Assembly: GCF_017656495.1 (NCBI RefSeq)
Contig: NZ_JACDNS010000002.1
Location: forward strand, 124,001 to 188,000
Direction: 5' to 3'
Source of the DNA: Thermococcus sp.
Lineage (GTDB): Archaea > Methanobacteriota_B > Thermococci > Thermococcales > Thermococcaceae
Length of the DNA: 64,000 bases
Below, piece after piece: positions 1-64,000 of this stretch. The position numbers were made by a program, and so were the translations under genes. The number at the start of each line of letters is the position of its first letter. Position 1 is the first letter of the stretch. Under the pieces are notes generated by a model that ran no database searches, had not been told where the DNA came from, and worked only from the letters and a program-made list of their open reading frames with translations.

Positions 1-1
1 T

Positions 2-820
2 GAGTACTTCAGAGACATGGGTTATGACGTAGCTTTGATGGCAGACTCAACCTCAAGATGGGCTGAGGCTTTGAGAGAAATTTCCGGTAGATTGGAAGAA
101 ATGCCCGGTGAGGAAGGCTATCCAGCATATTTAGCTTCAAAAATTGCTGAGTTCTATGAGAGAGCTGGAAGAGTTGTCACACTGGGAAGCGACTACAGAG
201 TTGGAAGCGTTTCAGTTATTGGAGCTGTTTCACCACCCGGTGGTGACTTCTCAGAGCCTGTCGTTCAGAATACATTGAGGGTTGTCAAGGTCTTCTGGGC
301 GTTGGATGCTGACTTGGCAAGAAGAAGACACTTTCCAGCAATCAACTGGCTTATGAGCTATTCCCTTTATGTTGATGCGGTCAAAGATTGGTGGCATCAA
401 AACGTTGATCCAGAGTGGAAGGAAATGAGGGACACTGCAATGAAGCTCCTCCAGAAGGAGGCTGAACTCCAAGAGATCGTCAGAATCGTCGGTCCAGATG
501 CTCTACCAGATAGGGAGAGAGCTATTCTTTTGGTCACAAGGATGCTCAGAGAGGACTACCTTCAACAAGATGCATTCCATGAGATTGATACCTACTGTCC
601 ACCGAAGAAGCAGGTTACAATGATGCGCGTTCTGCTCAACTTCTACAACTACACCATGCAGGGAATTGACAGGGGAATACCGGTTGAAGAGATTGCCAAA
701 CTTCCAGTGAGGGAGAAGATTGGTAGAATGAAGTTTGAACCTAACGTTGATGAGATCGCCAGGCTTATTGATGAGACCAAAGAGCAGTTTGAAGAACTCT
801 TTAAGAAGTACGGAGTGTGA
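2..820 (+). CDS. atpA: A-type ATP synthase catalytic subunit A (3' part)
   Basis: C-terminal part of the catalytic A subunit of the archaeal A1A0 ATP synthase, which makes or hydrolyses ATP at the A/B interface of the cytoplasmic head. The reading frame is already open at the left edge, so the gene starts outside the window. About 272 of the roughly 585 residues usual for the family are visible. The conserved stretch [17 protein letters not shown] is at the very start, and the C-terminal helical domain follows without interruption. Some Thermococcales carry an intein in this gene; none is seen in this part. The stop is directly followed by atpB, whose SD lies inside the last codons. Confidence 0.97.
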
Positions 821-825
821 TTAAA

Positions 826-2214
826 ATGTCAGGAAAGGAATACTCCACAATTAGCAAGATTTACGGTCCTCTCATGATTGTTCAGGGAGTTAAAGGAGTA
901 GCTTATGGTGAAGTCGTTGAGATAGAGACAGAGAGCGGTGAAAAGAGAAAAGGACAGGTCTTAGAAGCAAGAGAAGATATGGCAATTGTTCAGGTTTTCG
1001 AGGGAACAAGGGATTTGGATGTTAAAACTACGCGCGTAAGGTTCACAGGCGAAACATTGAAAGTTCCAGTGAGCATGGATATGCTTGGAAGAATATTCAA
1101 CGGTATTGGTAAGCCGATTGATGGGGGCCCAGAGATAATTCCGGAGGACAGGAGAGATGTCCATGGTGCGCCACTCAACCCAGTTGCGAGGGCTTATCCA
1201 AGAGACTTCATCCAAACAGGTGTTTCTGCTATAGATGGAATGAATACTCTTGTCAGGGGACAAAAACTGCCAATCTTCAGCGGTTCAGGTTTACCTCATA
1301 ACATGCTTGCCGCACAGATAGCAAGGCAAGCTAAAGTCTTGGGTGAGGAAGAGCAATTTGCTGTAGTTTTTGCAGCTATGGGTATTACATATGAGGAAGC
1401 AAACTTCTTCAAAAAGAGCTTTGAAGAGACAGGTGCAATTGAGAGAGCTGTGCTCTTCCTTAACCTTGCAGATGATCCAGCTATTGAGCGTATCATCACC
1501 CCAAGAATGGCCCTTACAGTTGCTGAATACTTGGCTTTCGACTATGACATGCAGGTTTTAGTCATTCTTACGGACATGACAAACTACTGTGAGGCTTTGC
1601 GTGAAATTTCAGCAGCAAGAGAGGAGGTTCCCGGAAGAAGAGGTTATCCCGGTTACCTCTACACAGACTTGGCAACAATCTATGAGAGAGCTGGAAGAGT
1701 TAGAGGAAAGAAGGGAAGCATTACTCAGATGCCAATCCTCACAATGCCTGACGACGACATTACACACCCAATCCCAGACCTGACAGGTTACATTACAGAG
1801 GGTCAGATAGTTCTCAGCAGAGACCTGCACAGAAAAGGTATCTATCCACCAATTGACGTTCTGCCATCATTGAGCAGATTGATGAAAGACGGTATCGGTA
1901 AGGGAAGAACAAGAGAAGACCATCCACAATTGAGCCAGCAGCTATATGCTGCTTACGCTGAAGGTAGGAGCTTAAGAGATTTAGTCGCTGTTGTCGGTGA
2001 AGAGGCATTGTCAGAGGTTGATAGGAAGTACTTAGCCTTTGCTGACAGGTTTGAGAGGGAATTCGTTGCTCAGGCATATGATGAGGACAGAAGCATTGAA
2101 GAAACACTTGACCTTGGCTGGGAATTGCTTGCAATGCTTCCAGAGAGCGAGCTTAAGAGAATTGAGCCAAAGTACATCAAGAAGTATCATCCAAAATATA
2201 GGCGCTCCTCTTGA
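826..2214 (+). CDS. atpB: A-type ATP synthase regulatory subunit B
   Basis: Non-catalytic B subunit of the A1A0 ATP synthase, alternating with A in the A3B3 head. The protein has 462 residues, as usual for the family. It has the degenerate phosphate-loop segment FSGSGLPHN around residue 150 in place of the Walker A of subunit A, which is typical of B. I place the start at ATG 826, because GGAGTG at 812-817 lies at SD distance from it; an in-frame GTG at 817 is the alternative. It overlaps or abuts atpA and is followed 26 bases later by atpD, so the three form one operon. Confidence 0.97.
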
Positions 2215-2240
2215 TTCCATTATTTCTGAGGTGAACTGAG

Positions 2241-2888
2241 ATGCCAGAGATACTCAAAGTCAAGCCAACACGTATGGAGTTACTCAAATTAAAAAGACGC
2301 ATTAAGCTTGCAGAGAAGGGACATAAGCTCCTCAAGGAAAAGCAAGATGCCTTAATTATGGAGTTTTTCACAATTTATGATGAAGCGTTGAACTTGAGGA
2401 GAGAGCTTAATCAAAAAATAGAGGAAGCTTTTGAGATTTTACGTTTAGCTGAGATTGATGTTGGTCTGCTCAGACTTAAGGAAATTGCCCTCGGTGTTAA
2501 GCCAAACAAGGAAGTTGAGATAAGAAAGAGAAACATCATGGGAGTTTCAGTGCCGCTAATTGAGGCAGAATCCTTCAAGAGAAAGCCAGATGAGAGGGGT
2601 TACACGTTTGTTGCAAGCTCTCCAAGGGTTGATTTGGCAGCGGAGAAGTTTGAAGAAGTTTTGGAGTTAGCAGTTCGTTTGGCTGAAGTGGAAGAAACGC
2701 TCAAAAGATTAGCAAAGGAAATTGAAAAGACAAAGAGGAGAGTAAACGCCCTTGAATACATAATAATCCCAAGAATGCAAGCGACTGTGAAGTTCATAAG
2801 TCAGCACTTGGATGAGATGGAGAGGGAGAACTTCTTCAGGCTTAAGAGGGTTAAGGCGATACTTGAGGCAAGAGCTGAGGCTGAGTGA
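2241..2888 (+). CDS. atpD: A-type ATP synthase central stalk subunit D
   Basis: Subunit D of the A1A0 ATP synthase, the coiled-coil rotor shaft that turns inside the A3B3 head. The 215-residue protein is almost all helical, with long charged heptad stretches at both ends, and contains the family segments [18 protein letters not shown] near the N-terminus and [13 protein letters not shown] near residue 170. GAGGTGA precedes the ATG at SD distance. It is the last gene of the ATPase operon in this window: the next gene has its own TATA box. Confidence 0.96.
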
Positions 2889-2908
2889 ACTTTGCGTCTG
2901 ACAATATC

Positions 2909-2916
2909 TTTATATT
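2909..2916 (+). promoter_or_regulatory. TATA box for alaX
   Basis: TTTATATT lies about 35 bases before the ATG at 2948. Transcription would begin near 2937, giving a leader of about 10 bases that still holds the AGGTGAG SD at 2938-2944. Position and sequence only; no transcript data. Confidence 0.5.
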
Positions 2917-2947
2917 GCCCGTTTTCTATTTTCTGTTAGGTGAGTCC

Positions 2948-4174
2948 ATGACGATTAAGCTCTTTTATGAGGATGCTTATCTCAAAGAAGCAAAGGCGAA
3001 AATTGAGAGCCTTGAAATTAAGGGAAATAGAGTCAAGCTCAATCTTGATAGGACAATTTTCTATCCTGAGGGTGGCGGTCAGCCAAGCGATAGAGGGATT
3101 ATCAGGGGAGATAGATTTGAAATTAGAGTAGAAAAGGTTTACGGCAAAGATGAGATTTGGCACGAGGGAACTTTAAAAGGCAGGAAACCGAAGGCTGGAG
3201 AAGAAGTTGAGCTTAAGCTTGATTGGAAATGGAGATACGAAAACATGAAGCAGCATACGGGTCAGCACATTCTCTCAGCAGTTCTAAAAGATTTGTATGA
3301 CAGCAACACGACGGGCTTCCAGATTTTTGAAAACTACAATAAGATTGAGATTGATTTTGATGGAAAGCTGACTTGGGAACATATTTTAAAGGCTGAGATT
3401 AAGGCTAATGAAATCGTCCGCAGAGATTTGCCCGTTGAAATTGAGTTTTACAATGAACTGCCGGAGGATTTAAGAAATCAGCTCCGAAAAGACCTTTCTG
3501 ATAAGGTCAAGCCCCCAATAAGGATTGTTAGGATTCCCGGTGTTGATGTAATCCCTTGTGGAGGAACTCATGTAAAAAGCACGGGAGAGGTCGGCTTTAT
3601 TAAAATTATGAACTTCTACAAGAAGAGCAAAAACATTTGGCGCATTGAGTTTGTCTGTGGGAATAGAGCTTTGAGGTATTTAGATGAGCTTTTGGAGGAT
3701 TACTGGAGAAGCTTAGATGAGATGCCAAATAAGAACAGGCCCCTAGTTGAGAGGGTTAGGGAACTTAAAAGCGAGATTGAGAAGCTTGAAGAGGAGAAGA
3801 AGGCTTTAAGACTAGAGTTGTGGGAGTGGAAGGCTAGAGCCTTGCTCAGTGAAGCCGAAGAAATTGGGGGAATTAAAATCGTTGGCACGGTTGAGGAGCT
3901 TGATATGAAAGATGCCCAAGCTTTTGTGGTTTATTTGGTTGATAAGAATCCAAACATGATCGCTTTAGTTGTCGGGAAGAACTATGTGATATTTGCAAAG
4001 AATAGAGGCGTTGAAGGTGTTTCAATGAGGGAACTCTTGAGGGAAGTTCTCAAAGAAACGAGTGGCGGTGGAGGGGGTAGCGAAGTTTTAGCTAAAGGTG
4101 GGGGATTTAAAGTTGGGCCAGAGAAAGTGCTTGAGATTGCTAAGGAAAAATTAAAGCAGCTCCTTCAAGTTTAA
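2948..4174 (+). CDS. alaX: Alanyl-tRNA editing protein, AlaX-L type
   Basis: Stand-alone editing enzyme that removes serine (or glycine) from mischarged tRNA-Ala in trans to alanyl-tRNA synthetase. The 408-residue protein has the two zinc-binding editing motifs: HTGQH about residue 100 and CGGTH about residue 205. A charged coiled-coil stretch follows (about residues 250-310), then a C-terminal part with a glycine run and a KGGGFKVGPEKV-like segment resembling the DHHA1/C-Ala end of alanyl-tRNA synthetases, which marks the long AlaX form. There is no aminoacylation domain. The start at 2948 is preferred over an upstream GTG at 2885 because AGGTGAG sits four bases before it. The 3' end overlaps the convergent PP-loop gene by 24 bases. 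Confidence 0.9.
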   Translation: MTIKLFYEDAYLKEAKAKIESLEIKGNRVKLNLDRTIFYPEGGGQPSDRGIIRGDRFEIRVEKVYGKDEIWHEGTLKGRKPKAGEEVELKLDWKWRYENMKQHTGQHILSAVLKDLYDSNTTGFQIFENYNKIEIDFDGKLTWEHILKAEIKANEIVRRDLPVEIEFYNELPEDLRNQLRKDLSDKVKPPIRIVRIPGVDVIPCGGTHVKSTGEVGFIKIMNFYKKSKNIWRIEFVCGNRALRYLDELLEDYWRSLDEMPNKNRPLVERVRELKSEIEKLEEEKKALRLELWEWKARALLSEAEEIGGIKIVGTVEELDMKDAQAFVVYLVDKNPNMIALVVGKNYVIFAKNRGVEGVSMRELLREVLKETSGGGGGSEVLAKGGGFKVGPEKVLEIAKEKLKQLLQV

Positions 4175-4975
4175 ACGCTCATAAACTTCTCTCTTTATCT
4201 CTTCCGGAATCTCTGGCTTTTTCACTTTTTCCAAAGCTTTCTTCTTATCCAAAAGCCCATACCTCACTAAGGCTGCTATCCTCCTATGCTCAAAGCTGAA
4301 GCCGTGCTTTTCATAGTACCTCTCCAAGGCTGGACCTAAGATGAGGCAGTTCGTTGTATATCCAGCTAACTTGGGAAACTCAAAAGGTAGCTTTTTCAGA
4401 ATTTCAAATCTCTCGCTTTCGCTCATCAAGCTCAAAAGCCTAACCTGAACTATCCTGCCAGACATTAAGCGATAAGGGTGATGGCCAAAAGGTAATTCGT
4501 GACCTGTGATTATGTATTTAACCTCTTTCTTCAGTGCATACTTTCTCAGCTTTTCCATAGTCCTCTTTGAGCATCTCCTACATGGAGATTGGGCCTTTAA
4601 GAGAGCTTCACGGAAGATGTCTGAATAATCATATCGCAGAATTGTAAATTGCACATCCAGATATTCTGCTATCCTTTTGGCATTTTCAATTGCTTCCTTT
4701 GCCATAAAGCCGTGGTCAATCATAACTGCTTCAAGCTCTGGAATCTTGTAGACCTCTTTGGCTAAATAAAGTGCAACTGTGCTGTCTTTCCCTCCAGAAA
4801 ATGCCACAATAGCTTTATCAACACTCTTCATGAGCTCCTTCAATTCTGCTTGAATCTTGTTCTTATCCGGTTTATGGCTGAGGTATACTAAGCATTCCTT
4901 ACAAATGGGCTTTCCATTGACAATCTTGATTTTTGATGTTTTTTCATTGTTTATACAAATTGAACATGTGAGCAT
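4151..4975 (-). CDS. PP-loop ATPase, TtuA/TtcA-like (probable tRNA thiolation)
   Basis: Adenylating PP-loop enzyme of 274 residues. Visible motifs are an N-terminal zinc ribbon (C4, C7, C25, C28), the PP-loop SGGKDS at 60-65, and CRRC at 132-135, the kind of cysteine pair that holds an iron-sulphur cluster in tRNA 2-thiolation enzymes of the TtuA/TtcA group. A second C-terminal zinc ribbon, present in classical TtuA, is not seen, so the exact subfamily and tRNA position are open. TTTAAATA at 5003-4996 is about 24 bases before the ATG and no SD is visible, so the mRNA may be leaderless. The 3' end overlaps alaX on the other strand. Confidence 0.75.
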   Translation of the reverse strand: MLTCSICINNEKTSKIKIVNGKPICKECLVYLSHKPDKNKIQAELKELMKSVDKAIVAFSGGKDSTVALYLAKEVYKIPELEAVMIDHGFMAKEAIENAKRIAEYLDVQFTILRYDYSDIFREALLKAQSPCRRCSKRTMEKLRKYALKKEVKYIITGHELPFGHHPYRLMSGRIVQVRLLSLMSESERFEILKKLPFEFPKLAGYTTNCLILGPALERYYEKHGFSFEHRRIAALVRYGLLDKKKALEKVKKPEIPEEIKREVYERLNLKELL

Positions 4976-5037
4976 AACTAAGGAAAGGATATGGATATTT
5001 AAAAACCTAAAGGTTAATTATAAAAGGGTAGGGAATC

Positions 5038-6729
5038 ATGAAAATTGCTCGAATTGATTTAACAAAACAAAGTGTGAAACTTTTGGATGTTCCAAAAGGG
5101 TGGGAAAAGGAATACATCGGTGGTAAAGGAATCGCAACGAAGCTACTTTTTGAAATTCCTCCAAAGATAGATCCTTTCCATCCAGCTAATGCCATCATTT
5201 TTGGGATAGGTCCTATAACTGGAGTTCCGCTTCCCGGTTCCTCGAGGATGACTGCTGTTTTCAAGTCACCACTAACATTTGGCTATGGGGAGTCACAGTG
5301 TGGCGGGTTTATAGGATATGAGATGAGAAAAACTGGCATAGACTTCCTCTATATCACTGGAAAAGCCAAAAAACCGGTGTACATCATGATTAATGAGCAA
5401 AGTGTTGAAATTAAAGATGCAAGCCATTTGTGGGGAAAGGATACTTTTGAAGTTGAGGAAATACTCGAAAAAGATGAGGGAGGCGAGGTACTCAGCATTG
5501 GACAAGCTGGGGAAAATCTCGTTCGCTTTGCGTGTGCCACCCATCGTAAGGGTAGACAATTTGGAAGGTGTGGAATAGGAGCTGTAATGGGCTCTAAAAG
5601 GTTGAAAGCGATTGTCATCAAAGGGGATAAAGAGATTGAAGTTGCTGACCCAGAGGGACTTAAAGAGTTCAGGAAATGGATGCAGGAAAACATTGTCAGC
5701 AAACTTATGAGTCTGAGGGAATATGGCACACCTGCAATTTCAATCGTAACGAACGAAGTTGGAGCGTTGCCAACAAAATACTGGCAAGAGGGAAGCTTTG
5801 ACGAGTTTGAAAAGATAAGTCTAGATGTTTTTAACAGATACACCAAAAGACACTCAAGTTGCTATGCCTGCTCAGTTGCATGCGGCAAAATAAGAACAGT
5901 TAACGGGATAGAGGTTGAGGGACCTGAGTATGAGACACTCTATGCCTTTGGATCGCTTTGTTATAACAGTGATCCAGAAAGTATCATGAAGGCGAATGAG
6001 CTTTGTGATAGGTATGGATTGGACACAATAACAGCGGGAAATGTAATTGCTTTCTACATGGCATGTAGCGAAGCCGGTGAAGTTAAAGAAAAGGTAAACT
6101 TTGGTGATAGTGAGGGGATTTTGGATTTGATTGAGAAGATTGCATTTAGAGAAGGAATCGGAGATGTTTTAGCTGAAGGAACCAGAATAGCCGCGGAAAA
6201 GCTAAACGTGAGCATAGAGCCTGTTCACGTTAGAGGCTTAGAGCCTGCTGGATATGACCCTAGAGCCCTTTACGGTATGGCACTGGGTTATGCAACTTCT
6301 CAAAGGGGAGCTTGTCACTTGCGGAGCTGTGCTTACAGGGCTAATTTAGCTGGATTAGCTGATCCACAGTCACCCGAAGGACAGGCGGAAATTGTTAAAG
6401 ATTATGAAGACTTTTACTGTGTCGTTGATTCGCTCGTATTCTGCAGATTCTTATGCGTGCCGGCAATAGGGCTTTATTGGGAAGATATTTCAGAGCTATA
6501 CAAAATCGTTACTGGAAAAGAGATTTCAGTTGAAAAATTAAAAGAGATTGGAGCTAAGATTTGGGGCATGACACGAGAGTTTAACTTAAGGGAGGGGCTT
6601 ACGGATGTTGAGGCATTGCCATCAACTTTCTTCAAGCCACTCAAGCACAGAAACCTTGAGATAACTCTAAAAAGAGAGGATTTTGAAAAAATGGTGCAAG
6701 AATACAAGAAACTCAGGGGCTTGGAATGA
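5038..6729 (+). CDS. Aldehyde:ferredoxin oxidoreductase family (tungstopterin) enzyme
   Basis: Tungsten-bispyranopterin oxidoreductase that oxidises aldehydes with ferredoxin as acceptor. The protein has 563 residues, shorter than P. furiosus AOR (605), FOR (619) or GAPOR (653) and nearest to the WOR5 size class. The [4Fe-4S] ligands are visible as C275-x2-C278-x3-C282 (CYACSVAC) plus a cysteine in CRFLC (469/473). The pterin-binding signature DPRALYGMALGYATS-RGACH is intact near residue 405. GGGTAGGG before the ATG is a good SD. The substrate cannot be told from sequence. It is convergent with a radical SAM gene. Confidence 0.88.
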   Translation: MKIARIDLTKQSVKLLDVPKGWEKEYIGGKGIATKLLFEIPPKIDPFHPANAIIFGIGPITGVPLPGSSRMTAVFKSPLTFGYGESQCGGFIGYEMRKTGIDFLYITGKAKKPVYIMINEQSVEIKDASHLWGKDTFEVEEILEKDEGGEVLSIGQAGENLVRFACATHRKGRQFGRCGIGAVMGSKRLKAIVIKGDKEIEVADPEGLKEFRKWMQENIVSKLMSLREYGTPAISIVTNEVGALPTKYWQEGSFDEFEKISLDVFNRYTKRHSSCYACSVACGKIRTVNGIEVEGPEYETLYAFGSLCYNSDPESIMKANELCDRYGLDTITAGNVIAFYMACSEAGEVKEKVNFGDSEGILDLIEKIAFREGIGDVLAEGTRIAAEKLNVSIEPVHVRGLEPAGYDPRALYGMALGYATSQRGACHLRSCAYRANLAGLADPQSPEGQAEIVKDYEDFYCVVDSLVFCRFLCVPAIGLYWEDISELYKIVTGKEISVEKLKEIGAKIWGMTREFNLREGLTDVEALPSTFFKPLKHRNLEITLKREDFEKMVQEYKKLRGLE

Positions 6730-6826
6730 CCCAAAATTCATTTGGTGATTGTATTTTGATTTCCTTATACCAGTAAGCCTCCGATTTGGGGTATAGGTTC
6801 ATTGCTAATCGAATTTAATCTTGGCA

Positions 6827-7732
6827 TTAAACCTCTTTTCTTTCCCTTTTAACCAAAGGTGCGACTTCTCTTGAAACTTTGTAAACGTTATAGAGCGTTA
6901 AAGCGTCCATACGCTTTAATTGAACTAATAAACAGCCGCTTATCCTGACGTCTATGTATTTTTTAGCTTCCATTGCTACCTTGAGTAGCTCTCTAACACT
7001 TTCAGCCCTCTCAAAATCTAAACCCGCTCTTTTTAGTCTTTCTTCATTCAGCTTGTGTATCGTTAAAGGCTGGAGCATCATCTCATCAACTCCAAGTGAA
7101 GCCACTAGCTCAGCAATCTTTGGAATATCATCGTCATTTATTCCTGGCATGAAGATTGTTCTCACAATTGAACGAACCGATTTATCAGAACCAACTATTT
7201 TGAGGGCATTTACAACTTTATCAAAAGTGTCAGCATTCGTAATCATCTTGTGCTTTTCTCTGCTTGCGGCATCTAGGCTTATCATAACTAAATCGAAATC
7301 GAGCTTTTGCCAGAGCTCCTCCGTTAGAAGACTCCCATTAGTTTGCAAGTCTAACCTAGCCTCTGGAAATCTTTTGCGGAGCATCTTATTAACTTCAACA
7401 ATTCTTGGTGAAAGCAAAGGCTCTCCATACTGAGAAATTGTTATTGCTTTTGGACTTTCCCAGCCATAGTAACCGGGCTTTGGTGCTTTTCCCAATTTTA
7501 CAGCAACATTTGAATAGCAGAAAATGCAGTCGTGATTGCATGCTGGAGTCAGCTCGTAAGAAGGATGATGGACAGGATTGTCAATGCTTAAATCCAACCC
7601 TTGACAAAACTGACAGTGAGTTGGAGCTATCAGCTCATCGACAAACTTCTTTAGCTCTCTAGCTTCTTTATTTTCCAATCTCTCGACTTCAATCCCCATT
7701 TTTCTCGCGAATTCTTCCCAAGTGTACTTCAC
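6827..7732 (-). CDS. Radical SAM protein, MoaA-like
   Basis: Radical SAM enzyme of about 301 residues with the cluster motif CNHDCIFC (C-x3-C-x2-C, residues 65-72), preceded by another pair of cysteines (CQFC, about 40-43) and with one late cysteine (SGCLL). Such extra cysteines suggest an auxiliary cluster or zinc site. The glycine-rich SAM stretch (ISQYGEPLLS) and DLQTNG are typical of the MoaA/PqqE-like group. I prefer the GTG at 7732 because GGTGAG lies four bases before it; GTG 7741 is possible. It faces the tungsten oxidoreductase gene, and radical SAM proteins are known companions of that family (cmo beside aor in P. furiosus). A role in cofactor or peptide modification is inference. 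Confidence 0.75.
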   Translation of the reverse strand: MKYTWEEFARKMGIEVERLENKEARELKKFVDELIAPTHCQFCQGLDLSIDNPVHHPSYELTPACNHDCIFCYSNVAVKLGKAPKPGYYGWESPKAITISQYGEPLLSPRIVEVNKMLRKRFPEARLDLQTNGSLLTEELWQKLDFDLVMISLDAASREKHKMITNADTFDKVVNALKIVGSDKSVRSIVRTIFMPGINDDDIPKIAELVASLGVDEMMLQPLTIHKLNEERLKRAGLDFERAESVRELLKVAMEAKKYIDVRISGCLLVQLKRMDALTLYNVYKVSREVAPLVKRERKEV

Positions 7733-7791
7733 TTTTCTCACCTTAAAAGAGAGTTTGTGATGGTATTAAAAAGTTAATTGGACAAAAATAG

Positions 7792-8538
7792 TTAAAGCCT
7801 AGCAATCCTCCCATCTGGCAGTCTCTTGAATTTTCCAAGTTCTGTGTTCTTGAGCTGTTCTCCATAAAACACAGGTCCATCTCTGCATACTAGGTACTCC
7901 CCAAGAGCACAGCTTCCACAGACTCCAATTCCGCACTTCATATACCTCTCAGCTGAAACTTGAACGTTCTTAAAGTTCATAATTTCGAGGACTTTTGCCA
8001 TCATGATTTCGGGACCGCAAGTATAAACATAGTCAAATTCATCCTTTCTCTCTGCTAAAACATCCGTTGGAAAGCCTTTAACTCCTAAGCTTCCATCGTC
8101 AGTTGTTAGAATAATTTCATCAACATAATTCTCAATGTCGAGCAGTGCAAATTCATCTTTACTTCTAGCTCCATAAATCAAAGTGATTCTCTCAAAATGA
8201 TTCCCATAATGCTTTGTAAGAGCATACAGCGGGGGAATTCCAATTCCACCAGCAATCACTCCAATGTTCTTGCCTTTTGGCTCAAACCCTTTTCCATAGG
8301 GGCCACGAATCCAAATGTAATCGCCTTCTTTCAGCTCAAACATTTTTGATGTAAATGCTCCAACTCTCTTCACGAGGATTAGGTCTTCATCAGCTAAGCT
8401 GAACGGCTTTTCTCCAAAGTCTGGGAGCCAGACCATTATAAACTGACCCGGCACAAAGTCGAGTTTTCTGTTAAAGCGGAAGGCTTTAATGTTCCTAGCT
8501 TCTTCCCACACCTCAGTTAGCTCAACTCTCAATAACAA
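7792..8538 (-). CDS. pyrK: Dihydroorotate dehydrogenase electron transfer subunit
   Basis: Iron-sulphur flavoprotein that carries electrons between NAD and dihydroorotate dehydrogenase B in pyrimidine synthesis. The 248-residue protein has an N-terminal FAD domain (PGQFIMVW; KPFSLAD), an NAD-binding loop (GGIGIPPL near residue 97), and the C-terminal [2Fe-2S] ligands CGIGVCGSC...C. Start is TTG 8538, supported by a GGGGGGA tract at SD distance. The start overlaps the end of pyrC by 17 bases, so the two are co-translated. No pyrD lies next to it here. Confidence 0.88.
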   Translation of the reverse strand: MLLRVELTEVWEEARNIKAFRFNRKLDFVPGQFIMVWLPDFGEKPFSLADEDLILVKRVGAFTSKMFELKEGDYIWIRGPYGKGFEPKGKNIGVIAGGIGIPPLYALTKHYGNHFERITLIYGARSKDEFALLDIENYVDEIILTTDDGSLGVKGFPTDVLAERKDEFDYVYTCGPEIMMAKVLEIMNFKNVQVSAERYMKCGIGVCGSCALGEYLVCRDGPVFYGEQLKNTELGKFKRLPDGRIARL

Positions 8539-9745
8539 TTCTTTCCCCCCTTGGCTTTCCTACGATTTCATCGTCTTCCATAACAACTTTTCCTCTAAGC
8601 AGAGTCATCTTAACCTTTCCTTTCAACTTCCATCCTTCAAATGGACTCCATTTTGCTTTTGTATAAAACTCTTCAGGCTCAACTTTCCACTCTTCTTTTA
8701 AGTTCACAACTATTAAATCAGCGTCTTTCCCGACTTCAAAACCTTTGTTCTTTATTCCAAAAATCTTAGCTGGGTTTAGAGATGTTTTTTCAATTATATC
8801 CCAAAGAGAAATCATACCCTTGTTGTACGCCGTCAGGAGAAGTGCCAATTCTGTCTCTAATCCTGGCAATCCCGCTGCACCTTCTTCTTTTTCATCCAAG
8901 GTGTGGGGAGCGTGGTCACTTGCAACAATTGGGATTTTTTCGAAGTTCTGCCAAAGATATTTGACATCTTCTTTACTTCTTAATGGAGGATACACTTTTA
9001 AAAGTGGATTTTCCTCAAAGTCCCTTTTAGTCAGGAATAAGTGATGAGGAGTAACTTCAAAGCTTATCCATGGAAGACTTTCCTCCAAAATTCTCTTTAA
9101 CCCTTCTTTTGTAGAGACGTGGCATATGTGGAGGGATTTCTTCAATTTTTTGCTAGCATTCAGAGCTTTTTCAATTGCTTTGACCTCCACAATGTTGGGC
9201 CTCTCTGGGAATTTTTGGATTAGCTCATAATCCTCAGCGTGGACACTAACCCTTTTATCGGCACATTTGTAATCCTCTTCAAAATTTTCCGAATAAATTC
9301 CTCCCGTAGAAGCCCCCATAAAAATCTTGTAAAAATCTGCTTTTACATTTTTGACCTCACTGCAGTTTCCTGAAATTAAAAAGCCCAATGCGTAATCTGT
9401 ATATGATTTTCTCTTGAAGAGTTCTGCCCTCTTTTCAAAAATTCCTTTATTTATGATTGGTGGTTCTGTATTTGGCATATCGAACACTGTGGTTATTCCT
9501 CCGTGAAGGGCTGCCATAGTTCCGCTTTTCACAGTTTCCTTGTGTTTTTGGCTGAAATCTCTTAAATGGACGTGAACATCAATCATTCCGGGTATTATAA
9601 TTTCGTGATCCTTTGTTTTAATTACTTCTTCTCCCTTAAGAGGACTTTTCGAGAATTTTGTAATTTTACCATTGTCAACTCCAATGTATCCATTTACAAC
9701 TTGATTTTCAATAAAGAACTTGCCCTTGAGAACTAACTCATACAT
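8522..9745 (-). CDS. pyrC: Dihydroorotase
   Basis: Zinc amidohydrolase that cyclises carbamoyl aspartate to dihydroorotate, the third step of pyrimidine synthesis. The 407-residue protein shows the metal motif DVHVHLRD near residue 57, a lysine in FYKIFMGAST that fits the bridging residue, HICHVSTKEG, and the late DHAPH motif near residue 275. The CTTAAAAAGAC promoter element lies about 35 bases upstream (minus strand, 9786-9776). It is first in a two-gene unit with pyrK. Confidence 0.92.
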   Translation of the reverse strand: MYELVLKGKFFIENQVVNGYIGVDNGKITKFSKSPLKGEEVIKTKDHEIIIPGMIDVHVHLRDFSQKHKETVKSGTMAALHGGITTVFDMPNTEPPIINKGIFEKRAELFKRKSYTDYALGFLISGNCSEVKNVKADFYKIFMGASTGGIYSENFEEDYKCADKRVSVHAEDYELIQKFPERPNIVEVKAIEKALNASKKLKKSLHICHVSTKEGLKRILEESLPWISFEVTPHHLFLTKRDFEENPLLKVYPPLRSKEDVKYLWQNFEKIPIVASDHAPHTLDEKEEGAAGLPGLETELALLLTAYNKGMISLWDIIEKTSLNPAKIFGIKNKGFEVGKDADLIVVNLKEEWKVEPEEFYTKAKWSPFEGWKLKGKVKMTLLRGKVVMEDDEIVGKPRGERIVIES

Positions 9746-10097
9746 AAAGTGCCCGCTTGAACGTCAAATGTCTAGTCTTTTTAAGTTTTTCGTTATAATT
9801 CTCATGAGACAAGGTTTCAGATGATTTTATGGGCTTTCTCCAGAATTTTTTGGGGTATATTTGAATAGATAAGCATGAAATATGTAGCATTTCTTATTCC
9901 ATGAACATATTATGTCACATTGTTTCAATAGATCATTACTATGTCCGTGTTTGAGCCAACAACTTATGACATTTCAGTAAATGTTTCCGAAGTTTTACAA
10001 AAACGTAACTCTTAAATAGGGATCGCATGTATAATCTTATGCCTTTATACCCTAAGGAATGCAGTAGTGTTTAGAAAAAATGAGGGAGGACTAAGCC
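9746..10097. other. AT-rich intergenic region with divergent promoters
   Basis: 352 bases between divergent pyrC and the ABC-importer binding protein. It holds the pyrC TATA element near 9780 and two candidate TATA boxes for the binding protein, CTTAAATAG at 10011-10019 and TTTATACC at 10044-10051. GGGAGGA at 10084-10090 is the SD for the ATG at 10098. I see no ORF, RNA gene or strong inverted repeat in the middle 200 bases. Confidence 0.6.
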
Positions 10098-12857
10098 ATG
10101 AAGAGGTCTGGAATTTTGGCCTTGTTGTTTGTTTTTGTTATGCTTTTAGGACCATTAGCTGCAGCAGAGCAGGGGCCAGCCCCTGACACCGTCTATATCT
10201 CAATTAGGACTAACCAAGAAACCGGTATTACCGATGTTGCAAAAGGTGACTTAGACATATTCCTCTGGTCAGTGTCTGGTGGTTCATTCAAAGACCTTCC
10301 ACAAGATGTTTTAAACAACTTGAGATTGATAAAGACTGCAAGCAGCTACTATGACATTGAAATGAACCCAGTTCATGATGACGATAACCCATATCTTGTC
10401 ACAGTTGGTGACAAGAAGTATTTCAACCCATTCGCAATTAGGGAAGTTAGATTTGCAATGAACTGGTTGATCAGCAGACAATATGTCGTTCAGAACATTC
10501 TCCAAGGTTCTGGTGCTCCAATGCTTGGTGGTATTAGACCAAGCACAGGTGCAAACCCATACTTTGAGCCAGTTTACAAGGCCCTTGGTATTTCAGCCAC
10601 AGCTGATGTTGCCAAGGCCCAGAAGATGGTTGAAGAGGCATTAAAGAAGGCTGCTGATGAGTTAGCAAAGCAAGGCCACAAGCTTGAGAAGGGACAAGAT
10701 GGATTCTGGTACTTTGATGGCGAGCCTGTCACAGTCAAGTTTATCATTAGAATTGAGGACGAAAGAAAGGACGAAGGTCTCTATGTTGCTGACTTGATCG
10801 AGAAGTTCTTCGGATTTAAGGTTGAGAGACTCCTTTGGGACAGAAGAAAGGCCTCATCAACAGTCTACTTAAGCGATCCAAAGAACTATGAGTGGAACCT
10901 CTACACTGCTGGTTGGGTTAGCATGGCTAACCTTAAGTGGCCAGATGACTACACTGCTTGGTGGTATGCTAGCTGGTATGGATGGCTTCCAGCTCCAGTT
11001 GGATGGGAGATGAAACCAACAGTTACAGTTAAGGACTTCATTGACTACATTGGTGGCCCAGATGAGGCTGTTGAGAAGCTCGATCTCAAGTACTATGTTG
11101 GTGATAAGCTCAAGGAGATTTATGATTGGACAGTCGAAGAGGTCACTAAGTTGCTTGTCCTCAACAGCGTTGAGGTCAACGGCAAGAAGTACGTTCTTGA
11201 AGAGGGTAACGTTGACCAATACTGGGACCTCCAGAAGATTTCAATGGGTCTCGGTATAATGGACTCACAAAAGGTCTTCGTAGCAGAGTGTTGGGAGTAC
11301 TTCCCAGTTAACAAGAACAGAGTTAAGTCAATTGCAAGAGACGTTTCAAGCGGTCTCTGGACAAGATGGGCATTGATTACTGCTGAGACACCTGATAAAG
11401 TCTTGAATGTCGCTGAGTTCTCAGCAACTGGTGCACTCTTCATGAGTGCATTCAACCCAATTGGTGGTATCGACGACGTTTATGCAAGTGCAATTTGGAG
11501 AGTTGTTAGGGACACTCCAGTTTACACCGACCTCTCAACAGGTACTTACATACCAGTTAGGTGTGAGTTCAAAGTTGAGAGAGGTCCAGTCAAGGTTCCA
11601 GATGATGCTGTCATCTACAACTCAACACTTGACAAGTGGGTTGCTGCTCACGCTGGTGAAGAGGCTAAGGCCAAGGTCACATACGACTGTAAGTTGAGCA
11701 ACTGGCATGATGGACAACCAATGACAATGGCCGACTTCAAGTATGCAATCGCATTCAACTACGAGTGGGCAACCAAGGATGGCGATAATGATCCATACTA
11801 CGACGAGAAAGTTGCAAACGCTCTGTCAGACATTCTTGGACAAATCAAGGGTTACAGGTTCGTTGATGAGGACACTATTGAGGTCTACACTGACTTCATC
11901 CACCCAGTAGCTGATGACGTGATTGCCGCAAACAACGCTGTTTGGCCATCACTTCCATGGCAACTCCTCTACGCAATGGGTGAACTCGTTGCAAAGGGAG
12001 ATGAGTATGGAGCTTCACAGAAGTACTCATTCAGTGAAGAGGCAGAGGGTGTTGCACAGCTCGACTTACTCATCAAGGATCACGTTGCAGACTTGAAGAA
12101 GGTCCTTGAGGCACTCAAGGCCAAGAAGGCTGTTCCAGCTGCAATTGCTGACGATGTTACGGATCCAACACCAGGCTATGACGCACTCATCAAGTGGATT
12201 GACGCTCACGGTCACGCTGTAGTTAGCAACGGTCCATTCTACATTGAGAGGTACGACCCAGACAAGATATTCGTCGAGCTTAAAGCATTCAGAGACCCAA
12301 CCTATCCATTCGATGTTAACTACTGGAAGCAAAAGCTCATCCTTGCAAAGCTCGAGCTTGCTGGTGTCAACGTTCCAACAAGAATCTTCACAGGAGATGA
12401 CTTAAAGATCGAAGTTAGAGCAAACATGGTTGTTGAGTACCCAACAGAGGGAACACAACCAGCTGACAAGGGATTCGTTTACATTGAGATAAGAGACGAG
12501 AACGGTAACGTTGTCTACAGCGGCGAAGCCAAGCTAGCTAAGGCAGGAGTCTTTGAGTTAGTCGTTCCAGGATCAGAGACAGCCAAGTTTGAGGCTGGAA
12601 GATACGACATCTATGTCAAGGGTGGACTCATAGAGGGTGTCACATCATTCACAGAGAAAAAGACAGTCGTTGTAATCAAGAAGCAGGTTACATCACCAAC
12701 AACCACCACTACTAAGGAGACCACAACCACTACAACAACCACAACAACCACAACCACTACAACAGAGAGCCCATCACCAACCAAGACTGGAGTCTGTGGT
12801 CCAGCAGCTCTCGTTGGATTGGCATTGATTCCACTACTCTTGAGAAGAAGAAAGTGA
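10098..12857 (+). CDS. dppA: Opp/Dpp-type ABC importer solute-binding protein with CGP-CTERM tail
   Basis: Extracellular substrate-binding protein (919 residues) of a peptide/nickel/opine-type (family 5) ABC importer. It has an N-terminal signal peptide (residues 1-23, hydrophobic core then AAA), a long binding domain, a Thr-rich linker near residues 865-895, and the C-terminal signature GVCGPAALVGLAL followed by RRRK. That is the Thermococcales CGP-CTERM form: Cys-Gly-Pro, a membrane helix and a basic end, thought to mark processing and anchoring. It heads the importer cluster with its own promoter. In Thermococcales members of this family bind oligopeptides or beta-linked oligosaccharides such as cellobiose, so the substrate is not settled. 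Confidence 0.88.
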   Translation: MKRSGILALLFVFVMLLGPLAAAEQGPAPDTVYISIRTNQETGITDVAKGDLDIFLWSVSGGSFKDLPQDVLNNLRLIKTASSYYDIEMNPVHDDDNPYLVTVGDKKYFNPFAIREVRFAMNWLISRQYVVQNILQGSGAPMLGGIRPSTGANPYFEPVYKALGISATADVAKAQKMVEEALKKAADELAKQGHKLEKGQDGFWYFDGEPVTVKFIIRIEDERKDEGLYVADLIEKFFGFKVERLLWDRRKASSTVYLSDPKNYEWNLYTAGWVSMANLKWPDDYTAWWYASWYGWLPAPVGWEMKPTVTVKDFIDYIGGPDEAVEKLDLKYYVGDKLKEIYDWTVEEVTKLLVLNSVEVNGKKYVLEEGNVDQYWDLQKISMGLGIMDSQKVFVAECWEYFPVNKNRVKSIARDVSSGLWTRWALITAETPDKVLNVAEFSATGALFMSAFNPIGGIDDVYASAIWRVVRDTPVYTDLSTGTYIPVRCEFKVERGPVKVPDDAVIYNSTLDKWVAAHAGEEAKAKVTYDCKLSNWHDGQPMTMADFKYAIAFNYEWATKDGDNDPYYDEKVANALSDILGQIKGYRFVDEDTIEVYTDFIHPVADDVIAANNAVWPSLPWQLLYAMGELVAKGDEYGASQKYSFSEEAEGVAQLDLLIKDHVADLKKVLEALKAKKAVPAAIADDVTDPTPGYDALIKWIDAHGHAVVSNGPFYIERYDPDKIFVELKAFRDPTYPFDVNYWKQKLILAKLELAGVNVPTRIFTGDDLKIEVRANMVVEYPTEGTQPADKGFVYIEIRDENGNVVYSGEAKLAKAGVFELVVPGSETAKFEAGRYDIYVKGGLIEGVTSFTEKKTVVVIKKQVTSPTTTTTKETTTTTTTTTTTTTTTESPSPTKTGVCGPAALVGLALIPLLLRRRK

Positions 12858-12860
12858 GGC

Positions 12861-12883
12861 TTTCTTTCCTTCTTTTCTTCTCT
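12861..12883 (+). terminator. Pyrimidine-rich terminator after dppA
   Basis: A 23-base T/C-only tract begins four bases after the dppA stop. Runs of T are the usual archaeal termination signal. The separate TATA box for dppB at 13007 fits with partial or full termination here. Confidence 0.5.
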
Positions 12884-13006
12884 AAATCTTTAATTTTGTG
12901 TTCTTGAGTATTGCCATGCTATAGAATAGCGTTGTTTTGTCCTTATCTATGTGTTACTACTACCTTTTCTTGACTCACTGGTAGTCCACTTATCGTTATA
13001 GAAAAA

Positions 13007-13015
13007 TATATAAAA
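13007..13015 (+). promoter_or_regulatory. TATA box for dppBCDF
   Basis: TATATAAAA in an A-rich context, about 75 bases before the TTG start of dppB, predicts a transcript start near 13038. This would let the permease/ATPase genes be expressed separately from the binding protein. Confidence 0.6.
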
Positions 13016-13089
13016 GTTTTACAAGATTGAAAATGTTGATGAATTAGAAATATCCCGAATGAACATGTCTGAACAGGGAGGTGTGAGGT

Positions 13090-14151
13090 TTGGGATACGG
13101 TCGTTATTTGGCAATTAGACTGTTAAATGCACTTTTAGTGCTGGCATTAGTAACGCTACTTGTTTCAGTTCTATTTACAAAAGTTGCAGAAGAAGACCTA
13201 AAATCAAGTATACAAGAGCAGATAAATATGAAGCTTAGAGCAAATCCAGAGTTGCAAAAATCCTTAGCAGCTGATCCAGAAAAATTCCAGCAGTGGTATC
13301 AAAGGGAGTATAGTAGATTAATCCACGCGTATGGATTAGATAAACCTTTTTGGGTTAGGGTATTAGAGCGTACCAAAGATACATTGCTATTAAATTTTGG
13401 AAATACAAAGACCCCGATATTTGGTGAAACTAGTGTTAAGAAGATCATTGCAGCAGCAATCCCAAGAACGGTTTTACTCTTCACAACAGCTCAAATAATT
13501 GTTATTCTAATTGGTCTTCTCTTAGGTGTTAAAGCAGCACAGGTTGCAGGGAGTGCACTGGACAGAGCAGTTTCTATCATTGCAATGCTTACGAGCAGTA
13601 TACCAATGTGGTGGTTCGGAATGATTGCAATCCTAATTTTCTCATTCAAATTAGGTTGGTTCCCAAGTGGAGGTATGACATCCACCCCACCTAAAGAAGG
13701 ATTTGCGTATTATGTTGACATCCTGTACCACATGGTACTCCCAGTTGGAACAATTGTGTTCGTTCTCTTTGGTGGTTGGGCATGGACGACAAGAAACATC
13801 ATGATTGGTACAATGCAAGAGGACTTCATTATGGCTGCAAGAGCTAAGGGTGTCCCAGAAAGAAAAGTTATTTATGGTCATGCCTTGAGGGCAGCCGCCC
13901 CACCCATCATCACAATGACAATCTTTAGCCTTCTTGGTTCTCTGGGTGGTGCAATAATTACAGAGGGTGTCTTCAACTGGCCAGGAATGGGAAGACTTTA
14001 CTGGACTGCTTTACAGCAGAATGAGACAAGGCTCCTCATGGGTGTTACATTCGTTACAGTTGCACTATATCTGATAAGCATGATACTTGCAGATTTAGCA
14101 TATGGTTACCTTGATCCAAGAGTTAAAGTTGGTGCATCTCAGCGAACATGA
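13090..14151 (+). CDS. dppB: Opp/Dpp-type ABC importer permease 1
   Basis: First membrane subunit of the importer, 353 residues with about six membrane helices. Helix 1 (residues 8-28) is followed by an extracellular loop of about 90 residues, normal for DppB/OppB. The EAA coupling loop is visible near residue 245 (MAARAKGVPERKVIYGHALR). The start is a TTG at 13090, chosen because GGGAGGTG ends six bases before it. dppC begins 11 bases after its stop. Confidence 0.9.
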   Translation: MGYGRYLAIRLLNALLVLALVTLLVSVLFTKVAEEDLKSSIQEQINMKLRANPELQKSLAADPEKFQQWYQREYSRLIHAYGLDKPFWVRVLERTKDTLLLNFGNTKTPIFGETSVKKIIAAAIPRTVLLFTTAQIIVILIGLLLGVKAAQVAGSALDRAVSIIAMLTSSIPMWWFGMIAILIFSFKLGWFPSGGMTSTPPKEGFAYYVDILYHMVLPVGTIVFVLFGGWAWTTRNIMIGTMQEDFIMAARAKGVPERKVIYGHALRAAAPPIITMTIFSLLGSLGGAIITEGVFNWPGMGRLYWTALQQNETRLLMGVTFVTVALYLISMILADLAYGYLDPRVKVGASQRT

Positions 14152-14162
14152 GGTGAGGTAAA

Positions 14163-15605
14163 ATGAGATGGGTTGATGTAAAAGAGAGTCTTAAGGACTT
14201 TTGGTTTGAATTTAAAAGACAAAAAGGTGGATTACTTGGAATTTTCTTACTTGTTCTCTTAGTTTTCACAGCTCTAGCTGCCCCGTATCTCACTGAACCA
14301 GACATCCCAAAGAAATGGACCACATACTGGGAGGGTAATCCAACCAACGTTCCTCCAGTTTGGTATAACTACTTCACAACAAAAAAGCTGGCTCCTCACA
14401 AAGTTTTGACGTATGATGACCTAAAGATTACTGCGGAAGGACAGGATTTGGGCGGTGGAATAAAGTATTATGCTTTTGAATTTGACTACAACAACCAATA
14501 TGACTTACCTCCAAAAGATTTGATAATAAAGGAGATTGGGGTTCAGCTTGCTGATTTGAACTCGCCAGCTCAGATTGTCATTACATTATACAGACCAGAT
14601 GGTCAAAAAATTGAGCTCTTAAGTGCTGATTTAGTTGAAGGCTCAATTTATCAAATTGCAAAAATAGGTATTGTTAGGAATAATGTATTCAACTGGGCTT
14701 CCCAATTTGAGGATCCAAAGAATCTCCAAGGTAGAGTAGAGACCATAAAAAGCACAATGGATGTCATGGAGATTATATTTGCAAAAACTGAACCCGGAAT
14801 ACTCATAGATCCACAACCACTCCATGGAGACTACAAGTTCCAAGTTGAAATTTTCACATTCAATGAAGGGGACAAAATTGACTTGAAACCAATGCAGATA
14901 GTCCTCACTGGAAGAACGTATGGACTCATGGGGACTGACTATAAAGGAAGAGACTTATGGGCAGGTCTTATTTGGGGAACAAGAGTTTCACTTATTGTCG
15001 GTGTCTCAGTTGCAGTCTTGAGCGTTTTAATTGGGATTGCTTACGGTGTTACAAGTGCTTACCTTGGCGGTTGGAAGGATGAATTTATGCAGAGAGTTAA
15101 CGAGTTTGTAGCTTCAATACCAACATTACCAATCCTTATCCTCTTAGGTGCGGCATTCAAGGGACACACAACGCTGTGGACAATAGTCTTCTTACTGGTG
15201 ATGTTCGGTTGGACAGGAATCGCTAAGGTTGCGAGAAGTATGGCACTTCAGATTAAAGAACAGACCTATGTTGAGGCAGCAAGGGCATTGGGTGCTGGAA
15301 CTGGAAGAATTATCTTCAAGCACATTATGCCACAAATCATGCCTTATGCATTCGCTGTCATGGCTCTGAGCGTTCCCGGTGCAGTTCTCACTGAGGCATC
15401 CCTCAGCTTCCTTGGACTTGGTGATCCAACAGCAGTTACATGGGGACAAATCCTCTATGATGCTCAAACAAACAGTGCAACAATCAACGGATACTGGTGG
15501 TGGGTCATTCCACCAGGACTGGCAATTTCATTAGTTGCATTGACATTCGTGCTTATTGGTGTAGCGTTGGATAGAGTGTTAAACCCAAGACTCAAGAGGT
15601 TGTGA
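14163..15605 (+). CDS. dppC: Opp/Dpp-type ABC importer permease 2 with large extracellular insertion
   Basis: Second membrane subunit. At 480 residues it is much longer than the roughly 300 usual for DppC/OppC. Helix 1 is at residues 23-43, but the conserved GTDYKGRDLWAGLIWG motif that normally follows after about 40 residues starts only at residue 257. The extra 200 or so residues are hydrophilic, with no cysteine and no membrane segment, and must lie outside the cell. The remaining five helices and the EAA loop (EAARALGAGTGRIIFKHIMP, near residue 370) look normal. SD is GAGGTGA. dppD follows after 10 bases. Confidence 0.9.
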   Translation: MRWVDVKESLKDFWFEFKRQKGGLLGIFLLVLLVFTALAAPYLTEPDIPKKWTTYWEGNPTNVPPVWYNYFTTKKLAPHKVLTYDDLKITAEGQDLGGGIKYYAFEFDYNNQYDLPPKDLIIKEIGVQLADLNSPAQIVITLYRPDGQKIELLSADLVEGSIYQIAKIGIVRNNVFNWASQFEDPKNLQGRVETIKSTMDVMEIIFAKTEPGILIDPQPLHGDYKFQVEIFTFNEGDKIDLKPMQIVLTGRTYGLMGTDYKGRDLWAGLIWGTRVSLIVGVSVAVLSVLIGIAYGVTSAYLGGWKDEFMQRVNEFVASIPTLPILILLGAAFKGHTTLWTIVFLLVMFGWTGIAKVARSMALQIKEQTYVEAARALGAGTGRIIFKHIMPQIMPYAFAVMALSVPGAVLTEASLSFLGLGDPTAVTWGQILYDAQTNSATINGYWWWVIPPGLAISLVALTFVLIGVALDRVLNPRLKRL

Positions 15606-15615
15606 GGTGTGAAAA

Positions 15616-16575
15616 ATGGCTAGAACTGTCCTCGAAGTTAAAGATCTTAAGATGTATTACTTCACATCAAGAGGTGTCGTCAGAGCTGTTGACAATGTCA
15701 GCTTTGAACTCAAGAAGGGAGAAGTCTTGGGACTTGCCGGAGAGAGTGGATGTGGCAAGTCCTCCCTTGGTTTTACTTTAATGGGGATGCCAACTCCTCC
15801 AGGAAAGATAGTCGGTGGCAGCGTTAAAATTGATGGCAGAGAGATCGTTGGACTTCCAGAGGATGTTTTAAGAAGAGAGATTAGATGGCAGAAAATTTCA
15901 ATGATCTTCCAAGGTGCAATGAATGCTTTGAACCCAGTTTATACAATTGGCTATCAGATGATTGAGCCACTCATTTACCACAAGGGTATGGAGAAAGAAG
16001 AAGCTTTAGACAGGGCAATGAAATACCTTGAGCTAGTTGGTCTTTCACCAGAGATCGTTTACAGGTATCCACACGAGTTGAGTGGTGGTATGAAGCAGAG
16101 GGTTGTCATTGCAACAGCATTAATTCTTGAGCCAGAGGTCGTCATTGCTGATGAGCCAACAACGGCTCTTGATGTCGTTGTTCAGGCACAGATCATTAAC
16201 TTAATGAAGAAGCTTAAGAAGGAGCTTGGACTTTCAATGATATTCATCACACACGACTTAAGCATTCTCGCAGAGATTAGCGACAGAGTAGCAATCATGT
16301 ATGCTGGAAAGATAATTGAGATCGGTGACAGCCAGAAGATTTACTATGAGCCAGCTCACCCATATACTCAAAAGTTACTTGCAGCAATTCCAAGATTGCA
16401 CGAAGATGTCGATAAGCTTGAATTCATTCCAGGACAACCACCAAACCTCATTAAACCACCAAGCGGTTGTAGATTCCATCCAAGATGTCCATATGCAATG
16501 CAAGTATGTAGAGAGCAAGAGCCGGAACTGAAAGAGATTGATAAAGATCACTATGCAGCATGCTGGTTATTGTGA
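15616..16575 (+). CDS. dppD: Opp/Dpp-type ABC importer ATPase 1
   Basis: ATP-hydrolysing subunit (319 residues) of the importer. Walker A is GESGCGKSS near residue 40, the signature is LSGGMKQR near 155, Walker B is VVIADEPTTALD near 175, and the switch histidine is in ITHDLS. The C-terminal oligopeptide-type extension has four cysteines (CRFHPRCPYAMQVC and a later C near the end), a pattern reported to hold an iron-sulphur cluster in some DppD proteins. Ten bases separate it from the second ATPase. Confidence 0.93.
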   Translation: MARTVLEVKDLKMYYFTSRGVVRAVDNVSFELKKGEVLGLAGESGCGKSSLGFTLMGMPTPPGKIVGGSVKIDGREIVGLPEDVLRREIRWQKISMIFQGAMNALNPVYTIGYQMIEPLIYHKGMEKEEALDRAMKYLELVGLSPEIVYRYPHELSGGMKQRVVIATALILEPEVVIADEPTTALDVVVQAQIINLMKKLKKELGLSMIFITHDLSILAEISDRVAIMYAGKIIEIGDSQKIYYEPAHPYTQKLLAAIPRLHEDVDKLEFIPGQPPNLIKPPSGCRFHPRCPYAMQVCREQEPELKEIDKDHYAACWLL

Positions 16576-16585
16576 GGGATGAAAG

Positions 16586-17593
16586 ATGGCCGAGCCAATT
16601 TTGAAAGTTGAAAATCTTAAAAAGTACTTCCCAATCAAGAGAGGATTGCTTGGAGCACTCAGAGGAGAGCCTCCAAGGTTTGTTAGGGCTGTTGATGGAG
16701 TTAGCTTTGAAGTCCACAAACAGGAGGTCTTTGCTTTAGTCGGTGAGAGCGGTTGTGGTAAAACAACAACAGGAAAGCTTGTCATGAAGCTCCTTGAGCC
16801 TACAGATGGTAAAATTTACCTAGAGGGCAAGGATGTTACTGAGCTTAGAACACAAGAGGAAATTAAAGCTTACAGAAGAAGAGTTCAGATGATATTCCAG
16901 GATCCATTCTCATCTTTGAATCCAAGATTCAGAATATATGATGTCCTTGAAGAGCCTCTTCTAATCCATGGAATCGGTGAAACAAGAGCAGAGAGAGAAG
17001 AACTCATTTACAAGGCATTAGAAATGGTCAAGATTGTCCCACCAGAGGACTATGTTGGAAGACACCCACACATGCTTTCAGGTGGTCAAAGACAGAGAGT
17101 TGCTATTGCAAGAGCTCTCATCTTAAACCCAACTTTCATTGTTGCAGATGAGCCTGTTTCGATGCTTGATGTTTCAATTAGAGCAGAAATTCTTGAGCTG
17201 ATGAAAGAACTCAAAGAGAAGATGGGAGTTACATACCTCTACATCACTCATGACCTTTCAACAGCAAGATACTTCGCTGACTACATTGCAGTCATGTACT
17301 TGGGAAGAATAGTTGAAATGGGTCCAGCTAAAGTAGTTATTGATAACCCAATACATCCATATACTAGAGCCCTCTTAGCTGCAGTTCCAGAGCCAATTCC
17401 AGAGAGAAGAAACATCATTAAAGAGTTGCCAATCAGGGGTGAAGTTCCAAGTGCTGTCAATATCCCACCAGGATGTAGATTCCACCCAAGATGTATTTAC
17501 ATGGAAAAGGGACTCTGTGATGTCAAGCACCCACAACTGGTCGAGTATGAACACAACCATTGGGTTGAGTGCTGGTTGGCTGGTAAAATCTGA
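16586..17593 (+). CDS. dppF: Opp/Dpp-type ABC importer ATPase 2
   Basis: Second ATPase (335 residues), partner of DppD in the nucleotide-binding heterodimer. Walker A is GESGCGKTT near residue 57, the signature is LSGGQRQR near 165, Walker B is FIVADEPVSMLD near 190, and ITHDLS follows. The C-terminal part again has four cysteines (CRFHPRC, one in LCDVKHP, one in VECWL), so both ATPases keep the pattern. The stop is followed by a T-rich tract at 17594-17611 that may end the operon transcript. Confidence 0.93.
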   Translation: MAEPILKVENLKKYFPIKRGLLGALRGEPPRFVRAVDGVSFEVHKQEVFALVGESGCGKTTTGKLVMKLLEPTDGKIYLEGKDVTELRTQEEIKAYRRRVQMIFQDPFSSLNPRFRIYDVLEEPLLIHGIGETRAEREELIYKALEMVKIVPPEDYVGRHPHMLSGGQRQRVAIARALILNPTFIVADEPVSMLDVSIRAEILELMKELKEKMGVTYLYITHDLSTARYFADYIAVMYLGRIVEMGPAKVVIDNPIHPYTRALLAAVPEPIPERRNIIKELPIRGEVPSAVNIPPGCRFHPRCIYMEKGLCDVKHPQLVEYEHNHWVECWLAGKI

Positions 17594-17629
17594 TTTTTCC
17601 TTCTTTACTTCTATCTTGGATGTGATATC

Positions 17630-18118
17630 ATGACAACATTTAGAAGAGCTCTTAATTATCCACTAATAAAAGGCGGGCTGGTGTTTTTAGCGCTTGCTCT
17701 TCTCCTATCACTAGTATCAATGTATAGTGTGGAGAAATCATATTCTTCTCAAGGAACTTTAGGTGTCGGGCATCATGTTATTGGAGATAAAGACTTTGAA
17801 AACAACTATTTCATAACAAATAGGACTCTTGTCCTTTCCTCTCAAAATGCAAGCGTTATTGTCATTCAAAAAGGAAGAATTAATTCTTACATTCTCAAGA
17901 ATAAATCTGTCCGTCTAAATCCGATCTCTCAACCTGAGATAAGCGTTGAAAGTGGCAATGTGAGTTACTTGTATAGAGTTTATGGTGTTGACTACCCATA
18001 CTCGCTCTTATCACTTTTGGCTTTCGTTTTCATGATTGTAGGAAGTGCTTTAAGTGTGTATGGGTATATTAAATTCATGGAAGGTGCTGTAAAAGAAGCA
18101 AGGGAGAAGAGAAGGTGA
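17630..18118 (+). CDS. Small membrane protein of unknown function
   Basis: Not recognised. 162 residues with a membrane helix at about 15-35, a hydrophilic extracellular stretch with several N-x-S/T sites, a second helix at about 125-150, and a charged cytoplasmic tail ending KEAREKRR. It lies 36 bases after dppF behind a T-rich tract and ends at the SD of nadE, so it could belong to either transcript. The ATG follows a weak SD (GGATGTGAT). Confidence 0.6.
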
Positions 18119-18123
18119 TTTTG

Positions 18124-18888
18124 ATGAGATCTCTAAATTATGATGTGGTTATTAAGGAAATAGTGGACTTTATTAAAGAAAAGGTCAATGAGGCGAATAC
18201 AAATGGTGTTGTTGTTGGTGTTAGTGGTGGTGTTGATAGTGCAACAACTGCTTTTTTAGCTGTCAAAGCTTTGGGAAAAGACAAAGTCCTCGGCTTGATA
18301 ATGCCTTATTATGAGAATCAGGACGTGGGGGATGCGAAATTAGTTTGTGAAACCCTTGGGATAAATTACAAGATCATCAGCATTAAGCCAATTGTTGATG
18401 CTTTTGAAAAAAGCCTTGACTTCGAGCCAAACAAAATTACCAAGGGCAACATAATGGTTAGGACGAGGATGATTTTGCTCTACGCTCACGCAAACCAGTA
18501 TAACCTCCTCGTCTTGGGAACAAGCAACAAGAGCGAGCTTTTGACTGGGTATTACACTAAGTGGGGCGATGGGGCGAGCGATTATGCTCCACTGATAAAC
18601 TTGTATAAGACTGAAGTTTGGGAGATTGCCAAAAGATTAGGCGTTCCAGAGAGGATTATTAAGAAGAAGCCCACTGCTGGCCTTTGGATTGGGCAGACGG
18701 ATGAGGATGAACTCGGCATAAGTTACAAACTTTTAGATGAAATCCTTTACAGATTAGTTGACTTGAAGATGCCAAAAGAAAAAATTGCCGAGGAGTTGGG
18801 TATTCCACTTGAAAGAGTTGAATACGTGGAAAACCTAGTAAAGAAAACCGAACACAAGAGGAGTCTACCAACAGGACCAGAGATTTGA
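18124..18888 (+). CDS. nadE: NH3-dependent NAD+ synthetase
   Basis: Amidates nicotinic acid adenine dinucleotide to NAD with ATP and ammonia, the last step of NAD synthesis. The 254-residue protein has the adenylation loop SGGVDS near residue 35, GTSNKSE(L)[11 protein letters not shown] near 138, and no glutaminase domain. The ATG at 18124 is taken as start because AAGGTGA is five bases upstream; an in-frame GTG at 18115 would overlap the previous gene. A nicotinamidase gene for the same pathway lies at 61.3-61.8 kb. Confidence 0.93.
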
Positions 18889-18897
18889 GGTGAGAGC

Positions 18898-19746
18898 TTG
18901 AAAAAGGGTTATCTTTTAGTTTTTTTAGCTGCTAGTATGTGGGGCACCCTTGGAATATTTGCTAAATTACTCTATCAGTTTAATCTAGATACCTTTACTG
19001 TGGTATTCTACCGTGTGGTGATTGCGTTTTTTCTTCTTCTAACTTACAATTTCTCAAAAAGGCTGAAAATTAAAAAAGAACGCTTGCCATTTTATGCATT
19101 TTATGGATTTTTTAGCATTTTTCTATTTTATGTGCTGTATTTTTATACTGTGAAAATATCCTCAGTGTCTTTGGCAGTTTTGCTTCTATATACTGCCCCG
19201 ATACACTCTACAATACTAGGGTACTTCATTTTCAAGGAGAGGATAACTTCAATAAAATCAACAGCGTTGATAATGGCGGTCGTTGGAGTGCTGTTTGTTG
19301 TAAATCCCAATAATGAAGAAGTAAGTGTTCTTGCAATAGTATTAGGACTTTTGTCCGGATTTACTTATGCTTTATATGGCATTTTAGGTAAAATAGCAGT
19401 TAGGAAAGAGAGGCCAGAGGAGGCCTTGCTGTACACAATTGGATTTGGGGCTCTATTCTTAATGCCATTTTCAGATTTTAGAGTCCCGTTAAATGCTGTT
19501 CCTTACCTCTTTGCACTCGCTTTTTTCCCGACGTTTCTGGCGTATATTCTATACAATACAGCCCTTAAAGAAGTTGAAGTAAGCAAAGCCTCAATCATAG
19601 CAACAGTAGAACCAGTTGTGGCCCTGGTTCTAGCATACCTAATTTTCAACGAAACCCTAACCTTAAAACAGCTGTTTGGAGCGGCTTTAATAATTGGAGG
19701 TTCGATGCTTGTCCATTTGGATGAGATAATTGAGAAAAGAGGCTAA
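18898..19746 (+). CDS. EamA/DMT family transporter
   Basis: Drug/metabolite-type permease of 282 residues with ten predicted helices arranged as two EamA repeats of five (about 1-140 and 145-280). The start is TTG 18898, nine bases after the nadE stop, with GAGGTGAGA as SD, so it is likely co-transcribed with nadE. Its end overlaps convergent glnA by 4 bases. Substrate unknown. A second, divergent family member is at 25.0-25.9 kb. Confidence 0.82.
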   Translation: MKKGYLLVFLAASMWGTLGIFAKLLYQFNLDTFTVVFYRVVIAFFLLLTYNFSKRLKIKKERLPFYAFYGFFSIFLFYVLYFYTVKISSVSLAVLLLYTAPIHSTILGYFIFKERITSIKSTALIMAVVGVLFVVNPNNEEVSVLAIVLGLLSGFTYALYGILGKIAVRKERPEEALLYTIGFGALFLMPFSDFRVPLNAVPYLFALAFFPTFLAYILYNTALKEVEVSKASIIATVEPVVALVLAYLIFNETLTLKQLFGAALIIGGSMLVHLDEIIEKRG

Positions 19747-21065
19747 ATATAGAAATATCTTTCAAGTTCCCATTCTGTAACTTTTTTAGTTTCCGATGGA
19801 ATATTGTTCTTTTCGAGATATTCAGTGTACTCTTCCCATTCTCTTTCCTTGTACTCTTTGAAGTTCCTGTAAGCTTTTCCAAGGGCATTTTTAACAACCT
19901 TATCCTTCTCAAGCTCATCTAAAGCCTCTCTCAAGCTTGAGGGTAGAGTTTCGATACCGAGTTTGTCCCTTTTTTCTTTGTCCATTTCATAGACGTTCTC
20001 CTCAACATATGCAAACGGCTCAATTTTGTGCTTTATTCCATCCAGTCCAGCTTTAATTATTGCCGCAAATGCTAGGTATGGATTTGCACTTGGGTCCGGA
20101 CAGCGATATTCAATTCTTGCACCTTTTCCTTTATATGCAGGAATTCTGATTAGTGCGCTCCTATTCCTGTATCCCCAGCTCACATAAATTGGTGCTTCGT
20201 ATCCTGGAACTAAACGTTTATAGCTATTCACTGTTGGGTTTGTCAATGCTGCCAAAGCTTTTGCGTGCTTTAATATTCCACCAATGAAGTATAATGCGGT
20301 TTCACTAAGTCCGTCTTCTCCAACAAATAAATTTTCCTCTCCTTTCCATAGGCTTATATGGAGGTGCATTCCGTTGCCTGGCATTCCATAAATTGGCTTT
20401 GGCATAAATGTTGCATATAGCCCATAGCTCTCGGCAACAGCCTTAACAATATACTTAAAGCTTACAATGTTATCTGCAGTTCCCAGTGCATCTGAAAACT
20501 TAAAGTCTATTTCATGCTGTCCTGCGCCGACTTCATGGTGTAACACTTCGGGGATTAGACCAAAGTATGGCATGTAAAGTGCAATTTCTCTTTTGACGTT
20601 TTTAGCTTTGTCTAAAGTTACTAGGTCAAAATATCCCCCAACATCTGGTAATTGAAGTTCCCATGATCCATTTTTCTTAAAAAGGTAGAATTCTGGCTCA
20701 GGCCCAATGTAAACTTGCAGTCCTTCCCTTGCAAGTTCTTGAATTGTGCTCTTTAAGATTCCTCTTGGATCTGCATGGTATGGTCTGTCATCTTTGTATA
20801 TGAATCCATAAACTCTCGCTATTCCATCCCATGGAACTTCTGTATACGTTGAAGGGTCTGCTTTAAAGATTAGGTCACTGTCTTCTATTCCCTGAAATCC
20901 GGGAATAGAGGAACCATCAAAGGATATACCATCACTTATCGCTTCTTCATACCTCTCTATTGGAACTTCCATACCTTTTGGAACACCGTTTATGTCAACG
21001 AAAATTAGCTGAAGGAACCTTATTTTCCTTTTTTCTATTGTTGATATGCTTTTTATTTCGTTCAT
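19743..21065 (-). CDS. glnA: Glutamine synthetase type I
   Basis: Makes glutamine from glutamate, ammonia and ATP. The protein has 440 residues, the length of archaeal and I-alpha type enzymes. It shows the N-terminal DGSS(I)PGF segment, the catalytic core motifs HHEVGAGQHEID and NGMHLHIS, and KRLVPGYEAPIY. The adenylylation-site loop of type I-beta is not evident. ATG 21065 is used, with GGTGAT four bases upstream. The promoter region holds repeated TTGTTCAGA elements on both sides of the TATA box, which may be an operator. Confidence 0.94.
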   Translation of the reverse strand: MNEIKSISTIEKRKIRFLQLIFVDINGVPKGMEVPIERYEEAISDGISFDGSSIPGFQGIEDSDLIFKADPSTYTEVPWDGIARVYGFIYKDDRPYHADPRGILKSTIQELAREGLQVYIGPEPEFYLFKKNGSWELQLPDVGGYFDLVTLDKAKNVKREIALYMPYFGLIPEVLHHEVGAGQHEIDFKFSDALGTADNIVSFKYIVKAVAESYGLYATFMPKPIYGMPGNGMHLHISLWKGEENLFVGEDGLSETALYFIGGILKHAKALAALTNPTVNSYKRLVPGYEAPIYVSWGYRNRSALIRIPAYKGKGARIEYRCPDPSANPYLAFAAIIKAGLDGIKHKIEPFAYVEENVYEMDKEKRDKLGIETLPSSLREALDELEKDKVVKNALGKAYRNFKEYKEREWEEYTEYLEKNNIPSETKKVTEWELERYFYI

Positions 21066-21111
21066 TTTTATCACCAGTTATTGTTTAAATGTTTAGTATA
21101 AACGCTTTTAT

Positions 21112-21166
21112 TCTGAACAATATTTAAAATATAAGGTTTTTGTCTGAACAATTGTCATTTTGACAA
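21112..21166 (-). promoter_or_regulatory. glnA promoter with repeated TCTGAACAAT and a TTGTCA-N3-TGACAA palindrome
   Basis: Seen on the plus strand: TCTGAACAAT at 21112-21121 and again at 21143-21152, 31 bp apart (about three helical turns). Between them is the glnA TATA box (TTATATTTT on the minus strand, about 21133-21125). Next to the second copy is a perfect inverted repeat, TTGTCA-TTT-TGACAA, at 21152-21166. Sites flanking a TATA box suggest a repressor. The regulator is unknown. Confidence 0.5.
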
Positions 21167-21317
21167 ATGTCTATCTGACTCTTACCTTTATGACAAAAAT
21201 ATGCCAATTTTTATAAACTATTTAGGATATTTTAACAAATACATGTTAACAAAAATTCTGATAGGTAGTGATTTTATTTCAATGATGTAACTCGTAATTA
21301 GCTGACTACAAAAAAGA

Positions 21318-21346
21318 TATATAGGGTCTCGTTCAGACAGTCTGAA
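21318..21346 (+). promoter_or_regulatory. Epimerase promoter and 15-bp palindrome
   Basis: TATATA at 21318-21323 is followed by TTCAGAC-A-GTCTGAA at 21332-21346, a palindrome perfect except for its centre base. It sits where transcription should start (near 21345), so a bound protein would block initiation. The half-site TTCAGA also occurs twice at the glnA promoter about 190-220 bp away. Confidence 0.55.
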
Positions 21347-21357
21347 AGGTGAAGAGG

Positions 21358-22314
21358 ATGAAAATTCTTGTTACTGGAGGAGCAGGTTTCATTGGCTCTC
21401 ATTTAGTCGATAGGTTGATGAAACAGGAATATCATGTGAGGGTTGTTGACGATTTAAGTGCGGGTACTCTAGACAATATCAAACAGTGGCTCAATAATGA
21501 ACGGTTTGAGTTTCTTAAAGGTGATTTAAGGGATCAAGAAGTTGCAGAAAAAGCTGTAAAGGGCATTGAAATTGTATTTCATTTGGCAGCCAATCCTGAG
21601 GTTAGAATTGGAGCACAAAGTCCCGGACTTCTGTATGAAACAAACGTCTTGGTGACATATAATCTCCTCGAAGCCATGAGAAAGGAAAAAGTCAAGTATC
21701 TTGTGTTCACTTCATCTTCAACTGTTTATGGGGATGCTAAAATTATTCCAACTCCAGAAGATTATGCCCCTCTCGAACCAATAAGCGTCTATGGAGGAGC
21801 AAAGCTTGCAGCTGAAGCTTTAATAAGTGGCTATGCTCACACTTTTGGTATAAAGAGCTTGGTGTTTAGGTTGGCAAACATAATAGGGGAGCGCTCAAAT
21901 CATGGGGTAATCTACGATTTCATAAATAAGCTGAAAACAAACCCAAATCGTTTAGAGATTCTTGGAGATGGTACTCAAAGAAAGAGCTACCTCCATGTGA
22001 GTGACACAGTCGAAGGAATGCTATACCTTTTTGAAAAGTTTAGAGAGGAAGGAAAGGTTTATGATGTTTATAATCTCGGCAGCGATGATTGGATTACTGT
22101 TAAGGAAATTGCAGAAATAGTTAGCAAAGAGATGGGACTTAACCCAGAGTTCTACTTTACTGGTGGAGTTGATGGAGGAAGAGGATGGAAAGGGGATGTT
22201 AAGTTCATGCGTTTAAGCATTGAAAAAGCTAAAAGCAAAGGATGGAAGCCAAAAATGAACAGTTATGAGGCTGTTGAAAGGACTGTCAGAGAGCTCTTAG
22301 GAATATTGAAGTGA
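21358..22314 (+). CDS. NAD-dependent sugar-nucleotide epimerase/dehydratase
   Basis: Short-chain extended family enzyme (318 residues), nearest in look to UDP-glucose 4-epimerase. The NAD-binding GGAGFIGSHL is at residues 7-16. The active-site Ser/Tyr-x3-Lys is visible as TSSSTVYG and YGGAK near residues 120-147. The substrate could be UDP-glucose, UDP-GlcNAc or another nucleotide sugar. ATG 21358 has GGTGAAG just upstream; an in-frame GTG at 21349 is less likely because it lies within that SD. Confidence 0.85.
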   Translation: MKILVTGGAGFIGSHLVDRLMKQEYHVRVVDDLSAGTLDNIKQWLNNERFEFLKGDLRDQEVAEKAVKGIEIVFHLAANPEVRIGAQSPGLLYETNVLVTYNLLEAMRKEKVKYLVFTSSSTVYGDAKIIPTPEDYAPLEPISVYGGAKLAAEALISGYAHTFGIKSLVFRLANIIGERSNHGVIYDFINKLKTNPNRLEILGDGTQRKSYLHVSDTVEGMLYLFEKFREEGKVYDVYNLGSDDWITVKEIAEIVSKEMGLNPEFYFTGGVDGGRGWKGDVKFMRLSIEKAKSKGWKPKMNSYEAVERTVRELLGILK

Positions 22315-22348
22315 AAAGCTTTTTATCCCTTCCATCTTAATTTAATCC

Positions 22349-22756
22349 ATGCCTCAACCAGACGAAATAATAAACAAAGAAATTTCAAGGATCAATTTAC
22401 ACCTACCTAGAGCGAAAAAGAGTTTAGCAAAGCTCTTAAACGAGGACACTCCAAAAGTACAGCTTAGAGATGGGAGTTTCCACTATTTTAAGAAAGGAGA
22501 GCTAGAGTATTTAAGATCCCTTTTGGAAGAGTGGGAGATTGAAAAGCTCTATCTTCCCATTGTAATTGAAATAACAACTACATGGCATGGATATTTCAGA
22601 GTTAGGGGAGAAATTGAAGTTAAAGTAATTGAAAAGATACTTGGAACATACGATATACTAGAAGAGAAGAAAGAGGTCACTCTTCCCAGATATTTGTTAC
22701 CAAAAATAAGGAGAACTTTACCTACAACGACAACTTATGCATTTATAATGGAGTGA
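22349..22756 (+). CDS. UPF0216 (DUF61) family protein
   Basis: 135-residue cytoplasmic protein of the archaeal DUF61/UPF0216 family, recognised by its N-terminal NKEISRINLHLP and the later YLPIVIEITT segment. No function is known. TTTTTATCC lies about 28 bases before the ATG and there is no SD, so the mRNA is probably leaderless. The next gene starts 7 bases after the stop. Confidence 0.75.
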   Translation: MPQPDEIINKEISRINLHLPRAKKSLAKLLNEDTPKVQLRDGSFHYFKKGELEYLRSLLEEWEIEKLYLPIVIEITTTWHGYFRVRGEIEVKVIEKILGTYDILEEKKEVTLPRYLLPKIRRTLPTTTTYAFIME

Positions 22757-22762
22757 GAACCC

Positions 22763-23029
22763 ATGGACGAGAATAAAGTTTTGTTTAATTACTATCTCTT
22801 TACAATCCCACACATAACAGTATTGGCCGGGGCACTCCTCGGGATACTTCTGCTCTTAAAGATTGATATAAAGAAAGCTCTTGGTATTTTTGCAGTCTCC
22901 TATGGTACCATGCTTACAATACTTGCCCTTATGGTTAGAACTCATTTCTCAAAGCTCACTTTTTACAAGATAAGTTTGATACTCTTTGTCGGGTTTACAC
23001 TCTTAGGGGTAGTTCTTCTCTTAACATGA
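22763..23029 (+). CDS. Small three-helix membrane protein
   Basis: Not recognised. 88 residues with three hydrophobic helices (about 12-32, 37-57, 66-87). It starts 7 bases after the UPF0216 stop and overlaps the annotated upstream reach of the next gene, so it probably sits in an operon with UPF0216. TTTATATT at its 3' end looks like the promoter of the following gene. Confidence 0.6.
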   Translation: MDENKVLFNYYLFTIPHITVLAGALLGILLLLKIDIKKALGIFAVSYGTMLTILALMVRTHFSKLTFYKISLILFVGFTLLGVVLLLT

Positions 23030-23070
23030 AGTTTATATTGTCCAAATGCAAAAATATTTGGGGGATGCTG

Positions 23071-24687
23071 ATGAAAAGAGTAGTAATTATCATTGCTATA
23101 ATATTGATGTTGTTGCCCTCTGTATCGGCACAATTTATTATTTTTTCATCTCAAGGTGAGATTCTAGTACTTGCTGGGGATTATACTGAAGGTACCTTTA
23201 TCCTAAAAAATGACCAAAACCTTGATTTCAAGATTGTAAGCTTTCGAAAGTATGTTGTTTTAGATGAAAAGCTTAATGAAGTTGGAGGGTTTAAATTAGA
23301 ACTTCAGAAAACAATTTACAATGAATGGGCATCCGGGGAGAGTAGGGAAATAAGTTACAAACTTTTTGTGAATGAGAGTGTGAAACCGGGCAACTATCAA
23401 ATCGTTTTAACATTCTGGGGCTTTTTAGAATCCGGGGACATATATATAATAACAGCAAAAGTTCCAGTAAAGGTCGTTGACAAACCTTTGATTTTTAAGG
23501 AAGCAATAACCTATGTGAAGGAAAGGCCTTTTAGTTCTAATTACGTGCTTAACGGAGAAACGATAGTTGTTTATTCTCATGTTGAAAATTTGAAGAATAG
23601 TGTAATTCCACTGAAAGCATCTGCATACCTTGAAAGAGAGGGGAAAAAGTATCAACTCATGACAAAGATTGTTAATCTGACAAAAGGGGATAACATAGTT
23701 AGATTTGAAATACCAATTCCATACAATTTACCATCTGGAAATTACAGACTTGTATACATTTTGGAATATCCAGGTGGGACTTATAGCTTCTCTAAGGACT
23801 ATTATATTCAGTTTGGGGTTGAATTATCTTCATTGTCTCTAAAAAGCACCCAAGTCATGGAAGACTCAGAAAATGAAGTTTATGTTACGTTAACCTCTGA
23901 AAGAGACATTAAAGTCAATATTACACTTATGACATATGATAGGAATAATGAGTTGCTTCATAAATACAGTAAGACAGTTCAGCTTCAAAAGGGGACAAAC
24001 ATAGTTCACTTTACGCTTTTGGCAGCTCCTCCAGGTGAAGTCAAAGTTCTTGTAAAAGTAGCTTATAATGGTGTGTCTCTTGGAGAAAAATCAACAGCAT
24101 ATTATGTTGTAGCATATCCGAAGATAGATAGTGTGGTTTATCACATACTGAATGATGGGAAAGTTGAGTTTGTAGTTGTGGTTATGAATGAGAATCCAGA
24201 GAAAATTGAAGGAGCTTTAAGTTATAAGATAACTGCGGCAAATGGAACTCTCTATAAGGGCTTGGAGGAAGTAGTATTGACTCAGGGAAAAAATGAAATA
24301 CGTCTTGAATTTCATCTTCCAGAGGGGGAAGCAAAGTACCGGTTTGTGCTTTCTGCATTTGGAAAAGAAAATGTGAGAGAAGGAACAATCTATGTTGAGA
24401 AGCAAACTCCAACACAGACCTTGTCAACCAGTAGCTCAATCATAACAAAAGAAACTACTTCCTCTCAACTGAAAAGTGAAGAAAAGAGTGAAAAGAAAAA
24501 CTGGACACTATATCTTGTTGGAGTATTAGTTGCGATTTTCTTAATAGTGATGCTTGTCAAGTGGAGAAAACCTAGCAAGAGGAGACGAGAAAGGCCAAAG
24601 CCTAGGAGGAAGTCACCTCTAGGCAAATATAAGAAGCCAAAAATTCCAAAATTCATAGAGAAGAGAGAACTTCCAAAAAAGAGGTAA
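23071..24687 (+). CDS. Secreted, C-terminally anchored protein with basic tail
   Basis: Not recognised. 538 residues: signal peptide 1-20 (ending SVSA), about 430 residues of beta-rich sequence resembling several tandem NEW3/CARDB-like Ig folds (repeated pattern 'K-G-N-I-V-R/HF-I/L'), a Ser/Thr-rich stretch, one membrane helix (about 475-497), then a 40-residue tail that is about half Lys, Arg and Pro. The large part must lie outside the cell and the tail inside. The ATG at 23071 is chosen because it is followed at once by the signal peptide and preceded by GGGGAT; an in-frame ATG six bases earlier and one at 23026 are alternatives. TTTATATTG at 23031 is a likely TATA box. Confidence 0.6.
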   Translation: MKRVVIIIAIILMLLPSVSAQFIIFSSQGEILVLAGDYTEGTFILKNDQNLDFKIVSFRKYVVLDEKLNEVGGFKLELQKTIYNEWASGESREISYKLFVNESVKPGNYQIVLTFWGFLESGDIYIITAKVPVKVVDKPLIFKEAITYVKERPFSSNYVLNGETIVVYSHVENLKNSVIPLKASAYLEREGKKYQLMTKIVNLTKGDNIVRFEIPIPYNLPSGNYRLVYILEYPGGTYSFSKDYYIQFGVELSSLSLKSTQVMEDSENEVYVTLTSERDIKVNITLMTYDRNNELLHKYSKTVQLQKGTNIVHFTLLAAPPGEVKVLVKVAYNGVSLGEKSTAYYVVAYPKIDSVVYHILNDGKVEFVVVVMNENPEKIEGALSYKITAANGTLYKGLEEVVLTQGKNEIRLEFHLPEGEAKYRFVLSAFGKENVREGTIYVEKQTPTQTLSTSSSIITKETTSSQLKSEEKSEKKNWTLYLVGVLVAIFLIVMLVKWRKPSKRRRERPKPRRKSPLGKYKKPKIPKFIEKRELPKKR

Positions 24688-24690
24688 CCA

Positions 24691-24705
24691 AATCTTTATA
24701 ATATC
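24691..24705 (+). promoter_or_regulatory. TATA box for RNase P RNA
   Basis: AATCTTTATAATATC is centred about 27 bases before the first base of helix P1, the standard distance for an archaeal promoter. Confidence 0.65.
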
Positions 24706-24724
24706 TTTTTTCTAAATCCCTTCT

Positions 24725-25053
24725 AGGCGAGAGGGCTGGGAGTTGCCGGGCCTTGAGCCCGAGGAAGTTCCGCCCACCGCACCGGGGCCGCGGTGCCGCA
24801 AGGCACCTCCCGAGAGGGAGGGCAACGGCGCAGAAACGACACGTCCTCCGAGGGATGGGAATGAGGGCGGTGAAGGGGGCTGGTGACAGCTCCTGAGCTA
24901 ACCCGCAGACGACCTCGGAGGGATCGGTGAAACGGCCGTCCCGCGGGGTGCAAGGCCGAAAGAGGGGTGATGAGTTCCCGGTGTGAGCCCCGTGGTTGGC
25001 CGCTTAGTCGAATGCTCCCTTAATACAGAAGGCGGGCTATAGCCCTCTCGCCT
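24725..25053 (+). ncRNA. rnpB: RNase P RNA, archaeal type A
   Basis: Catalytic RNA that removes 5' leaders from pre-tRNA. It is very G+C rich in an A+T rich genome. Helix P1 is formed by 24725-24737 (AGGCGAGAGGGCT) and 25041-25053 (AGCCCTCTCGCCT), giving an RNA of about 329 bases, the size known for Pyrococcus. Conserved core segments are visible: GAGGAAGTTCCGCCCAC (CR-I) near 24760 and ACAGAAGGCGGGCTATAG (CR-V) near 25025. The last two bases overlap the stop codon of the convergent EamA gene. The ORF that can be read on the opposite strand is a by-product of high G+C. Confidence 0.96.
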
Positions 25054-25912
25054 ATCTTCTCTTTAATATATCCAAAAGGGATGCTGATAATATCAAGACC
25101 CCACCTATCACTGTTCTAATAGTGGGAATTTCTCCAAATACTAAAAATGCATAAACCGCAGCACTTAAAGGGTCAAGATAGCTGAGTAGAGCAGCTTCGC
25201 TAATTTTTACATTTTTTAATCCATCCATGTATAAGAAAAGAGCAAAAACAGTGTGTACAGATACTAAAATTCCAACAGCAAACCAATTAATTCTTCCAAC
25301 AGATATCTTAGTGGAGAGAACAAAAGGAAGTAAGATTATGGATGCTATACTCAGCTGAGCAAAGGTTAGCATATCACTTTTTACATCTTTTAAAAATCTA
25401 CCTAAATTAGGAATTAGCGCATAGAAAAAAGCAGCTATAAGCGCAAATACAATCCCAGTAAAGCTCCTGTTTGTGAAATCCATTTTTTGCTCGCTCATTA
25501 TTATAATCAAGCCTAGAAAGGCTATGAGAATTAGTGAAATTTGGAATTTTGAGATTTTCTCTTTAAGGAACTTGGCTGAAATTAGTATTGCAAGAACTGG
25601 AGCTAAATAATAAACGAGAACTGCTTTTGCTATTGAGGTGTACAAAAAAGCGGTAAACAAGAACACCCAGTTTAAAGCAAGTGCAGTCCCAAGCAGGATC
25701 ATCCATTTAAATTTCTGTTTAATGGTATCACTAACCTTTTGGAACCAAGATTTATCTTTTATGCTGAACAATAGCGCTAGAATTAAAGCTCCTAATGCAA
25801 CCCTAAAGAATGCGATCCCTAATCCATTTAAATTTGTGAACCTCGCAAAAATCCCAACACTTCCCCAGATTAGCATTGAGACTGTTATTTTAATTCTCCC
25901 TGAAATTTCCAT
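25052..25912 (-). CDS. EamA/DMT family transporter
   Basis: 286-residue permease with ten predicted helices in two EamA repeats (about 5-135 and 145-284). The N-terminal ISMLIWGSVGIFARF is typical. It follows priS by 2 bases on the minus strand and may be transcribed with the primase genes. Its stop codon overlaps the end of RNase P RNA. It is only distantly similar to the family member at 18.9 kb. Substrate unknown. Confidence 0.82.
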   Translation of the reverse strand: MEISGRIKITVSMLIWGSVGIFARFTNLNGLGIAFFRVALGALILALLFSIKDKSWFQKVSDTIKQKFKWMILLGTALALNWVFLFTAFLYTSIAKAVLVYYLAPVLAILISAKFLKEKISKFQISLILIAFLGLIIIMSEQKMDFTNRSFTGIVFALIAAFFYALIPNLGRFLKDVKSDMLTFAQLSIASIILLPFVLSTKISVGRINWFAVGILVSVHTVFALFLYMDGLKNVKISEAALLSYLDPLSAAVYAFLVFGEIPTIRTVIGGVLILSASLLDILKRR

Positions 25913-25914
25913 CT

Positions 25915-26952
25915 CTACCCACTCTTTAGCTCATTGTTTTCGAGCCACTCTTCATATGCTTGTTTGACTTCTTCTTTTCTGAACTTTGGCACTGCATCTC
26001 TAAATGGATTAAACTTTTCAAGCTCCTTTTCATTGCTCCCAATATAAGTTGTGATTAATCCGACTTTGGAATGAAGGCTTGAGGGAACTCTTAGAATTCT
26101 TTTAACGTCGACGGTGACCCTACCATCGAAGTATGCTTTTGAGAATGTAGTTGATAATGCAAAGAGTCTAAGGAGAGTTTTATACCCTATACCCTGTGGA
26201 AAAGCTGTAAGTCGTGCCTCTTTAACAAATCCTTGGTAGATGTTTTCTCTGTTGTTTAGAATTAGATTAATCTGCTTTTTGTTTAATCCAATGTTTTTGA
26301 GATGATTGTATCTAACACGCATTATAAAATATCCAAAGCGAAGACGGAACACCCTGAAGTAGCCAGAGGACAACATTATCCTCTTGCTTTGGATGTCCTC
26401 GAATGTAACCTCTTCTGCTGAAGATATATATGCTAAAATTTTCTCTCTTGCCTTAGAATCAAGTTCAAGCGCCCATTCATCAAGTACTCTTATGTGATAT
26501 CCTCTACCAGAGTACACAATGTGAATATCTTCAAATCCAAAATCCTCTTTTAAAACAATTAGTGTATCCTTTGCGAGCTCTTTAGCGTCTTCTAGGCAAA
26601 TTGGACAAACAGTTCCACTTTCATGGTCACATCTTCTTAAAGGCAGATCTTTGGCGTCTATATCAAAAACAAGCTCTGCTCCAAGCCACCCGCTCATCTC
26701 CCTGGGCTCCTCATAAAGTGCAACACTTGAAAACATAGCATAAGGTGCAGTTGCCCTAACGTAATCTTCTAAATCTCTCACATCATGGAACACGTTTTTT
26801 CTATCACTTGGACCTTCACCTGTATGGTCAAAGCCAAACTCTCTGTTTTCAAGAGTCTCCACAATAAATGCTGGAAGCTTTTTAGCGCTCCATTCCCTTG
26901 CATAGTAGAGCTGTCTCTCCTTCTTTGTAACCTCTCTAAAAAGCTCACTCAT
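25915..26952 (-). CDS. priS: DNA primase small (catalytic) subunit
   Basis: Catalytic subunit (345 residues) of the archaeal/eukaryotic-type primase, which starts DNA strands for replication. The metal-binding pair is visible in LVFDIDAKD near residue 98. A zinc-knuckle set (CDHESGTVCPICLED) follows at about 107-122, and SGRGYHIRVLD near 165 carries the conserved catalytic histidine. It overlaps the end of priL by 8 bases, so the two subunits are co-translated. GGAGAGGGG is the SD. Confidence 0.95.
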   Translation of the reverse strand: MSELFREVTKKERQLYYAREWSAKKLPAFIVETLENREFGFDHTGEGPSDRKNVFHDVRDLEDYVRATAPYAMFSSVALYEEPREMSGWLGAELVFDIDAKDLPLRRCDHESGTVCPICLEDAKELAKDTLIVLKEDFGFEDIHIVYSGRGYHIRVLDEWALELDSKAREKILAYISSAEEVTFEDIQSKRIMLSSGYFRVFRLRFGYFIMRVRYNHLKNIGLNKKQINLILNNRENIYQGFVKEARLTAFPQGIGYKTLLRLFALSTTFSKAYFDGRVTVDVKRILRVPSSLHSKVGLITTYIGSNEKELEKFNPFRDAVPKFRKEEVKQAYEEWLENNELKSG

Positions 26953-28141
26953 TTCTCCCCTCTCCTGGGTTCCCTTTCTTGCTCTCTAGGTACAGCTTTC
27001 TTAAATAATAAGTGAGGGGATTTTTGATGTATTTGCAATCCTTATCTGGTTTGCAGAGCTGGGGTGCATTTGCCCTAATTTTTGAGCAGTTTGGTGGGAA
27101 ATACCAAGTGGAGGTGCCGCTGTCTTCCAATCTGGGCTTTGAGGTGTAGCCAAACCCAAGGTGATACCATATGTTTTTGATTTCATTTGGCTGATCTTCA
27201 AAAAGTGGGGGAGAGCAACGGTTCCCTGCTTCAATTATTACTGGCAGGATTTCTTTTTCAATTATGCTTAAGTCTTTTATGCAGTCTTTGATTCTTACAT
27301 TTTTGCTTGGAGGATTCGGGCATATCCTTGCATAGCTCAGGAATGATGTTAACAGAACAGTTATGGCATAGTTTCTTAATCCACTAGGAACTCCTCCGAG
27401 GGCGATTTTAACACATGGAGGGAATAAATCAAACCTCAATGGCTGAGCACTGGTCCTTCCAACTCCCTCAAACCTTTTCTTAAACTGTTCTCTTGCAATC
27501 TCACTTAATCGATTGTAAAGTTGAAGATAGTACTGAGGAAGCTCGTCCCTGAGCTCATATAACAGATTCACAGCCCTCTCGAGGTTCTTTTCAAAGGATT
27601 TCTTCCAGAGTTCTATGACTTGATGTCTAGTTAAATATGCGTATCCATTCCTAATATACACACTTTTTAAACTGCCCTCATTCAGGCTAAGGAAATCTTT
27701 TAGCCTGATTTTATACTTGAGAGCAATTTTCTCTCTATCTTCTGGAGAAATCTCACTGTGAAGTCTCTTTTCAATTATTGTCAGATCTCTTTGGGGTATT
27801 TCATTTTCTATTACTGGTTCGATAGATAATGAAAGTTCTTCAAAATCTTTAGTTCTCTCAATTCTGGCAATATAAATTCTTAGGTTGGCCTCTTTTACAA
27901 GTTCCATTTCGAATCCATATGGAGAAAACGCGAGAGCTCCCAAAAGAGCGTAAAACCCCATTAAATCCTTCCAATCATTAGCATTTAAAATGTATTCGGG
28001 AATTGTGTCATCTTTTAGCCACATAACTCGCTCTAAAGCTAGATTTATATCCAGATATGTTGGAATAATCTCTAAAAAGCTGTTAATATTTTCGAATTCC
28101 TTTAATAGTTCTTTTGCTTTTTTTCCGAAGGGGTCTAACAT
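26945..28141 (-). CDS. priL: DNA primase large subunit
   Basis: Large subunit (398 residues) that partners PriS and regulates primer start and length. The C-terminal domain holds the four cysteines expected for the [4Fe-4S] cluster: RFDLFPPCVKIAL, a cysteine in the segment after YARICP, NRCSPPL or similar, and the late pair in CSKIRANAPQLC and CKYIKNPL. SD AAGGTGAGG is four bases before the ATG. It is the first gene of priL-priS-EamA. Confidence 0.93.
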   Translation of the reverse strand: MLDPFGKKAKELLKEFENINSFLEIIPTYLDINLALERVMWLKDDTIPEYILNANDWKDLMGFYALLGALAFSPYGFEMELVKEANLRIYIARIERTKDFEELSLSIEPVIENEIPQRDLTIIEKRLHSEISPEDREKIALKYKIRLKDFLSLNEGSLKSVYIRNGYAYLTRHQVIELWKKSFEKNLERAVNLLYELRDELPQYYLQLYNRLSEIAREQFKKRFEGVGRTSAQPLRFDLFPPCVKIALGGVPSGLRNYAITVLLTSFLSYARICPNPPSKNVRIKDCIKDLSIIEKEILPVIIEAGNRCSPPLFEDQPNEIKNIWYHLGFGYTSKPRLEDSGTSTWYFPPNCSKIRANAPQLCKPDKDCKYIKNPLTYYLRKLYLESKKGNPGEGRNE

Positions 28142-28184
28142 GCCCTCACCTTAAAAAGGTTGTTAGTTTGGACATAAAACTCTT

Positions 28185-28346
28185 ATGCTCTTTAGAAAGA
28201 TTACACTATGGTATTTCTTGTTGCCTTCTTTTTTGTGGATATTCCTTAAATTTGTAAAATTACCAAGGGGGCTTGCAGAAAGTGCAGAAAACCTAAAACT
28301 TTACTCCAAAAATTTTATATTGCTTAACAGTCCAAAAATAAATTAG
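28185..28346 (+). CDS. Possible 53-residue membrane microprotein
   Basis: An open frame from ATG 28185 to TAG 28344-28346 in the gap between priL and the KaiC-like genes. The deduced product starts MLFRKITLWYFLLPSFLW, has one membrane helix (about 7-25), and then a charged part. ACCTTAAAAAGG about 29 bases upstream could be a TATA box for a leaderless mRNA, but the same bases include the SD of priL on the other strand. No homologue is known to me; it may be chance. Confidence 0.3.
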   Translation: MLFRKITLWYFLLPSFLWIFLKFVKLPRGLAESAENLKLYSKNFILLNSPKIN

Positions 28347-28419
28347 TCATAACAAGATGGGGAAAGATAAACTTAATAAAAGCTAAATGTTGTAATATCA
28401 ATATTACCAGGTGATTGAG

Positions 28420-29169
28420 ATGGTTGAACCTTATATAGTAAAAAGAGTTAAAAGCGGTATTCCTGGGTTTGATGAACTAATTGAGGGAGGGTTTCCCGAA
28501 AATACAACCGTCTTAGTAACTGGCGGTACAGGTACTGGTAAAACCACTTTTGGAGCACAGTTCATATATAAAGGTGCGGAGGAATATGGGGAACCGGGAG
28601 TTTTTGTCACCTTAGAAGAGAGAGCAAAAGACCTTAGAAGAGAAATGCGTTCTTTTGGCTGGGATTTTAAAAAATATGAGGAACAAGGTTTGATTGCTAT
28701 TGTTGACGGTGTTAGTTCAAGTGTAGGTTTGCCATCAGAAGAAAGATTCGCCCTTGAGGATAGATTCAACATAGATAATTTCCTTCGGTATATTTATAGA
28801 GTAGTAAAAGCCATAAACGCAAAACGTTTGGTTATTGATTCTGTCCCTTCAATAGCATTCAGACTTAAAGAAGAAAGACAAATTAGGGAAGTTCTTCTAA
28901 AATTAAATACAATTCTTCTTGAAATGGGAGTTACGACAATTTTGACAACTGAGGCTCCTGATCCTAGTGCTGGGAGAATAAGCAGATATGGTATTGAAGA
29001 ATATATAGCAAGAGGTGTTGTTATTCTTGACCTTCAAGAGAGAAATATTGAGTTGAAGAGGTATTTACTTATTAGGAAGATGCGTGAAACGAAGCACTCA
29101 ATGAGAAAATATCCATTTGAAATAACTAACCATGGCATAGTTGTTTATCCAAGTGGAGAGATTTACTAA
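28420..29169 (+). CDS. KaiC-like (RecA/RadA-fold) ATPase 1
   Basis: Single-domain KaiC-family ATPase of 249 residues. Walker A is GGTGTGKTT (residues 35-43), the catalytic glutamate pair is in FVTLEE (66-67), and Walker B is RLVIDSVPS near 145. Such proteins are common in Thermococcales, and their cellular role is unknown. ATG 28420 is chosen since AGGTGATT is at SD distance; GTG 28411 is within it. A TATA-like TTAATAAAA lies near 28375. It is followed within about 28 bases by a second family member. Confidence 0.85.
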   Translation: MVEPYIVKRVKSGIPGFDELIEGGFPENTTVLVTGGTGTGKTTFGAQFIYKGAEEYGEPGVFVTLEERAKDLRREMRSFGWDFKKYEEQGLIAIVDGVSSSVGLPSEERFALEDRFNIDNFLRYIYRVVKAINAKRLVIDSVPSIAFRLKEERQIREVLLKLNTILLEMGVTTILTTEAPDPSAGRISRYGIEEYIARGVVILDLQERNIELKRYLLIRKMRETKHSMRKYPFEITNHGIVVYPSGEIY

Positions 29170-29197
29170 ATCTGAATTCCCTAAGGGGTGTCTCGCT

Positions 29198-29962
29198 TTG
29201 ATTCAAAATCTCTTTGAAGTTCATGAGGAAGTTGAAAGACGCGTAGAAAGGGTACCAACTGGAATAATAGATGATCTCATAATGGGGGGCATCCCTAAAG
29301 GGAGTGTTGTCCTGCTTATTGGTGATCCAAAATCAGGAAAAACAACTTTTATCAGTCAGTTTATTCACACACAACTGACTATGGGATATTCTGCAATAGG
29401 TATTCTTGTTGATATCTCGAGATATGAATTTGTGAGTAATGCTCTTGACTTTGGATGGGACTTTATGCCATATCTTGAGGAGAACTTCTTTGTACTTGAT
29501 GCCTATACTCAAAGATTAAGGGGAACTCCTAGGTTCTCTTTTGATGAAGCTGTTGTTACTGATATTACAGACACTACTCAGCTTATTGATGCTATAAAGG
29601 ATGTGACTTTGAAGATTTTGTCTGAAAAGAATCCTCCAATGATAACTGGAGTTATATCTTCTCTGACTCCTATATTCTTTGAAACGGATAAAAAGCAAAT
29701 ATATAAATTTTTGGAGGATTTAAAAGAACTTGCGCATAGAAATAAGCAAGTTTGGTTGTTGGAAATGAATTCTGGAATTGAGGAACCTCATGTTGAGATG
29801 ATGGTTAAAGCAATAGTTGATGGTATAATTGAAATGAGATTAATAGAGGAGAACATGACTCTTAGGAGATATCTACGAGTTTATGGAATGAGAAGGACAA
29901 AACATGTTCTTTCTTGGGTACCCTATGAAATAACAGAGTCTGGAATCAGGCTTCAAGTTTAG
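29198..29962 (+). CDS. KaiC-like ATPase 2, without the catalytic Glu pair
   Basis: Second KaiC-family protein, 254 residues from a TTG at 29198 (GGGGTG at 29185-29190 is the SD); a longer frame upstream would overlap the first gene. Walker A is intact (GDPKSGKTT, 42-50), but the strand that in family members ends in Glu-Glu reads GILVDISRYE, so the usual catalytic base is missing. Both proteins keep GWDF shortly after this strand. It may bind ATP without turning it over, and may pair with its neighbour; this is inference. Confidence 0.75.
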   Translation: MIQNLFEVHEEVERRVERVPTGIIDDLIMGGIPKGSVVLLIGDPKSGKTTFISQFIHTQLTMGYSAIGILVDISRYEFVSNALDFGWDFMPYLEENFFVLDAYTQRLRGTPRFSFDEAVVTDITDTTQLIDAIKDVTLKILSEKNPPMITGVISSLTPIFFETDKKQIYKFLEDLKELAHRNKQVWLLEMNSGIEEPHVEMMVKAIVDGIIEMRLIEENMTLRRYLRVYGMRRTKHVLSWVPYEITESGIRLQV

Positions 29963-30028
29963 CTCTTCTTCCTGACTTTCCTTCTGAGGTATAGAAAACT
30001 TTTTAAAGTTTTATTTTTACTTACAATC

Positions 30029-31234
30029 ATGGTTAAAAAAGAAATATATGCCGTAGTATTAACATCAGTTTCTTTGATAATGCTAAGTATTGTGTATGTC
30101 ATTGGCTATGGGTGGCATACTAACCTTGAAAGTGCTCAAAAGGGTGATATTGTAGTTTTTACTGGGCTTTGTGTCTATTCCAAGGGTGATTTCAGTGTGA
30201 TTACTGATGGACTTGAAACTGTTATGGTTTATAAAAACCTAACAAGGGGTGAAATATATACAGTCCGAGGGAAATTAGTTAGTAAACAGCAGAAAGCTAT
30301 GTATCCCCTAGAAGTCACAAATGGTAGTATTGAAGCATTGTCTCTTTCTTACCTATCGGGGGTCTATTGGGAGGATTATGGATGCTACATCCTTACCCCT
30401 CAAAAAATAAAACTTGATAGGTGCTTAAATACTAAAAAAGGGACAAAGATACAAGCTAAAGGGGTGTTTTATGGAAATATATTTTACGTTCTTAGCTTTG
30501 AAGGAGGGGATTTTTTAGCAGAAGCCAAAGACAACTTACCCTATCGAGTTGTTGGAGTGGTTATAGATAACAGAACACCAACAATAATATGGGATGGAAA
30601 AGAAAAAGTTAGGGTTTATCTACCCTATAAGCTTTCTCTGAAGCTTGGAGATAAAGTTAAAATTTTGGGAATTGCAAGGCTGTATTCTACGCTCACGCTT
30701 TATGTAGGCAGTGCAGATGATGTTAAAATTATTGGAAGGGCAAAGAGAAAACCCATTGGAGAAGAGAGAATTGGGGATATAGCCTATGGAAGTTGTCAAG
30801 TTATCAAAGCGGGTAGAGGTTTAAGCTTAAATTGTACTGATTTAAAGCTGTACTCATACTTTGCAAGAACTGGAGATATTGTAGAGTTTGAAGCTCTTAG
30901 GAGGGAGGGTTCTCTTGTATGCTTAGACTGCTCTGTTAAATTCCCAAGAGAAAAACTTGAGAATTCAATATGCAACCCAAAACAAGTGGGAATAATAAAG
31001 ATTGAAGGAAGGGTTTCTTGGGTTAAAATCTATAAAAACGGTTTTGGATTGGCGAATATTACAGATGGCGGCTGTTGGATTTTGCTGAAGCTTAGAAGGT
31101 CTTTAAATCTTGAGCTTAAGGAAAACTGGACAATTACAGCTTTTGGAGTTTATACAACCTATAGAGGGAAACCAGCTCTTGAGGTGCATTCGAGGGAGGA
31201 TGTATGTTTGGAGAATTCTTGTTTGGGCTTTTAG
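30029..31234 (+). CDS. Membrane-anchored extracytoplasmic protein with possible OB folds
   Basis: Not firmly recognised. 401 residues: one N-terminal helix (about 7-27) and then an external part with repeating beta patterns such as GD-V-F, V-G-V-V-D-R-P-I and GRVSWVKIYKNGFGLANI, which resemble OB-fold domains. There are about ten cysteines, several in pairs (CLDCS, CLENSC), which may form disulphides. There is no SD; TTTTTAAAG about 25 bases before the ATG suggests a leaderless mRNA. The end overlaps the next gene by 31 bases. Confidence 0.6.
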   Translation: MVKKEIYAVVLTSVSLIMLSIVYVIGYGWHTNLESAQKGDIVVFTGLCVYSKGDFSVITDGLETVMVYKNLTRGEIYTVRGKLVSKQQKAMYPLEVTNGSIEALSLSYLSGVYWEDYGCYILTPQKIKLDRCLNTKKGTKIQAKGVFYGNIFYVLSFEGGDFLAEAKDNLPYRVVGVVIDNRTPTIIWDGKEKVRVYLPYKLSLKLGDKVKILGIARLYSTLTLYVGSADDVKIIGRAKRKPIGEERIGDIAYGSCQVIKAGRGLSLNCTDLKLYSYFARTGDIVEFEALRREGSLVCLDCSVKFPREKLENSICNPKQVGIIKIEGRVSWVKIYKNGFGLANITDGGCWILLKLRRSLNLELKENWTITAFGVYTTYRGKPALEVHSREDVCLENSCLGF

Positions 31235-32361
31235 CGGGAACTATAACTGGGGTAACACCAGCGTTACATGTCAATACTTTGGCCTCATTGTTTACTCTTC
31301 TGAACAATAAACCAAATGGATTTGGATTTGTGGTTCTCATTTACACTATGGGCTTGGCTCATACATTTTTGGACTCAATACCTTCGACTTTTCTTGGAGT
31401 TCCTGATGAAGACACAGTGTTGAATATCTTACCAGCTCATAGATTAGTTCTTAAGGGAAAGGCTCTTGAAGTAGTCAATATTTCTCTGAAAGCAAGTCTT
31501 TTAGCAGTGCTTTTTGCTCTTCCTCTTCTGCCTATTTATATTTTCTTAGCTCCCAAGTATGTTCCCGAATTTGGCAAAATCTTTGTGTTCTTTTTGGCTT
31601 GTTTTTTGATTCTAACAGAAAAAGGTATGAAGAAAGTTTTTGCTTTAACTGTTTTCTTAATCTCTGGAACTCTTGGGATTTTAATTGATTACTTACCTCT
31701 TCAAGAACCCTATTTCCATATTTTTGTCGGTTTATTTGGAGTTCCTGCCATAATGTATTCGTTATATGGTGAAGTAGGCAATATTGAGTTTGGGGATAGT
31801 GAAATTAAAATGTCTCATAAATCTTTATTGGGTTTTTCTTTTCTTGGAACTGTTTTAGGAATGCTCGCATCTATGCTTCCTGCTTTTACATCTTCTCAAG
31901 CTGCATTAATTGGAAGTTTCTTTTCAAAGGATGAGAGATCATTTTTAACTGTTGCATTTTCTGTAAATACCTCAAATTTTTTCTTTTCACTTTTTAATTT
32001 CTACTTAACGAGGAGAACAAGAAATGGTATAATGTCCCTAATTAAGGAAGGGTACTACATGCTAAGTTCACGCGAAGCTTTAATTTTAACGCTACTTACT
32101 ATTGCTGCAGCTTTGATTATAAACCTCTATGGGCTGAAAACAGCTAAAATAATTGGCAATGTTTTCTTTAAGGTAAATTATAGGCTCTTAAATCTTTTAG
32201 TCATAACTTTCGTAGTTGTTCTGTCTTTTTATTTTGATGGAATTCTTGGTATCTTGGTTTTAACAACAGCATCATTAATTGGCTCCCTTGCACTTTTGTT
32301 TAATGTGAAAAGAACAAACTGTATGGGAGTTTTAATGGTAAAAATAATGGTGGGAAGATAA
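31204..32361 (+). CDS. TctA-like multi-pass membrane protein (COG1784 type)
   Basis: 385 residues with about ten helices. The N-terminal GLLAGTITGVTPALHVN and the mid-protein SMLPAFTSSQAALIGSF are the paired signature loops of the TctA/DUF112 family, each a G-x3-G-x2-P-x-H/T re-entrant loop. Bacterial TctA carries citrate with TctB and TctC partners; none is here, as in other archaeal members. SD GGGAGGA precedes ATG 31204, which lies inside the previous gene, so the pair is translationally linked. Substrate unknown. Confidence 0.75.
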   Translation: MFGEFLFGLLAGTITGVTPALHVNTLASLFTLLNNKPNGFGFVVLIYTMGLAHTFLDSIPSTFLGVPDEDTVLNILPAHRLVLKGKALEVVNISLKASLLAVLFALPLLPIYIFLAPKYVPEFGKIFVFFLACFLILTEKGMKKVFALTVFLISGTLGILIDYLPLQEPYFHIFVGLFGVPAIMYSLYGEVGNIEFGDSEIKMSHKSLLGFSFLGTVLGMLASMLPAFTSSQAALIGSFFSKDERSFLTVAFSVNTSNFFFSLFNFYLTRRTRNGIMSLIKEGYYMLSSREALILTLLTIAAALIINLYGLKTAKIIGNVFFKVNYRLLNLLVITFVVVLSFYFDGILGILVLTTASLIGSLALLFNVKRTNCMGVLMVKIMVGR

Positions 32362-32362
32362 A

Positions 32363-32671
32363 TTAAATAGATTTTTCTTTCAAAATCTTCTGGAATTCGG
32401 CATAGTCAGTAACTATTTTCACATTATCGAGGGTCTCAAAGTAGATTTTTTTGATTTTAACCTTCTTGGCACTTGTATATTTCATTTCAGGGGGATCATA
32501 AGAACCGGGTTCAACAATCTCGTCCTCAATAACATATGTTTTTAAATCAGGTTGTCCTACATACTTCCAAACCTCATAGAACACCTCTGGAGCGAGGTGA
32601 ATTTCTCCCTCAATTTCTGTATAGTCTGCTCCAATATCTTCTAGAAACTCTTTTATAACTTCTAAGTTCAT
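32363..32671 (-). CDS. Hypothetical 102-residue protein
   Basis: Not recognised. A soluble, acidic protein of about 102 residues, predicted to mix helices and strands, with no cysteine and no membrane segment. ATG 32671 follows GGTGAG by five bases; an in-frame ATG at 32683 would give four more residues. It faces the TctA-like gene, whose stop is directly adjacent. TTAAATA near 32706 could serve as promoter both for it and for the divergent methyltransferase. Confidence 0.6.
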   Translation of the reverse strand: MNLEVIKEFLEDIGADYTEIEGEIHLAPEVFYEVWKYVGQPDLKTYVIEDEIVEPGSYDPPEMKYTSAKKVKIKKIYFETLDNVKIVTDYAEFQKILKEKSI

Positions 32672-32743
32672 AGAACTCACCATTATATAATTTCATCTCA
32701 AGAGTTAAATATCTATCGCTTTAACTATTTGGTGGTGGTGAAA

Positions 32744-33934
32744 ATGGCGAGAGTTTATGTTGATGCTCAGGCTTCACGAGCACTTCAAAAAGGTGCGATG
32801 ATTATCTTCAAAAAGGGTGTTATTAGAACCGAGGGGGAGATAAAGCCCGGAGATATTGTTGAGGTGTATTCTCGTGGAGGAAAGTTCTTAGGTAAAGGGT
32901 TTGCAAATCCAAACTCGAATATAATGGTTCGTTTGCTAACAAAAGAGAAAGATGTGGAGATTAACAAAGAACTCTTCAAAGAGAGGATTAGAAAAGCAAA
33001 CGAATATAGGAAGAAAGTTCTCCGTTATGGCAACGTTTACAGGATGGTCTATGGTGAGGCAGATTATTTGCCGGGATTAATTGTTGATCGCTTCAATGAT
33101 ATAGCCGCCCTTCAAATTTCAAGTGCAGGAATGGAGAGGTTTAAGCTTGATGTTGCTGAAGCGATAATGGAAGTTGAGCCAGAAATAGAGACCGTTTTTG
33201 AAAAGAATACAGGGAGGTCAAGAAGAAGGGAAGGATTACCAGAGATTGAGCGTGTATTGCTTGGTAAAGAAAAATACAGAACAATAATCGAAGAAGGACG
33301 GGCTAAATTCATAGTTGACATGCGTGGACAAAAGACTGGATTTTTCCTCGACCAGAGAGAAAACAGAATAGCACTTGAAAAATATATCAAGGGTGGTGAA
33401 AAGGTTCTTGATGTCTTCACTTACACAGGAGGTTTTGCAATTCATGCAGCAGTTGCTGGAGCTGAGAAAGTGATAGCTATTGATAAATCCCCAAGGGCAA
33501 TAGAACAGGCAAAAGAGAATGCAAGGCTTAATGGCGTTGAAAACAAAATGGAGTTCATAGTGGGTTCAGCATTTCCTGAAATGGAAAAACTCCAAAAGAA
33601 AGGAGAGAAATTTGACATTGTAATCCTTGATCCACCGGCGTTTGTTCAACATGAAAAGGACTTAAAGAGAGGATTAAGGGCTTATTTCAATGTGAACTAT
33701 CAGGGACTTAAGCTTGTAAAGGATGGGGGAATCTTAGTAACTTGCTCATGCTCTCAGCACGTTGATTTGCAAGCTTTCAAAGACATGATTATTGCTGCTG
33801 CAGCAAAGGCTGGCAAATTCCTTAAGATGCTTGAACCCTATAGAACGCAAGCTCCAGATCACCCAATACTAATGGCTTCAAAGGATACTGAATATCTCAA
33901 ATGTCTGTTCCTATATGTTGAAGACATGAAGTGA
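32744..33934 (+). CDS. PUA-domain 23S rRNA cytosine-C5 methyltransferase, RlmI-like
   Basis: 396-residue SAM-dependent RNA methyltransferase. An N-terminal PUA domain (about 1-75) is followed by a Rossmann domain with VLDVFTYTGGFAIHAA (SAM motif, about 222), DIVILDPPAFV (motif IV, about 295) and TCSCSQHV, with the expected catalytic cysteine, near 330. The order fits the RlmI family, which methylates cytosine in large-subunit rRNA in bacteria; the archaeal target is not known from sequence. ATG 32744 follows GGTGGTG. The next gene starts within 6 bases. Confidence 0.85.
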   Translation: MARVYVDAQASRALQKGAMIIFKKGVIRTEGEIKPGDIVEVYSRGGKFLGKGFANPNSNIMVRLLTKEKDVEINKELFKERIRKANEYRKKVLRYGNVYRMVYGEADYLPGLIVDRFNDIAALQISSAGMERFKLDVAEAIMEVEPEIETVFEKNTGRSRRREGLPEIERVLLGKEKYRTIIEEGRAKFIVDMRGQKTGFFLDQRENRIALEKYIKGGEKVLDVFTYTGGFAIHAAVAGAEKVIAIDKSPRAIEQAKENARLNGVENKMEFIVGSAFPEMEKLQKKGEKFDIVILDPPAFVQHEKDLKRGLRAYFNVNYQGLKLVKDGGILVTCSCSQHVDLQAFKDMIIAAAAKAGKFLKMLEPYRTQAPDHPILMASKDTEYLKCLFLYVEDMK

Positions 33935-33939
33935 TCAAA

Positions 33940-35388
33940 ATGGAGGTTCTCATCAGGGAGCTGTTTTTCCAAGAGTTCAGGCATAGGCTAAATAAGTATG
34001 GAAGTGAAAAGTTTAGAGGATTCCTTAAGAGAGCACCTCTAGTACAACTCTCTTTTACTTCCGTAGTATTTTTGATCTTTTCATTTGTGTTTCTTAGGGC
34101 TGAGAAATTGCTTGGAGAAAATGAAATTGTCTTTGCCTCATTGATTTCTGCCTTATTAGTTTTTGTCATAGTCATATCATCTTTTTTAGCTTTAGAGTTC
34201 CTTTACTCACTTTCACGAACTCGAGCGCTTTATCCTTTATTAATTCTCCCTACTAATGTTGAGTTTCTACCGCTTAAGAAATGGCTCAAATATTATGTTC
34301 CTCCGCTGATATTTCTACTTCTGCCTTTCTTTTTGAAAATGTCAAGATATCATTGGATGGCACTTATTGTATCAATACTATGGTTCATTATTTCAATAGC
34401 TATGGGGTGGGGATTTGGATCTCTTATTGCGGTATTTTCTTTGAGGATCAGAAAAACTGGAATTTTGAGAGATTTCTTGAGTTTGGTGCTGAGAAGTGTT
34501 TTCATTCTCTTTTTGGTTCTCTTCATATTCTATGGGGTTATATTCCCTGAAGTGTTCAAAAACTTGCTTCACTTTGGAGAAGTGACAATGTATCTCTTTC
34601 CAATTGTTCAAGCAGTAACCCTCATACTGTCCTTCCATGGAGTTCTGCAATGGAAAATTATTATGGGCTATGCAATTTTTTCATTTCTTATTTTGCTGTT
34701 TGGTAACCGTTTGATAATGGTTCATATGATTGAAGAAAAACAAATTTCAAAAATTGGAAAATCATTTGAAGCAAAACTTTTGCCAAAAATGTTTTCAATG
34801 ATAGCTAAAGATGCCAAACTTGCCTTGCGAAGAAGTTCATCTCTCTTTATTCTCCTTATGCCATTTCTCTTCTTGATACCTCTCATATTTCTTAGAGACG
34901 ATAGACTTGTAACTTGGGTTTTGATAATAGGTTCCTTTGCAGCTATAACCTCATTAAATGTCCAAATTCTGCTAATGGAAGAATACAAAAGTGGTTGGTT
35001 CCTGTTCTCTCTTCCGATAGAGCAAAGGGAATTTAGAAATGCAAAAGCTTTAACATCCTTCATTCTTTTTGTTCCAGTTTTATTAGTTTCTGTAATTGTT
35101 GCAGGGAGTAATATGATTTTCCTTTTTATATTTGGAGCACTTACAAATCTTCTAATGGCTAAGGTTATAACCCTCTGGCTTACTCGAAACATGGAAAATG
35201 AATACACACTGATGCCAGCGTATCTTACAATTGGAGACACATTAGTAATTTTTGGCTTGGCATTCCTTTTGGTTAATTTTCCAGCGTCTCTTTTTTATCT
35301 TTTACATGGCTATCTTAGAATTTTTGCTGAGGTCATTTTCTTAGTCTTGGAGGGAATTTTAATGGTGGTACTTTACAAGGAGGCTTAA
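33940..35388 (+). CDS. Multi-pass membrane protein, ABC-2 permease-like
   Basis: 482 residues with about twelve helices and a charged N-terminal cytoplasmic segment. The layout (long loop with a charged patch near residue 265-290, then more helices) resembles large ABC-2 type exporter permeases, but no motif settles it and no ATPase gene is adjacent. ATG 33940 is just after the stop of the methyltransferase gene, with GTGAT of that stop region as a possible SD, so they are probably co-transcribed. Confidence 0.55.
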   Translation: MEVLIRELFFQEFRHRLNKYGSEKFRGFLKRAPLVQLSFTSVVFLIFSFVFLRAEKLLGENEIVFASLISALLVFVIVISSFLALEFLYSLSRTRALYPLLILPTNVEFLPLKKWLKYYVPPLIFLLLPFFLKMSRYHWMALIVSILWFIISIAMGWGFGSLIAVFSLRIRKTGILRDFLSLVLRSVFILFLVLFIFYGVIFPEVFKNLLHFGEVTMYLFPIVQAVTLILSFHGVLQWKIIMGYAIFSFLILLFGNRLIMVHMIEEKQISKIGKSFEAKLLPKMFSMIAKDAKLALRRSSSLFILLMPFLFLIPLIFLRDDRLVTWVLIIGSFAAITSLNVQILLMEEYKSGWFLFSLPIEQREFRNAKALTSFILFVPVLLVSVIVAGSNMIFLFIFGALTNLLMAKVITLWLTRNMENEYTLMPAYLTIGDTLVIFGLAFLLVNFPASLFYLLHGYLRIFAEVIFLVLEGILMVVLYKEA

Positions 35389-35419
35389 CCTTATAAATTA
35401 GAGGAGCATAATTTCTTTG

Positions 35420-35481
35420 GCGAATGAAGAGAAAGCACCTCCTCTGAGCACTGCAATGAAGACACGCCCACGGTCTGACGC
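35420..35481 (+). ncRNA. C/D box guide sRNA
   Basis: All four boxes are present at the expected spacing: C ATGAAGA 35424-35430, D' CTGA 35444-35447, C' ATGAAGA 35456-35462, D CTGA 35475-35478, closed by a GCG/CGC terminal stem. Guides are AAAGCACCTCCT before D' and CACGCCCACGGT before D, predicting targets complementary to them. The methylated base would pair with the fifth guide base from each D box. TTATAAAT at 35391-35398 is at promoter distance from the 5' end. It fills the gap between the membrane-protein gene and the convergent methyltransferase gene. Confidence 0.88.
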
Positions 35482-36206
35482 TATAGAATGAAAATTAAAG
35501 AGTGTCTAACTCTTGTTCCTGCTCTAAATTTTATGTCCTTAACGTTATATCCTATTTTTTCAGCTTCTTTAGTTATAACATTAAGCAGAGGAGCTTTGTC
35601 AGGCAAAAATAGAGCAACTTTTCCTTTAGGTTTCAAGTAGTCTTTTGCTTCTTTCAAGAGCTTGAGTGAGAATTTCTCTCCATATTTACCCCCACCTACA
35701 GCTTCGATAGGAGTTAAAACCCCCTTTGTGGGCTTCTCATAGTAAGGAGGAGCTGAGAATATAACATCGAATTTTTCTCCCTCTGGAATTAAGCCTTTTA
35801 TGATCTCTCCTTTGCTTTTTATGAGTTTGACTTGGACTTTATTGTGCTCAACATTCCTTTTTGCATACTCAAAGAATTCTTCGTTAATCTCTGTAGCCCA
35901 AACTTCGCAATTAAATAACTTAGCTGCCATAATTGCCATCAATGCAGAATGACCCGTCCCAATTTCGAGGACTCTTTCTCCACCTCGTAAAAATGTCTTT
36001 AGAAAAATATATCGTGAAATTGGCGGTGTTATTAAACCCCCTGAGTGGTATTCTACTTCAATGTTAAAAACAGCTTTTGCAACAGCCTTATTGTATAAAA
36101 TTCGTGCCTCCCTATTACTGAAGTCTAGTTTGTCATTTTTCATGTATTTTTGAAGTTCTGGGAAAATTTTCAGAGCATCCCCTATTTTTAGCCCTATCAT
36201 TTTCAT
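35481..36206 (-). CDS. SAM-dependent methyltransferase
   Basis: 241-residue class I methyltransferase. The SAM loop is VLEIGTGHSALMAI near residue 77, the acidic end of strand 2 is ATEIN, and motif IV is SAPPYY near 130, a variant of the N/S-PP-Y motif of enzymes that methylate amide or exocyclic amino nitrogen (PrmC, RlmF and relatives). The substrate (protein, rRNA or other) cannot be told. The stop codon overlaps the last base of the C/D sRNA by one. Confidence 0.75.
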   Translation of the reverse strand: MKMIGLKIGDALKIFPELQKYMKNDKLDFSNREARILYNKAVAKAVFNIEVEYHSGGLITPPISRYIFLKTFLRGGERVLEIGTGHSALMAIMAAKLFNCEVWATEINEEFFEYAKRNVEHNKVQVKLIKSKGEIIKGLIPEGEKFDVIFSAPPYYEKPTKGVLTPIEAVGGGKYGEKFSLKLLKEAKDYLKPKGKVALFLPDKAPLLNVITKEAEKIGYNVKDIKFRAGTRVRHSLIFIL

Positions 36207-36333
36207 GTTCTCACTCTCATTATGTGCTATATCTTAGGTTTTTCAAATTTTGCTTACCATCAACAGAAGTTTGCAAAATATGTATAAAAATAGTTATAAA
36301 GGATGAAAATAGTATAACAGAATGGTGAGTTAT

Positions 36334-36558
36334 ATGGAAGATACAAAAACACAAAATGTATACAGTCCGCGATTGGTGCTTCCTTGTGGAAAAGTTGTCG
36401 ACCATTTGAGTGAAGATGTACTTGAGATGTTTGAACACTACTATGGGGGCATCCCTATTGATGATGTTGAATGTTTGCTATGTCCCTATGCTGATAAGAT
36501 AATCCTTGACTTTGGTTTTGTAATCAGTGTGTGTACTGCTTCAAAATTTGTAAGGTAA
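36334..36558 (+). CDS. Small cysteine-containing protein, unknown
   Basis: Not recognised. 74 residues; cysteines in LPCGK, VECLLCPYAD and ISVCTAS could bind a metal. ATG 36334 has GGTGAGT five bases upstream, and TATAAAAATAG near 36281-36291 may be its promoter. It lies alone between divergent and convergent genes, which supports a real small gene, but no family is known to me. Confidence 0.5.
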   Translation: MEDTKTQNVYSPRLVLPCGKVVDHLSEDVLEMFEHYYGGIPIDDVECLLCPYADKIILDFGFVISVCTASKFVR

Positions 36559-36571
36559 AAATATTAAGATT

Positions 36572-37819
36572 TCATAAAAGAGCTAAAATCGCCATAACTT
36601 TTGCATCCTCTACCATGTTGTCTATTCTCGCATACTCATTTGGTTGGTGAGCTGTTTCATCGCATGTACACCATACAACTGCTGGGATTCCAAGCATTCT
36701 GAAGTAGGCTGCAAAAGTCCCCCCACCAATTCCACCAACTTTAGCTTCCTTGTTTCTCAGGATTTTAATGGCTTCTTGGAGCAATTTTACTATTTCGCTA
36801 TCTTTTGGTGTTGGCTCTGGAGCATCGACCCTTTGCATAACTTCAATTTCAATCTTTGCTCCTCTATACTTTTCTTCTATTTCTTTTGCGAGTTCTTTTG
36901 CATCATTTAGAATATCATCAAGATTGTAGTTTGGTAAAACACGGCAATCAAAGACTATCTCATGCTCTCCCGGAGCTATGTTTGGAGCATCTGACGGATT
37001 CCTACCCATTGTTGGTTCAAAAGTGCTCTCCGGTGGATCGAAAATTTCGTCCTTTGCATCGTATTTCTCATGGAGGAATTTGTCAAGTTTATAACCATAC
37101 TCTAAAGCAATGCGATGAGCATTAAGCCCCTTATCTGGCATGCTTGCGTGAACCTGTTTTCCTTTGAACTTAATCTTCATCCAAAGTATGCTCTTTTCTG
37201 CTATCTCAATGAAGGTTCCTTCTTCATTTCCACCATCTGGAACTAATACAAGGTCATCTTTTCTGAAAAGCTCTGGATGATTCTCCATAAGCCATTTTAT
37301 CCCATATTCACTTCCTGTTTCCTCATCACTCACAAATGCGAGGATTACTGTCCTCTTTGGTCTTATGCCGAGATTCATAAGGGCTTTCACAGCATATAGG
37401 GATGCAACTAGGCTTTGTCCATTGTCCTCGCTACCTCTTCCATAAACTTTTCCATCTTTAACAAGTGGCTTAAAAGGTTCTGTTACAGTCCATTTGCTTA
37501 AGTCTCCTGGGGGAACTACATCTAAGTGAGTTAGAATCCATAAGCGTGGGCTTCTTTCTCCCTGCTCTCCATAGTAGTATGCCAAAATGTTTGGTCTCAC
37601 ACCGTTTTTAGCCCGTTCATCTGGAGCATCATAACGCTCAATCTTATCAAAGCCCCAATCTTTTATGATTTCTAAAAGCTTTTCTGCCTTGTCGTATTCT
37701 CCTTCATATCCATAATCTGGGCTTATAGCTGGAATTTTGATAAGTTCAATTAATGTTTGGACCATAGTATCTCTAAACTTTTCAATTTCCTCAGAAACTT
37801 TCTTAATGACCTCTTCCAT
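36572..37819 (-). CDS. M20 family metallopeptidase (ArgE/DapE type)
   Basis: Zinc-dependent amidohydrolase, 415 residues. The metal ligands appear in LTHLDVVPPG (His, near residue 95), GRGSEDNGQS (Asp, near 130) and SDEETGSEYG (the catalytic Glu pair, near 165), with a dimerisation domain in the middle (KQVHASMPDKGLNAH) and a late His in ETAHQPNEY. Family members remove acyl groups from amino acids or act as carboxy- or dipeptidases; the substrate is unknown. ATG 37819 is preferred since GGTGA lies five bases upstream; a start at 37834 is possible. Confidence 0.87.
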   Translation of the reverse strand: MEEVIKKVSEEIEKFRDTMVQTLIELIKIPAISPDYGYEGEYDKAEKLLEIIKDWGFDKIERYDAPDERAKNGVRPNILAYYYGEQGERSPRLWILTHLDVVPPGDLSKWTVTEPFKPLVKDGKVYGRGSEDNGQSLVASLYAVKALMNLGIRPKRTVILAFVSDEETGSEYGIKWLMENHPELFRKDDLVLVPDGGNEEGTFIEIAEKSILWMKIKFKGKQVHASMPDKGLNAHRIALEYGYKLDKFLHEKYDAKDEIFDPPESTFEPTMGRNPSDAPNIAPGEHEIVFDCRVLPNYNLDDILNDAKELAKEIEEKYRGAKIEIEVMQRVDAPEPTPKDSEIVKLLQEAIKILRNKEAKVGGIGGGTFAAYFRMLGIPAVVWCTCDETAHQPNEYARIDNMVEDAKVMAILALL

Positions 37820-37957
37820 AAGCTTCACCATCATAGGCTTACTCTTGAGCTTTTAAACTATTTTTGGTCAGATTAGTAAAATTCTGTTGGCCAAATGTCT
37901 TATATATCCTTCTGAGGTAAACATTTAACATCTGAAAAAAGAATGGGAGGTAAAGGC

Positions 37958-38770
37958 ATGATAGAGATAACCTTTCTGGGCAGCGGTGGAGGCAGATTCA
38001 TAACAATAACGCAGACTCGTTCTACCGGAGGATTCTTCATAAAAGCAAGCAAGAAAATTTACGTCGATCCTGGACCAGGAGCGCTTGTAAGGGCTTGGCG
38101 ATACAAAATTGATCCAAGACGAATTGATGTTCTCTTTGTATCTCATAGGCATACTGACCACTGTAACGATGTGGAAGTTATGCTTGAGGGCATAACTATG
38201 GGTGTAACGAAAAAAAGAGGAATTCTAATAGCATCTAAAAGCGTTGTTCAGGGAGATGAGGCCCATACTCCTGCGGTTTCAAAGTACCATCTTGAGTCCC
38301 TGGAAGAAATTTATACTCCAAATCCCGGGGATAAGTTCATTCTTGGGGAAGAAGAGATGATAATAACGCCTGCAGTGCATGCAGACCCTACAACTATTGG
38401 CTTCCGACTTAAGACTAGATATGGTGATATCTCATATATCCCAGATACTCAGTATTTTGATGAGCTTAAAAAATGGCATGAAGGAGCAAGAGTCATGATA
38501 GCGGCTATAACCCGACCAAAGGACATGAGAATTCCATATCACTTGTGTACTGAGGATGTAGTTTATATGTTAAAAGAAATGAAAGAAAAACCAGAATTAT
38601 TAATTATGAACCACATAGGCATGAAGATGCACTTTGCAAATCCATACAAGGAGGCAAAGTTCATTGAGAATGTCACTGGAGTGAAAACTTTGGTTGCAAA
38701 AGAGGGCTTTAGAGTTACACTTGGAAAAGAAATAAGATTAAAAACGCTGAGACCAGCTAGGTGGATTTAG
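37958..38770 (+). CDS. Metallo-beta-lactamase fold hydrolase
   Basis: 270-residue MBL-fold protein with the metal motif HRHTDHCND near residue 64, a later HADP near 143, a DTQ near 166 and NHIGMKMHF near 223. It begins IEITFLGSGGG like RNase Z and related proteins but lacks the exosite arm of RNase Z. GGGAGGT precedes the ATG, and CTTATATATCC at about 37898-37908 is the likely promoter. The 3' end overlaps the convergent phosphohexomutase gene by 14 bases. Substrate unknown. Confidence 0.78.
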   Translation: MIEITFLGSGGGRFITITQTRSTGGFFIKASKKIYVDPGPGALVRAWRYKIDPRRIDVLFVSHRHTDHCNDVEVMLEGITMGVTKKRGILIASKSVVQGDEAHTPAVSKYHLESLEEIYTPNPGDKFILGEEEMIITPAVHADPTTIGFRLKTRYGDISYIPDTQYFDELKKWHEGARVMIAAITRPKDMRIPYHLCTEDVVYMLKEMKEKPELLIMNHIGMKMHFANPYKEAKFIENVTGVKTLVAKEGFRVTLGKEIRLKTLRPARWI

Positions 38771-40115
38771 CAACCTCAACAGCCTTTGAAACTATACCGT
38801 AAGCTAATTCAAAGAGCTCTTTCATTCTTTTTTCTGTTTGCCCTTCCACGACAACTCTAATTTTTGGCTCTGTTCCTGAGGGTCTAACCAAGACCCATGA
38901 GCCATCGTTGAGATTGAGCCTTATTCCAGAAATTGTGAGGACTTCTTCAATTTCATCCTTTAGTTTCTTCTCAAGCTCGTTTTTTGCGGTTTCCATGACT
39001 TTTGGCTTCAGCTCATCTGGACATTTGACGTTTTTCTTTATGAGAGGGTATTGAGGTATTTCTTTGACAATCTCGGATAGTGGTTTTCCTTCTTCGTCAA
39101 TAAGTTTGATTAGGAGGCCCATTGTTATAAAACTGTCAATCCACATTCCAAATTTTGGATGAATGAACTTCCAAGGCTCAGCAGCGAAAATTGCATGATA
39201 CTTCTTTATGCCGTCATGGAGCTGGCCTAAAGGTACACGATAAACTTTTCCACCTGCATCTTGAACAACTTTGTCAATTCTGAAGCTCGTATTTATGGAG
39301 GTAACAACAACTCCTCCGTTGTTCTCTTCTACATAGAGCTTTGCAAAAAGAGCAATTAGTGTATCCTCTGGAATATAGTTGCCCTTTTCATCAAAAACGG
39401 CTAATCTATCAGCATCGCCATCTTGGGCTATTGCTAAATCTACTCCGAGTTCTCTAACAAGATTTCCAAGATACGCTATATTCTCGTATCTTGGTTCTGG
39501 TTTTCTGCCTGGAAAGTGTCCATCTAAATGGGCATTAATTGAAATTACCTTTACACCCATCTCTCTAAGGAGATACGGAGCTATTACGCTGCCAGCACCA
39601 TTGGCTCCGTCATATAAAATTTTGAGACTTGTTTCATGCTTTACAAACTCTAAGACTGCATTAATGTACTCGTTCTTTAAGTCACGCCTCTCAATTTTTC
39701 CAATTTCATCCCACTTTGCCTTTTTGTAGCTTTGAGAAAAGATTATTTTTTCAAGTTCTTCTTCCTGCTCAAGATAAAATTCAATGCCATTTTCATTAAA
39801 CACCTTGATGCCGTTGTCTGTTGGTGGATTGTGTGAAGCGGTTATCATAACTCCTGCATCGCTCAGCTTGTTAGTTGCCCATGCAAGCATTGGGGTTGGG
39901 ATTAAACCGAGTTCTATGACATCACATCCAGTGCTCAGTAGTCCGCTTATGAGGGCAGCTTCCAGCATTATACTTGAAGTCCTGGCATCCCTAGCAACTG
40001 CAACCTTCCCAGAATTAATGTACGTTCCTAAGGCTTTTCCAACATTTAATGCCAGTTCTGGGGTTACCTTAGAATCAATAGGACCTCTAATTCCGGCTGT
40101 TCCAAAAAGCTTCAT
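38757..40115 (-). CDS. Phosphohexomutase (phosphoglucosamine/phosphomannomutase family)
   Basis: 452-residue alpha-D-phosphohexomutase. The four conserved sites are in order: TASHNPP (catalytic phosphoserine, near residue 94), DGDADRLA (Mg2+, near 235), the sugar loop in FAAEPWKFIHP near 322 and RPSGTEPKIRV (phosphate, near 411). Family members in Thermococcales act on glucosamine, mannose or glucose phosphates; sequence alone does not separate them. The promoter GATATATAAAGC lies about 30 bases upstream, with GGTGGTG as SD. Confidence 0.88.
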   Translation of the reverse strand: MKLFGTAGIRGPIDSKVTPELALNVGKALGTYINSGKVAVARDARTSSIMLEAALISGLLSTGCDVIELGLIPTPMLAWATNKLSDAGVMITASHNPPTDNGIKVFNENGIEFYLEQEEELEKIIFSQSYKKAKWDEIGKIERRDLKNEYINAVLEFVKHETSLKILYDGANGAGSVIAPYLLREMGVKVISINAHLDGHFPGRKPEPRYENIAYLGNLVRELGVDLAIAQDGDADRLAVFDEKGNYIPEDTLIALFAKLYVEENNGGVVVTSINTSFRIDKVVQDAGGKVYRVPLGQLHDGIKKYHAIFAAEPWKFIHPKFGMWIDSFITMGLLIKLIDEEGKPLSEIVKEIPQYPLIKKNVKCPDELKPKVMETAKNELEKKLKDEIEEVLTISGIRLNLNDGSWVLVRPSGTEPKIRVVVEGQTEKRMKELFELAYGIVSKAVEVAKST

Positions 40116-40145
40116 AACACCACCAAGTTAATGTATGGCTTTGCT

Positions 40146-40553
40146 TTATATATCTTTAGTCTCCCATTTGTAAATTACTAACCCCTTGTAATTTTCGAGC
40201 TTCATACATTTTGGCACGGCATCTGTTGAAAATGGAACTATGTAGAGAGGAGTTTTAATGATTCGGGCAAGCTTCAGAAGATGTGGCATCATTTCTGGTG
40301 TTGGTCGAATAGAATAAATTGCATTTGCATCATTATAAATTTCAAGTTGAGGGCTAAAAATGTCATCAACAACGGCATTTAATTTCAACTCTTTTGCTCT
40401 TTCAATAGCTTTTGGATTCCAGTCCACAACGAGGACATCAAATCCCAACTCTTTTAACTTTAATGCGGCTTTAAAATTAAAGCCAACTCCGATTTCAATG
40501 ATTTTTCCTTTCTTAAATTTTTGTGCAAGGTATTCTGCAAGCTTCTCATACAT
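40146..40553 (-). CDS. UPF0146 family protein
   Basis: 135-residue protein of the archaeal UPF0146 family. It has a small Rossmann-like N-terminal part (IIEIGVGFNFKAALKL; VVDWNPKAIERA) like the first half of a methyltransferase but no visible catalytic motif. There is no SD; TTTTTAAAGC about 25 bases upstream suggests a leaderless mRNA. Function unknown. Confidence 0.8.
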   Translation of the reverse strand: MYEKLAEYLAQKFKKGKIIEIGVGFNFKAALKLKELGFDVLVVDWNPKAIERAKELKLNAVVDDIFSPQLEIYNDANAIYSIRPTPEMMPHLLKLARIIKTPLYIVPFSTDAVPKCMKLENYKGLVIYKWETKDI

Positions 40554-40586
40554 GGTAGAGAGAAAGAAAAGAAGCTTTAAAAATCT

Positions 40587-41714
40587 TTAGAAAATTGCTT
40601 TCTCAGTTTTCTTGTCAAAGATGTGCACTTTCTTCATGTCAAAGACGACATCAACTTCCTGACCCTCTTTTACCATTGATTCAGCGTGGAATGCACCGAC
40701 AAAAGTTATGTTTCCGACTCTTAGGTGAACAATCCTTTCACTTCCCAAGTTTTCAACTATATCCACTACAGCCCTAACCATGTTTTCTCCTGGGATTTTA
40801 ACCTGTGCGAACATGGCGTCGTAGAGGTCTTCTGGTCTTATACCGAAAATCACTTCCTTACCAATATAATTGAGCTCTCTTAGGACTTCTGCTTGATCTT
40901 CGAGAAGCTTAAGCCTAAATTCTCCAAAGTCGACCCAGACCCCTCTCTCATCTTCAACAATTGAAGCATCGAGGAAGTTCATTGCAGGTGACCCGATAAA
41001 GCCACCAACAAAAACGTTTGCTGGCTTGTTGTAAACTTCATCTGGTGTTCCAACTTGCTGTAAGACACCTTGATTTATGACGGCAATTCTGTCACCCATT
41101 GTCATTGCTTCGACCTGATCATGGGTAACATAGATTGTAGTAACCCCAAGTTGTCTTTGTAACTTCTTTAACTCCGCTCTCATCTTTACTCTAAGCTTTG
41201 CATCAAGGTTTGAGAGAGGCTCATCCATGAGGAAGACTTGTGGTTTTCTTACAATAGCTCTTCCCAAAGCTACCCTCTGTCTCTGACCACCTGAGAGTTC
41301 TCTCGGCTTTCTCTTTAACAGCTCAGTCAAACCGAGCATTTCTGCAACTTCTCTTACTCTTTTGTCTATCTCTTGCTTTGGAACTTTTCTGAGCTTGAGT
41401 GGGAAAGCAATGTTATCATAAACTGTCATGTGTGGATAAAGAGCATAGCTCTGGAAAACCATCGCAATATCTCTATCCTTTGGAGGGACAAAGACACCTT
41501 TTTCTGGATCAGCTACTAACTTGTCCCCAACGTATATCTGTCCCTTTGTTGGCTCTTCTAATCCTGCAATCATTCTGAGTGTTGTTGTTTTTCCACAACC
41601 ACTGGGACCAAGGAGAATCATGAATTCCCCGTCTTTTATGTGGAGGTTCATATCTTGAACTGCAACTACTTCACCGAACTTTTTCCACACATTTATCAAC
41701 TTAACCTCTGCCAT
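40587..41714 (-). CDS. malK: Maltodextrin ABC importer ATPase
   Basis: Energises the MalEFG importer. The 375-residue protein has Walker A GPSGCGKTT near residue 38, the signature LSGGQRQR near 137, Walker B VFLMDEPLSNLD near 157, TTIYVTHDQ, and a C-terminal MOP/regulatory domain (about 240-375). Length matches T. litoralis MalK. ATG 41714 follows GAGGTGG. It lies behind amylopullulanase in the same direction but has its own promoter with a strong palindrome, so it can be controlled apart from malEFG-apu. Confidence 0.92.
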   Translation of the reverse strand: MAEVKLINVWKKFGEVVAVQDMNLHIKDGEFMILLGPSGCGKTTTLRMIAGLEEPTKGQIYVGDKLVADPEKGVFVPPKDRDIAMVFQSYALYPHMTVYDNIAFPLKLRKVPKQEIDKRVREVAEMLGLTELLKRKPRELSGGQRQRVALGRAIVRKPQVFLMDEPLSNLDAKLRVKMRAELKKLQRQLGVTTIYVTHDQVEAMTMGDRIAVINQGVLQQVGTPDEVYNKPANVFVGGFIGSPAMNFLDASIVEDERGVWVDFGEFRLKLLEDQAEVLRELNYIGKEVIFGIRPEDLYDAMFAQVKIPGENMVRAVVDIVENLGSERIVHLRVGNITFVGAFHAESMVKEGQEVDVVFDMKKVHIFDKKTEKAIF

Positions 41715-41733
41715 CAAGTCCACCTCAGTTTGT

Positions 41734-41775
41734 GTTTACTTTTAGTAAACATGAGGATTTCATGGTATAAATAAG
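41734..41775 (-). promoter_or_regulatory. malK promoter with TrmB-type operator
   Basis: The minus-strand TATA is CTTATTTATACC (41775-41764). About 25 bases downstream, at the expected transcript start, is the perfect 17-bp inverted repeat GTTTACT-TTT-AGTAAAC (41734-41750). Its core TACT-N3-AGTA matches the operator I recall for TrmB at the trehalose/maltose operon of T. litoralis and P. furiosus. No TrmB gene other than the Tgr-like one is complete in this window. Confidence 0.65.
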
Positions 41776-41816
41776 TTTTGATGTAAAACTCCTAAAAATA
41801 TAGAGGAGAGGGGGTA

Positions 41817-44800
41817 TCATTTTCTTTTCCTCAGCAACACTGGTAATAATGCAAGTCCAATAATTAGTGCTGGTCCACAGATTCCAGTTTCAGTTGGTGA
41901 AGTTTCACTTGGACTTGATGAAGTAGTTGTAGTTTCACTTGGAGTGCTTGTTGTTGTAGTAGTGCTTGTTTCCTTTGTAGTTGTGGTTTGTGTTGTGGTG
42001 GTAGTTTCTTTGGTAGTTGTTTCTGTTTCAGTTTCGGTTGGCGTTGGCTTTTCTTCTGCTTTGGCTCCCTTTATTATTGGAATCATGAGAACAACAGCTC
42101 TCTTTCCAGCTTTTGCGTCATAGCTACTAAGCATCTCTTCTTGTGTTGGTTTGAATCCTTCTGGAACTAGGAGATCATAAACTCTTGGAGCAACGTTGTT
42201 TATTACGGCATCTGGTTCTGCTCCACCACCTTTCCACTCTTCAGCTTGGACAGCAACAGGTCTCCATTTGTCTGGACCATAGCCGTCTTGAGAGCCTACA
42301 AGCACGGCTCCATAGAGTCCGTACTCTTCATTAATCTGGAGATACTTTTTAGGTAACTCAACAATAATTGCGTTTCTCGTCGGATCTGCTGATATCTTCA
42401 TTTCTCCTTGAATTGGCTTCTCTCCGGGCACAACGATTATATTTCCATAATCCCAGCCGGCAATCCTCAGTGCAACATCCCATGGATGATTTGGATCAAG
42501 GTCAACGTTTGAACCTGGTCCGTCTGGGAACATTTTGATTGCTGACGTGTTTCCTCCCTCTTTGAAGTCGAAATAAACTTCAATGATTTGTAAGCTGAAA
42601 CCATTTGGCCCGTTCCATGGATTGTCTCCAAGCTCCTTAAAGTAGAACTCAAGCTTCCAGTAGTCATTCTCTTCCGTCATCTTGAACTTGAGGAGGTCTA
42701 GGTGGTGTGGAACGAACACTTTGTTTAGGGCGTAGGTATATGTTCCTGGACCATGATCATCGCCTTCTGGGTCTTTGATGACGATTCCGGTCTTGAGCAT
42801 TGGGAGCATCTTAACTGTGGCGAGCTTGATGTTCTTTGCATCATAGCTGCTGAGCATTTCTTCTTGTGTTGGCTTGTATCCTGGTGGAACGAGTAAATCG
42901 TAAACTCTTGGAGCAACGTTGTTTATTACTGCATCAGGCTCTGCTCCACCACCTTTCCATTCCTCAGCTTGGACAGCAACAGGTCTCCACTTATCTGGAC
43001 CATATCCATCTTGAGAACCAACTAATACAGCACCGTAAAGTCCGTAATCCTCGTTGATTTGTATGTATTTCTTAGGTACTCTCACGATTATTGCGTTCTT
43101 AACTGGATCAGCTGAAATTTGAAGCTCCCCTTGGATTGCAGTTCCGTCTGGGAGGACAATTAAGTTTCCATAATCCCAGCCGGCTATTCTGAAGGCAACG
43201 TCCCAAGGATGTTCTGGATCGAGCTGTACATTGCTTCCTGGTCCGTCTGGGAACATTTTGATTGCTGACGTGTTTCCTTCCTCTTTGAAGTCAAAGTAGA
43301 CTTCAATTATCTGCAAGCTGAAACCATTTGGTCCATTCCATGGATTGTCCCCAAGCTCCTTAAAGTAGAATTCCATGACATATGCATCTGTTTGTTCAAG
43401 CATTCTGAATCTGAGCAAGTCTAAGTGATGCGGAACGAATACTTTATTTGTCGCATATGTGTAAGTTCCTGGGCCATGATCATCTCCTTCAACATCGACC
43501 ATGTCAATAATTGGAACGCCTTTAACTTCCATTGGGAGCTTCAGCTCGATTGGAAGTGTTATCGTCTCAAGCTCTCCGTCTTTTACAGTTGATACTGCAA
43601 AGTAGAAGTCTTCTGGACTCTCTATGTAATCAAATGGTACAATTATCTCAACATTGCCATTCTCAACCTTTACAGTAGCTTCTCCAATCTTTTCACTCGT
43701 TTCGTAGTCCTTAGCTTCACAAATCTCAGCCTTTCCATCTTTATACACAACGTGCTTGGTGATCATGATTCCAATGCTGTCTTTATTGTATGGGAATAGC
43801 TCGTATCTGAACTCCTTTGGCTTTTCTTGGAGCAGTGTGAAGGTATTTCCAAATATTTTATCTTTCTCATAAATGCTGATTTCAAACTGCTCTGGGGCGT
43901 TCTTTACTATGAAGTGCATTCCTTCGCTATCGAAGTAAATCTCGACTCCTCCAGCTGTTGCTGACTGGCTTGTGTAGATCTTCTTTTCTCCTTCTCCAAG
44001 GCCCTCTATGGCCCTAATCCTATAAGGTTGCCCATCGGGGAAGTAATTTCCATAAAGATAGCTTGGGGGTTCGATTTTTGCGAATTTATACATCTCGTAG
44101 AGATAAATTTTCAGATATCTATCAAAGGCTTCTTCACCACTCACAAACTGATCGCTTCCATACCACCAGAACCAGTCACTCGCTTCAGCCCTTAGCAGGT
44201 ATTCGTAAGCTTTATTCCACTCTTCTTGGGACATCTTGTCTTTGTTTTCAAATAGGGCTTTTCTCGCTAAATAGAGCCAGTACCAGCCGATATTCTCCTG
44301 TGGCTCGCCTATCCAAGTGCTTAGTGTTCCGTCAACCCAGCTTGACTCAATCCACTGCTGTGGTTCCTTAACACCCACCATGTCATAGAGTTCATTTAGG
44401 CTCTTTGCCTCGAGGAGCTTCTTCACTTTGTCCTCTGTTGATAAATCTAAGCGTTCAAACTCCTTTGGAGTGAGTTTGTTTGCTTTATCTCCATAGAGCT
44501 GTATGTATTCGCTCGGCGTCAGCGTTCTAATCAATCCTTGCTCTTGCAGCTCAGTAAGCCTCTTGTAAAGCTGCTCAAGGAAAATCTTTCCGTCATATGG
44601 GTAATGCTCCCATGGGTTTTCTCCATCAAGGGTTATGACGTAAACCAAGCTTCCATCATAGTTCTGCTTTTGAATCTTCAAGAGCTCGTTGACGAAGTCT
44701 TCAACAGCATCGTACTGGTTCATTCCGCTGTATCTGAAACCAACCCTGTCGCTTAAGTCGTGGTTTCTTGGGAAGAGATAAATCTTCTTCCCGTTGAATT

Positions 44801-45878
44801 CAGCAACCCAAGGCTTGTAGTAGTTCTCAATGCTGTATGGAATTCCCATCCTTTCAAGAACGAGCTGGTCTGTCATGACCCACTGCCAGCCGTTTTCTGC
44901 CAAAATCTCAAGTGTCTTGTCATTTAAAGCACTCTCAGCTGCCCATCCACCCTTTGGCTCAACTTTTCCTCCACCCAAATACTCCTTATACAGCTCATTA
45001 GCTTTCTTGACGTGGGCATCAAAGTCGCTCTCCCAGCCAAAATCATTCAAAATTGGTCCAATCGGGTGAGCATATGGAACTACTGTAACCTCAACATTTC
45101 CATTGCCTAAGAGGAGGTTTATTTTTTCGTGCTCTTCAAATGTGTGGTTGAGAAGCCACATCTGGTGTTGCAGAACTGTTTTGACGTCATCTTTTGTATA
45201 TCCGCCTGTATTTCTCTTTTCATAGATTGCTTTCAAGTCATCGTGCATCATTATGTAGTTGTAATCAATCCAAGCTAAGTTGAAGAGAACTGCCAAATCA
45301 ATGTAGTCTTGCTCTGTAAATTCAGCAGTAATCTTTTTCTTCCGCTCCTCTAATGGTAAGCCTCCATACATGGCAAACGCCTTGTTCCTCTTGTCTTTAA
45401 GCTCGGTATAGCGCTTCCAGAAGCTCCTTATTGGGTTTCCGTTCTTGTCCGTAACTGGCTCTCCATTCCATGGAATTGTGTGGTCAAAGAATCCTCCTGG
45501 AGCTTGGAGCATGAACCACTTGTCGTCAACTGTCAGAGGTTCCCCATTTGCTATTTTTTCAGTGATTATCTGATATGTGTCCTTCTTGCCGTTCATGTAG
45601 TCTGCTAACTGAGCAATCAAAGAACCGGATAAATCAATTGTGGCATGTACTTCGGGATATTTGCTTAGATAATATGCCATCTTCCAATAGTTGTTTGCCG
45701 CATGAAGTCTAACCCATGGCCTTGTATATACATCTTGGATTGGATCATAATAATATGGCTGATGTTGATGCCATACAATTATGACATTCAACGGCTTTGG
45801 TTCTTCAGCTCTTGCTGGAACTGCTAAAGTGCTGAAGAGAACTAAAAAAATTGCAAATATGGAAAGTAACTTCCTCAT
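41817..45878 (-). CDS. apu: Amylopullulanase, GH57, with CGP-CTERM tail
   Basis: Secreted enzyme cutting alpha-1,4 and alpha-1,6 bonds of starch and pullulan. 1353 residues: signal peptide 1-25 (ends ARA); GH57 catalytic domain with HQHQPYY near residue 40, GGWAAESALN with the nucleophile Glu, and TLDGENPWEHY with the acid/base Asp; a linker region; two nearly identical C-terminal modules of about 240 residues (each starting EGDDHGPGTYTY, coded about 42800-43530 and 42075-42800) resembling glucodextranase-type DOMON modules; a Thr/Ser-rich linker; and the tail GICGPALIIGLALLPVLL-RKRK. ATG 45878 follows GAGGTGA. It lies 11 bases after malG. Confidence 0.93.
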   Translation of the reverse strand: MRKLLSIFAIFLVLFSTLAVPARAEEPKPLNVIIVWHQHQPYYYDPIQDVYTRPWVRLHAANNYWKMAYYLSKYPEVHATIDLSGSLIAQLADYMNGKKDTYQIITEKIANGEPLTVDDKWFMLQAPGGFFDHTIPWNGEPVTDKNGNPIRSFWKRYTELKDKRNKAFAMYGGLPLEERKKKITAEFTEQDYIDLAVLFNLAWIDYNYIMMHDDLKAIYEKRNTGGYTKDDVKTVLQHQMWLLNHTFEEHEKINLLLGNGNVEVTVVPYAHPIGPILNDFGWESDFDAHVKKANELYKEYLGGGKVEPKGGWAAESALNDKTLEILAENGWQWVMTDQLVLERMGIPYSIENYYKPWVAEFNGKKIYLFPRNHDLSDRVGFRYSGMNQYDAVEDFVNELLKIQKQNYDGSLVYVITLDGENPWEHYPYDGKIFLEQLYKRLTELQEQGLIRTLTPSEYIQLYGDKANKLTPKEFERLDLSTEDKVKKLLEAKSLNELYDMVGVKEPQQWIESSWVDGTLSTWIGEPQENIGWYWLYLARKALFENKDKMSQEEWNKAYEYLLRAEASDWFWWYGSDQFVSGEEAFDRYLKIYLYEMYKFAKIEPPSYLYGNYFPDGQPYRIRAIEGLGEGEKKIYTSQSATAGGVEIYFDSEGMHFIVKNAPEQFEISIYEKDKIFGNTFTLLQEKPKEFRYELFPYNKDSIGIMITKHVVYKDGKAEICEAKDYETSEKIGEATVKVENGNVEIIVPFDYIESPEDFYFAVSTVKDGELETITLPIELKLPMEVKGVPIIDMVDVEGDDHGPGTYTYATNKVFVPHHLDLLRFRMLEQTDAYVMEFYFKELGDNPWNGPNGFSLQIIEVYFDFKEEGNTSAIKMFPDGPGSNVQLDPEHPWDVAFRIAGWDYGNLIVLPDGTAIQGELQISADPVKNAIIVRVPKKYIQINEDYGLYGAVLVGSQDGYGPDKWRPVAVQAEEWKGGGAEPDAVINNVAPRVYDLLVPPGYKPTQEEMLSSYDAKNIKLATVKMLPMLKTGIVIKDPEGDDHGPGTYTYALNKVFVPHHLDLLKFKMTEENDYWKLEFYFKELGDNPWNGPNGFSLQIIEVYFDFKEGGNTSAIKMFPDGPGSNVDLDPNHPWDVALRIAGWDYGNIIVVPGEKPIQGEMKISADPTRNAIIVELPKKYLQINEEYGLYGAVLVGSQDGYGPDKWRPVAVQAEEWKGGGAEPDAVINNVAPRVYDLLVPEGFKPTQEEMLSSYDAKAGKRAVVLMIPIIKGAKAEEKPTPTETETETTTKETTTTTQTTTTKETSTTTTTSTPSETTTTSSSPSETSPTETGICGPALIIGLALLPVLLRKRK

Positions 45879-45888
45879 TTCATTCACC

Positions 45889-47148
45889 TCATTCCTTTAA
45901 TCCTCCAACCGTTAAACCGCTCCTAACATAGTTTTGGGCAAGCATGAACATTATAAATACGGGCAAAGCGAATAGTAATGCTGCAGCTGCAAAATAGTTC
46001 CAGTCAATTCCTCTTCCAATTCCCCCCATAAGGAGGTATATCCAAACTGATAGAGGCTGATTTGCTTCTGTAAGCAGTAGATTAGCGAGAATGAACTCTG
46101 TCCATCCCCCAATGAAGGCGAATATTGCAACGGTTGCTATTCCTGGAAGAGCCATTGGTAGCAAGACATATCTGATAATTTGCAGGTAGCTTGCTCCATC
46201 GACTAGTGCTGCTTCATCAAAGTCAGGTGAAATTGAGTCTATGTATCCCTTAAGAAGCCAAGTATTAAATGGAACGCTTCCAGCGGCGTAGATGAGGGAT
46301 AACACTGGCAGTTTGTCGTACAATCCGAGCTTGACAATCATACCATATAATGCTATCAATCCGGCTATTCCAAGACCTCCCGCAACTTGAGTAAACATCA
46401 AATAGAAATATAGGATATGATCTCTTCCAAAGAACTTCAATCTTGAAAATGCATATGCTGCCGGGATCACAAAGAACAACGTTAATATTACTGTGAATCC
46501 TGCTATAAATAGACTGTTCTTAAGATGGGCAAAGAATATTGAGTTTACAAACTTTCCAACTGCTGTTACCTCTATACTTCCAATGTTTCTTGCAACTATG
46601 TACTTCTCCATGGCCCCACTCATTGTAATTCCGTCGAGTTCTCCTTTTTTCAGCTCAACGTTCTTCACAACCGCAAAGCCGATGGTGTTATCTTTGTTGA
46701 TTCTCGTCAGACGGAAAGCTCCGGATATTTCCCCAGTAAACTGCCCCTCTTTTGAGCCGCTTTGATCAACCTTGAATTTAACTTCTTTAAATGGAATCTC
46801 GAACCTCAGCGCTGTAAATGGCCCCGCTTTTACGACTCCCGTTATTTTTCCGTTTGTTACGTACAGTGTATCTCCATCAAGTTTTCCTACTCCCTCAATT
46901 TTTCCAGTGAAGTTTGCAGAGATTTTGCTTCCTTCAAATCCAAATAAAACCTCTTTATAGGCCTCGGCAGTTATATTCCTCGGAATTAAGGTCAACTCTG
47001 TTGTTGCCAGGGTTGATACTGGCTTAATGGAGACTGTAAAGATGTAGTAGACTGGGAAAAGGATAATGAACATTATGAGGACTGCCAAGAGAGTAACGAC
47101 AAATGCTTTAATAATCTCACCTTTTCTTTTTGGTAGCTCAATCTTCAT
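45889..47148 (-). CDS. malG: Maltodextrin ABC importer permease MalG with extracellular insertion
   Basis: Membrane subunit of the maltodextrin importer. At 419 residues it is over 100 longer than bacterial MalG (about 296). Helix 1 is at 13-38 and helix 2 starts near 208. Between them is a beta-rich, hydrophilic stretch (about 70-205, with alternating patterns such as KISANFTGKIEGVG and GQFTGEISGAF) that must be outside. The rest is normal, with the EAA loop EAALVDGASYLQIIRYVLLP near 315. The ATG overlaps the malF stop (ATGA). GGAGGGTG is the SD. Confidence 0.92.
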   Translation of the reverse strand: MKIELPKRKGEIIKAFVVTLLAVLIMFIILFPVYYIFTVSIKPVSTLATTELTLIPRNITAEAYKEVLFGFEGSKISANFTGKIEGVGKLDGDTLYVTNGKITGVVKAGPFTALRFEIPFKEVKFKVDQSGSKEGQFTGEISGAFRLTRINKDNTIGFAVVKNVELKKGELDGITMSGAMEKYIVARNIGSIEVTAVGKFVNSIFFAHLKNSLFIAGFTVILTLFFVIPAAYAFSRLKFFGRDHILYFYLMFTQVAGGLGIAGLIALYGMIVKLGLYDKLPVLSLIYAAGSVPFNTWLLKGYIDSISPDFDEAALVDGASYLQIIRYVLLPMALPGIATVAIFAFIGGWTEFILANLLLTEANQPLSVWIYLLMGGIGRGIDWNYFAAAALLFALPVFIMFMLAQNYVRSGLTVGGLKE

Positions 47149-48038
47149 CCTTTAGCACCCTCCTGGAGCTTTGTTATCTTGACGTTAATGTACATGTAAA
47201 CAGCTAAGACAAGGGTTGCAATCACCATTATCGCTGCTGCTCTTCCATAATGCGGCGATGCTCCAAATGCTCTCCTGAAACCATACAGCAAGATGAACTT
47301 GTCCTCAAAGAGTCCAGCGTTGTACAGATAGGGCACCATGAAGTACTGAAAGCTTGCTGCTGATGTTAGAATTGTGGCGAATGCTATGGGTTTGCTAACT
47401 ATTGGGATCACAACATGCCTCAAACGCTGCCAGTATGTTGCTCCATCAATTATTGCGGCTTCAATTAGAGTGTCTGGAACTGATTGCAGTGCTGCTGTGA
47501 TTACAGTCATCATAAATGGATAAGCCAACCACACTTCGATTACGTTAAGCGCAATAAATCCCCAAAGAGGGTCATTAATCCAGTTCGGCGGAGTTGAAAC
47601 TCCAAGTGATTTGAGGACAATATTTATCGGGCCAAAAACAGGGTCAAACATGAATCTCCAAACTGTGATTGAAAACAGTAAAGGTAATGCCCAAGGGATT
47701 ATCAGGAGGGATCTATACAAAAGCTTACCTTTAACATACTTGTTATTGTACAAAATGCTCAGAAATATTCCAGAAAAGACTTTCAAAGTCACGCTTGTCA
47801 ATACAAAGAACCATGTCCATAAAAAAGCTCTCCTAAATTTTTCATCACTCAAGGCCCATTTAAAGTTCTCAAGCCCAACAAACTGTAACTGCTTTGTTGA
47901 TTCAATGGGGAAGTTTCCAAGTTGGGCATTTGTGAACGCTATATAGATTGAGTAAACTATTGGCCATAGGTTGAAAGTTAAAAATGCAACTATTCCCGGA
48001 AGAATTAGAAACAGCGCAACTACTGTTGTCTTTTTCAT
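47145..48038 (-). CDS. malF: Maltodextrin ABC importer permease MalF
   Basis: Membrane subunit of the maltodextrin importer, 297 residues with six helices. It lacks the large periplasmic loop of E. coli MalF, as is usual for Thermococcales. The EAA loop is visible as EAAIIDGATYWQRLRHVVIP near residue 195. ATG 48038 follows GGGGTGA; GTG 48047 is within that SD. It lies 52 bases after malE. Confidence 0.92.
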   Translation of the reverse strand: MKKTTVVALFLILPGIVAFLTFNLWPIVYSIYIAFTNAQLGNFPIESTKQLQFVGLENFKWALSDEKFRRAFLWTWFFVLTSVTLKVFSGIFLSILYNNKYVKGKLLYRSLLIIPWALPLLFSITVWRFMFDPVFGPINIVLKSLGVSTPPNWINDPLWGFIALNVIEVWLAYPFMMTVITAALQSVPDTLIEAAIIDGATYWQRLRHVVIPIVSKPIAFATILTSAASFQYFMVPYLYNAGLFEDKFILLYGFRRAFGASPHYGRAAAIMVIATLVLAVYMYINVKITKLQEGAKG

Positions 48039-48089
48039 CTCTTTCACCCCGGAAAATTAAATAAGCAAAGAGAGAAAAAGAAAAACATA

Positions 48090-49433
<1,344 letters not shown>

Positions 49434-49452
49434 CTAGTTATTGTCATGAAAG

Positions 49453-49477
49453 TATCATCGTCAGTGATATATATACC
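49453..49477 (-). promoter_or_regulatory. malE promoter with TGM-like operator
   Basis: The minus-strand TATA is GGTATATATATC (49477-49466). Overlapping its downstream edge is TATCAT-CGTCA-GTGATA (49453-49469), one base off the Thermococcales Glycolytic Motif TATCAC-N5-GTGATA bound by Tgr/TrmBL1. A site downstream of TATA corresponds to repression in the T. kodakarensis model, relieved by maltodextrin sugars. Confidence 0.75.
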
Positions 49478-49539
49478 TTACGATTTTTGTTCATGATTGT
49501 TCCATTTTATGTACCTTGCCCAAAAAAGTGCATCAAAAC

Positions 49540-51510
49540 TCATAAAGATGATATGAAAAATGAGAAAGGAAGTAACCTTTCTCCATAAATCTGACCCATA
49601 AGAATCTCAGCTTTCTCTGGCAACTTAATTTTTGCTTCTTTTTCCGAATAATTAATTCCAATCAGTATCCTTTCATTTTTAACTACTCTTTCATACACAA
49701 GGAGTTTATTCTTAAAAAGTATTGGCACAAATGTTCCTCTTTGCAAAGCTTTACTCTTCTTTCTCAGCCTTACTAACTCTTTTGTAGCCTTAAATATCTC
49801 TTCGTCCCATTTCCTTTCATTCCACTCCATAGGTACCCTCGAACTTTCCATAGATGGAATATCCATATCTTCTAAGCCGATCTCATCCCCATAATATATT
49901 GCTGGAATTCCCTTGTAAGTAATAAGGAACGTTAAAGCACAGAGGTATTTTCTCTTATCTCCAACTAATCCCAAAAAGCGTTCCACATCATGGTTGTCGA
50001 GAAAGTTGTACATAGTGTATTCTGCCGGTCCGTAATAAGCGCTCAAAAGCTCAAGCCAGTTTAGAAATTCTTCAGCAGTAATCTCTTCGTACACAAAGAA
50101 CCTTAAAAGAGCCTCATACAATGGATAGTTCATTGTTCCATGGAATTTGTCAAAGAGCCATAAACGAGCATCGTCCATGACTTCTCCTATAAGGTATGCA
50201 TCATCTGGGATATCTTTCTTAACTTCTTGCCAGAGATCGGGTGGAACACCGTGAGCAACATCTAACCTCCATCCATCTGCTCCTCTCTCAAGCCAGTATT
50301 TCATCACGGTGCGTATAAACTCTCTAACCTCTGGATTTTCGTGATTAAGGCGCGGCATTAACCAGACTGAGAAGAAGCTTTCATAGTTCCATTTAAGTTT
50401 CTTAAGTTTTTGATACTTTTCAATCCAAGGTTCGTTGGAGTGTAGAAGCTTTGAAAATTTCTTAGAAACTACAGGGAAGCTAAGGATGCGGTAGAAGTTT
50501 CTGTACTTGCTCTCTTTCCCTTTTTCGAGAATATCTTGGAAGTAGGGATGGAAAAAGCTAGTATGATGAAAAACACCATCGAGAATTAACTTGATATCTC
50601 TCTTTTTCAACTCATCAACTAGCTGCTCAAATGCCTTGTCCCCTCCAAACTTCTTGGCAACGTGGAAATAATCAATAACATCATAACCATGGTATGTCAT
50701 GGACTCGAATATTGGGGTTAAGTAAAGAGCATTAGCTCCAAGTTCTTCAATGTAATTAAGTCTATCCATAATGCCTTCAAGATCACCACCGTGATGGGTG
50801 ACGATATTGTTAAGCTCTATACAGTTACGCGGATCATTATTTGGATTCCCGTTGGCAAATCGGTCAGGCATTATTTGATAAAAGATTCTTTTAAAAATCC
50901 AGTGGGGCACATTAAACATATCTTTTTGCTTGCTAAAATCTACCTTAAAGTCTCCATAATCGATAATGTCATCTATTGTGTGAACCTCAAAGTAATACTC
51001 CAACTCCTCTTTTTTAGGCAAAACTGCCTCAAAATACTCAAAGAGTTCATCTCGTGCTTTTCTTCTCATTTCATATTTTTGGTCTGAAATTAAAAACACT
51101 CTTTTAGCTGTTCCTTTTATAGCTCTAAAACGGATATATGTTACATCCCCAAAGGAATAAGCATAAATCAAAGAAGGATAATGGTAAAATTTCTCTCCCG
51201 AGAAGATTTTAGCAACATTAACAGTCTGCTTAAATTTGTATGAAAGCCTTCTATATACAGTTTTTTCATTATTTTCAAAATCTAACGTTAAGTTCCCATC
51301 AATGGAAAAGGCATAATACCAGACTCCCTCTGGAAGCTCGATTTTTATGCTCCATCTTTCGTCTTTTTCTCTCATGCGAAAGCTTCCTTCATTGAATGCA
51401 TTGAAGTTCCCGAGGAGATAAGCATATCTTCCTCTCTTGGGTATGCTGAACTCTACTTCTGCAACTTTGCCGAGATGCTCATCATTTTTAAAGCCGAAAA
51501 TCTTATACAT
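49540..51510 (-). CDS. GH13 cyclomaltodextrinase/neopullulanase-like amylase
   Basis: 656-residue enzyme without signal peptide, so intracellular; it probably opens and cuts imported cyclodextrins and maltodextrins. An N-terminal beta domain (about 1-205, two modules) precedes the GH13 barrel with DGVFHHTS (region I, near 315), GWRLDVAHG (nucleophile Asp, near 418), LIGEVMDD (acid Glu, near 442) and FLDNHDVER (Asp, near 505). It is divergent from the Tgr-like regulator, and the shared gap holds ATCAC/GTGAT half-sites. Confidence 0.9.
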   Translation of the reverse strand: MYKIFGFKNDEHLGKVAEVEFSIPKRGRYAYLLGNFNAFNEGSFRMREKDERWSIKIELPEGVWYYAFSIDGNLTLDFENNEKTVYRRLSYKFKQTVNVAKIFSGEKFYHYPSLIYAYSFGDVTYIRFRAIKGTAKRVFLISDQKYEMRRKARDELFEYFEAVLPKKEELEYYFEVHTIDDIIDYGDFKVDFSKQKDMFNVPHWIFKRIFYQIMPDRFANGNPNNDPRNCIELNNIVTHHGGDLEGIMDRLNYIEELGANALYLTPIFESMTYHGYDVIDYFHVAKKFGGDKAFEQLVDELKKRDIKLILDGVFHHTSFFHPYFQDILEKGKESKYRNFYRILSFPVVSKKFSKLLHSNEPWIEKYQKLKKLKWNYESFFSVWLMPRLNHENPEVREFIRTVMKYWLERGADGWRLDVAHGVPPDLWQEVKKDIPDDAYLIGEVMDDARLWLFDKFHGTMNYPLYEALLRFFVYEEITAEEFLNWLELLSAYYGPAEYTMYNFLDNHDVERFLGLVGDKRKYLCALTFLITYKGIPAIYYGDEIGLEDMDIPSMESSRVPMEWNERKWDEEIFKATKELVRLRKKSKALQRGTFVPILFKNKLLVYERVVKNERILIGINYSEKEAKIKLPEKAEILMGQIYGERLLPFSFFISSL

Positions 51511-51515
51511 AGGTC

Positions 51516-51580
51516 ATCACTATATATCACTGGTGATGATTAAACTTTATTCAGTGAAAGCTTAAAAAGATATAGGGTCT
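51516..51580. promoter_or_regulatory. Divergent promoter of the GH13 gene and regulator, with ATCAC half-sites
   Basis: On the plus strand ATCAC occurs at 51516-51520 and 51526-51530, and GTGAT at 51533-51537, so 51526-51537 reads as the short palindrome ATCAC-TG-GTGAT. These are half-sites of the TGM but with a 2-base rather than 5-base spacer. GAATAAAGTTTA (minus, 51552-51541) is a possible TATA for the GH13 gene and TTAAAAAGATATAGG (plus, 51562-51576) for the regulator. Confidence 0.5.
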
Positions 51581-51601
51581 TTAAAGATTGGGGGTTGAAA
51601 A

Positions 51602-52624
51602 ATGAAAGAAGAAGAGATTATTGAAAAACTTCAGAAGTTTGGTTTAACAAAGTATGAAAGCTTGGCATATATAACTCTCCTCAAGCTTGGTCCAAGCAAA
51701 GCCACAGATATAACAAAGGAAAGCGGCATTCCACACACGAGAGTTTACGATGTCTTGAGCTCTCTTCACAGGAAGGGGTTTGTTGATATAATGCACGGCA
51801 CTCCCCGTTTATACAAGCCAGTGAATCCTGAGGTGGTACTTGAAAAAATTAAGGAGGACTTAATAGCAGACATTGAGGATCTTAAGAAGGCCTTTCTGGA
51901 ATTGTACAGGTCTGTCCATGGGGAAGAGTTGCCTGAGATTTGGACAATCCATGGCTTTGATAACACTCTTGAAAGGGCGGAATACATAATAAGAACTGCA
52001 AAATATGAAGTTTTAATAAACACACCCTTTGAGTTCCTCTCACTGCTTAAGGAGGAAATCAAAAAGAGGAAAGATATTATTTTTGTAATAATCAGCAACT
52101 TTAAAGAGGTTCCAGAGTGGCTCAAAAAGGATAATATTGTCCTTGCAAGAAGCGGAGGCGCACCCTGGCTCATGGCAAGCTGGATTATAGGGGATATGGA
52201 CTATGCGCTCTTCTTTGGGGCTCTTCCAAGAGATAGGAGGAAGGAGAAGTTCTACTCCTTCTGGGCAAAGTCAGCAAAGCTGATTCAAAATTATATGCAC
52301 TGGTTCTACACGATTTACCTTGATAACAGTACGATAATCAAACCAATAAACTATGAAAAACTGAAAAAGCCTCTCCAGCTTGTAAACATTAGAACGCTAA
52401 TCACTTTGCTCAGGCAGACAAATCTCCCAAGAGAGATTGAAGTAATTGGAAAGCTTGTGGAAAACAAGGAAGCAATAACACTGAGGGGAGAAGTGGTGGA
52501 GTTTGAGTACACGCCGTTGATAGCGAGCATAGCAGTTGACGATGGAAAGAGAAGATGGAAAGTTGGTGGGCTTGGTAGCTACTTCGAGGACATCGAAGGA
52601 GAGAAATTCATACTCCTGGCCTGA
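51602..52624 (+). CDS. tgr: TrmB-family sugar regulator, Tgr/TrmBL1 type
   Basis: 340-residue regulator with an N-terminal winged helix (about 10-75; LTKYESLAYITLLKLGPSKATDI), a coiled-coil link, and a sugar-binding C-terminal domain (about 110-340). In T. kodakarensis the Tgr gene sits in the same place, between the maltodextrin genes and glgA, and controls glycolytic and gluconeogenic genes through the TGM; this gene order is the main reason for the name. A TGM-like site is present at malE. GGGGGTTG is the SD. glgA follows after 23 bases. Confidence 0.85.
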   Translation: MKEEEIIEKLQKFGLTKYESLAYITLLKLGPSKATDITKESGIPHTRVYDVLSSLHRKGFVDIMHGTPRLYKPVNPEVVLEKIKEDLIADIEDLKKAFLELYRSVHGEELPEIWTIHGFDNTLERAEYIIRTAKYEVLINTPFEFLSLLKEEIKKRKDIIFVIISNFKEVPEWLKKDNIVLARSGGAPWLMASWIIGDMDYALFFGALPRDRRKEKFYSFWAKSAKLIQNYMHWFYTIYLDNSTIIKPINYEKLKKPLQLVNIRTLITLLRQTNLPREIEVIGKLVENKEAITLRGEVVEFEYTPLIASIAVDDGKRRWKVGGLGSYFEDIEGEKFILLA

Positions 52625-52647
52625 AGTATAAAAAGAGGTGTTAAAAA

Positions 52648-54018
52648 ATGAAAATCTTAATGCTTGGATTTGAGTATTTACCAGTGAAAGTCGGTGGGCT
52701 GGCTGAAGCAATAACCAGTATAGCTGAGACTCTAGCAGAGCTTGGCAATGAGGTTATTGTTTTCACTCCCTCACATGGCCTCAAAGAGGGAACAGAATAT
52801 ACAAGCTTTAAAATAGATGTCTCAGGCCATGTTTGGGATGTTAAGGTTTATGAGAGAGAGCAAAATGGAGTTAGAGTCTTTTCAATTAGCGATCCTCTCT
52901 TAGACAGCCCTGATGTCTATGGTCCTGGATGGGAGGGTATGCTAAGCAAAGCTGTTCACTTTGGAAAAGCAAGCGTTGGACTGTTGAACAAAATTATAGA
53001 AAGAGAAGGAAAGCCCGAGGTTGTCCATACTCATGATTGGCATACAGTCTTTGCTGCAGGTCTTTTGAAAAAATATTTCCAGATACCTCTTGTTGTAACT
53101 ATTCATCGCTTGAATAAATCCAAAGTTCCGGCATATTATTTCCACATGGCTAACTTGGGGGAATTAGCTCCTTATCCAGACATAGATCCAGAACACACCC
53201 TCTGCTATATAGCTGATCTCGTTACGACAGTTAGCAAAAGCTATCTTTGGGAGGAATGGGCGTTCTTTGGCATGTTTGAAGGCAAAGTTACTCATGTCTT
53301 CAATGGCATAGCCTGTGACTTCTGGAACGAAGAATTTTTGGAAAACAAGGATTTGCCAAGAGAAGAGAGGAGGAAAAAGATACTTGAAAGCTTAGGCTTA
53401 AACGATGGGATTGTTTTTATGTTCATAGGTAGATTTGATAAAGCACAGAAGGGAGTTGACACCCTTTTAAAGGCTATCGAAATTTTAGCTGAAAGCTATC
53501 CTCAAGAGTTCTCAAGGATGAGGTTCATCATCATTGGAAAAGGTGATCCAGAGCTCGAGAACTGGGCTCACACAATGGAGAGCAAATATCCAAACAATGT
53601 GAAGGTTATCACTAAGATGCTTAAAAGAGAATTTACGAGAGAGCTCTACGGTAGTGTGGATTTTGTTGTAGTTCCTTCATACTTTGAGCCCTTTGGTCTT
53701 GTGCAGATGGAAGCAATGTGCTTAGGAGCAATTCCAATCGGTTCAGCGGTTGGGGGTATTAAGGACACTATAGTGAGCTTGGATGAGGATGAAGAAAATG
53801 CCACGGGACTTTTGGTTCCTCCAAGGGATGCCTTCGCTTTAGCTCAAGCAATGCTTAGGATGGCGAAGCTTAGAGAAGAAAACCCAGAGCTGCTGAAGAA
53901 AATGAGGGTTAATGGAAAGAGGAGAGCAAAAGAAGTCTTTACATGGGAGAACGCATGTAAGAGATATCTCAGAGCTTACAAAAATGACATAGACAAGGCA
54001 ATAAGCTTCATAAAATGA
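52648..54018 (+). CDS. glgA: Glycogen/starch synthase, GT5
   Basis: Transfers glucose from ADP- or UDP-glucose to a growing alpha-1,4-glucan. The 456-residue protein starts MKILMLGFEYLPVKVGGLAEA, with the nucleotide-sugar KVGGL motif, and has the C-terminal GT-B site PSYFEPFGLVQMEAM (near residue 348) with the conserved E-x7-E pair, and IGRFDKAQKGVD near 265. GAGGTG is the SD. It forms a two-gene unit with the regulator, linking storage to maltodextrin sensing. Confidence 0.92.
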   Translation: MKILMLGFEYLPVKVGGLAEAITSIAETLAELGNEVIVFTPSHGLKEGTEYTSFKIDVSGHVWDVKVYEREQNGVRVFSISDPLLDSPDVYGPGWEGMLSKAVHFGKASVGLLNKIIEREGKPEVVHTHDWHTVFAAGLLKKYFQIPLVVTIHRLNKSKVPAYYFHMANLGELAPYPDIDPEHTLCYIADLVTTVSKSYLWEEWAFFGMFEGKVTHVFNGIACDFWNEEFLENKDLPREERRKKILESLGLNDGIVFMFIGRFDKAQKGVDTLLKAIEILAESYPQEFSRMRFIIIGKGDPELENWAHTMESKYPNNVKVITKMLKREFTRELYGSVDFVVVPSYFEPFGLVQMEAMCLGAIPIGSAVGGIKDTIVSLDEDEENATGLLVPPRDAFALAQAMLRMAKLREENPELLKKMRVNGKRRAKEVFTWENACKRYLRAYKNDIDKAISFIK

Positions 54019-54076
54019 GGCATCAGGACCGAGGTTTGTCCTCACCACTCGGGAGCGGCCAAGCTCATCATCTGCC
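54019..54076 (-). ncRNA. C/D box guide sRNA (minus strand)
   Basis: Read on the minus strand: terminal stem GGCA/TGCC (54076-54073 with 54022-54019), C box ATGATGA 54071-54065, D' CCGA 54052-54049, C' GTGAGGA 54045-54039, D CTGA 54026-54023. D' and C' are degenerate, as is common for the inner pair. Guides are GCTTGGCCGCTC and CAAACCTCGGTC. The minus-strand TATA TTATAAAG (54105-54098) is 25 bases before the 5' end. It starts right after the glgA stop, convergent to glgA. Confidence 0.82.
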
Positions 54077-54121
54077 ATAGCTTTTTATTTTCATCCTCTT
54101 TATAATTTTGGAGGTGGTTAA

Positions 54122-54571
54122 ATGAAATGTCCTTTCTGCAATGCAAATCCTGAAGTGTTGCTTTATGAAGATGACCTAATCAGAATTCTTATCGACTCCT
54201 ATCCAGCTAATAGAGGCCATCTCTTAGTTGTGCCGAGGAGACATGTAGAAAAATGGGAAAAGCTGAGCTTTGAGGAAAAAGTTGCCTTGCTCAGAGGAAT
54301 TGAACTTGCAATAGAAAAGCTAAAGCAGACTTTAAATCCAGATGGCTTTAATGTTGGTATAAATTTAGGAAAAGCCGCTGGGCAGACTGTTCCTCATCTT
54401 CACATTCATGTAATTCCGAGATATGAAGGGGATACGAACTTTCCGAGAGGAGGTGTCAGAAAGGCCGTCCTTGATATTGAAGACGAGAACTTAGAGCTAA
54501 AAGAACGCTGGATTAGGAACAGAATGAGTGAAGAGGAAATTGAAAAGCTAAGGCAGGCTTTTACTCTTTAA
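54122..54571 (+). CDS. HIT family hydrolase
   Basis: 149-residue nucleotide-binding hydrolase of the histidine triad group (H93-x-H95-x-H97 in VPHLHIHVIPRY), of the Ap4A-hydrolase-like branch. A CPFC motif at residues 3-6 may bind zinc with other residues. Family members cleave dinucleoside polyphosphates or AMP conjugates. GGAGGTGG is the SD; TTTTTATTTTC near 54082-54092 may be the promoter, interlaced with that of the divergent sRNA. Confidence 0.85.
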   Translation: MKCPFCNANPEVLLYEDDLIRILIDSYPANRGHLLVVPRRHVEKWEKLSFEEKVALLRGIELAIEKLKQTLNPDGFNVGINLGKAAGQTVPHLHIHVIPRYEGDTNFPRGGVRKAVLDIEDENLELKERWIRNRMSEEEIEKLRQAFTL

Positions 54572-54580
54572 CTGCAATTT

Positions 54581-55330
54581 TTATTCTGCAATATCCAGAA
54601 CTTCAGCCTTCTGAAATTCGAGAATTTTCTCTGGCTTTATCTTTATTAAGCGGTCAATTCTCCCGCCGCCAGCTATTACGACATCTTTTTCAAGAACTCC
54701 ATTGTCAACTATCGTCTTAATTGGCACTCCCAGTGGTGGAACCTCCCCAACTTTGTATCCTGTAATTTTCTCGACCTCTTCTTTATTTGCCATTCTAACT
54801 TTCCCAAAGTACTTTGCGAGCTTTTCTAAGCTAGCTTTAGACTTTCCATCAACTATAACCAAAATCGGTCCTTTTTCTGTGATAAAGACTAGGGATTTAA
54901 CAACTTGTTCTGGTTTGACTCCTAAGAGCTTTGTAACCTGCTTGACGCTCCTAACTTCTTTTCCAACTTCAATTATTTCCCCTCCAAGCTCTTCAACGAT
55001 TTCTTGAAGTCTTATTTCCTTTGCTGGATACTTTTCCTCATTTTTCTTCAGCTTCTTTTCAACAGCTTCATCTAAGTCAATGCCGAGCTCATGAGCCAAA
55101 AGCGTGAGGTAAATTATTACATCAGCAATTTCATCCCCAATCTCTTCTTTAATCTTTGGATTCTTAACTTTCTCAAAAATTTCTTCGTTTGTATCCCACT
55201 GGAAATGCTCTAAAAGCTCTCCCACCTCTACGGCTATTGAAATAGCAAGGTTCTTTGGTGTATGATATTTCTTCCATAACCTTTTGTCTCGAAACTTAAC
55301 TGCCTTTTCCTCGAGCTCTTTAAAATTCAT
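54581..55330 (-). CDS. MazG-like pyrophosphohydrolase fused to YbaK/ProX deacylase domain
   Basis: 249 residues with two domains. Residues 1-103 are an all-alpha NTP-pyrophosphatase domain of the MazG/dCTPase type, with EVGELLEHF and EEIGDEIADVIIYL giving the metal-binding E-x2-E...E-x2-D set. Residues 106-249 are a YbaK/ProX-like aminoacyl-tRNA deacylase domain, with the conserved lysine in VVKSLVF (K145) and the glycine-rich VIAGGGRIDR. One part would clean non-canonical NTPs, the other mischarged tRNA. No frameshift is seen at the joint. It overlaps the next gene upstream by 11 bases. Confidence 0.82.
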   Translation of the reverse strand: MNFKELEEKAVKFRDKRLWKKYHTPKNLAISIAVEVGELLEHFQWDTNEEIFEKVKNPKIKEEIGDEIADVIIYLTLLAHELGIDLDEAVEKKLKKNEEKYPAKEIRLQEIVEELGGEIIEVGKEVRSVKQVTKLLGVKPEQVVKSLVFITEKGPILVIVDGKSKASLEKLAKYFGKVRMANKEEVEKITGYKVGEVPPLGVPIKTIVDNGVLEKDVVIAGGGRIDRLIKIKPEKILEFQKAEVLDIAE

Positions 55331-55607
55331 GTTCCTTCATCTCCCTCAGCATTGTAAGATATTTTAAAAGTTCTTCAAACTCTTCTTTTGAAAATCTTTT
55401 CTCAACTTCTTCATTCGGATCGAGTTTCATGAGGTAGTCCTTTATTCTATTCAGTCTATCAAGCTCATCCTGTAACTCTAAAGAGCGCTGTGTAAATTCC
55501 CAACTCGTATGTGGGCTTTCAAATACTCTCTGTTTGCTAACAACTATTGCAACTTTGACGTTTGCTATTGCCTCGTCAACAAGTTTCAAGAGCTCTTTAA
55601 TTCTCAT
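55320..55607 (-). CDS. Hypothetical 95-residue helical protein
   Basis: Not recognised. Almost entirely helical and charged, with a coiled-coil-like second half (about 45-92). Its stop overlaps the start of the MazG-YbaK gene, so it is the first gene of that pair. Possible promoter in the AT-rich gap at 55610-55640. No known domain. Confidence 0.6.
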   Translation of the reverse strand: MRIKELLKLVDEAIANVKVAIVVSKQRVFESPHTSWEFTQRSLELQDELDRLNRIKDYLMKLDPNEEVEKRFSKEEFEELLKYLTMLREMKEHEF

Positions 55608-55715
55608 TTTTAAGCCCCTCTAATTAATAGCCACAGGGATATTTAAGATGCTCGGCAACTGAGATAAATGAAAAACTTTTAAACTTTAGTGAAGAATCTA
55701 ATCACGGTGATGATC

Positions 55716-55973
55716 ATGGATTTTGCCCTCTTCATGGAGAGGTATGGGTATAAGTTACTTCTTGGATTGATGGCTCTTGCAATAATAGTGGTTGTTGGAA
55801 TACCAATACTCGGCTACCTATACTTCCTCCGGAGATACAGCTGGGAAATTGGGGGGCTGATGCTAATAATAGTGGTGGTTTACGCTTTCTCAGTTAGGAG
55901 AAGAGTCATGGATGCCTATGCCCAAGCACATGGGAAGTACTTCTATGATGACAAGTGGTACAAGAGGAGATGA
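55716..55973 (+). CDS. Small two-helix membrane protein (MDFALFMERYGYK type)
   Basis: Not recognised. 85 residues: N-terminal MDFALFMERYGYK, two membrane helices (about 14-35 and 46-62), then a basic, aromatic C-terminus (RRRVMDAYAQAHGKYFYDDKW). ATG 55716 is four bases after GGTGATG. TTTTAAAC near 55680 is a possible TATA box. It is followed at once by a shorter relative. Confidence 0.6.
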   Translation: MDFALFMERYGYKLLLGLMALAIIVVVGIPILGYLYFLRRYSWEIGGLMLIIVVVYAFSVRRRVMDAYAQAHGKYFYDDKWYKRR

Positions 55974-55979
55974 CTCTCT

Positions 55980-56084
55980 TTGGATTTTGCGCTTTTCATG
56001 GAGCGCTATGGATACAAAGGTGCATTTTTAGTTTTACTTGTGCTTTTGATAATTGTTTTTAGATTAGGAGAACAAGAAAGCTAA
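55980..56084 (+). CDS. 34-residue membrane microprotein, relative of the gene before it
   Basis: An open frame from TTG 55980 to TAA 56082-56084 coding for (M)DFALFMERYGYKG, one membrane helix (about 14-27) and the end RLGEQES. The first 12 residues after the start are identical to those of the 85-residue neighbour although codons differ, which argues for a real gene kept by selection. GGAG at the end of the previous gene may be the SD. It is too short for standard gene finding. Confidence 0.6.
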   Translation: MDFALFMERYGYKGAFLVLLVLLIIVFRLGEQES

Positions 56085-56210
56085 GTGAAAATATACCTTT
56101 GAAATTTAATTTGAATTCTCCTCTCTCTTTTGAATCTTTTTCGTTCTGCCTGCTATCTTTCCGAAATACGGATTTTTAACATGAAGCTCGATTAATTTTT
56201 GGTGGTGAGA

Positions 56211-58061
56211 ATGAGGAAACTTTTGATGGGTAATGAAGCTATTGCTTACGGGGCTCTGGAGAGTGGAATTTCTTTTGCAACGGGTTATCCTGGAACCCCA
56301 TCAACCGAGGTCATCGAAACGATAGCACGTCTTAATCCTGAGGTTTTTGCCGAATGGGCGCCAAATGAGAAAGTAGCTTTAGAAGAAGCAGCTGGCGTTT
56401 CTTATGCTGGGCTGAGGAGCCTTGTAACTATGAAATGTGTTGGCTTAAACGTTGCCGCTGATCCTCTCATGAGCTTGGCTTATTCTGGCGTTGAGGGTGG
56501 ATTGGTGATTCTTGTTGCAGATGACCCCGGACCTCATACCTCTCAAACAGAGCAAGACGATAGGTATTATGGAAAGCTCTCCCTTTTACCGGTCCTTGAG
56601 CCTTATGATCCCCAAGAAGCTCATGACTTAATCAAATATGCCTATGAGCTCAGTGAGAAATATAAAGTTCCTGTAATATTCAGAACTACGACTAGGGTAA
56701 ATCACACAACTGCTGATGTGGAAGTTGGTGAGTTTATTAAGCTTGAGAGGAAGCCAGAGTTCAAAAAGGATGTACAAAGGTATGTGAGAGCCTCAATGAA
56801 AGGCAACTTAGAAAGACATAAATGGCTGAACAAAACGCTTAAAGAAATTGAAAAAGAATTTGAAACTTTAAGGTTCAACTGGATTGAGGGCGAAGGGAAA
56901 ATTGGGATTATTGTCGAGGGAGCCCCATATAACTATGTAAAAGAAGTTGTTCCAAAGATTGGTGAAAGCTTTAAAATCTTAAAGCTCTCAACCCCGCATC
57001 CTCTTCCAAAGAAATTGGTAGTCGATTTTCTTAAGAGCGTTGACATGGCGATAGTTGTTGAGGATGGGGCACCTTTCTTAGAGGAAGAGGTTAAAATTGC
57101 AGCGTATGAGGAAGGGCTTAGCGTTCCAATATATGGGAAGAAAACCGGTCATTTGCCTCTTGAAGGAGAGTTAACGCCGAGCTTGGTCAGAAACGCCCTT
57201 TTGGGACTTCTTGGAAAGGAAGCCCAAAGCTACGAGAAGCCTAAGGAAGTGGAGGAAGCAGAAAAACTAGCACCCTCAAGACCTCCAACCATGTGTCCAG
57301 GCTGCCCTCACCGCGGCTCTTATAGAGCCCTGCTCGATGCTCTTAGAGAACTCAAATTCAAAAAAGATGAGCTTCCAATTCATGGAGATATAGGGTGTTA
57401 TGCCCTCTCATTGCTACCTCCTCTCGAGGCTATTTGGACGGAATACGTCATGGGAGCAAGCATAAGCTTAGCAAACGGTCAGAGCATAGCTTTTGGCAAG
57501 AAAATTGTTGCTACAATTGGAGACTCGACATTCTTCCACAACGGAATACAGCCCCTGGTGGATGCTGTTTACAAGAATCTTGATGTTCTTGTGATGATTC
57601 TTGACAACAGAACAACGGCAATGACTGGACATCAGCCTCACCCCGGAACTGGTGGAAGTGAAACGGGGAGAAAATTCAATGAGATTGACATTGAGGCATT
57701 AGTCAAAGCTTTAGGAGTCAAATACGTCAAAACAGTTGATCCGTATGATTTGAAGGCAACGAGAGAAGCAATAAAAGAGGCGATGCAGGTTAAGGGGCCA
57801 GCAGTTATCATAGCTAAGAGGGAGTGCATAATTCCAGTGATAAGAAGAGGTGAGATAGGAGAACTGCCGACAGTAATTGGGGACAAATGTGTTGGCTGTA
57901 AGGCGTGCATTCTTCTGACAGGTTGTCCTGCACTGGTTTATGATCCAGAGATTAACAAAGTCAGAATTGACCCGCTGATATGTACAGGTTGTGGAATCTG
58001 CAACCAGCTTTGTCCGTTTGATGCAATTAAGTTTCCAAGTGAAATAGGGAAGAAAGAGTGA
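56211..58061 (+). CDS. iorA: Indolepyruvate:ferredoxin oxidoreductase alpha subunit
   Basis: Oxidises aryl pyruvates from aromatic amino acids to aryl-acetyl-CoA with ferredoxin. 616 residues: pyrimidine/PP core starting MRKLLMGNEAIAYGALESG, thiamine-PP part with MCPGCPHRGSY (near residue 362), GDIGCYAL and GDSTFFHNG, then a C-terminal ferredoxin domain with two clusters (CVGCKACILLTGCP and CTGCGICNQLCP). ATG 56211 follows GGTGGTGAGA. The usual partner iorB, normally next to iorA, is not adjacent on either side. Confidence 0.92.
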   Translation: MRKLLMGNEAIAYGALESGISFATGYPGTPSTEVIETIARLNPEVFAEWAPNEKVALEEAAGVSYAGLRSLVTMKCVGLNVAADPLMSLAYSGVEGGLVILVADDPGPHTSQTEQDDRYYGKLSLLPVLEPYDPQEAHDLIKYAYELSEKYKVPVIFRTTTRVNHTTADVEVGEFIKLERKPEFKKDVQRYVRASMKGNLERHKWLNKTLKEIEKEFETLRFNWIEGEGKIGIIVEGAPYNYVKEVVPKIGESFKILKLSTPHPLPKKLVVDFLKSVDMAIVVEDGAPFLEEEVKIAAYEEGLSVPIYGKKTGHLPLEGELTPSLVRNALLGLLGKEAQSYEKPKEVEEAEKLAPSRPPTMCPGCPHRGSYRALLDALRELKFKKDELPIHGDIGCYALSLLPPLEAIWTEYVMGASISLANGQSIAFGKKIVATIGDSTFFHNGIQPLVDAVYKNLDVLVMILDNRTTAMTGHQPHPGTGGSETGRKFNEIDIEALVKALGVKYVKTVDPYDLKATREAIKEAMQVKGPAVIIAKRECIIPVIRRGEIGELPTVIGDKCVGCKACILLTGCPALVYDPEINKVRIDPLICTGCGICNQLCPFDAIKFPSEIGKKE

Positions 58062-58069
58062 GTTTCCTT

Positions 58070-58753
58070 TTATTCTTTCCATACCTCTAGAACCATGAAA
58101 GTCCTAGCTACTGGATTGGGATAAAGCTCCCAGCCAATTCCTTCATTATTCGACTCTATTTCTCCATACAATCCACCTTCTCTGGGATCTAAGCTTTCAC
58201 CGTAAATTCTGCTTTCATGAATTTCAACTCTCATGTACCTTGGCAAACCAATTCTTATGCTCCCTTCTTTTCTCGCATATTCTATCGCCCATTTTGCTGA
58301 ATAAATTCCAGCGTAAATTTCTGCAATCCTAACAGCTACGCTGTCCTTTCCAATTGCCAAAATCTCTATCCCAGTGTCTTCCCAAAAGCGCTTTGCTAAA
58401 GGCTGTAAATCTTTGCTCAGCTCATGCCATATTGCTTTGCCCCTATCTGAGATTCTTAATGCATCTATTGTTGGATCATCAAGTTTTCTGAGTTCTATTC
58501 CACCTAAGCTTGAATCTAGGTGAATTACATCTGGTTTAACTTTCTTAGCGAGCTTTATGGCTAGAAACACTTCATCTTTAATTGCCTCTCTCCCACTTAA
58601 ATCGTAGTTAAATGGATCAGCGTATTTCACTATGCTCATTGTTGCTGTTTTGTAGGGTTTTTCAACAAGCACAGCGGCAGTTGCTATCAGTCCTGTTGGG
58701 TCGTAGTTCTCATCCAGCACAGCTCCTCCAGTGTCAGCTGAAACTATCCTCAT
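58070..58753 (-). CDS. DUF4152-like protein
   Basis: 227-residue cytoplasmic protein, likely of the Thermococcales DUF4152 family. It starts MRIVSADTGGAVLDE with an acidic residue at the end of the first strand, and has VIHLDSSLGGIELRKL; both look RNase H-like, with Asp residues that could bind metal, but this is inference. GAGGTGA precedes the ATG at 58753. It is convergent with iorA, 8 bases between stops. Function unknown. Confidence 0.6.
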   Translation of the reverse strand: MRIVSADTGGAVLDENYDPTGLIATAAVLVEKPYKTATMSIVKYADPFNYDLSGREAIKDEVFLAIKLAKKVKPDVIHLDSSLGGIELRKLDDPTIDALRISDRGKAIWHELSKDLQPLAKRFWEDTGIEILAIGKDSVAVRIAEIYAGIYSAKWAIEYARKEGSIRIGLPRYMRVEIHESRIYGESLDPREGGLYGEIESNNEGIGWELYPNPVARTFMVLEVWKE

Positions 58754-58824
58754 GCTTTCACCTCGTTAATTTCTCATTACCTAAAAGGATTAGGGGGGTA
58801 GTATATTTAAGGGAAGTGATTTGT

Positions 58825-59220
58825 ATGGAGAAGAGTAGTGAAATCTTGAGTCTCTATTTGGATATGCTCTCGGGTGGTCTTTATCTTGGTAGTGTAAAAG
58901 GTAGTATTTCCGTGGTTGTGGAGGATAAAGAAGTCCCAGTGATTTCTCCGACTCCTCAACCCATGTTGGATATATTTTGTAATGAAGATAGCTTAATTTT
59001 CTTTGGATTTTGGAAACATGGAAAAGAAGCAGAATATGGGTATGTAAAGATTCCTCTTAAGCGTATAGAGGTTATAGAGGAAGCTAATGAAGAACTTATA
59101 CTCTATGTATTTTCTGAAAAAAGAACCCAAGATAGTATAGGATTTGTTAGAATTGATCTATACCCTGAACCTGTGGTTAAAGAAAAAATTCTCGAGGTGA
59201 TTGAATTTGAGAGAACTTAA
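58825..59220 (+). CDS. Unknown protein A of a paralogous pair
   Basis: Not recognised. 131 residues, soluble, predicted beta-rich with a helical end. The core (residues about 10-85) aligns with the protein encoded at 59434: LYLDMLSGGLYLGSVKG against VYIDNLCGSLHIGTTRG, and MLDIFCNEDSLIFFGFW against LIDIFYKSHSLEFMSFW. ATG 58825 is chosen because GTATATTTAAGGG (58799-58811) lies just upstream and GTGAT is a weak SD. An open frame continues upstream on this strand but is antisense to the DUF4152-like gene. Confidence 0.6.
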   Translation: MEKSSEILSLYLDMLSGGLYLGSVKGSISVVVEDKEVPVISPTPQPMLDIFCNEDSLIFFGFWKHGKEAEYGYVKIPLKRIEVIEEANEELILYVFSEKRTQDSIGFVRIDLYPEPVVKEKILEVIEFERT

Positions 59221-59257
59221 GAGAGTTGGGAAATATCTTACAGTAATAGGTAATTGC

Positions 59258-59284
59258 AAGGTTTGGGAAATTTTCTCAAACCTT
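59258..59284 (+). terminator. Hairpin plus T-rich tract
   Basis: A 27-base inverted repeat, 13 bp per arm with one G-T wobble and a single central base (arms AAGGTTTGGGAAA and TTTCTCAAACCTT), is followed by TAAGTTTTTA. It lies 38 bases after the stop of protein A and resembles an intrinsic terminator, though archaea mostly need only the T tract; it could instead be a protein-binding site. Confidence 0.45.
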
Positions 59285-59317
59285 AAGTTTTTATAGAGAG
59301 GGGAGGGTATATACAGG

Positions 59318-59428
59318 ATGGAAGGTTTCCAAATAAGTGAAGGTTACACTCACTTTTGTCCGTATTATACAATCAGTTCGTATTATAGAAATAAATTCTG
59401 GTGGACTATGCAGTATATAAGGTGGTGA
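59318..59428 (+). CDS. Possible 36-residue leader ORF
   Basis: ATG 59318 to TGA 59426-59428, starting MEGFQISEGY and rich in aromatic residues (Tyr, Phe, Trp). GGGGAGGG is upstream, and the TGA lies within the SD of the next gene (GGTGGTGAT), so translation could be coupled. TATA-like TTTTTATAG at 59288 would place a start near the ATG. No homologue known; may be chance. Confidence 0.3.
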   Translation: MEGFQISEGYTHFCPYYTISSYYRNKFWWTMQYIRW

Positions 59429-59433
59429 TTAGC

Positions 59434-59895
59434 GTGGATAAGCTATATTCCAATGTAGAAAAGACCCTAGGAGTATATATCGACAACCTATGTGGGTCAC
59501 TTCATATAGGGACTACAAGAGGAACAATGTTTTTGGTTCACAAAGACAAGAAGTATCCGATCATATCTTCCAAGACAGTTCTCCCGCTCATTGACATATT
59601 TTATAAATCACATTCTCTGGAATTCATGTCGTTCTGGAGAGAAAATGGAAAGAACATGTATGGATATGCAAAGTTTGCAGTATCGAGAATCAAAGTTTTG
59701 GAGGAAAAAGGAGACTATCTAGTCCTTGCAGTGGAACCCCATGGCTATATGATAAGGGCCAATGTATACGTGATAATAATCCTGTGGACAGTTCCGGGTT
59801 TCAAGAAAACTCTATTTAGACTGCTTGAGGAAGAAAAAGATTGGGAAAGCGAAGATAACTGTGGTATCATAGATTCTTCGTATCTGCTTCCCTAG
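59434..59895 (+). CDS. Unknown protein B of a paralogous pair
   Basis: Not recognised. 153 residues from GTG 59434 (SD GGTGGTGAT); an upstream in-frame GTG at 59401 would add 11 residues. It shares the core fold with protein A at 58825, and both keep F-W and YGY-K near residues 65-85. Protein B is longer at the C-terminus and has a hydrophobic stretch (VYVIIILWTVPG, about 113-124). The end overlaps the next, convergent gene by 4 bases. Confidence 0.6.
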   Translation: MDKLYSNVEKTLGVYIDNLCGSLHIGTTRGTMFLVHKDKKYPIISSKTVLPLIDIFYKSHSLEFMSFWRENGKNMYGYAKFAVSRIKVLEEKGDYLVLAVEPHGYMIRANVYVIIILWTVPGFKKTLFRLLEEEKDWESEDNCGIIDSSYLLP

Positions 59896-60215
59896 ACCCT
59901 AATATTTTCTTTGTAAATCTTTATGAGATCTTTTTTAATACTTTTTACAATGGATTCATCAACACTTGTTATTCTGGTTTCATATGGAATGTATTTTCCC
60001 ATTACGTCATATATATCAGGGTATCTTATTTTAATCATTCCTAAAGCACCACCAGGTGGTAACAACATTCCTAAATCTCTATATATTAGGTAAACGCTTA
60101 TGCTGTACATTGCCTCAAGATAAGACCTAAATGCGAGCCTGTAGTTCCCTTCTTTAAAGTACTCATCACCGGATTCAATGTACTCATTAATTTTCCTGAG
60201 CATTTCTTCTTCCAT
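59892..60215 (-). CDS. Hypothetical 107-residue protein
   Basis: Not recognised. Helical protein; the first 60 residues (YIESGDEYFKEGNYRLAFRSYLEAMYSISVYLIYRDLG) look like one TPR/HEPN-like helical pair. No catalytic motif is seen. The start follows a GGGATAG sequence. Convergent with protein B of the paralogous pair. Function unknown. Confidence 0.55.
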   Translation of the reverse strand: MEEEMLRKINEYIESGDEYFKEGNYRLAFRSYLEAMYSISVYLIYRDLGMLLPPGGALGMIKIRYPDIYDVMGKYIPYETRITSVDESIVKSIKKDLIKIYKENIRV

Positions 60216-60321
60216 TAACTATCCCTCACTTAATTGATATACACCTAGAGATATAATTGTTATCTTAGACGAGCCAAAAGTTAAAAGCTCCAAAACAATA
60301 ATAGTTGTATTGGTGGGCTTT

Positions 60322-61305
60322 ATGAAGGTAGAATTTCTAGTTTGGGGAGGTATTGTTATAACAATTCTTTATCTAGCGTGGAACACAGTTTCACAATTGT
60401 TGTCTCCAATTTTCTTTGCTGCAATTCTCACATATGCCGTTTATCCTATCCACAAACGTCTTTCGAATAAACTCAATGCTAAAAAATCGGCCCTAGTATT
60501 GACTACCCTCCTAATACTTATTGCAACAGGTATAACGGTTGAGCTGATTTTAATATTTAAAACCGTTTTAATGTCATTCTACGAGGATGTTATCGCTTTT
60601 ATGTCTTGGAGCCAAACTCTGACTCTCCCCTTTGGACTAACAGATGTAATCCAAAAATTCTATGCACAGTTTACTCCTAAGTTTTCCGAGTACATACTAT
60701 CATATACCTTCTCAATTCCAAAATACCTTCTCCAACTTGTTATCTTCGTTGTCATGTTCTATTATCTTCTTGTGAATTCTGAAGCAATTAAGAAGCAGAT
60801 TTTCCTACTTTTACCTCGGGAAAACAAAGAATTGGCAGAAAAATTATTGAAAAGAGCAGATTTAACCCTTCAGGCTTTAATTAGAGCTTGGCTTCTCCTC
60901 AACATAGCCAAGGGAATTTTAATGACAATTGGATTCATTATATTCAGGGTCTCAGACTTCCCAACAGCAATAATTGCAGGATTTTTAACCATACTTTTTA
61001 GCTTTGTTCCACTTTTTGAAGGCTGGATGATATGGCTAGCTGGTGCTGTATATCTCCTTAAGGGTGGAAATATACTAACGGCAGTTCTCTTGGCAGTTTA
61101 TGGCTTCATATTTGTATCTCCAGTTCCAGATTTCACAATAAGACCAAAACTCGTTGCAAAAGGAGCACAGCTCGATGAAGTCATGGTTCTCTTGGGTATG
61201 ATTGGTGGTGCATGGAGCTTTGGAGTTAAAGGCTTGATAATAGGCCCAATAGTGTTAAACTTGGTAGTGGCACTATTAAAAGAATGGAGAAAAGTTACAA
61301 AGTGA
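60322..61305 (+). CDS. AI-2E/PerM family transporter
   Basis: 327-residue membrane protein with about eight helices, of the AI-2 exporter-like (PF01594) family; the long middle loop and the C-terminal GGAWSFGVKGLIIGPIVLNL are characteristic. Family members include Na+/H+ antiporters and exporters, so the substrate is not clear. ATG 60322 follows GGTGGGC; AAGTTAAAAGC near 60278-60290 is a possible TATA box. Overlaps the convergent nicotinamidase gene by 11 bases. Confidence 0.8.
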   Translation: MKVEFLVWGGIVITILYLAWNTVSQLLSPIFFAAILTYAVYPIHKRLSNKLNAKKSALVLTTLLILIATGITVELILIFKTVLMSFYEDVIAFMSWSQTLTLPFGLTDVIQKFYAQFTPKFSEYILSYTFSIPKYLLQLVIFVVMFYYLLVNSEAIKKQIFLLLPRENKELAEKLLKRADLTLQALIRAWLLLNIAKGILMTIGFIIFRVSDFPTAIIAGFLTILFSFVPLFEGWMIWLAGAVYLLKGGNILTAVLLAVYGFIFVSPVPDFTIRPKLVAKGAQLDEVMVLLGMIGGAWSFGVKGLIIGPIVLNLVVALLKEWRKVTK

Positions 61306-61831
61306 TTATTTTTGCTCCCTTTTCCTCCAGTTCTTTGAGGGCTTTCTTCTCATCTTCTGGGTTGATTCCCTTAATGGCATCCTTTAGAATATACACTTCA
61401 AATCCATGCTTTAGGGCATCTAATGCGGTTGCTTTAACGCAATATTCTGTCGCAACTCCACAGATGTAGACTTTCTTAATGCCTTTCTCCTTTAAAATTT
61501 CTGCCAAATTTGTTCCATCAAAACCTGAATATGCTTCTTTATCGGGCTTGTCAGCTTTTGAAATTATTATTGTATTTTCTGGGAGCTTCACTACGAATTC
61601 AGCCCCTTCTGTATTCTGAACACAGTGCTTTGGCCAAGGTCCACCCTGCTCCTTAAAGCTTATGTGATTTGGAGGATGCCAGTCCCTTGTAGCAACAATC
61701 AACGCACCTTTTTCTTTGAATTTTTTGATATATTCCTCAACTTTTGGTATTATCTTCTCCCCATCTGGAACTGGCAGAGCTCCATTGGGCATGAAGTCCT
61801 TTTGCATGTCCACAATTATCAAGGCCTCCAC
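61295..61831 (-). CDS. pncA: Nicotinamidase
   Basis: Converts nicotinamide to nicotinate for NAD salvage. 178 residues of the isochorismatase-like fold with the catalytic triad D8 (VDMQKDF), K92 and C131 (GVATEYCVKAT), and metal ligands D50, H52 and H69. This matches the Pyrococcus enzyme in length and motifs. It starts three bases after the stop of the DUF2240 gene, so these are co-transcribed. Confidence 0.92.
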   Translation of the reverse strand: MEALIIVDMQKDFMPNGALPVPDGEKIIPKVEEYIKKFKEKGALIVATRDWHPPNHISFKEQGGPWPKHCVQNTEGAEFVVKLPENTIIISKADKPDKEAYSGFDGTNLAEILKEKGIKKVYICGVATEYCVKATALDALKHGFEVYILKDAIKGINPEDEKKALKELEEKGAKIITL

Positions 61832-61834
61832 TTC

Positions 61835-62233
61835 TCACACCTCCAGTTTGTCCTTAAATTTGGACATGTCAATTCCTTTGTCAATTCCATAAAGGTAAGC
61901 TACAATTTTTTTATCTAGGGGCCCATATCTTTCCGAGAATTTCTTTATGTCCTCAAGGACCTCAAATTCACTCCAACCTAATTTTCGCGCAATATATGCC
62001 ACCATTTTTGCAAACAAATCTTCTTCTCTCTCCTCTTTTTCAAGAATTTCTTCGTTAATTATGAGTTTTCCGTTTTTTTCTTCAATAATGCCTTTTTTAA
62101 GGGCATTTTCTATGAGTTCTTTGGCTTCTTTAACACTCATTAATCTAAGCTTAACAACCAGAATTCCAATTAGCTCTTGCTTTGTGAACTCATTTGAGCC
62201 CTTATATAACATGGCATTTTTCAGCTCTTTCAC
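61835..62233 (-). CDS. DUF2240 family protein
   Basis: 132-residue archaeal protein recognised as DUF2240 by its N-terminal winged-helix-like part (ELIGILVVKLRLMSVKEAKELIENALKKG) and the C-terminal helices with LGWSEFEVLEDIKKFSERYG. Function unknown; a nucleic-acid-binding role is possible but unproven. First gene of a unit with pncA. Confidence 0.75.
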   Translation of the reverse strand: MKELKNAMLYKGSNEFTKQELIGILVVKLRLMSVKEAKELIENALKKGIIEEKNGKLIINEEILEKEEREEDLFAKMVAYIARKLGWSEFEVLEDIKKFSERYGPLDKKIVAYLYGIDKGIDMSKFKDKLEV

Positions 62234-62278
62234 TCAGTTCACCAAATAAAATTAGGTAAAAGAAATAGAAAAGCTTTA

Positions 62279-62914
62279 CTAAGCCCCAGGCCCTCCTCCA
62301 GCTTGCCAGAAGAACATCTCAAATGGGAAGTCGAATATTGCAGATAGCCTTCCTCCTGGAGATTGCGGGAAGAGTATGTATGCTGTTCTTAGCGATTTCA
62401 CACGTTTTCCTTCCACTTCGTAGATATAGAGCTTTACTACGGGAATAAGCGGGTATCCTTGGAGGATCACAACTTGATCAATCCTTTTTATTATCAGTCC
62501 TTCTCTAACACTGTCTTGGAGCTTGTAGCCTTTGAGCAATCCATAGTGGGGCATTCCGAGTTTCTGGATACCCTCAATATCAAATCTGTATCTTTCGTTG
62601 TTCTTCATATCCTCAAGAAGTGAAGAGGCTGTAAAATGGGTCCCAGTAAATTCAAATGAATACGTTGACAGGTAATAATCCGTAAGCTTGAAAGTAGAAA
62701 ATGACCACAGTAAGAGGCCAGTTATTAGCCAAGGGGCCCATTTCTTCAGGAATACTTTTTTTCCATGGGGGATACCCTCAAACTTGAGATTCTTTACTAA
62801 TGTCTCTCTATTGATATAGGCTCCAAGGACTATTATTGCCCATGAGAAAATGAAGTAGCAGAGCATCATGAAAATATAGGCTCCATACTCAGGAGCATGT
62901 TGGTAATATGCCAT
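62279..62914 (-). CDS. Membrane protein of unknown function
   Basis: Not recognised. 211 residues with two helices (about 11-33 and 60-77), then an external or cytoplasmic beta-rich domain of about 130 residues, ending in the unusual glycine-rich GGGPGA. It lies alone between the DUF2240 and thioesterase genes. CTTTAAATATTC (minus, about 62960-62949) is a likely TATA box. Confidence 0.6.
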   Translation of the reverse strand: MAYYQHAPEYGAYIFMMLCYFIFSWAIIVLGAYINRETLVKNLKFEGIPHGKKVFLKKWAPWLITGLLLWSFSTFKLTDYYLSTYSFEFTGTHFTASSLLEDMKNNERYRFDIEGIQKLGMPHYGLLKGYKLQDSVREGLIIKRIDQVVILQGYPLIPVVKLYIYEVEGKRVKSLRTAYILFPQSPGGRLSAIFDFPFEMFFWQAGGGPGA

Positions 62915-63018
62915 TTTCCAACCACCTGTAATAATGATGCTAATATTGAATATTTAAAGTTTTTCATGCTTGTAAAAGTTTATATTCTCATGCATCCTAT
63001 GTTACATTGGTGATCATA

Positions 63019-63408
63019 ATGCAAAGAACTCACAATTTAACATCCAAACGATTGGTAGGGAAGCCAGTAAAGATTGCAGAGGGATATGCAGAAGTTAAGT
63101 TAAAGACCATTGATGAAATGAAAGTTGACGAATATGGCCTGGTTCATGGTGGGTTTACCTTTGGATTAGCAGACTACGCTGCAATGCTTGCTGTAAATGA
63201 GCCAACAGTTGTTTTGGGAAAAGCTGAAGTAAAGTTCACAAAGCCTGTAAAAGTTGGAGATGAGCTTTTAGCTAAAGCAAAAGTTGTGGAAGATTTAGGC
63301 AGAAAGAAAGTGGTGGAAGTTCAAGTTTGTAATCAAAAGAATGAAAAAGTCTTAGAGGGAGTTTTCTACTGTTATGTACTGGAAAAGCATGTGCTGGAGG
63401 GGGAGTAA
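63019..63408 (+). CDS. Hotdog-fold thioesterase (PaaI/FlK-like)
   Basis: 129-residue hotdog protein. The segment EYGLVHGGFTFGLADYAAMLAVNEP (residues about 36-60) is the typical hotdog helix with HGG, as in acyl-CoA thioesterases; the second half forms the sheet. ATG 63019 has GGTGATC four bases upstream. TTTATATTC near 62972-62980 is a probable TATA box. The exact acyl substrate is unknown. Confidence 0.82.
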   Translation: MQRTHNLTSKRLVGKPVKIAEGYAEVKLKTIDEMKVDEYGLVHGGFTFGLADYAAMLAVNEPTVVLGKAEVKFTKPVKVGDELLAKAKVVEDLGRKKVVEVQVCNQKNEKVLEGVFYCYVLEKHVLEGE

Positions 63409-63420
63409 AATCCCAACTTC

Positions 63421-64000
63421 TCAATGTTTTGATCTTTCGATTAAGTAGAGAACCACCATCCTCTGGAACAGTGGGATGAATGGAATCCTTACGATCAAGC
63501 CTTTTAGTATTTCTTTCTCTTCATACACCAAGATAGACTCCCTTCCATCCCTAACAAAGATTCCCTTTACTCTGTAAGGTGTCTCGTCTGAGAACAGTGC
63601 TTCTGCAAGCACTTTTCTAAAATCCTCCGACTCGTCATTCAAAATCTTTTTAAGCTGTACGCAAGTTACTTCTCCAAATCTGCTTAAGACATTGATATAA
63701 CGCCTGTTTTTCTCTAAAAGAAGAATTTTCACATCCAACCTTTTATGTTTTGCCTTTTCAAAGGTCTTCTTGAATTTCAAGGCCAGCTTACCATCTACAA
63801 AAGCTGTTATGAATTCTTTTTCTGCTCTATCTGCTAAATCTTCAACTTTGCTCTTTATGTTCCACTCTCCTTGAAGATACCAGATGGGTGATTCCACATC
63901 CCTTTGGTCCTTTTGATAACTTTTCAGTTTGATTATAACTTCTTCTGCTGACTTAAGGTACTCATCCCTGAGAGAGGCTATTACTTTTTCAGGTTCCACA
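63421..64000 (-). CDS. TrmB-like transcription regulator (3' part)
   Basis: The last 192 codons of a gene that runs off the right edge. A GTG at 63999 happens to be in frame but the gene probably starts earlier, since TrmB-family proteins carry about 70 residues of winged helix before this point. Visible are the coiled-coil link and effector domain (SPIWYLQGEWNIKSKVEDLADRA; FVDGKLALKF), comparable in layout to the Tgr-like protein at 51.6 kb. The ligand and target genes are unknown. Confidence 0.65.
   Translation of the reverse strand, partial: VEPEKVIASLRDEYLKSAEEVIIKLKSYQKDQRDVESPIWYLQGEWNIKSKVEDLADRAEKEFITAFVDGKLALKFKKTFEKAKHKRLDVKILLLEKNRRYINVLSRFGEVTCVQLKKILNDESEDFRKVLAEALFSDETPYRVKGIFVRDGRESILVYEEKEILKGLIVRIPFIPLFQRMVVLYLIERSKH

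What the first reader, a model, noticed from the sequence alone, without database searches (positions are those of the whole stretch)
55716..56084. Twin micro-membrane proteins sharing the N-terminal motif DFALFMERYGYK
Two adjacent small genes (85 and 34 residues) begin with the same 12 residues encoded by different synonymous codons, followed by different membrane helices. The 34-residue gene starts at TTG and would be missed by gene finders. Strong conservation of the cytoplasmic N-terminus suggests that it docks to a common partner.
Basis: seen in the sequence. Interest (0 to 1): 0.7.

Follow-up and report, generated by a model that had tools for sequence, protein, structure and literature searches.

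The report
Tagged small membrane proteins of Thermococcaceae
Heat-loving archaea of the family Thermococcaceae make many small two-helix membrane proteins that all begin with the same twelve-residue tag but otherwise differ; the window holds one intact copy and, next to it, a second copy that recently lost half of its length.

Summary
Two adjacent frames (85 aa, ATG 55716; 34 aa, TTG 55980) share residues 2-13, DFALFMERYGYK, with seven silent differences.

ORF1 belongs to an uncharacterised family: 81 of 94 Thermococcaceae genomes, none of 21 others in the class, no Pfam, NCBIfam, PHROGs, PADLOC or PDB match. The tag directly follows the start codon and precedes about a dozen different two-helix bodies with class-specific C-terminal tails. 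pN/pS in ORF1 orthologues is 0.04 in the tag and 0.51 in the body. Tags of neighbouring paralogues differ freely at silent sites, so protein selection, not gene conversion or a DNA signal, keeps the tag.

The 34-residue gene is not a distinct micro-protein type. Two sister genomes carry the same TTG-started gene at 68 aa with two helices; the window copy lost exactly 102 bases in frame just behind the tag, and its ribosome-binding site is weaker. Broken copies are common in the family, so decay is likelier than a new function.

Best mechanism, inferred: the tag is a cytoplasmic helix continuous with helix 1 that binds a shared partner or membrane site, while the class-specific tail supplies the specific function.

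The parts
55670..55684 (+). Candidate BRE/TATA promoter element (gaaaaacttttaaac) of ORF1
   Evidence: Read by eye; identical in all six same-genus genomes aligned. Not tested experimentally.
55706..55711 (+). Shine-Dalgarno-like site of ORF1 (GGTGAT)
   Evidence: Duplex energy with anti-SD AUCACCUCCU -8.6 kcal/mol, family median -8.4. The anti-SD sequence is from general knowledge; it was not found in this draft genome.
55716..55973 (+). ORF1: 85-aa two-helix membrane protein, class 0 of the family, intact
   Evidence: orthologues 93-96% identical in five same-genus genomes and about 35-60% elsewhere in the family; predicted helical hairpin H3-41/H43-76, mean pLDDT 88.
55719..55754 (+). N-terminal tag of ORF1, codons 2-13 (DFALFMERYGYK)
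   Evidence: Position-wise conservation; pN/pS 0.04 against 0.51 for the body.
55926..55949 (+). Conserved C-terminal tail motif of class 0 (A-x-x-K-Y-F-Y-D), cytoplasmic side by the positive-inside rule
   Evidence: A71, Y75 and Y77 invariant, K74, F76 and D78 at least 90%; tail carries the most positive charge.
55965..55973 (+). Weakened Shine-Dalgarno site of ORF2 (AGGAGATGA) overlapping the last codons and stop of ORF1
   Evidence: -9.1 kcal/mol against -16.4 for AGGAGGTGA in sister genomes G088 and G090; still within the family's normal range.
55980..56084 (+). ORF2: 34-aa remnant of a 68-aa tandem paralogue (class 5), TTG start, internal in-frame deletion
   Evidence: Alignment with G088 and G090; intact forms in L070 and L073.
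55983..56018 (+). N-terminal tag of ORF2, codons 2-13 (DFALFMERYGYK)
56017..56018 (+). Deletion junction: 102 nt (34 codons: helix 1, loop, start of helix 2) present in sister genomes are missing here

Best explanation
ORF1 is a member of a Thermococcaceae-specific, uncharacterised family of small membrane proteins (about 80-107 aa). Shown: one 12-residue N-terminal tag, M-D-F-x-L-F-M-E-R/K-Y-G-Y/F-K, placed directly after the start codon, is shared by about a dozen otherwise dissimilar two-helix bodies, and is kept by purifying selection on the protein. Predicted: the protein is a helical hairpin with both ends in the cytoplasm, and the tag is a cytoplasmic extension of helix 1. Inferred: the tag is a common docking or address segment recognised by one partner or membrane site shared by all classes, while each class's C-terminal tail provides its specific interaction, so the proteins act as membrane-anchored adaptors. 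ORF2 is a tandem duplicate of an ORF1-like gene that lost its C-terminal tail earlier and, in this genome only, lost 34 codons including helix 1; it is most likely a decaying copy in a family with frequent gene birth and death.
For: Family and range: 81/94 Thermococcaceae genomes, 0/21 others of the class. Register: in 137 of 138 occurrences ATG, GTG or TTG stands directly before the D; the exception is a broken copy. Selection: pN/pS tag against body 0.041/0.511, 0.087/0.445, 0.011/0.284 in three types. Tandem neighbours' tags are nearly saturated at silent sites, which excludes recent duplication or conversion as the reason for identity. Two-ended conservation, class 0: mean pairwise identity tag 0.92, hairpin 0.34, tail 0.55; class 2: 0.87, 0.49, 0.67. 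Topology: most K and R in the tail; hairpin models for two classes, one confident, one weak. ORF2: 102-nt deletion against both sister genomes; nine other broken short copies.
Against: No partner is identified and no gene neighbour is shared by all classes. Some high-quality genomes (G015, G035, G070, G073) have no member, so the function is dispensable. In classes 1 and 3 the tail is not better conserved than the hairpin (0.51/0.54 and 0.62/0.65). The tag could serve self-association rather than docking. ORF2's frame is still open and its ribosome-binding site still of ordinary strength, so it may be translated.
Confidence: 0.55

Rival explanations
1. The tag is a self-association element: paralogues of different classes co-assemble through it into homo- or hetero-oligomers, and there is no external partner.
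For: Tandem, closely spaced copies with different bodies would be co-produced; the tag is predicted as a helix continuous with TM1, which suits a helix bundle.
Against: Many genomes carry only one copy and keep the tag. Helix 1, which would extend any such bundle, is poorly conserved.
Confidence: 0.2
2. The tag is an n-region sorting or insertion signal read by the membrane-insertion machinery, working like the bacterial YSIRK signal motif that sends dissimilar surface proteins to the division septum.
For: Same layout: a conserved motif at the extreme N-terminus, directly followed by a hydrophobic segment, shared by proteins with different bodies. YSIRK precedent: PMC5962339, PMC11898559 (abstracts).
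Against: No NCBIfam signal-motif family matches; the class-specific tails suggest that the whole hairpin is the mature protein.
Confidence: 0.2
3. ORF2 is a functional 34-aa single-helix protein, for example a competitor that occupies the tag's partner without delivering a tail.
For: The deletion is exactly in frame, the tag is untouched, the frame is open and the SD is still typical for the family.
Against: Found in one genome only; it removes one of two helices, so one end must lie on the wrong side of the membrane; the hydrophobic run between K13 and R28 is only 14 residues; the SD is weaker than in the sisters; broken second copies are common.
Confidence: 0.15
4. The tag is conserved for a DNA or RNA reason (translation start element, recombination site) or is homogenised by gene conversion.
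For: It always sits at the start of the gene.
Against: Silent sites in the tag vary as much as or more than in the body (pS 0.95 against 0.76) and tandem copies differ at most silent sites.
Confidence: 0.02

Closest known systems
YSIRK/G-S signal-peptide motif of Gram-positive surface proteins (works like)
   Same: Short conserved N-terminal motif directly before a hydrophobic segment, shared by proteins with unrelated bodies; there it sets the place of secretion (PMC5962339, PMC11898559, abstracts).
   Different: YSIRK signals are cleaved from wall-anchored proteins of bacteria; here the tag sits on tiny, apparently uncleaved two-helix archaeal proteins, the sequence is different and no family model matches.
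Small regulatory membrane proteins that bind larger complexes, such as AcrZ, KdpF and CydX (from general knowledge)
   Same: Size, one or two helices, presumed accessory role.
   Different: Those are unrelated single families, each bound to its own complex; here one tag is shared across about a dozen bodies and no partner gene is linked.
Phage holins, small membrane proteins
   Same: Size and hairpin with charged tail; weak PHROG and Pfam holin scores (E 0.004-0.02) for single members.
   Different: All scores lie below the curated Pfam cut-offs and match only hydrophobic stretches; no viral contig or plasmid encodes a relative.

Membership tests
Thermococcaceae MDFxLFMERYGYK family (defined here) | Tag M-D-x3-[FL]-[MVL]-E-[RK]-Y-G-[YF] directly after the start codon | tested here: met
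   ORF1 and ORF2; 137 of 138 occurrences family-wide.
Thermococcaceae MDFxLFMERYGYK family (defined here) | Two membrane helices behind the tag | tested here: met
   ORF1: hydropathy and model. ORF2 fails this: one helix is left after the deletion.
Thermococcaceae MDFxLFMERYGYK family (defined here) | Class-specific conserved C-terminal tail (class 0: AxxKYFYD) | tested here: met
   ORF1 has AQAHGKYFYDDKWYKRR. ORF2 and its 68-aa parents lack it.
YSIRK or KxYKxGKxW signal-motif families | Match to the NCBIfam signal model | tested here: not met
   NCBIfam scans list no such model at E<=1 for ORF1 and ORF2 or at E<=0.1 for nine other members.
YSIRK or KxYKxGKxW signal-motif families | Signal-peptide cleavage | not testable with these tools
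   Would need N-terminal sequencing or proteomics.
Phage holins | Holin profile above the curated cut-off | tested here: not met
   Pfam Phage_holin hits at 15-16 bits against cut-offs of 25-28.
Known antiphage defence membrane proteins | PADLOC profile match | tested here: not met
   No match for eight members at E<=0.1.

The most novel reading that the evidence does not exclude
Thermococcaceae possess a modular set of membrane adaptors in which one nearly invariant N-terminal helix plugs about a dozen different C-terminal tails into the same hub, an archaeal address tag that has not been described; the window's 34-aa gene would be a natural tag-only competitor.
Probability: 0.35. Interest if true: 0.7.

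Novelty: new variant of a known kind. Interest (0 to 1): 0.48.

Why it matters
A short segment kept almost unchanged while everything attached to it changes is a strong pointer to an unknown shared binding site. It gives a ready bait peptide for finding the hub in genetically tractable archaea (Thermococcus kodakarensis, Pyrococcus furiosus), shows that the profile libraries searched have no model for this family, and offers natural experiments in genomes with no copy, one copy, or only broken copies. The window itself shows one step of such a family's turnover: duplication, tail loss, in-frame deletion.

Tried and rejected
Gene conversion or a DNA-level element as the reason for the identical tags: rejected by silent-site counts. 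Known families: Pfam, NCBIfam, PHROGs, PADLOC and PDB sequence searches gave no match above cut-off; the best was ABHD16_N at E 1.4e-4, 22.3 bits under the 27-bit cut-off, for one class-1 member. Fold search of the ORF1 hairpin against the PDB: no match. Virus or plasmid origin: no relative in viral contigs or plasmids. Operon partner: class 0 lies beside iorA (indolepyruvate ferredoxin oxidoreductase alpha) in most genera, but iorA is on the opposite strand in several genomes, and in one genus the gene lies next to a different conserved gene; other classes lie beside unrelated genes (glycosyltransferase, M28 peptidase, MFS, PLP enzyme), so no functional linkage is claimed. Literature searches for the motif or for two guessed locus tags found nothing. 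Anti-SD check in the draft genome: pattern not found.

Full report
What is there. ORF1 (55716-55973, ATG, 85 aa) and ORF2 (55980-56084, TTG, 34 aa) lie on the + strand in the same frame, 6 nt apart. Residues 2-13, DFALFMERYGYK, are identical; the DNA differs at 7 of 36 positions, all silent. The register of the whole family places ORF1's start at ATG 55716 rather than the ATG at 55710.

The family. A protein search with ORF1 hit 79 of 94 Thermococcaceae genomes, a profile of diverse members 81 of 94 and 0 of 21 other genomes of the class. A degenerate DNA pattern for FME[RK]YG[YF][KR] hit 77 of 94, with zero hits for the reversed control and zero in the 21 outgroup genomes. I fetched 8-kb or shorter stretches around these places and read the members in six frames. 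Of 138 tag occurrences, 137 have ATG (97), GTG (34) or TTG (6) directly before the D; the exception is a broken copy. Part of the sampling used the tag itself, which inflates the conservation of FMERYGYK. D2 was invariant in 107 of 107 members in a count that did not require it, and among class-0 orthologues aligned over their full length D2, L5, F6, M7, E8, Y10, G11 and K13 are invariant. Weaker variants found with the profile show what is tolerated: M7 to V or L, F6 to L, position 13 to A, T, D, N, E or G.

One tag, many bodies. Clustering only the part behind the tag gives nine groups with two or more members and at least four further singletons, about a dozen body types, nearly all predicted two-helix proteins. 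Tails are class-specific: AxxKYFYD (class 0, ORF1), TH..EDW (class 1), EEGGKLY (class 2), FFMNRF (class 3), FGRYWYRWKR (class 4). Mean pairwise identity in class 0 is 0.92 for the tag, 0.34 for the hairpin and 0.55 for the tail; in class 2 it is 0.87, 0.49 and 0.67. In classes 1 and 3 tail and hairpin are about equally conserved, so the two-ended pattern is not universal.

Selection acts on the protein. pN/pS is 0.041 (tag) against 0.511 (body) in type 0, 0.087/0.445 in type 1 and 0.011/0.284 in type 2. Silent sites are saturated in the tag (pS 0.95 against 0.76 in the type-0 body), and tandem neighbours' tags show 2.5 to 9.5 silent changes over about six silent sites. This excludes recent copying, gene conversion or a DNA-level function as the cause of identity.

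Structure and topology. AlphaFold2 on the class-0 alignment gives a helical hairpin, helices 3-41 and 43-76, mean pLDDT 88, pTM 0.55: the tag is the start of helix 1. A class-1 model is similar but weak, pLDDT 73. Most positive charge is in the tail, so both ends are most likely cytoplasmic. Foldseek found nothing in the PDB. No Pfam, NCBIfam, PHROGs, PADLOC or PDB sequence match passes its cut-off.

What ORF2 is. In two sister genomes, G088 (L073) and G090 (L070), the second gene has the same TTG start and the same last residues but is 68 aa with two helices. The alignment shows that the window copy lacks exactly 102 nt between tag codon 13 and the segment GAFLV, while the flanks are nearly identical. 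The other three same-genus copies of this locus have no second gene. The 68-aa form is 42-43% identical to ORF1 over 60 residues and lacks ORF1's tail, so it looks like an ORF1 duplicate that first lost the tail. The window copy has since lost helix 1 and the loop. Its ribosome-binding site changed from AGGAGGTGA to AGGAGATGA (duplex -16.4 to -9.1 kcal/mol), still within the family's range (median -8.4). The change is silent in ORF1 (Arg AGG to AGA). No other genome has the short form; nine other short tag-bearing frames are copies broken by frameshifts, other lesions or an insertion. Six tandem second copies, the window's included, are broken. Decay is the simplest reading, though the frame is open and translation is possible.

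Arrangement. Tandem copies are separated by 4-10 nt, and in many of them the stop codon of the first gene lies inside the ribosome-binding site of the next, which suggests coupled translation. Class 0 usually lies next to iorA, but the orientation varies and in one genus the gene has other neighbours; other classes sit in unrelated neighbourhoods. The gene is therefore more likely a stand-alone unit than a subunit of a locally encoded complex.

Mechanism. Shown: the tag is fixed in position, protein-selected and shared by different bodies. Predicted: cytoplasmic helix, hairpin. Inferred: a shared partner or address. The layout resembles the YSIRK signal motif (PMC5962339, PMC11898559, abstracts) in what it might do, but membership was tested and not met. 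Self-association is the main rival. I put the docking or address reading, with ORF2 as a decaying copy, at 0.55.

Verdict.

Noticed in passing
window 54581-55330 (-): MazG-like pyrophosphohydrolase domain fused to an aminoacyl-tRNA editing (YbaK-type) domain in one 249-aa protein; many other Thermococcaceae show only a frame of about 105 aa of this cluster at the same place, so the fusion or its gene calling varies by genus.
   Followed up: partly
window 55320-55607 (-): Conserved 95-aa gene beside ORF1, found in many Thermococcaceae loci, with no Pfam or NCBIfam match.
   Followed up: no
window 58612-59220 and 59401-59895 (+): Two adjacent frames of one sequence cluster (c7), paralogues in tandem, present in pairs in several sister genomes.
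   Followed up: no
L138:4154-7841 (+): The second tandem copy of the tag family in G071 is split by about 3.6 kb holding three frames of one unknown cluster (c54); a similar frame stands behind the broken second copy in L139 (G072). Possibly an inserted element.
   Followed up: partly
L105 (G029:C1:1106800-1114800): Both tandem copies at this locus are broken by stops and frameshifts in a complete genome; G015, G035, G070 and G073 have no member at all: natural knock-outs.
   Followed up: no
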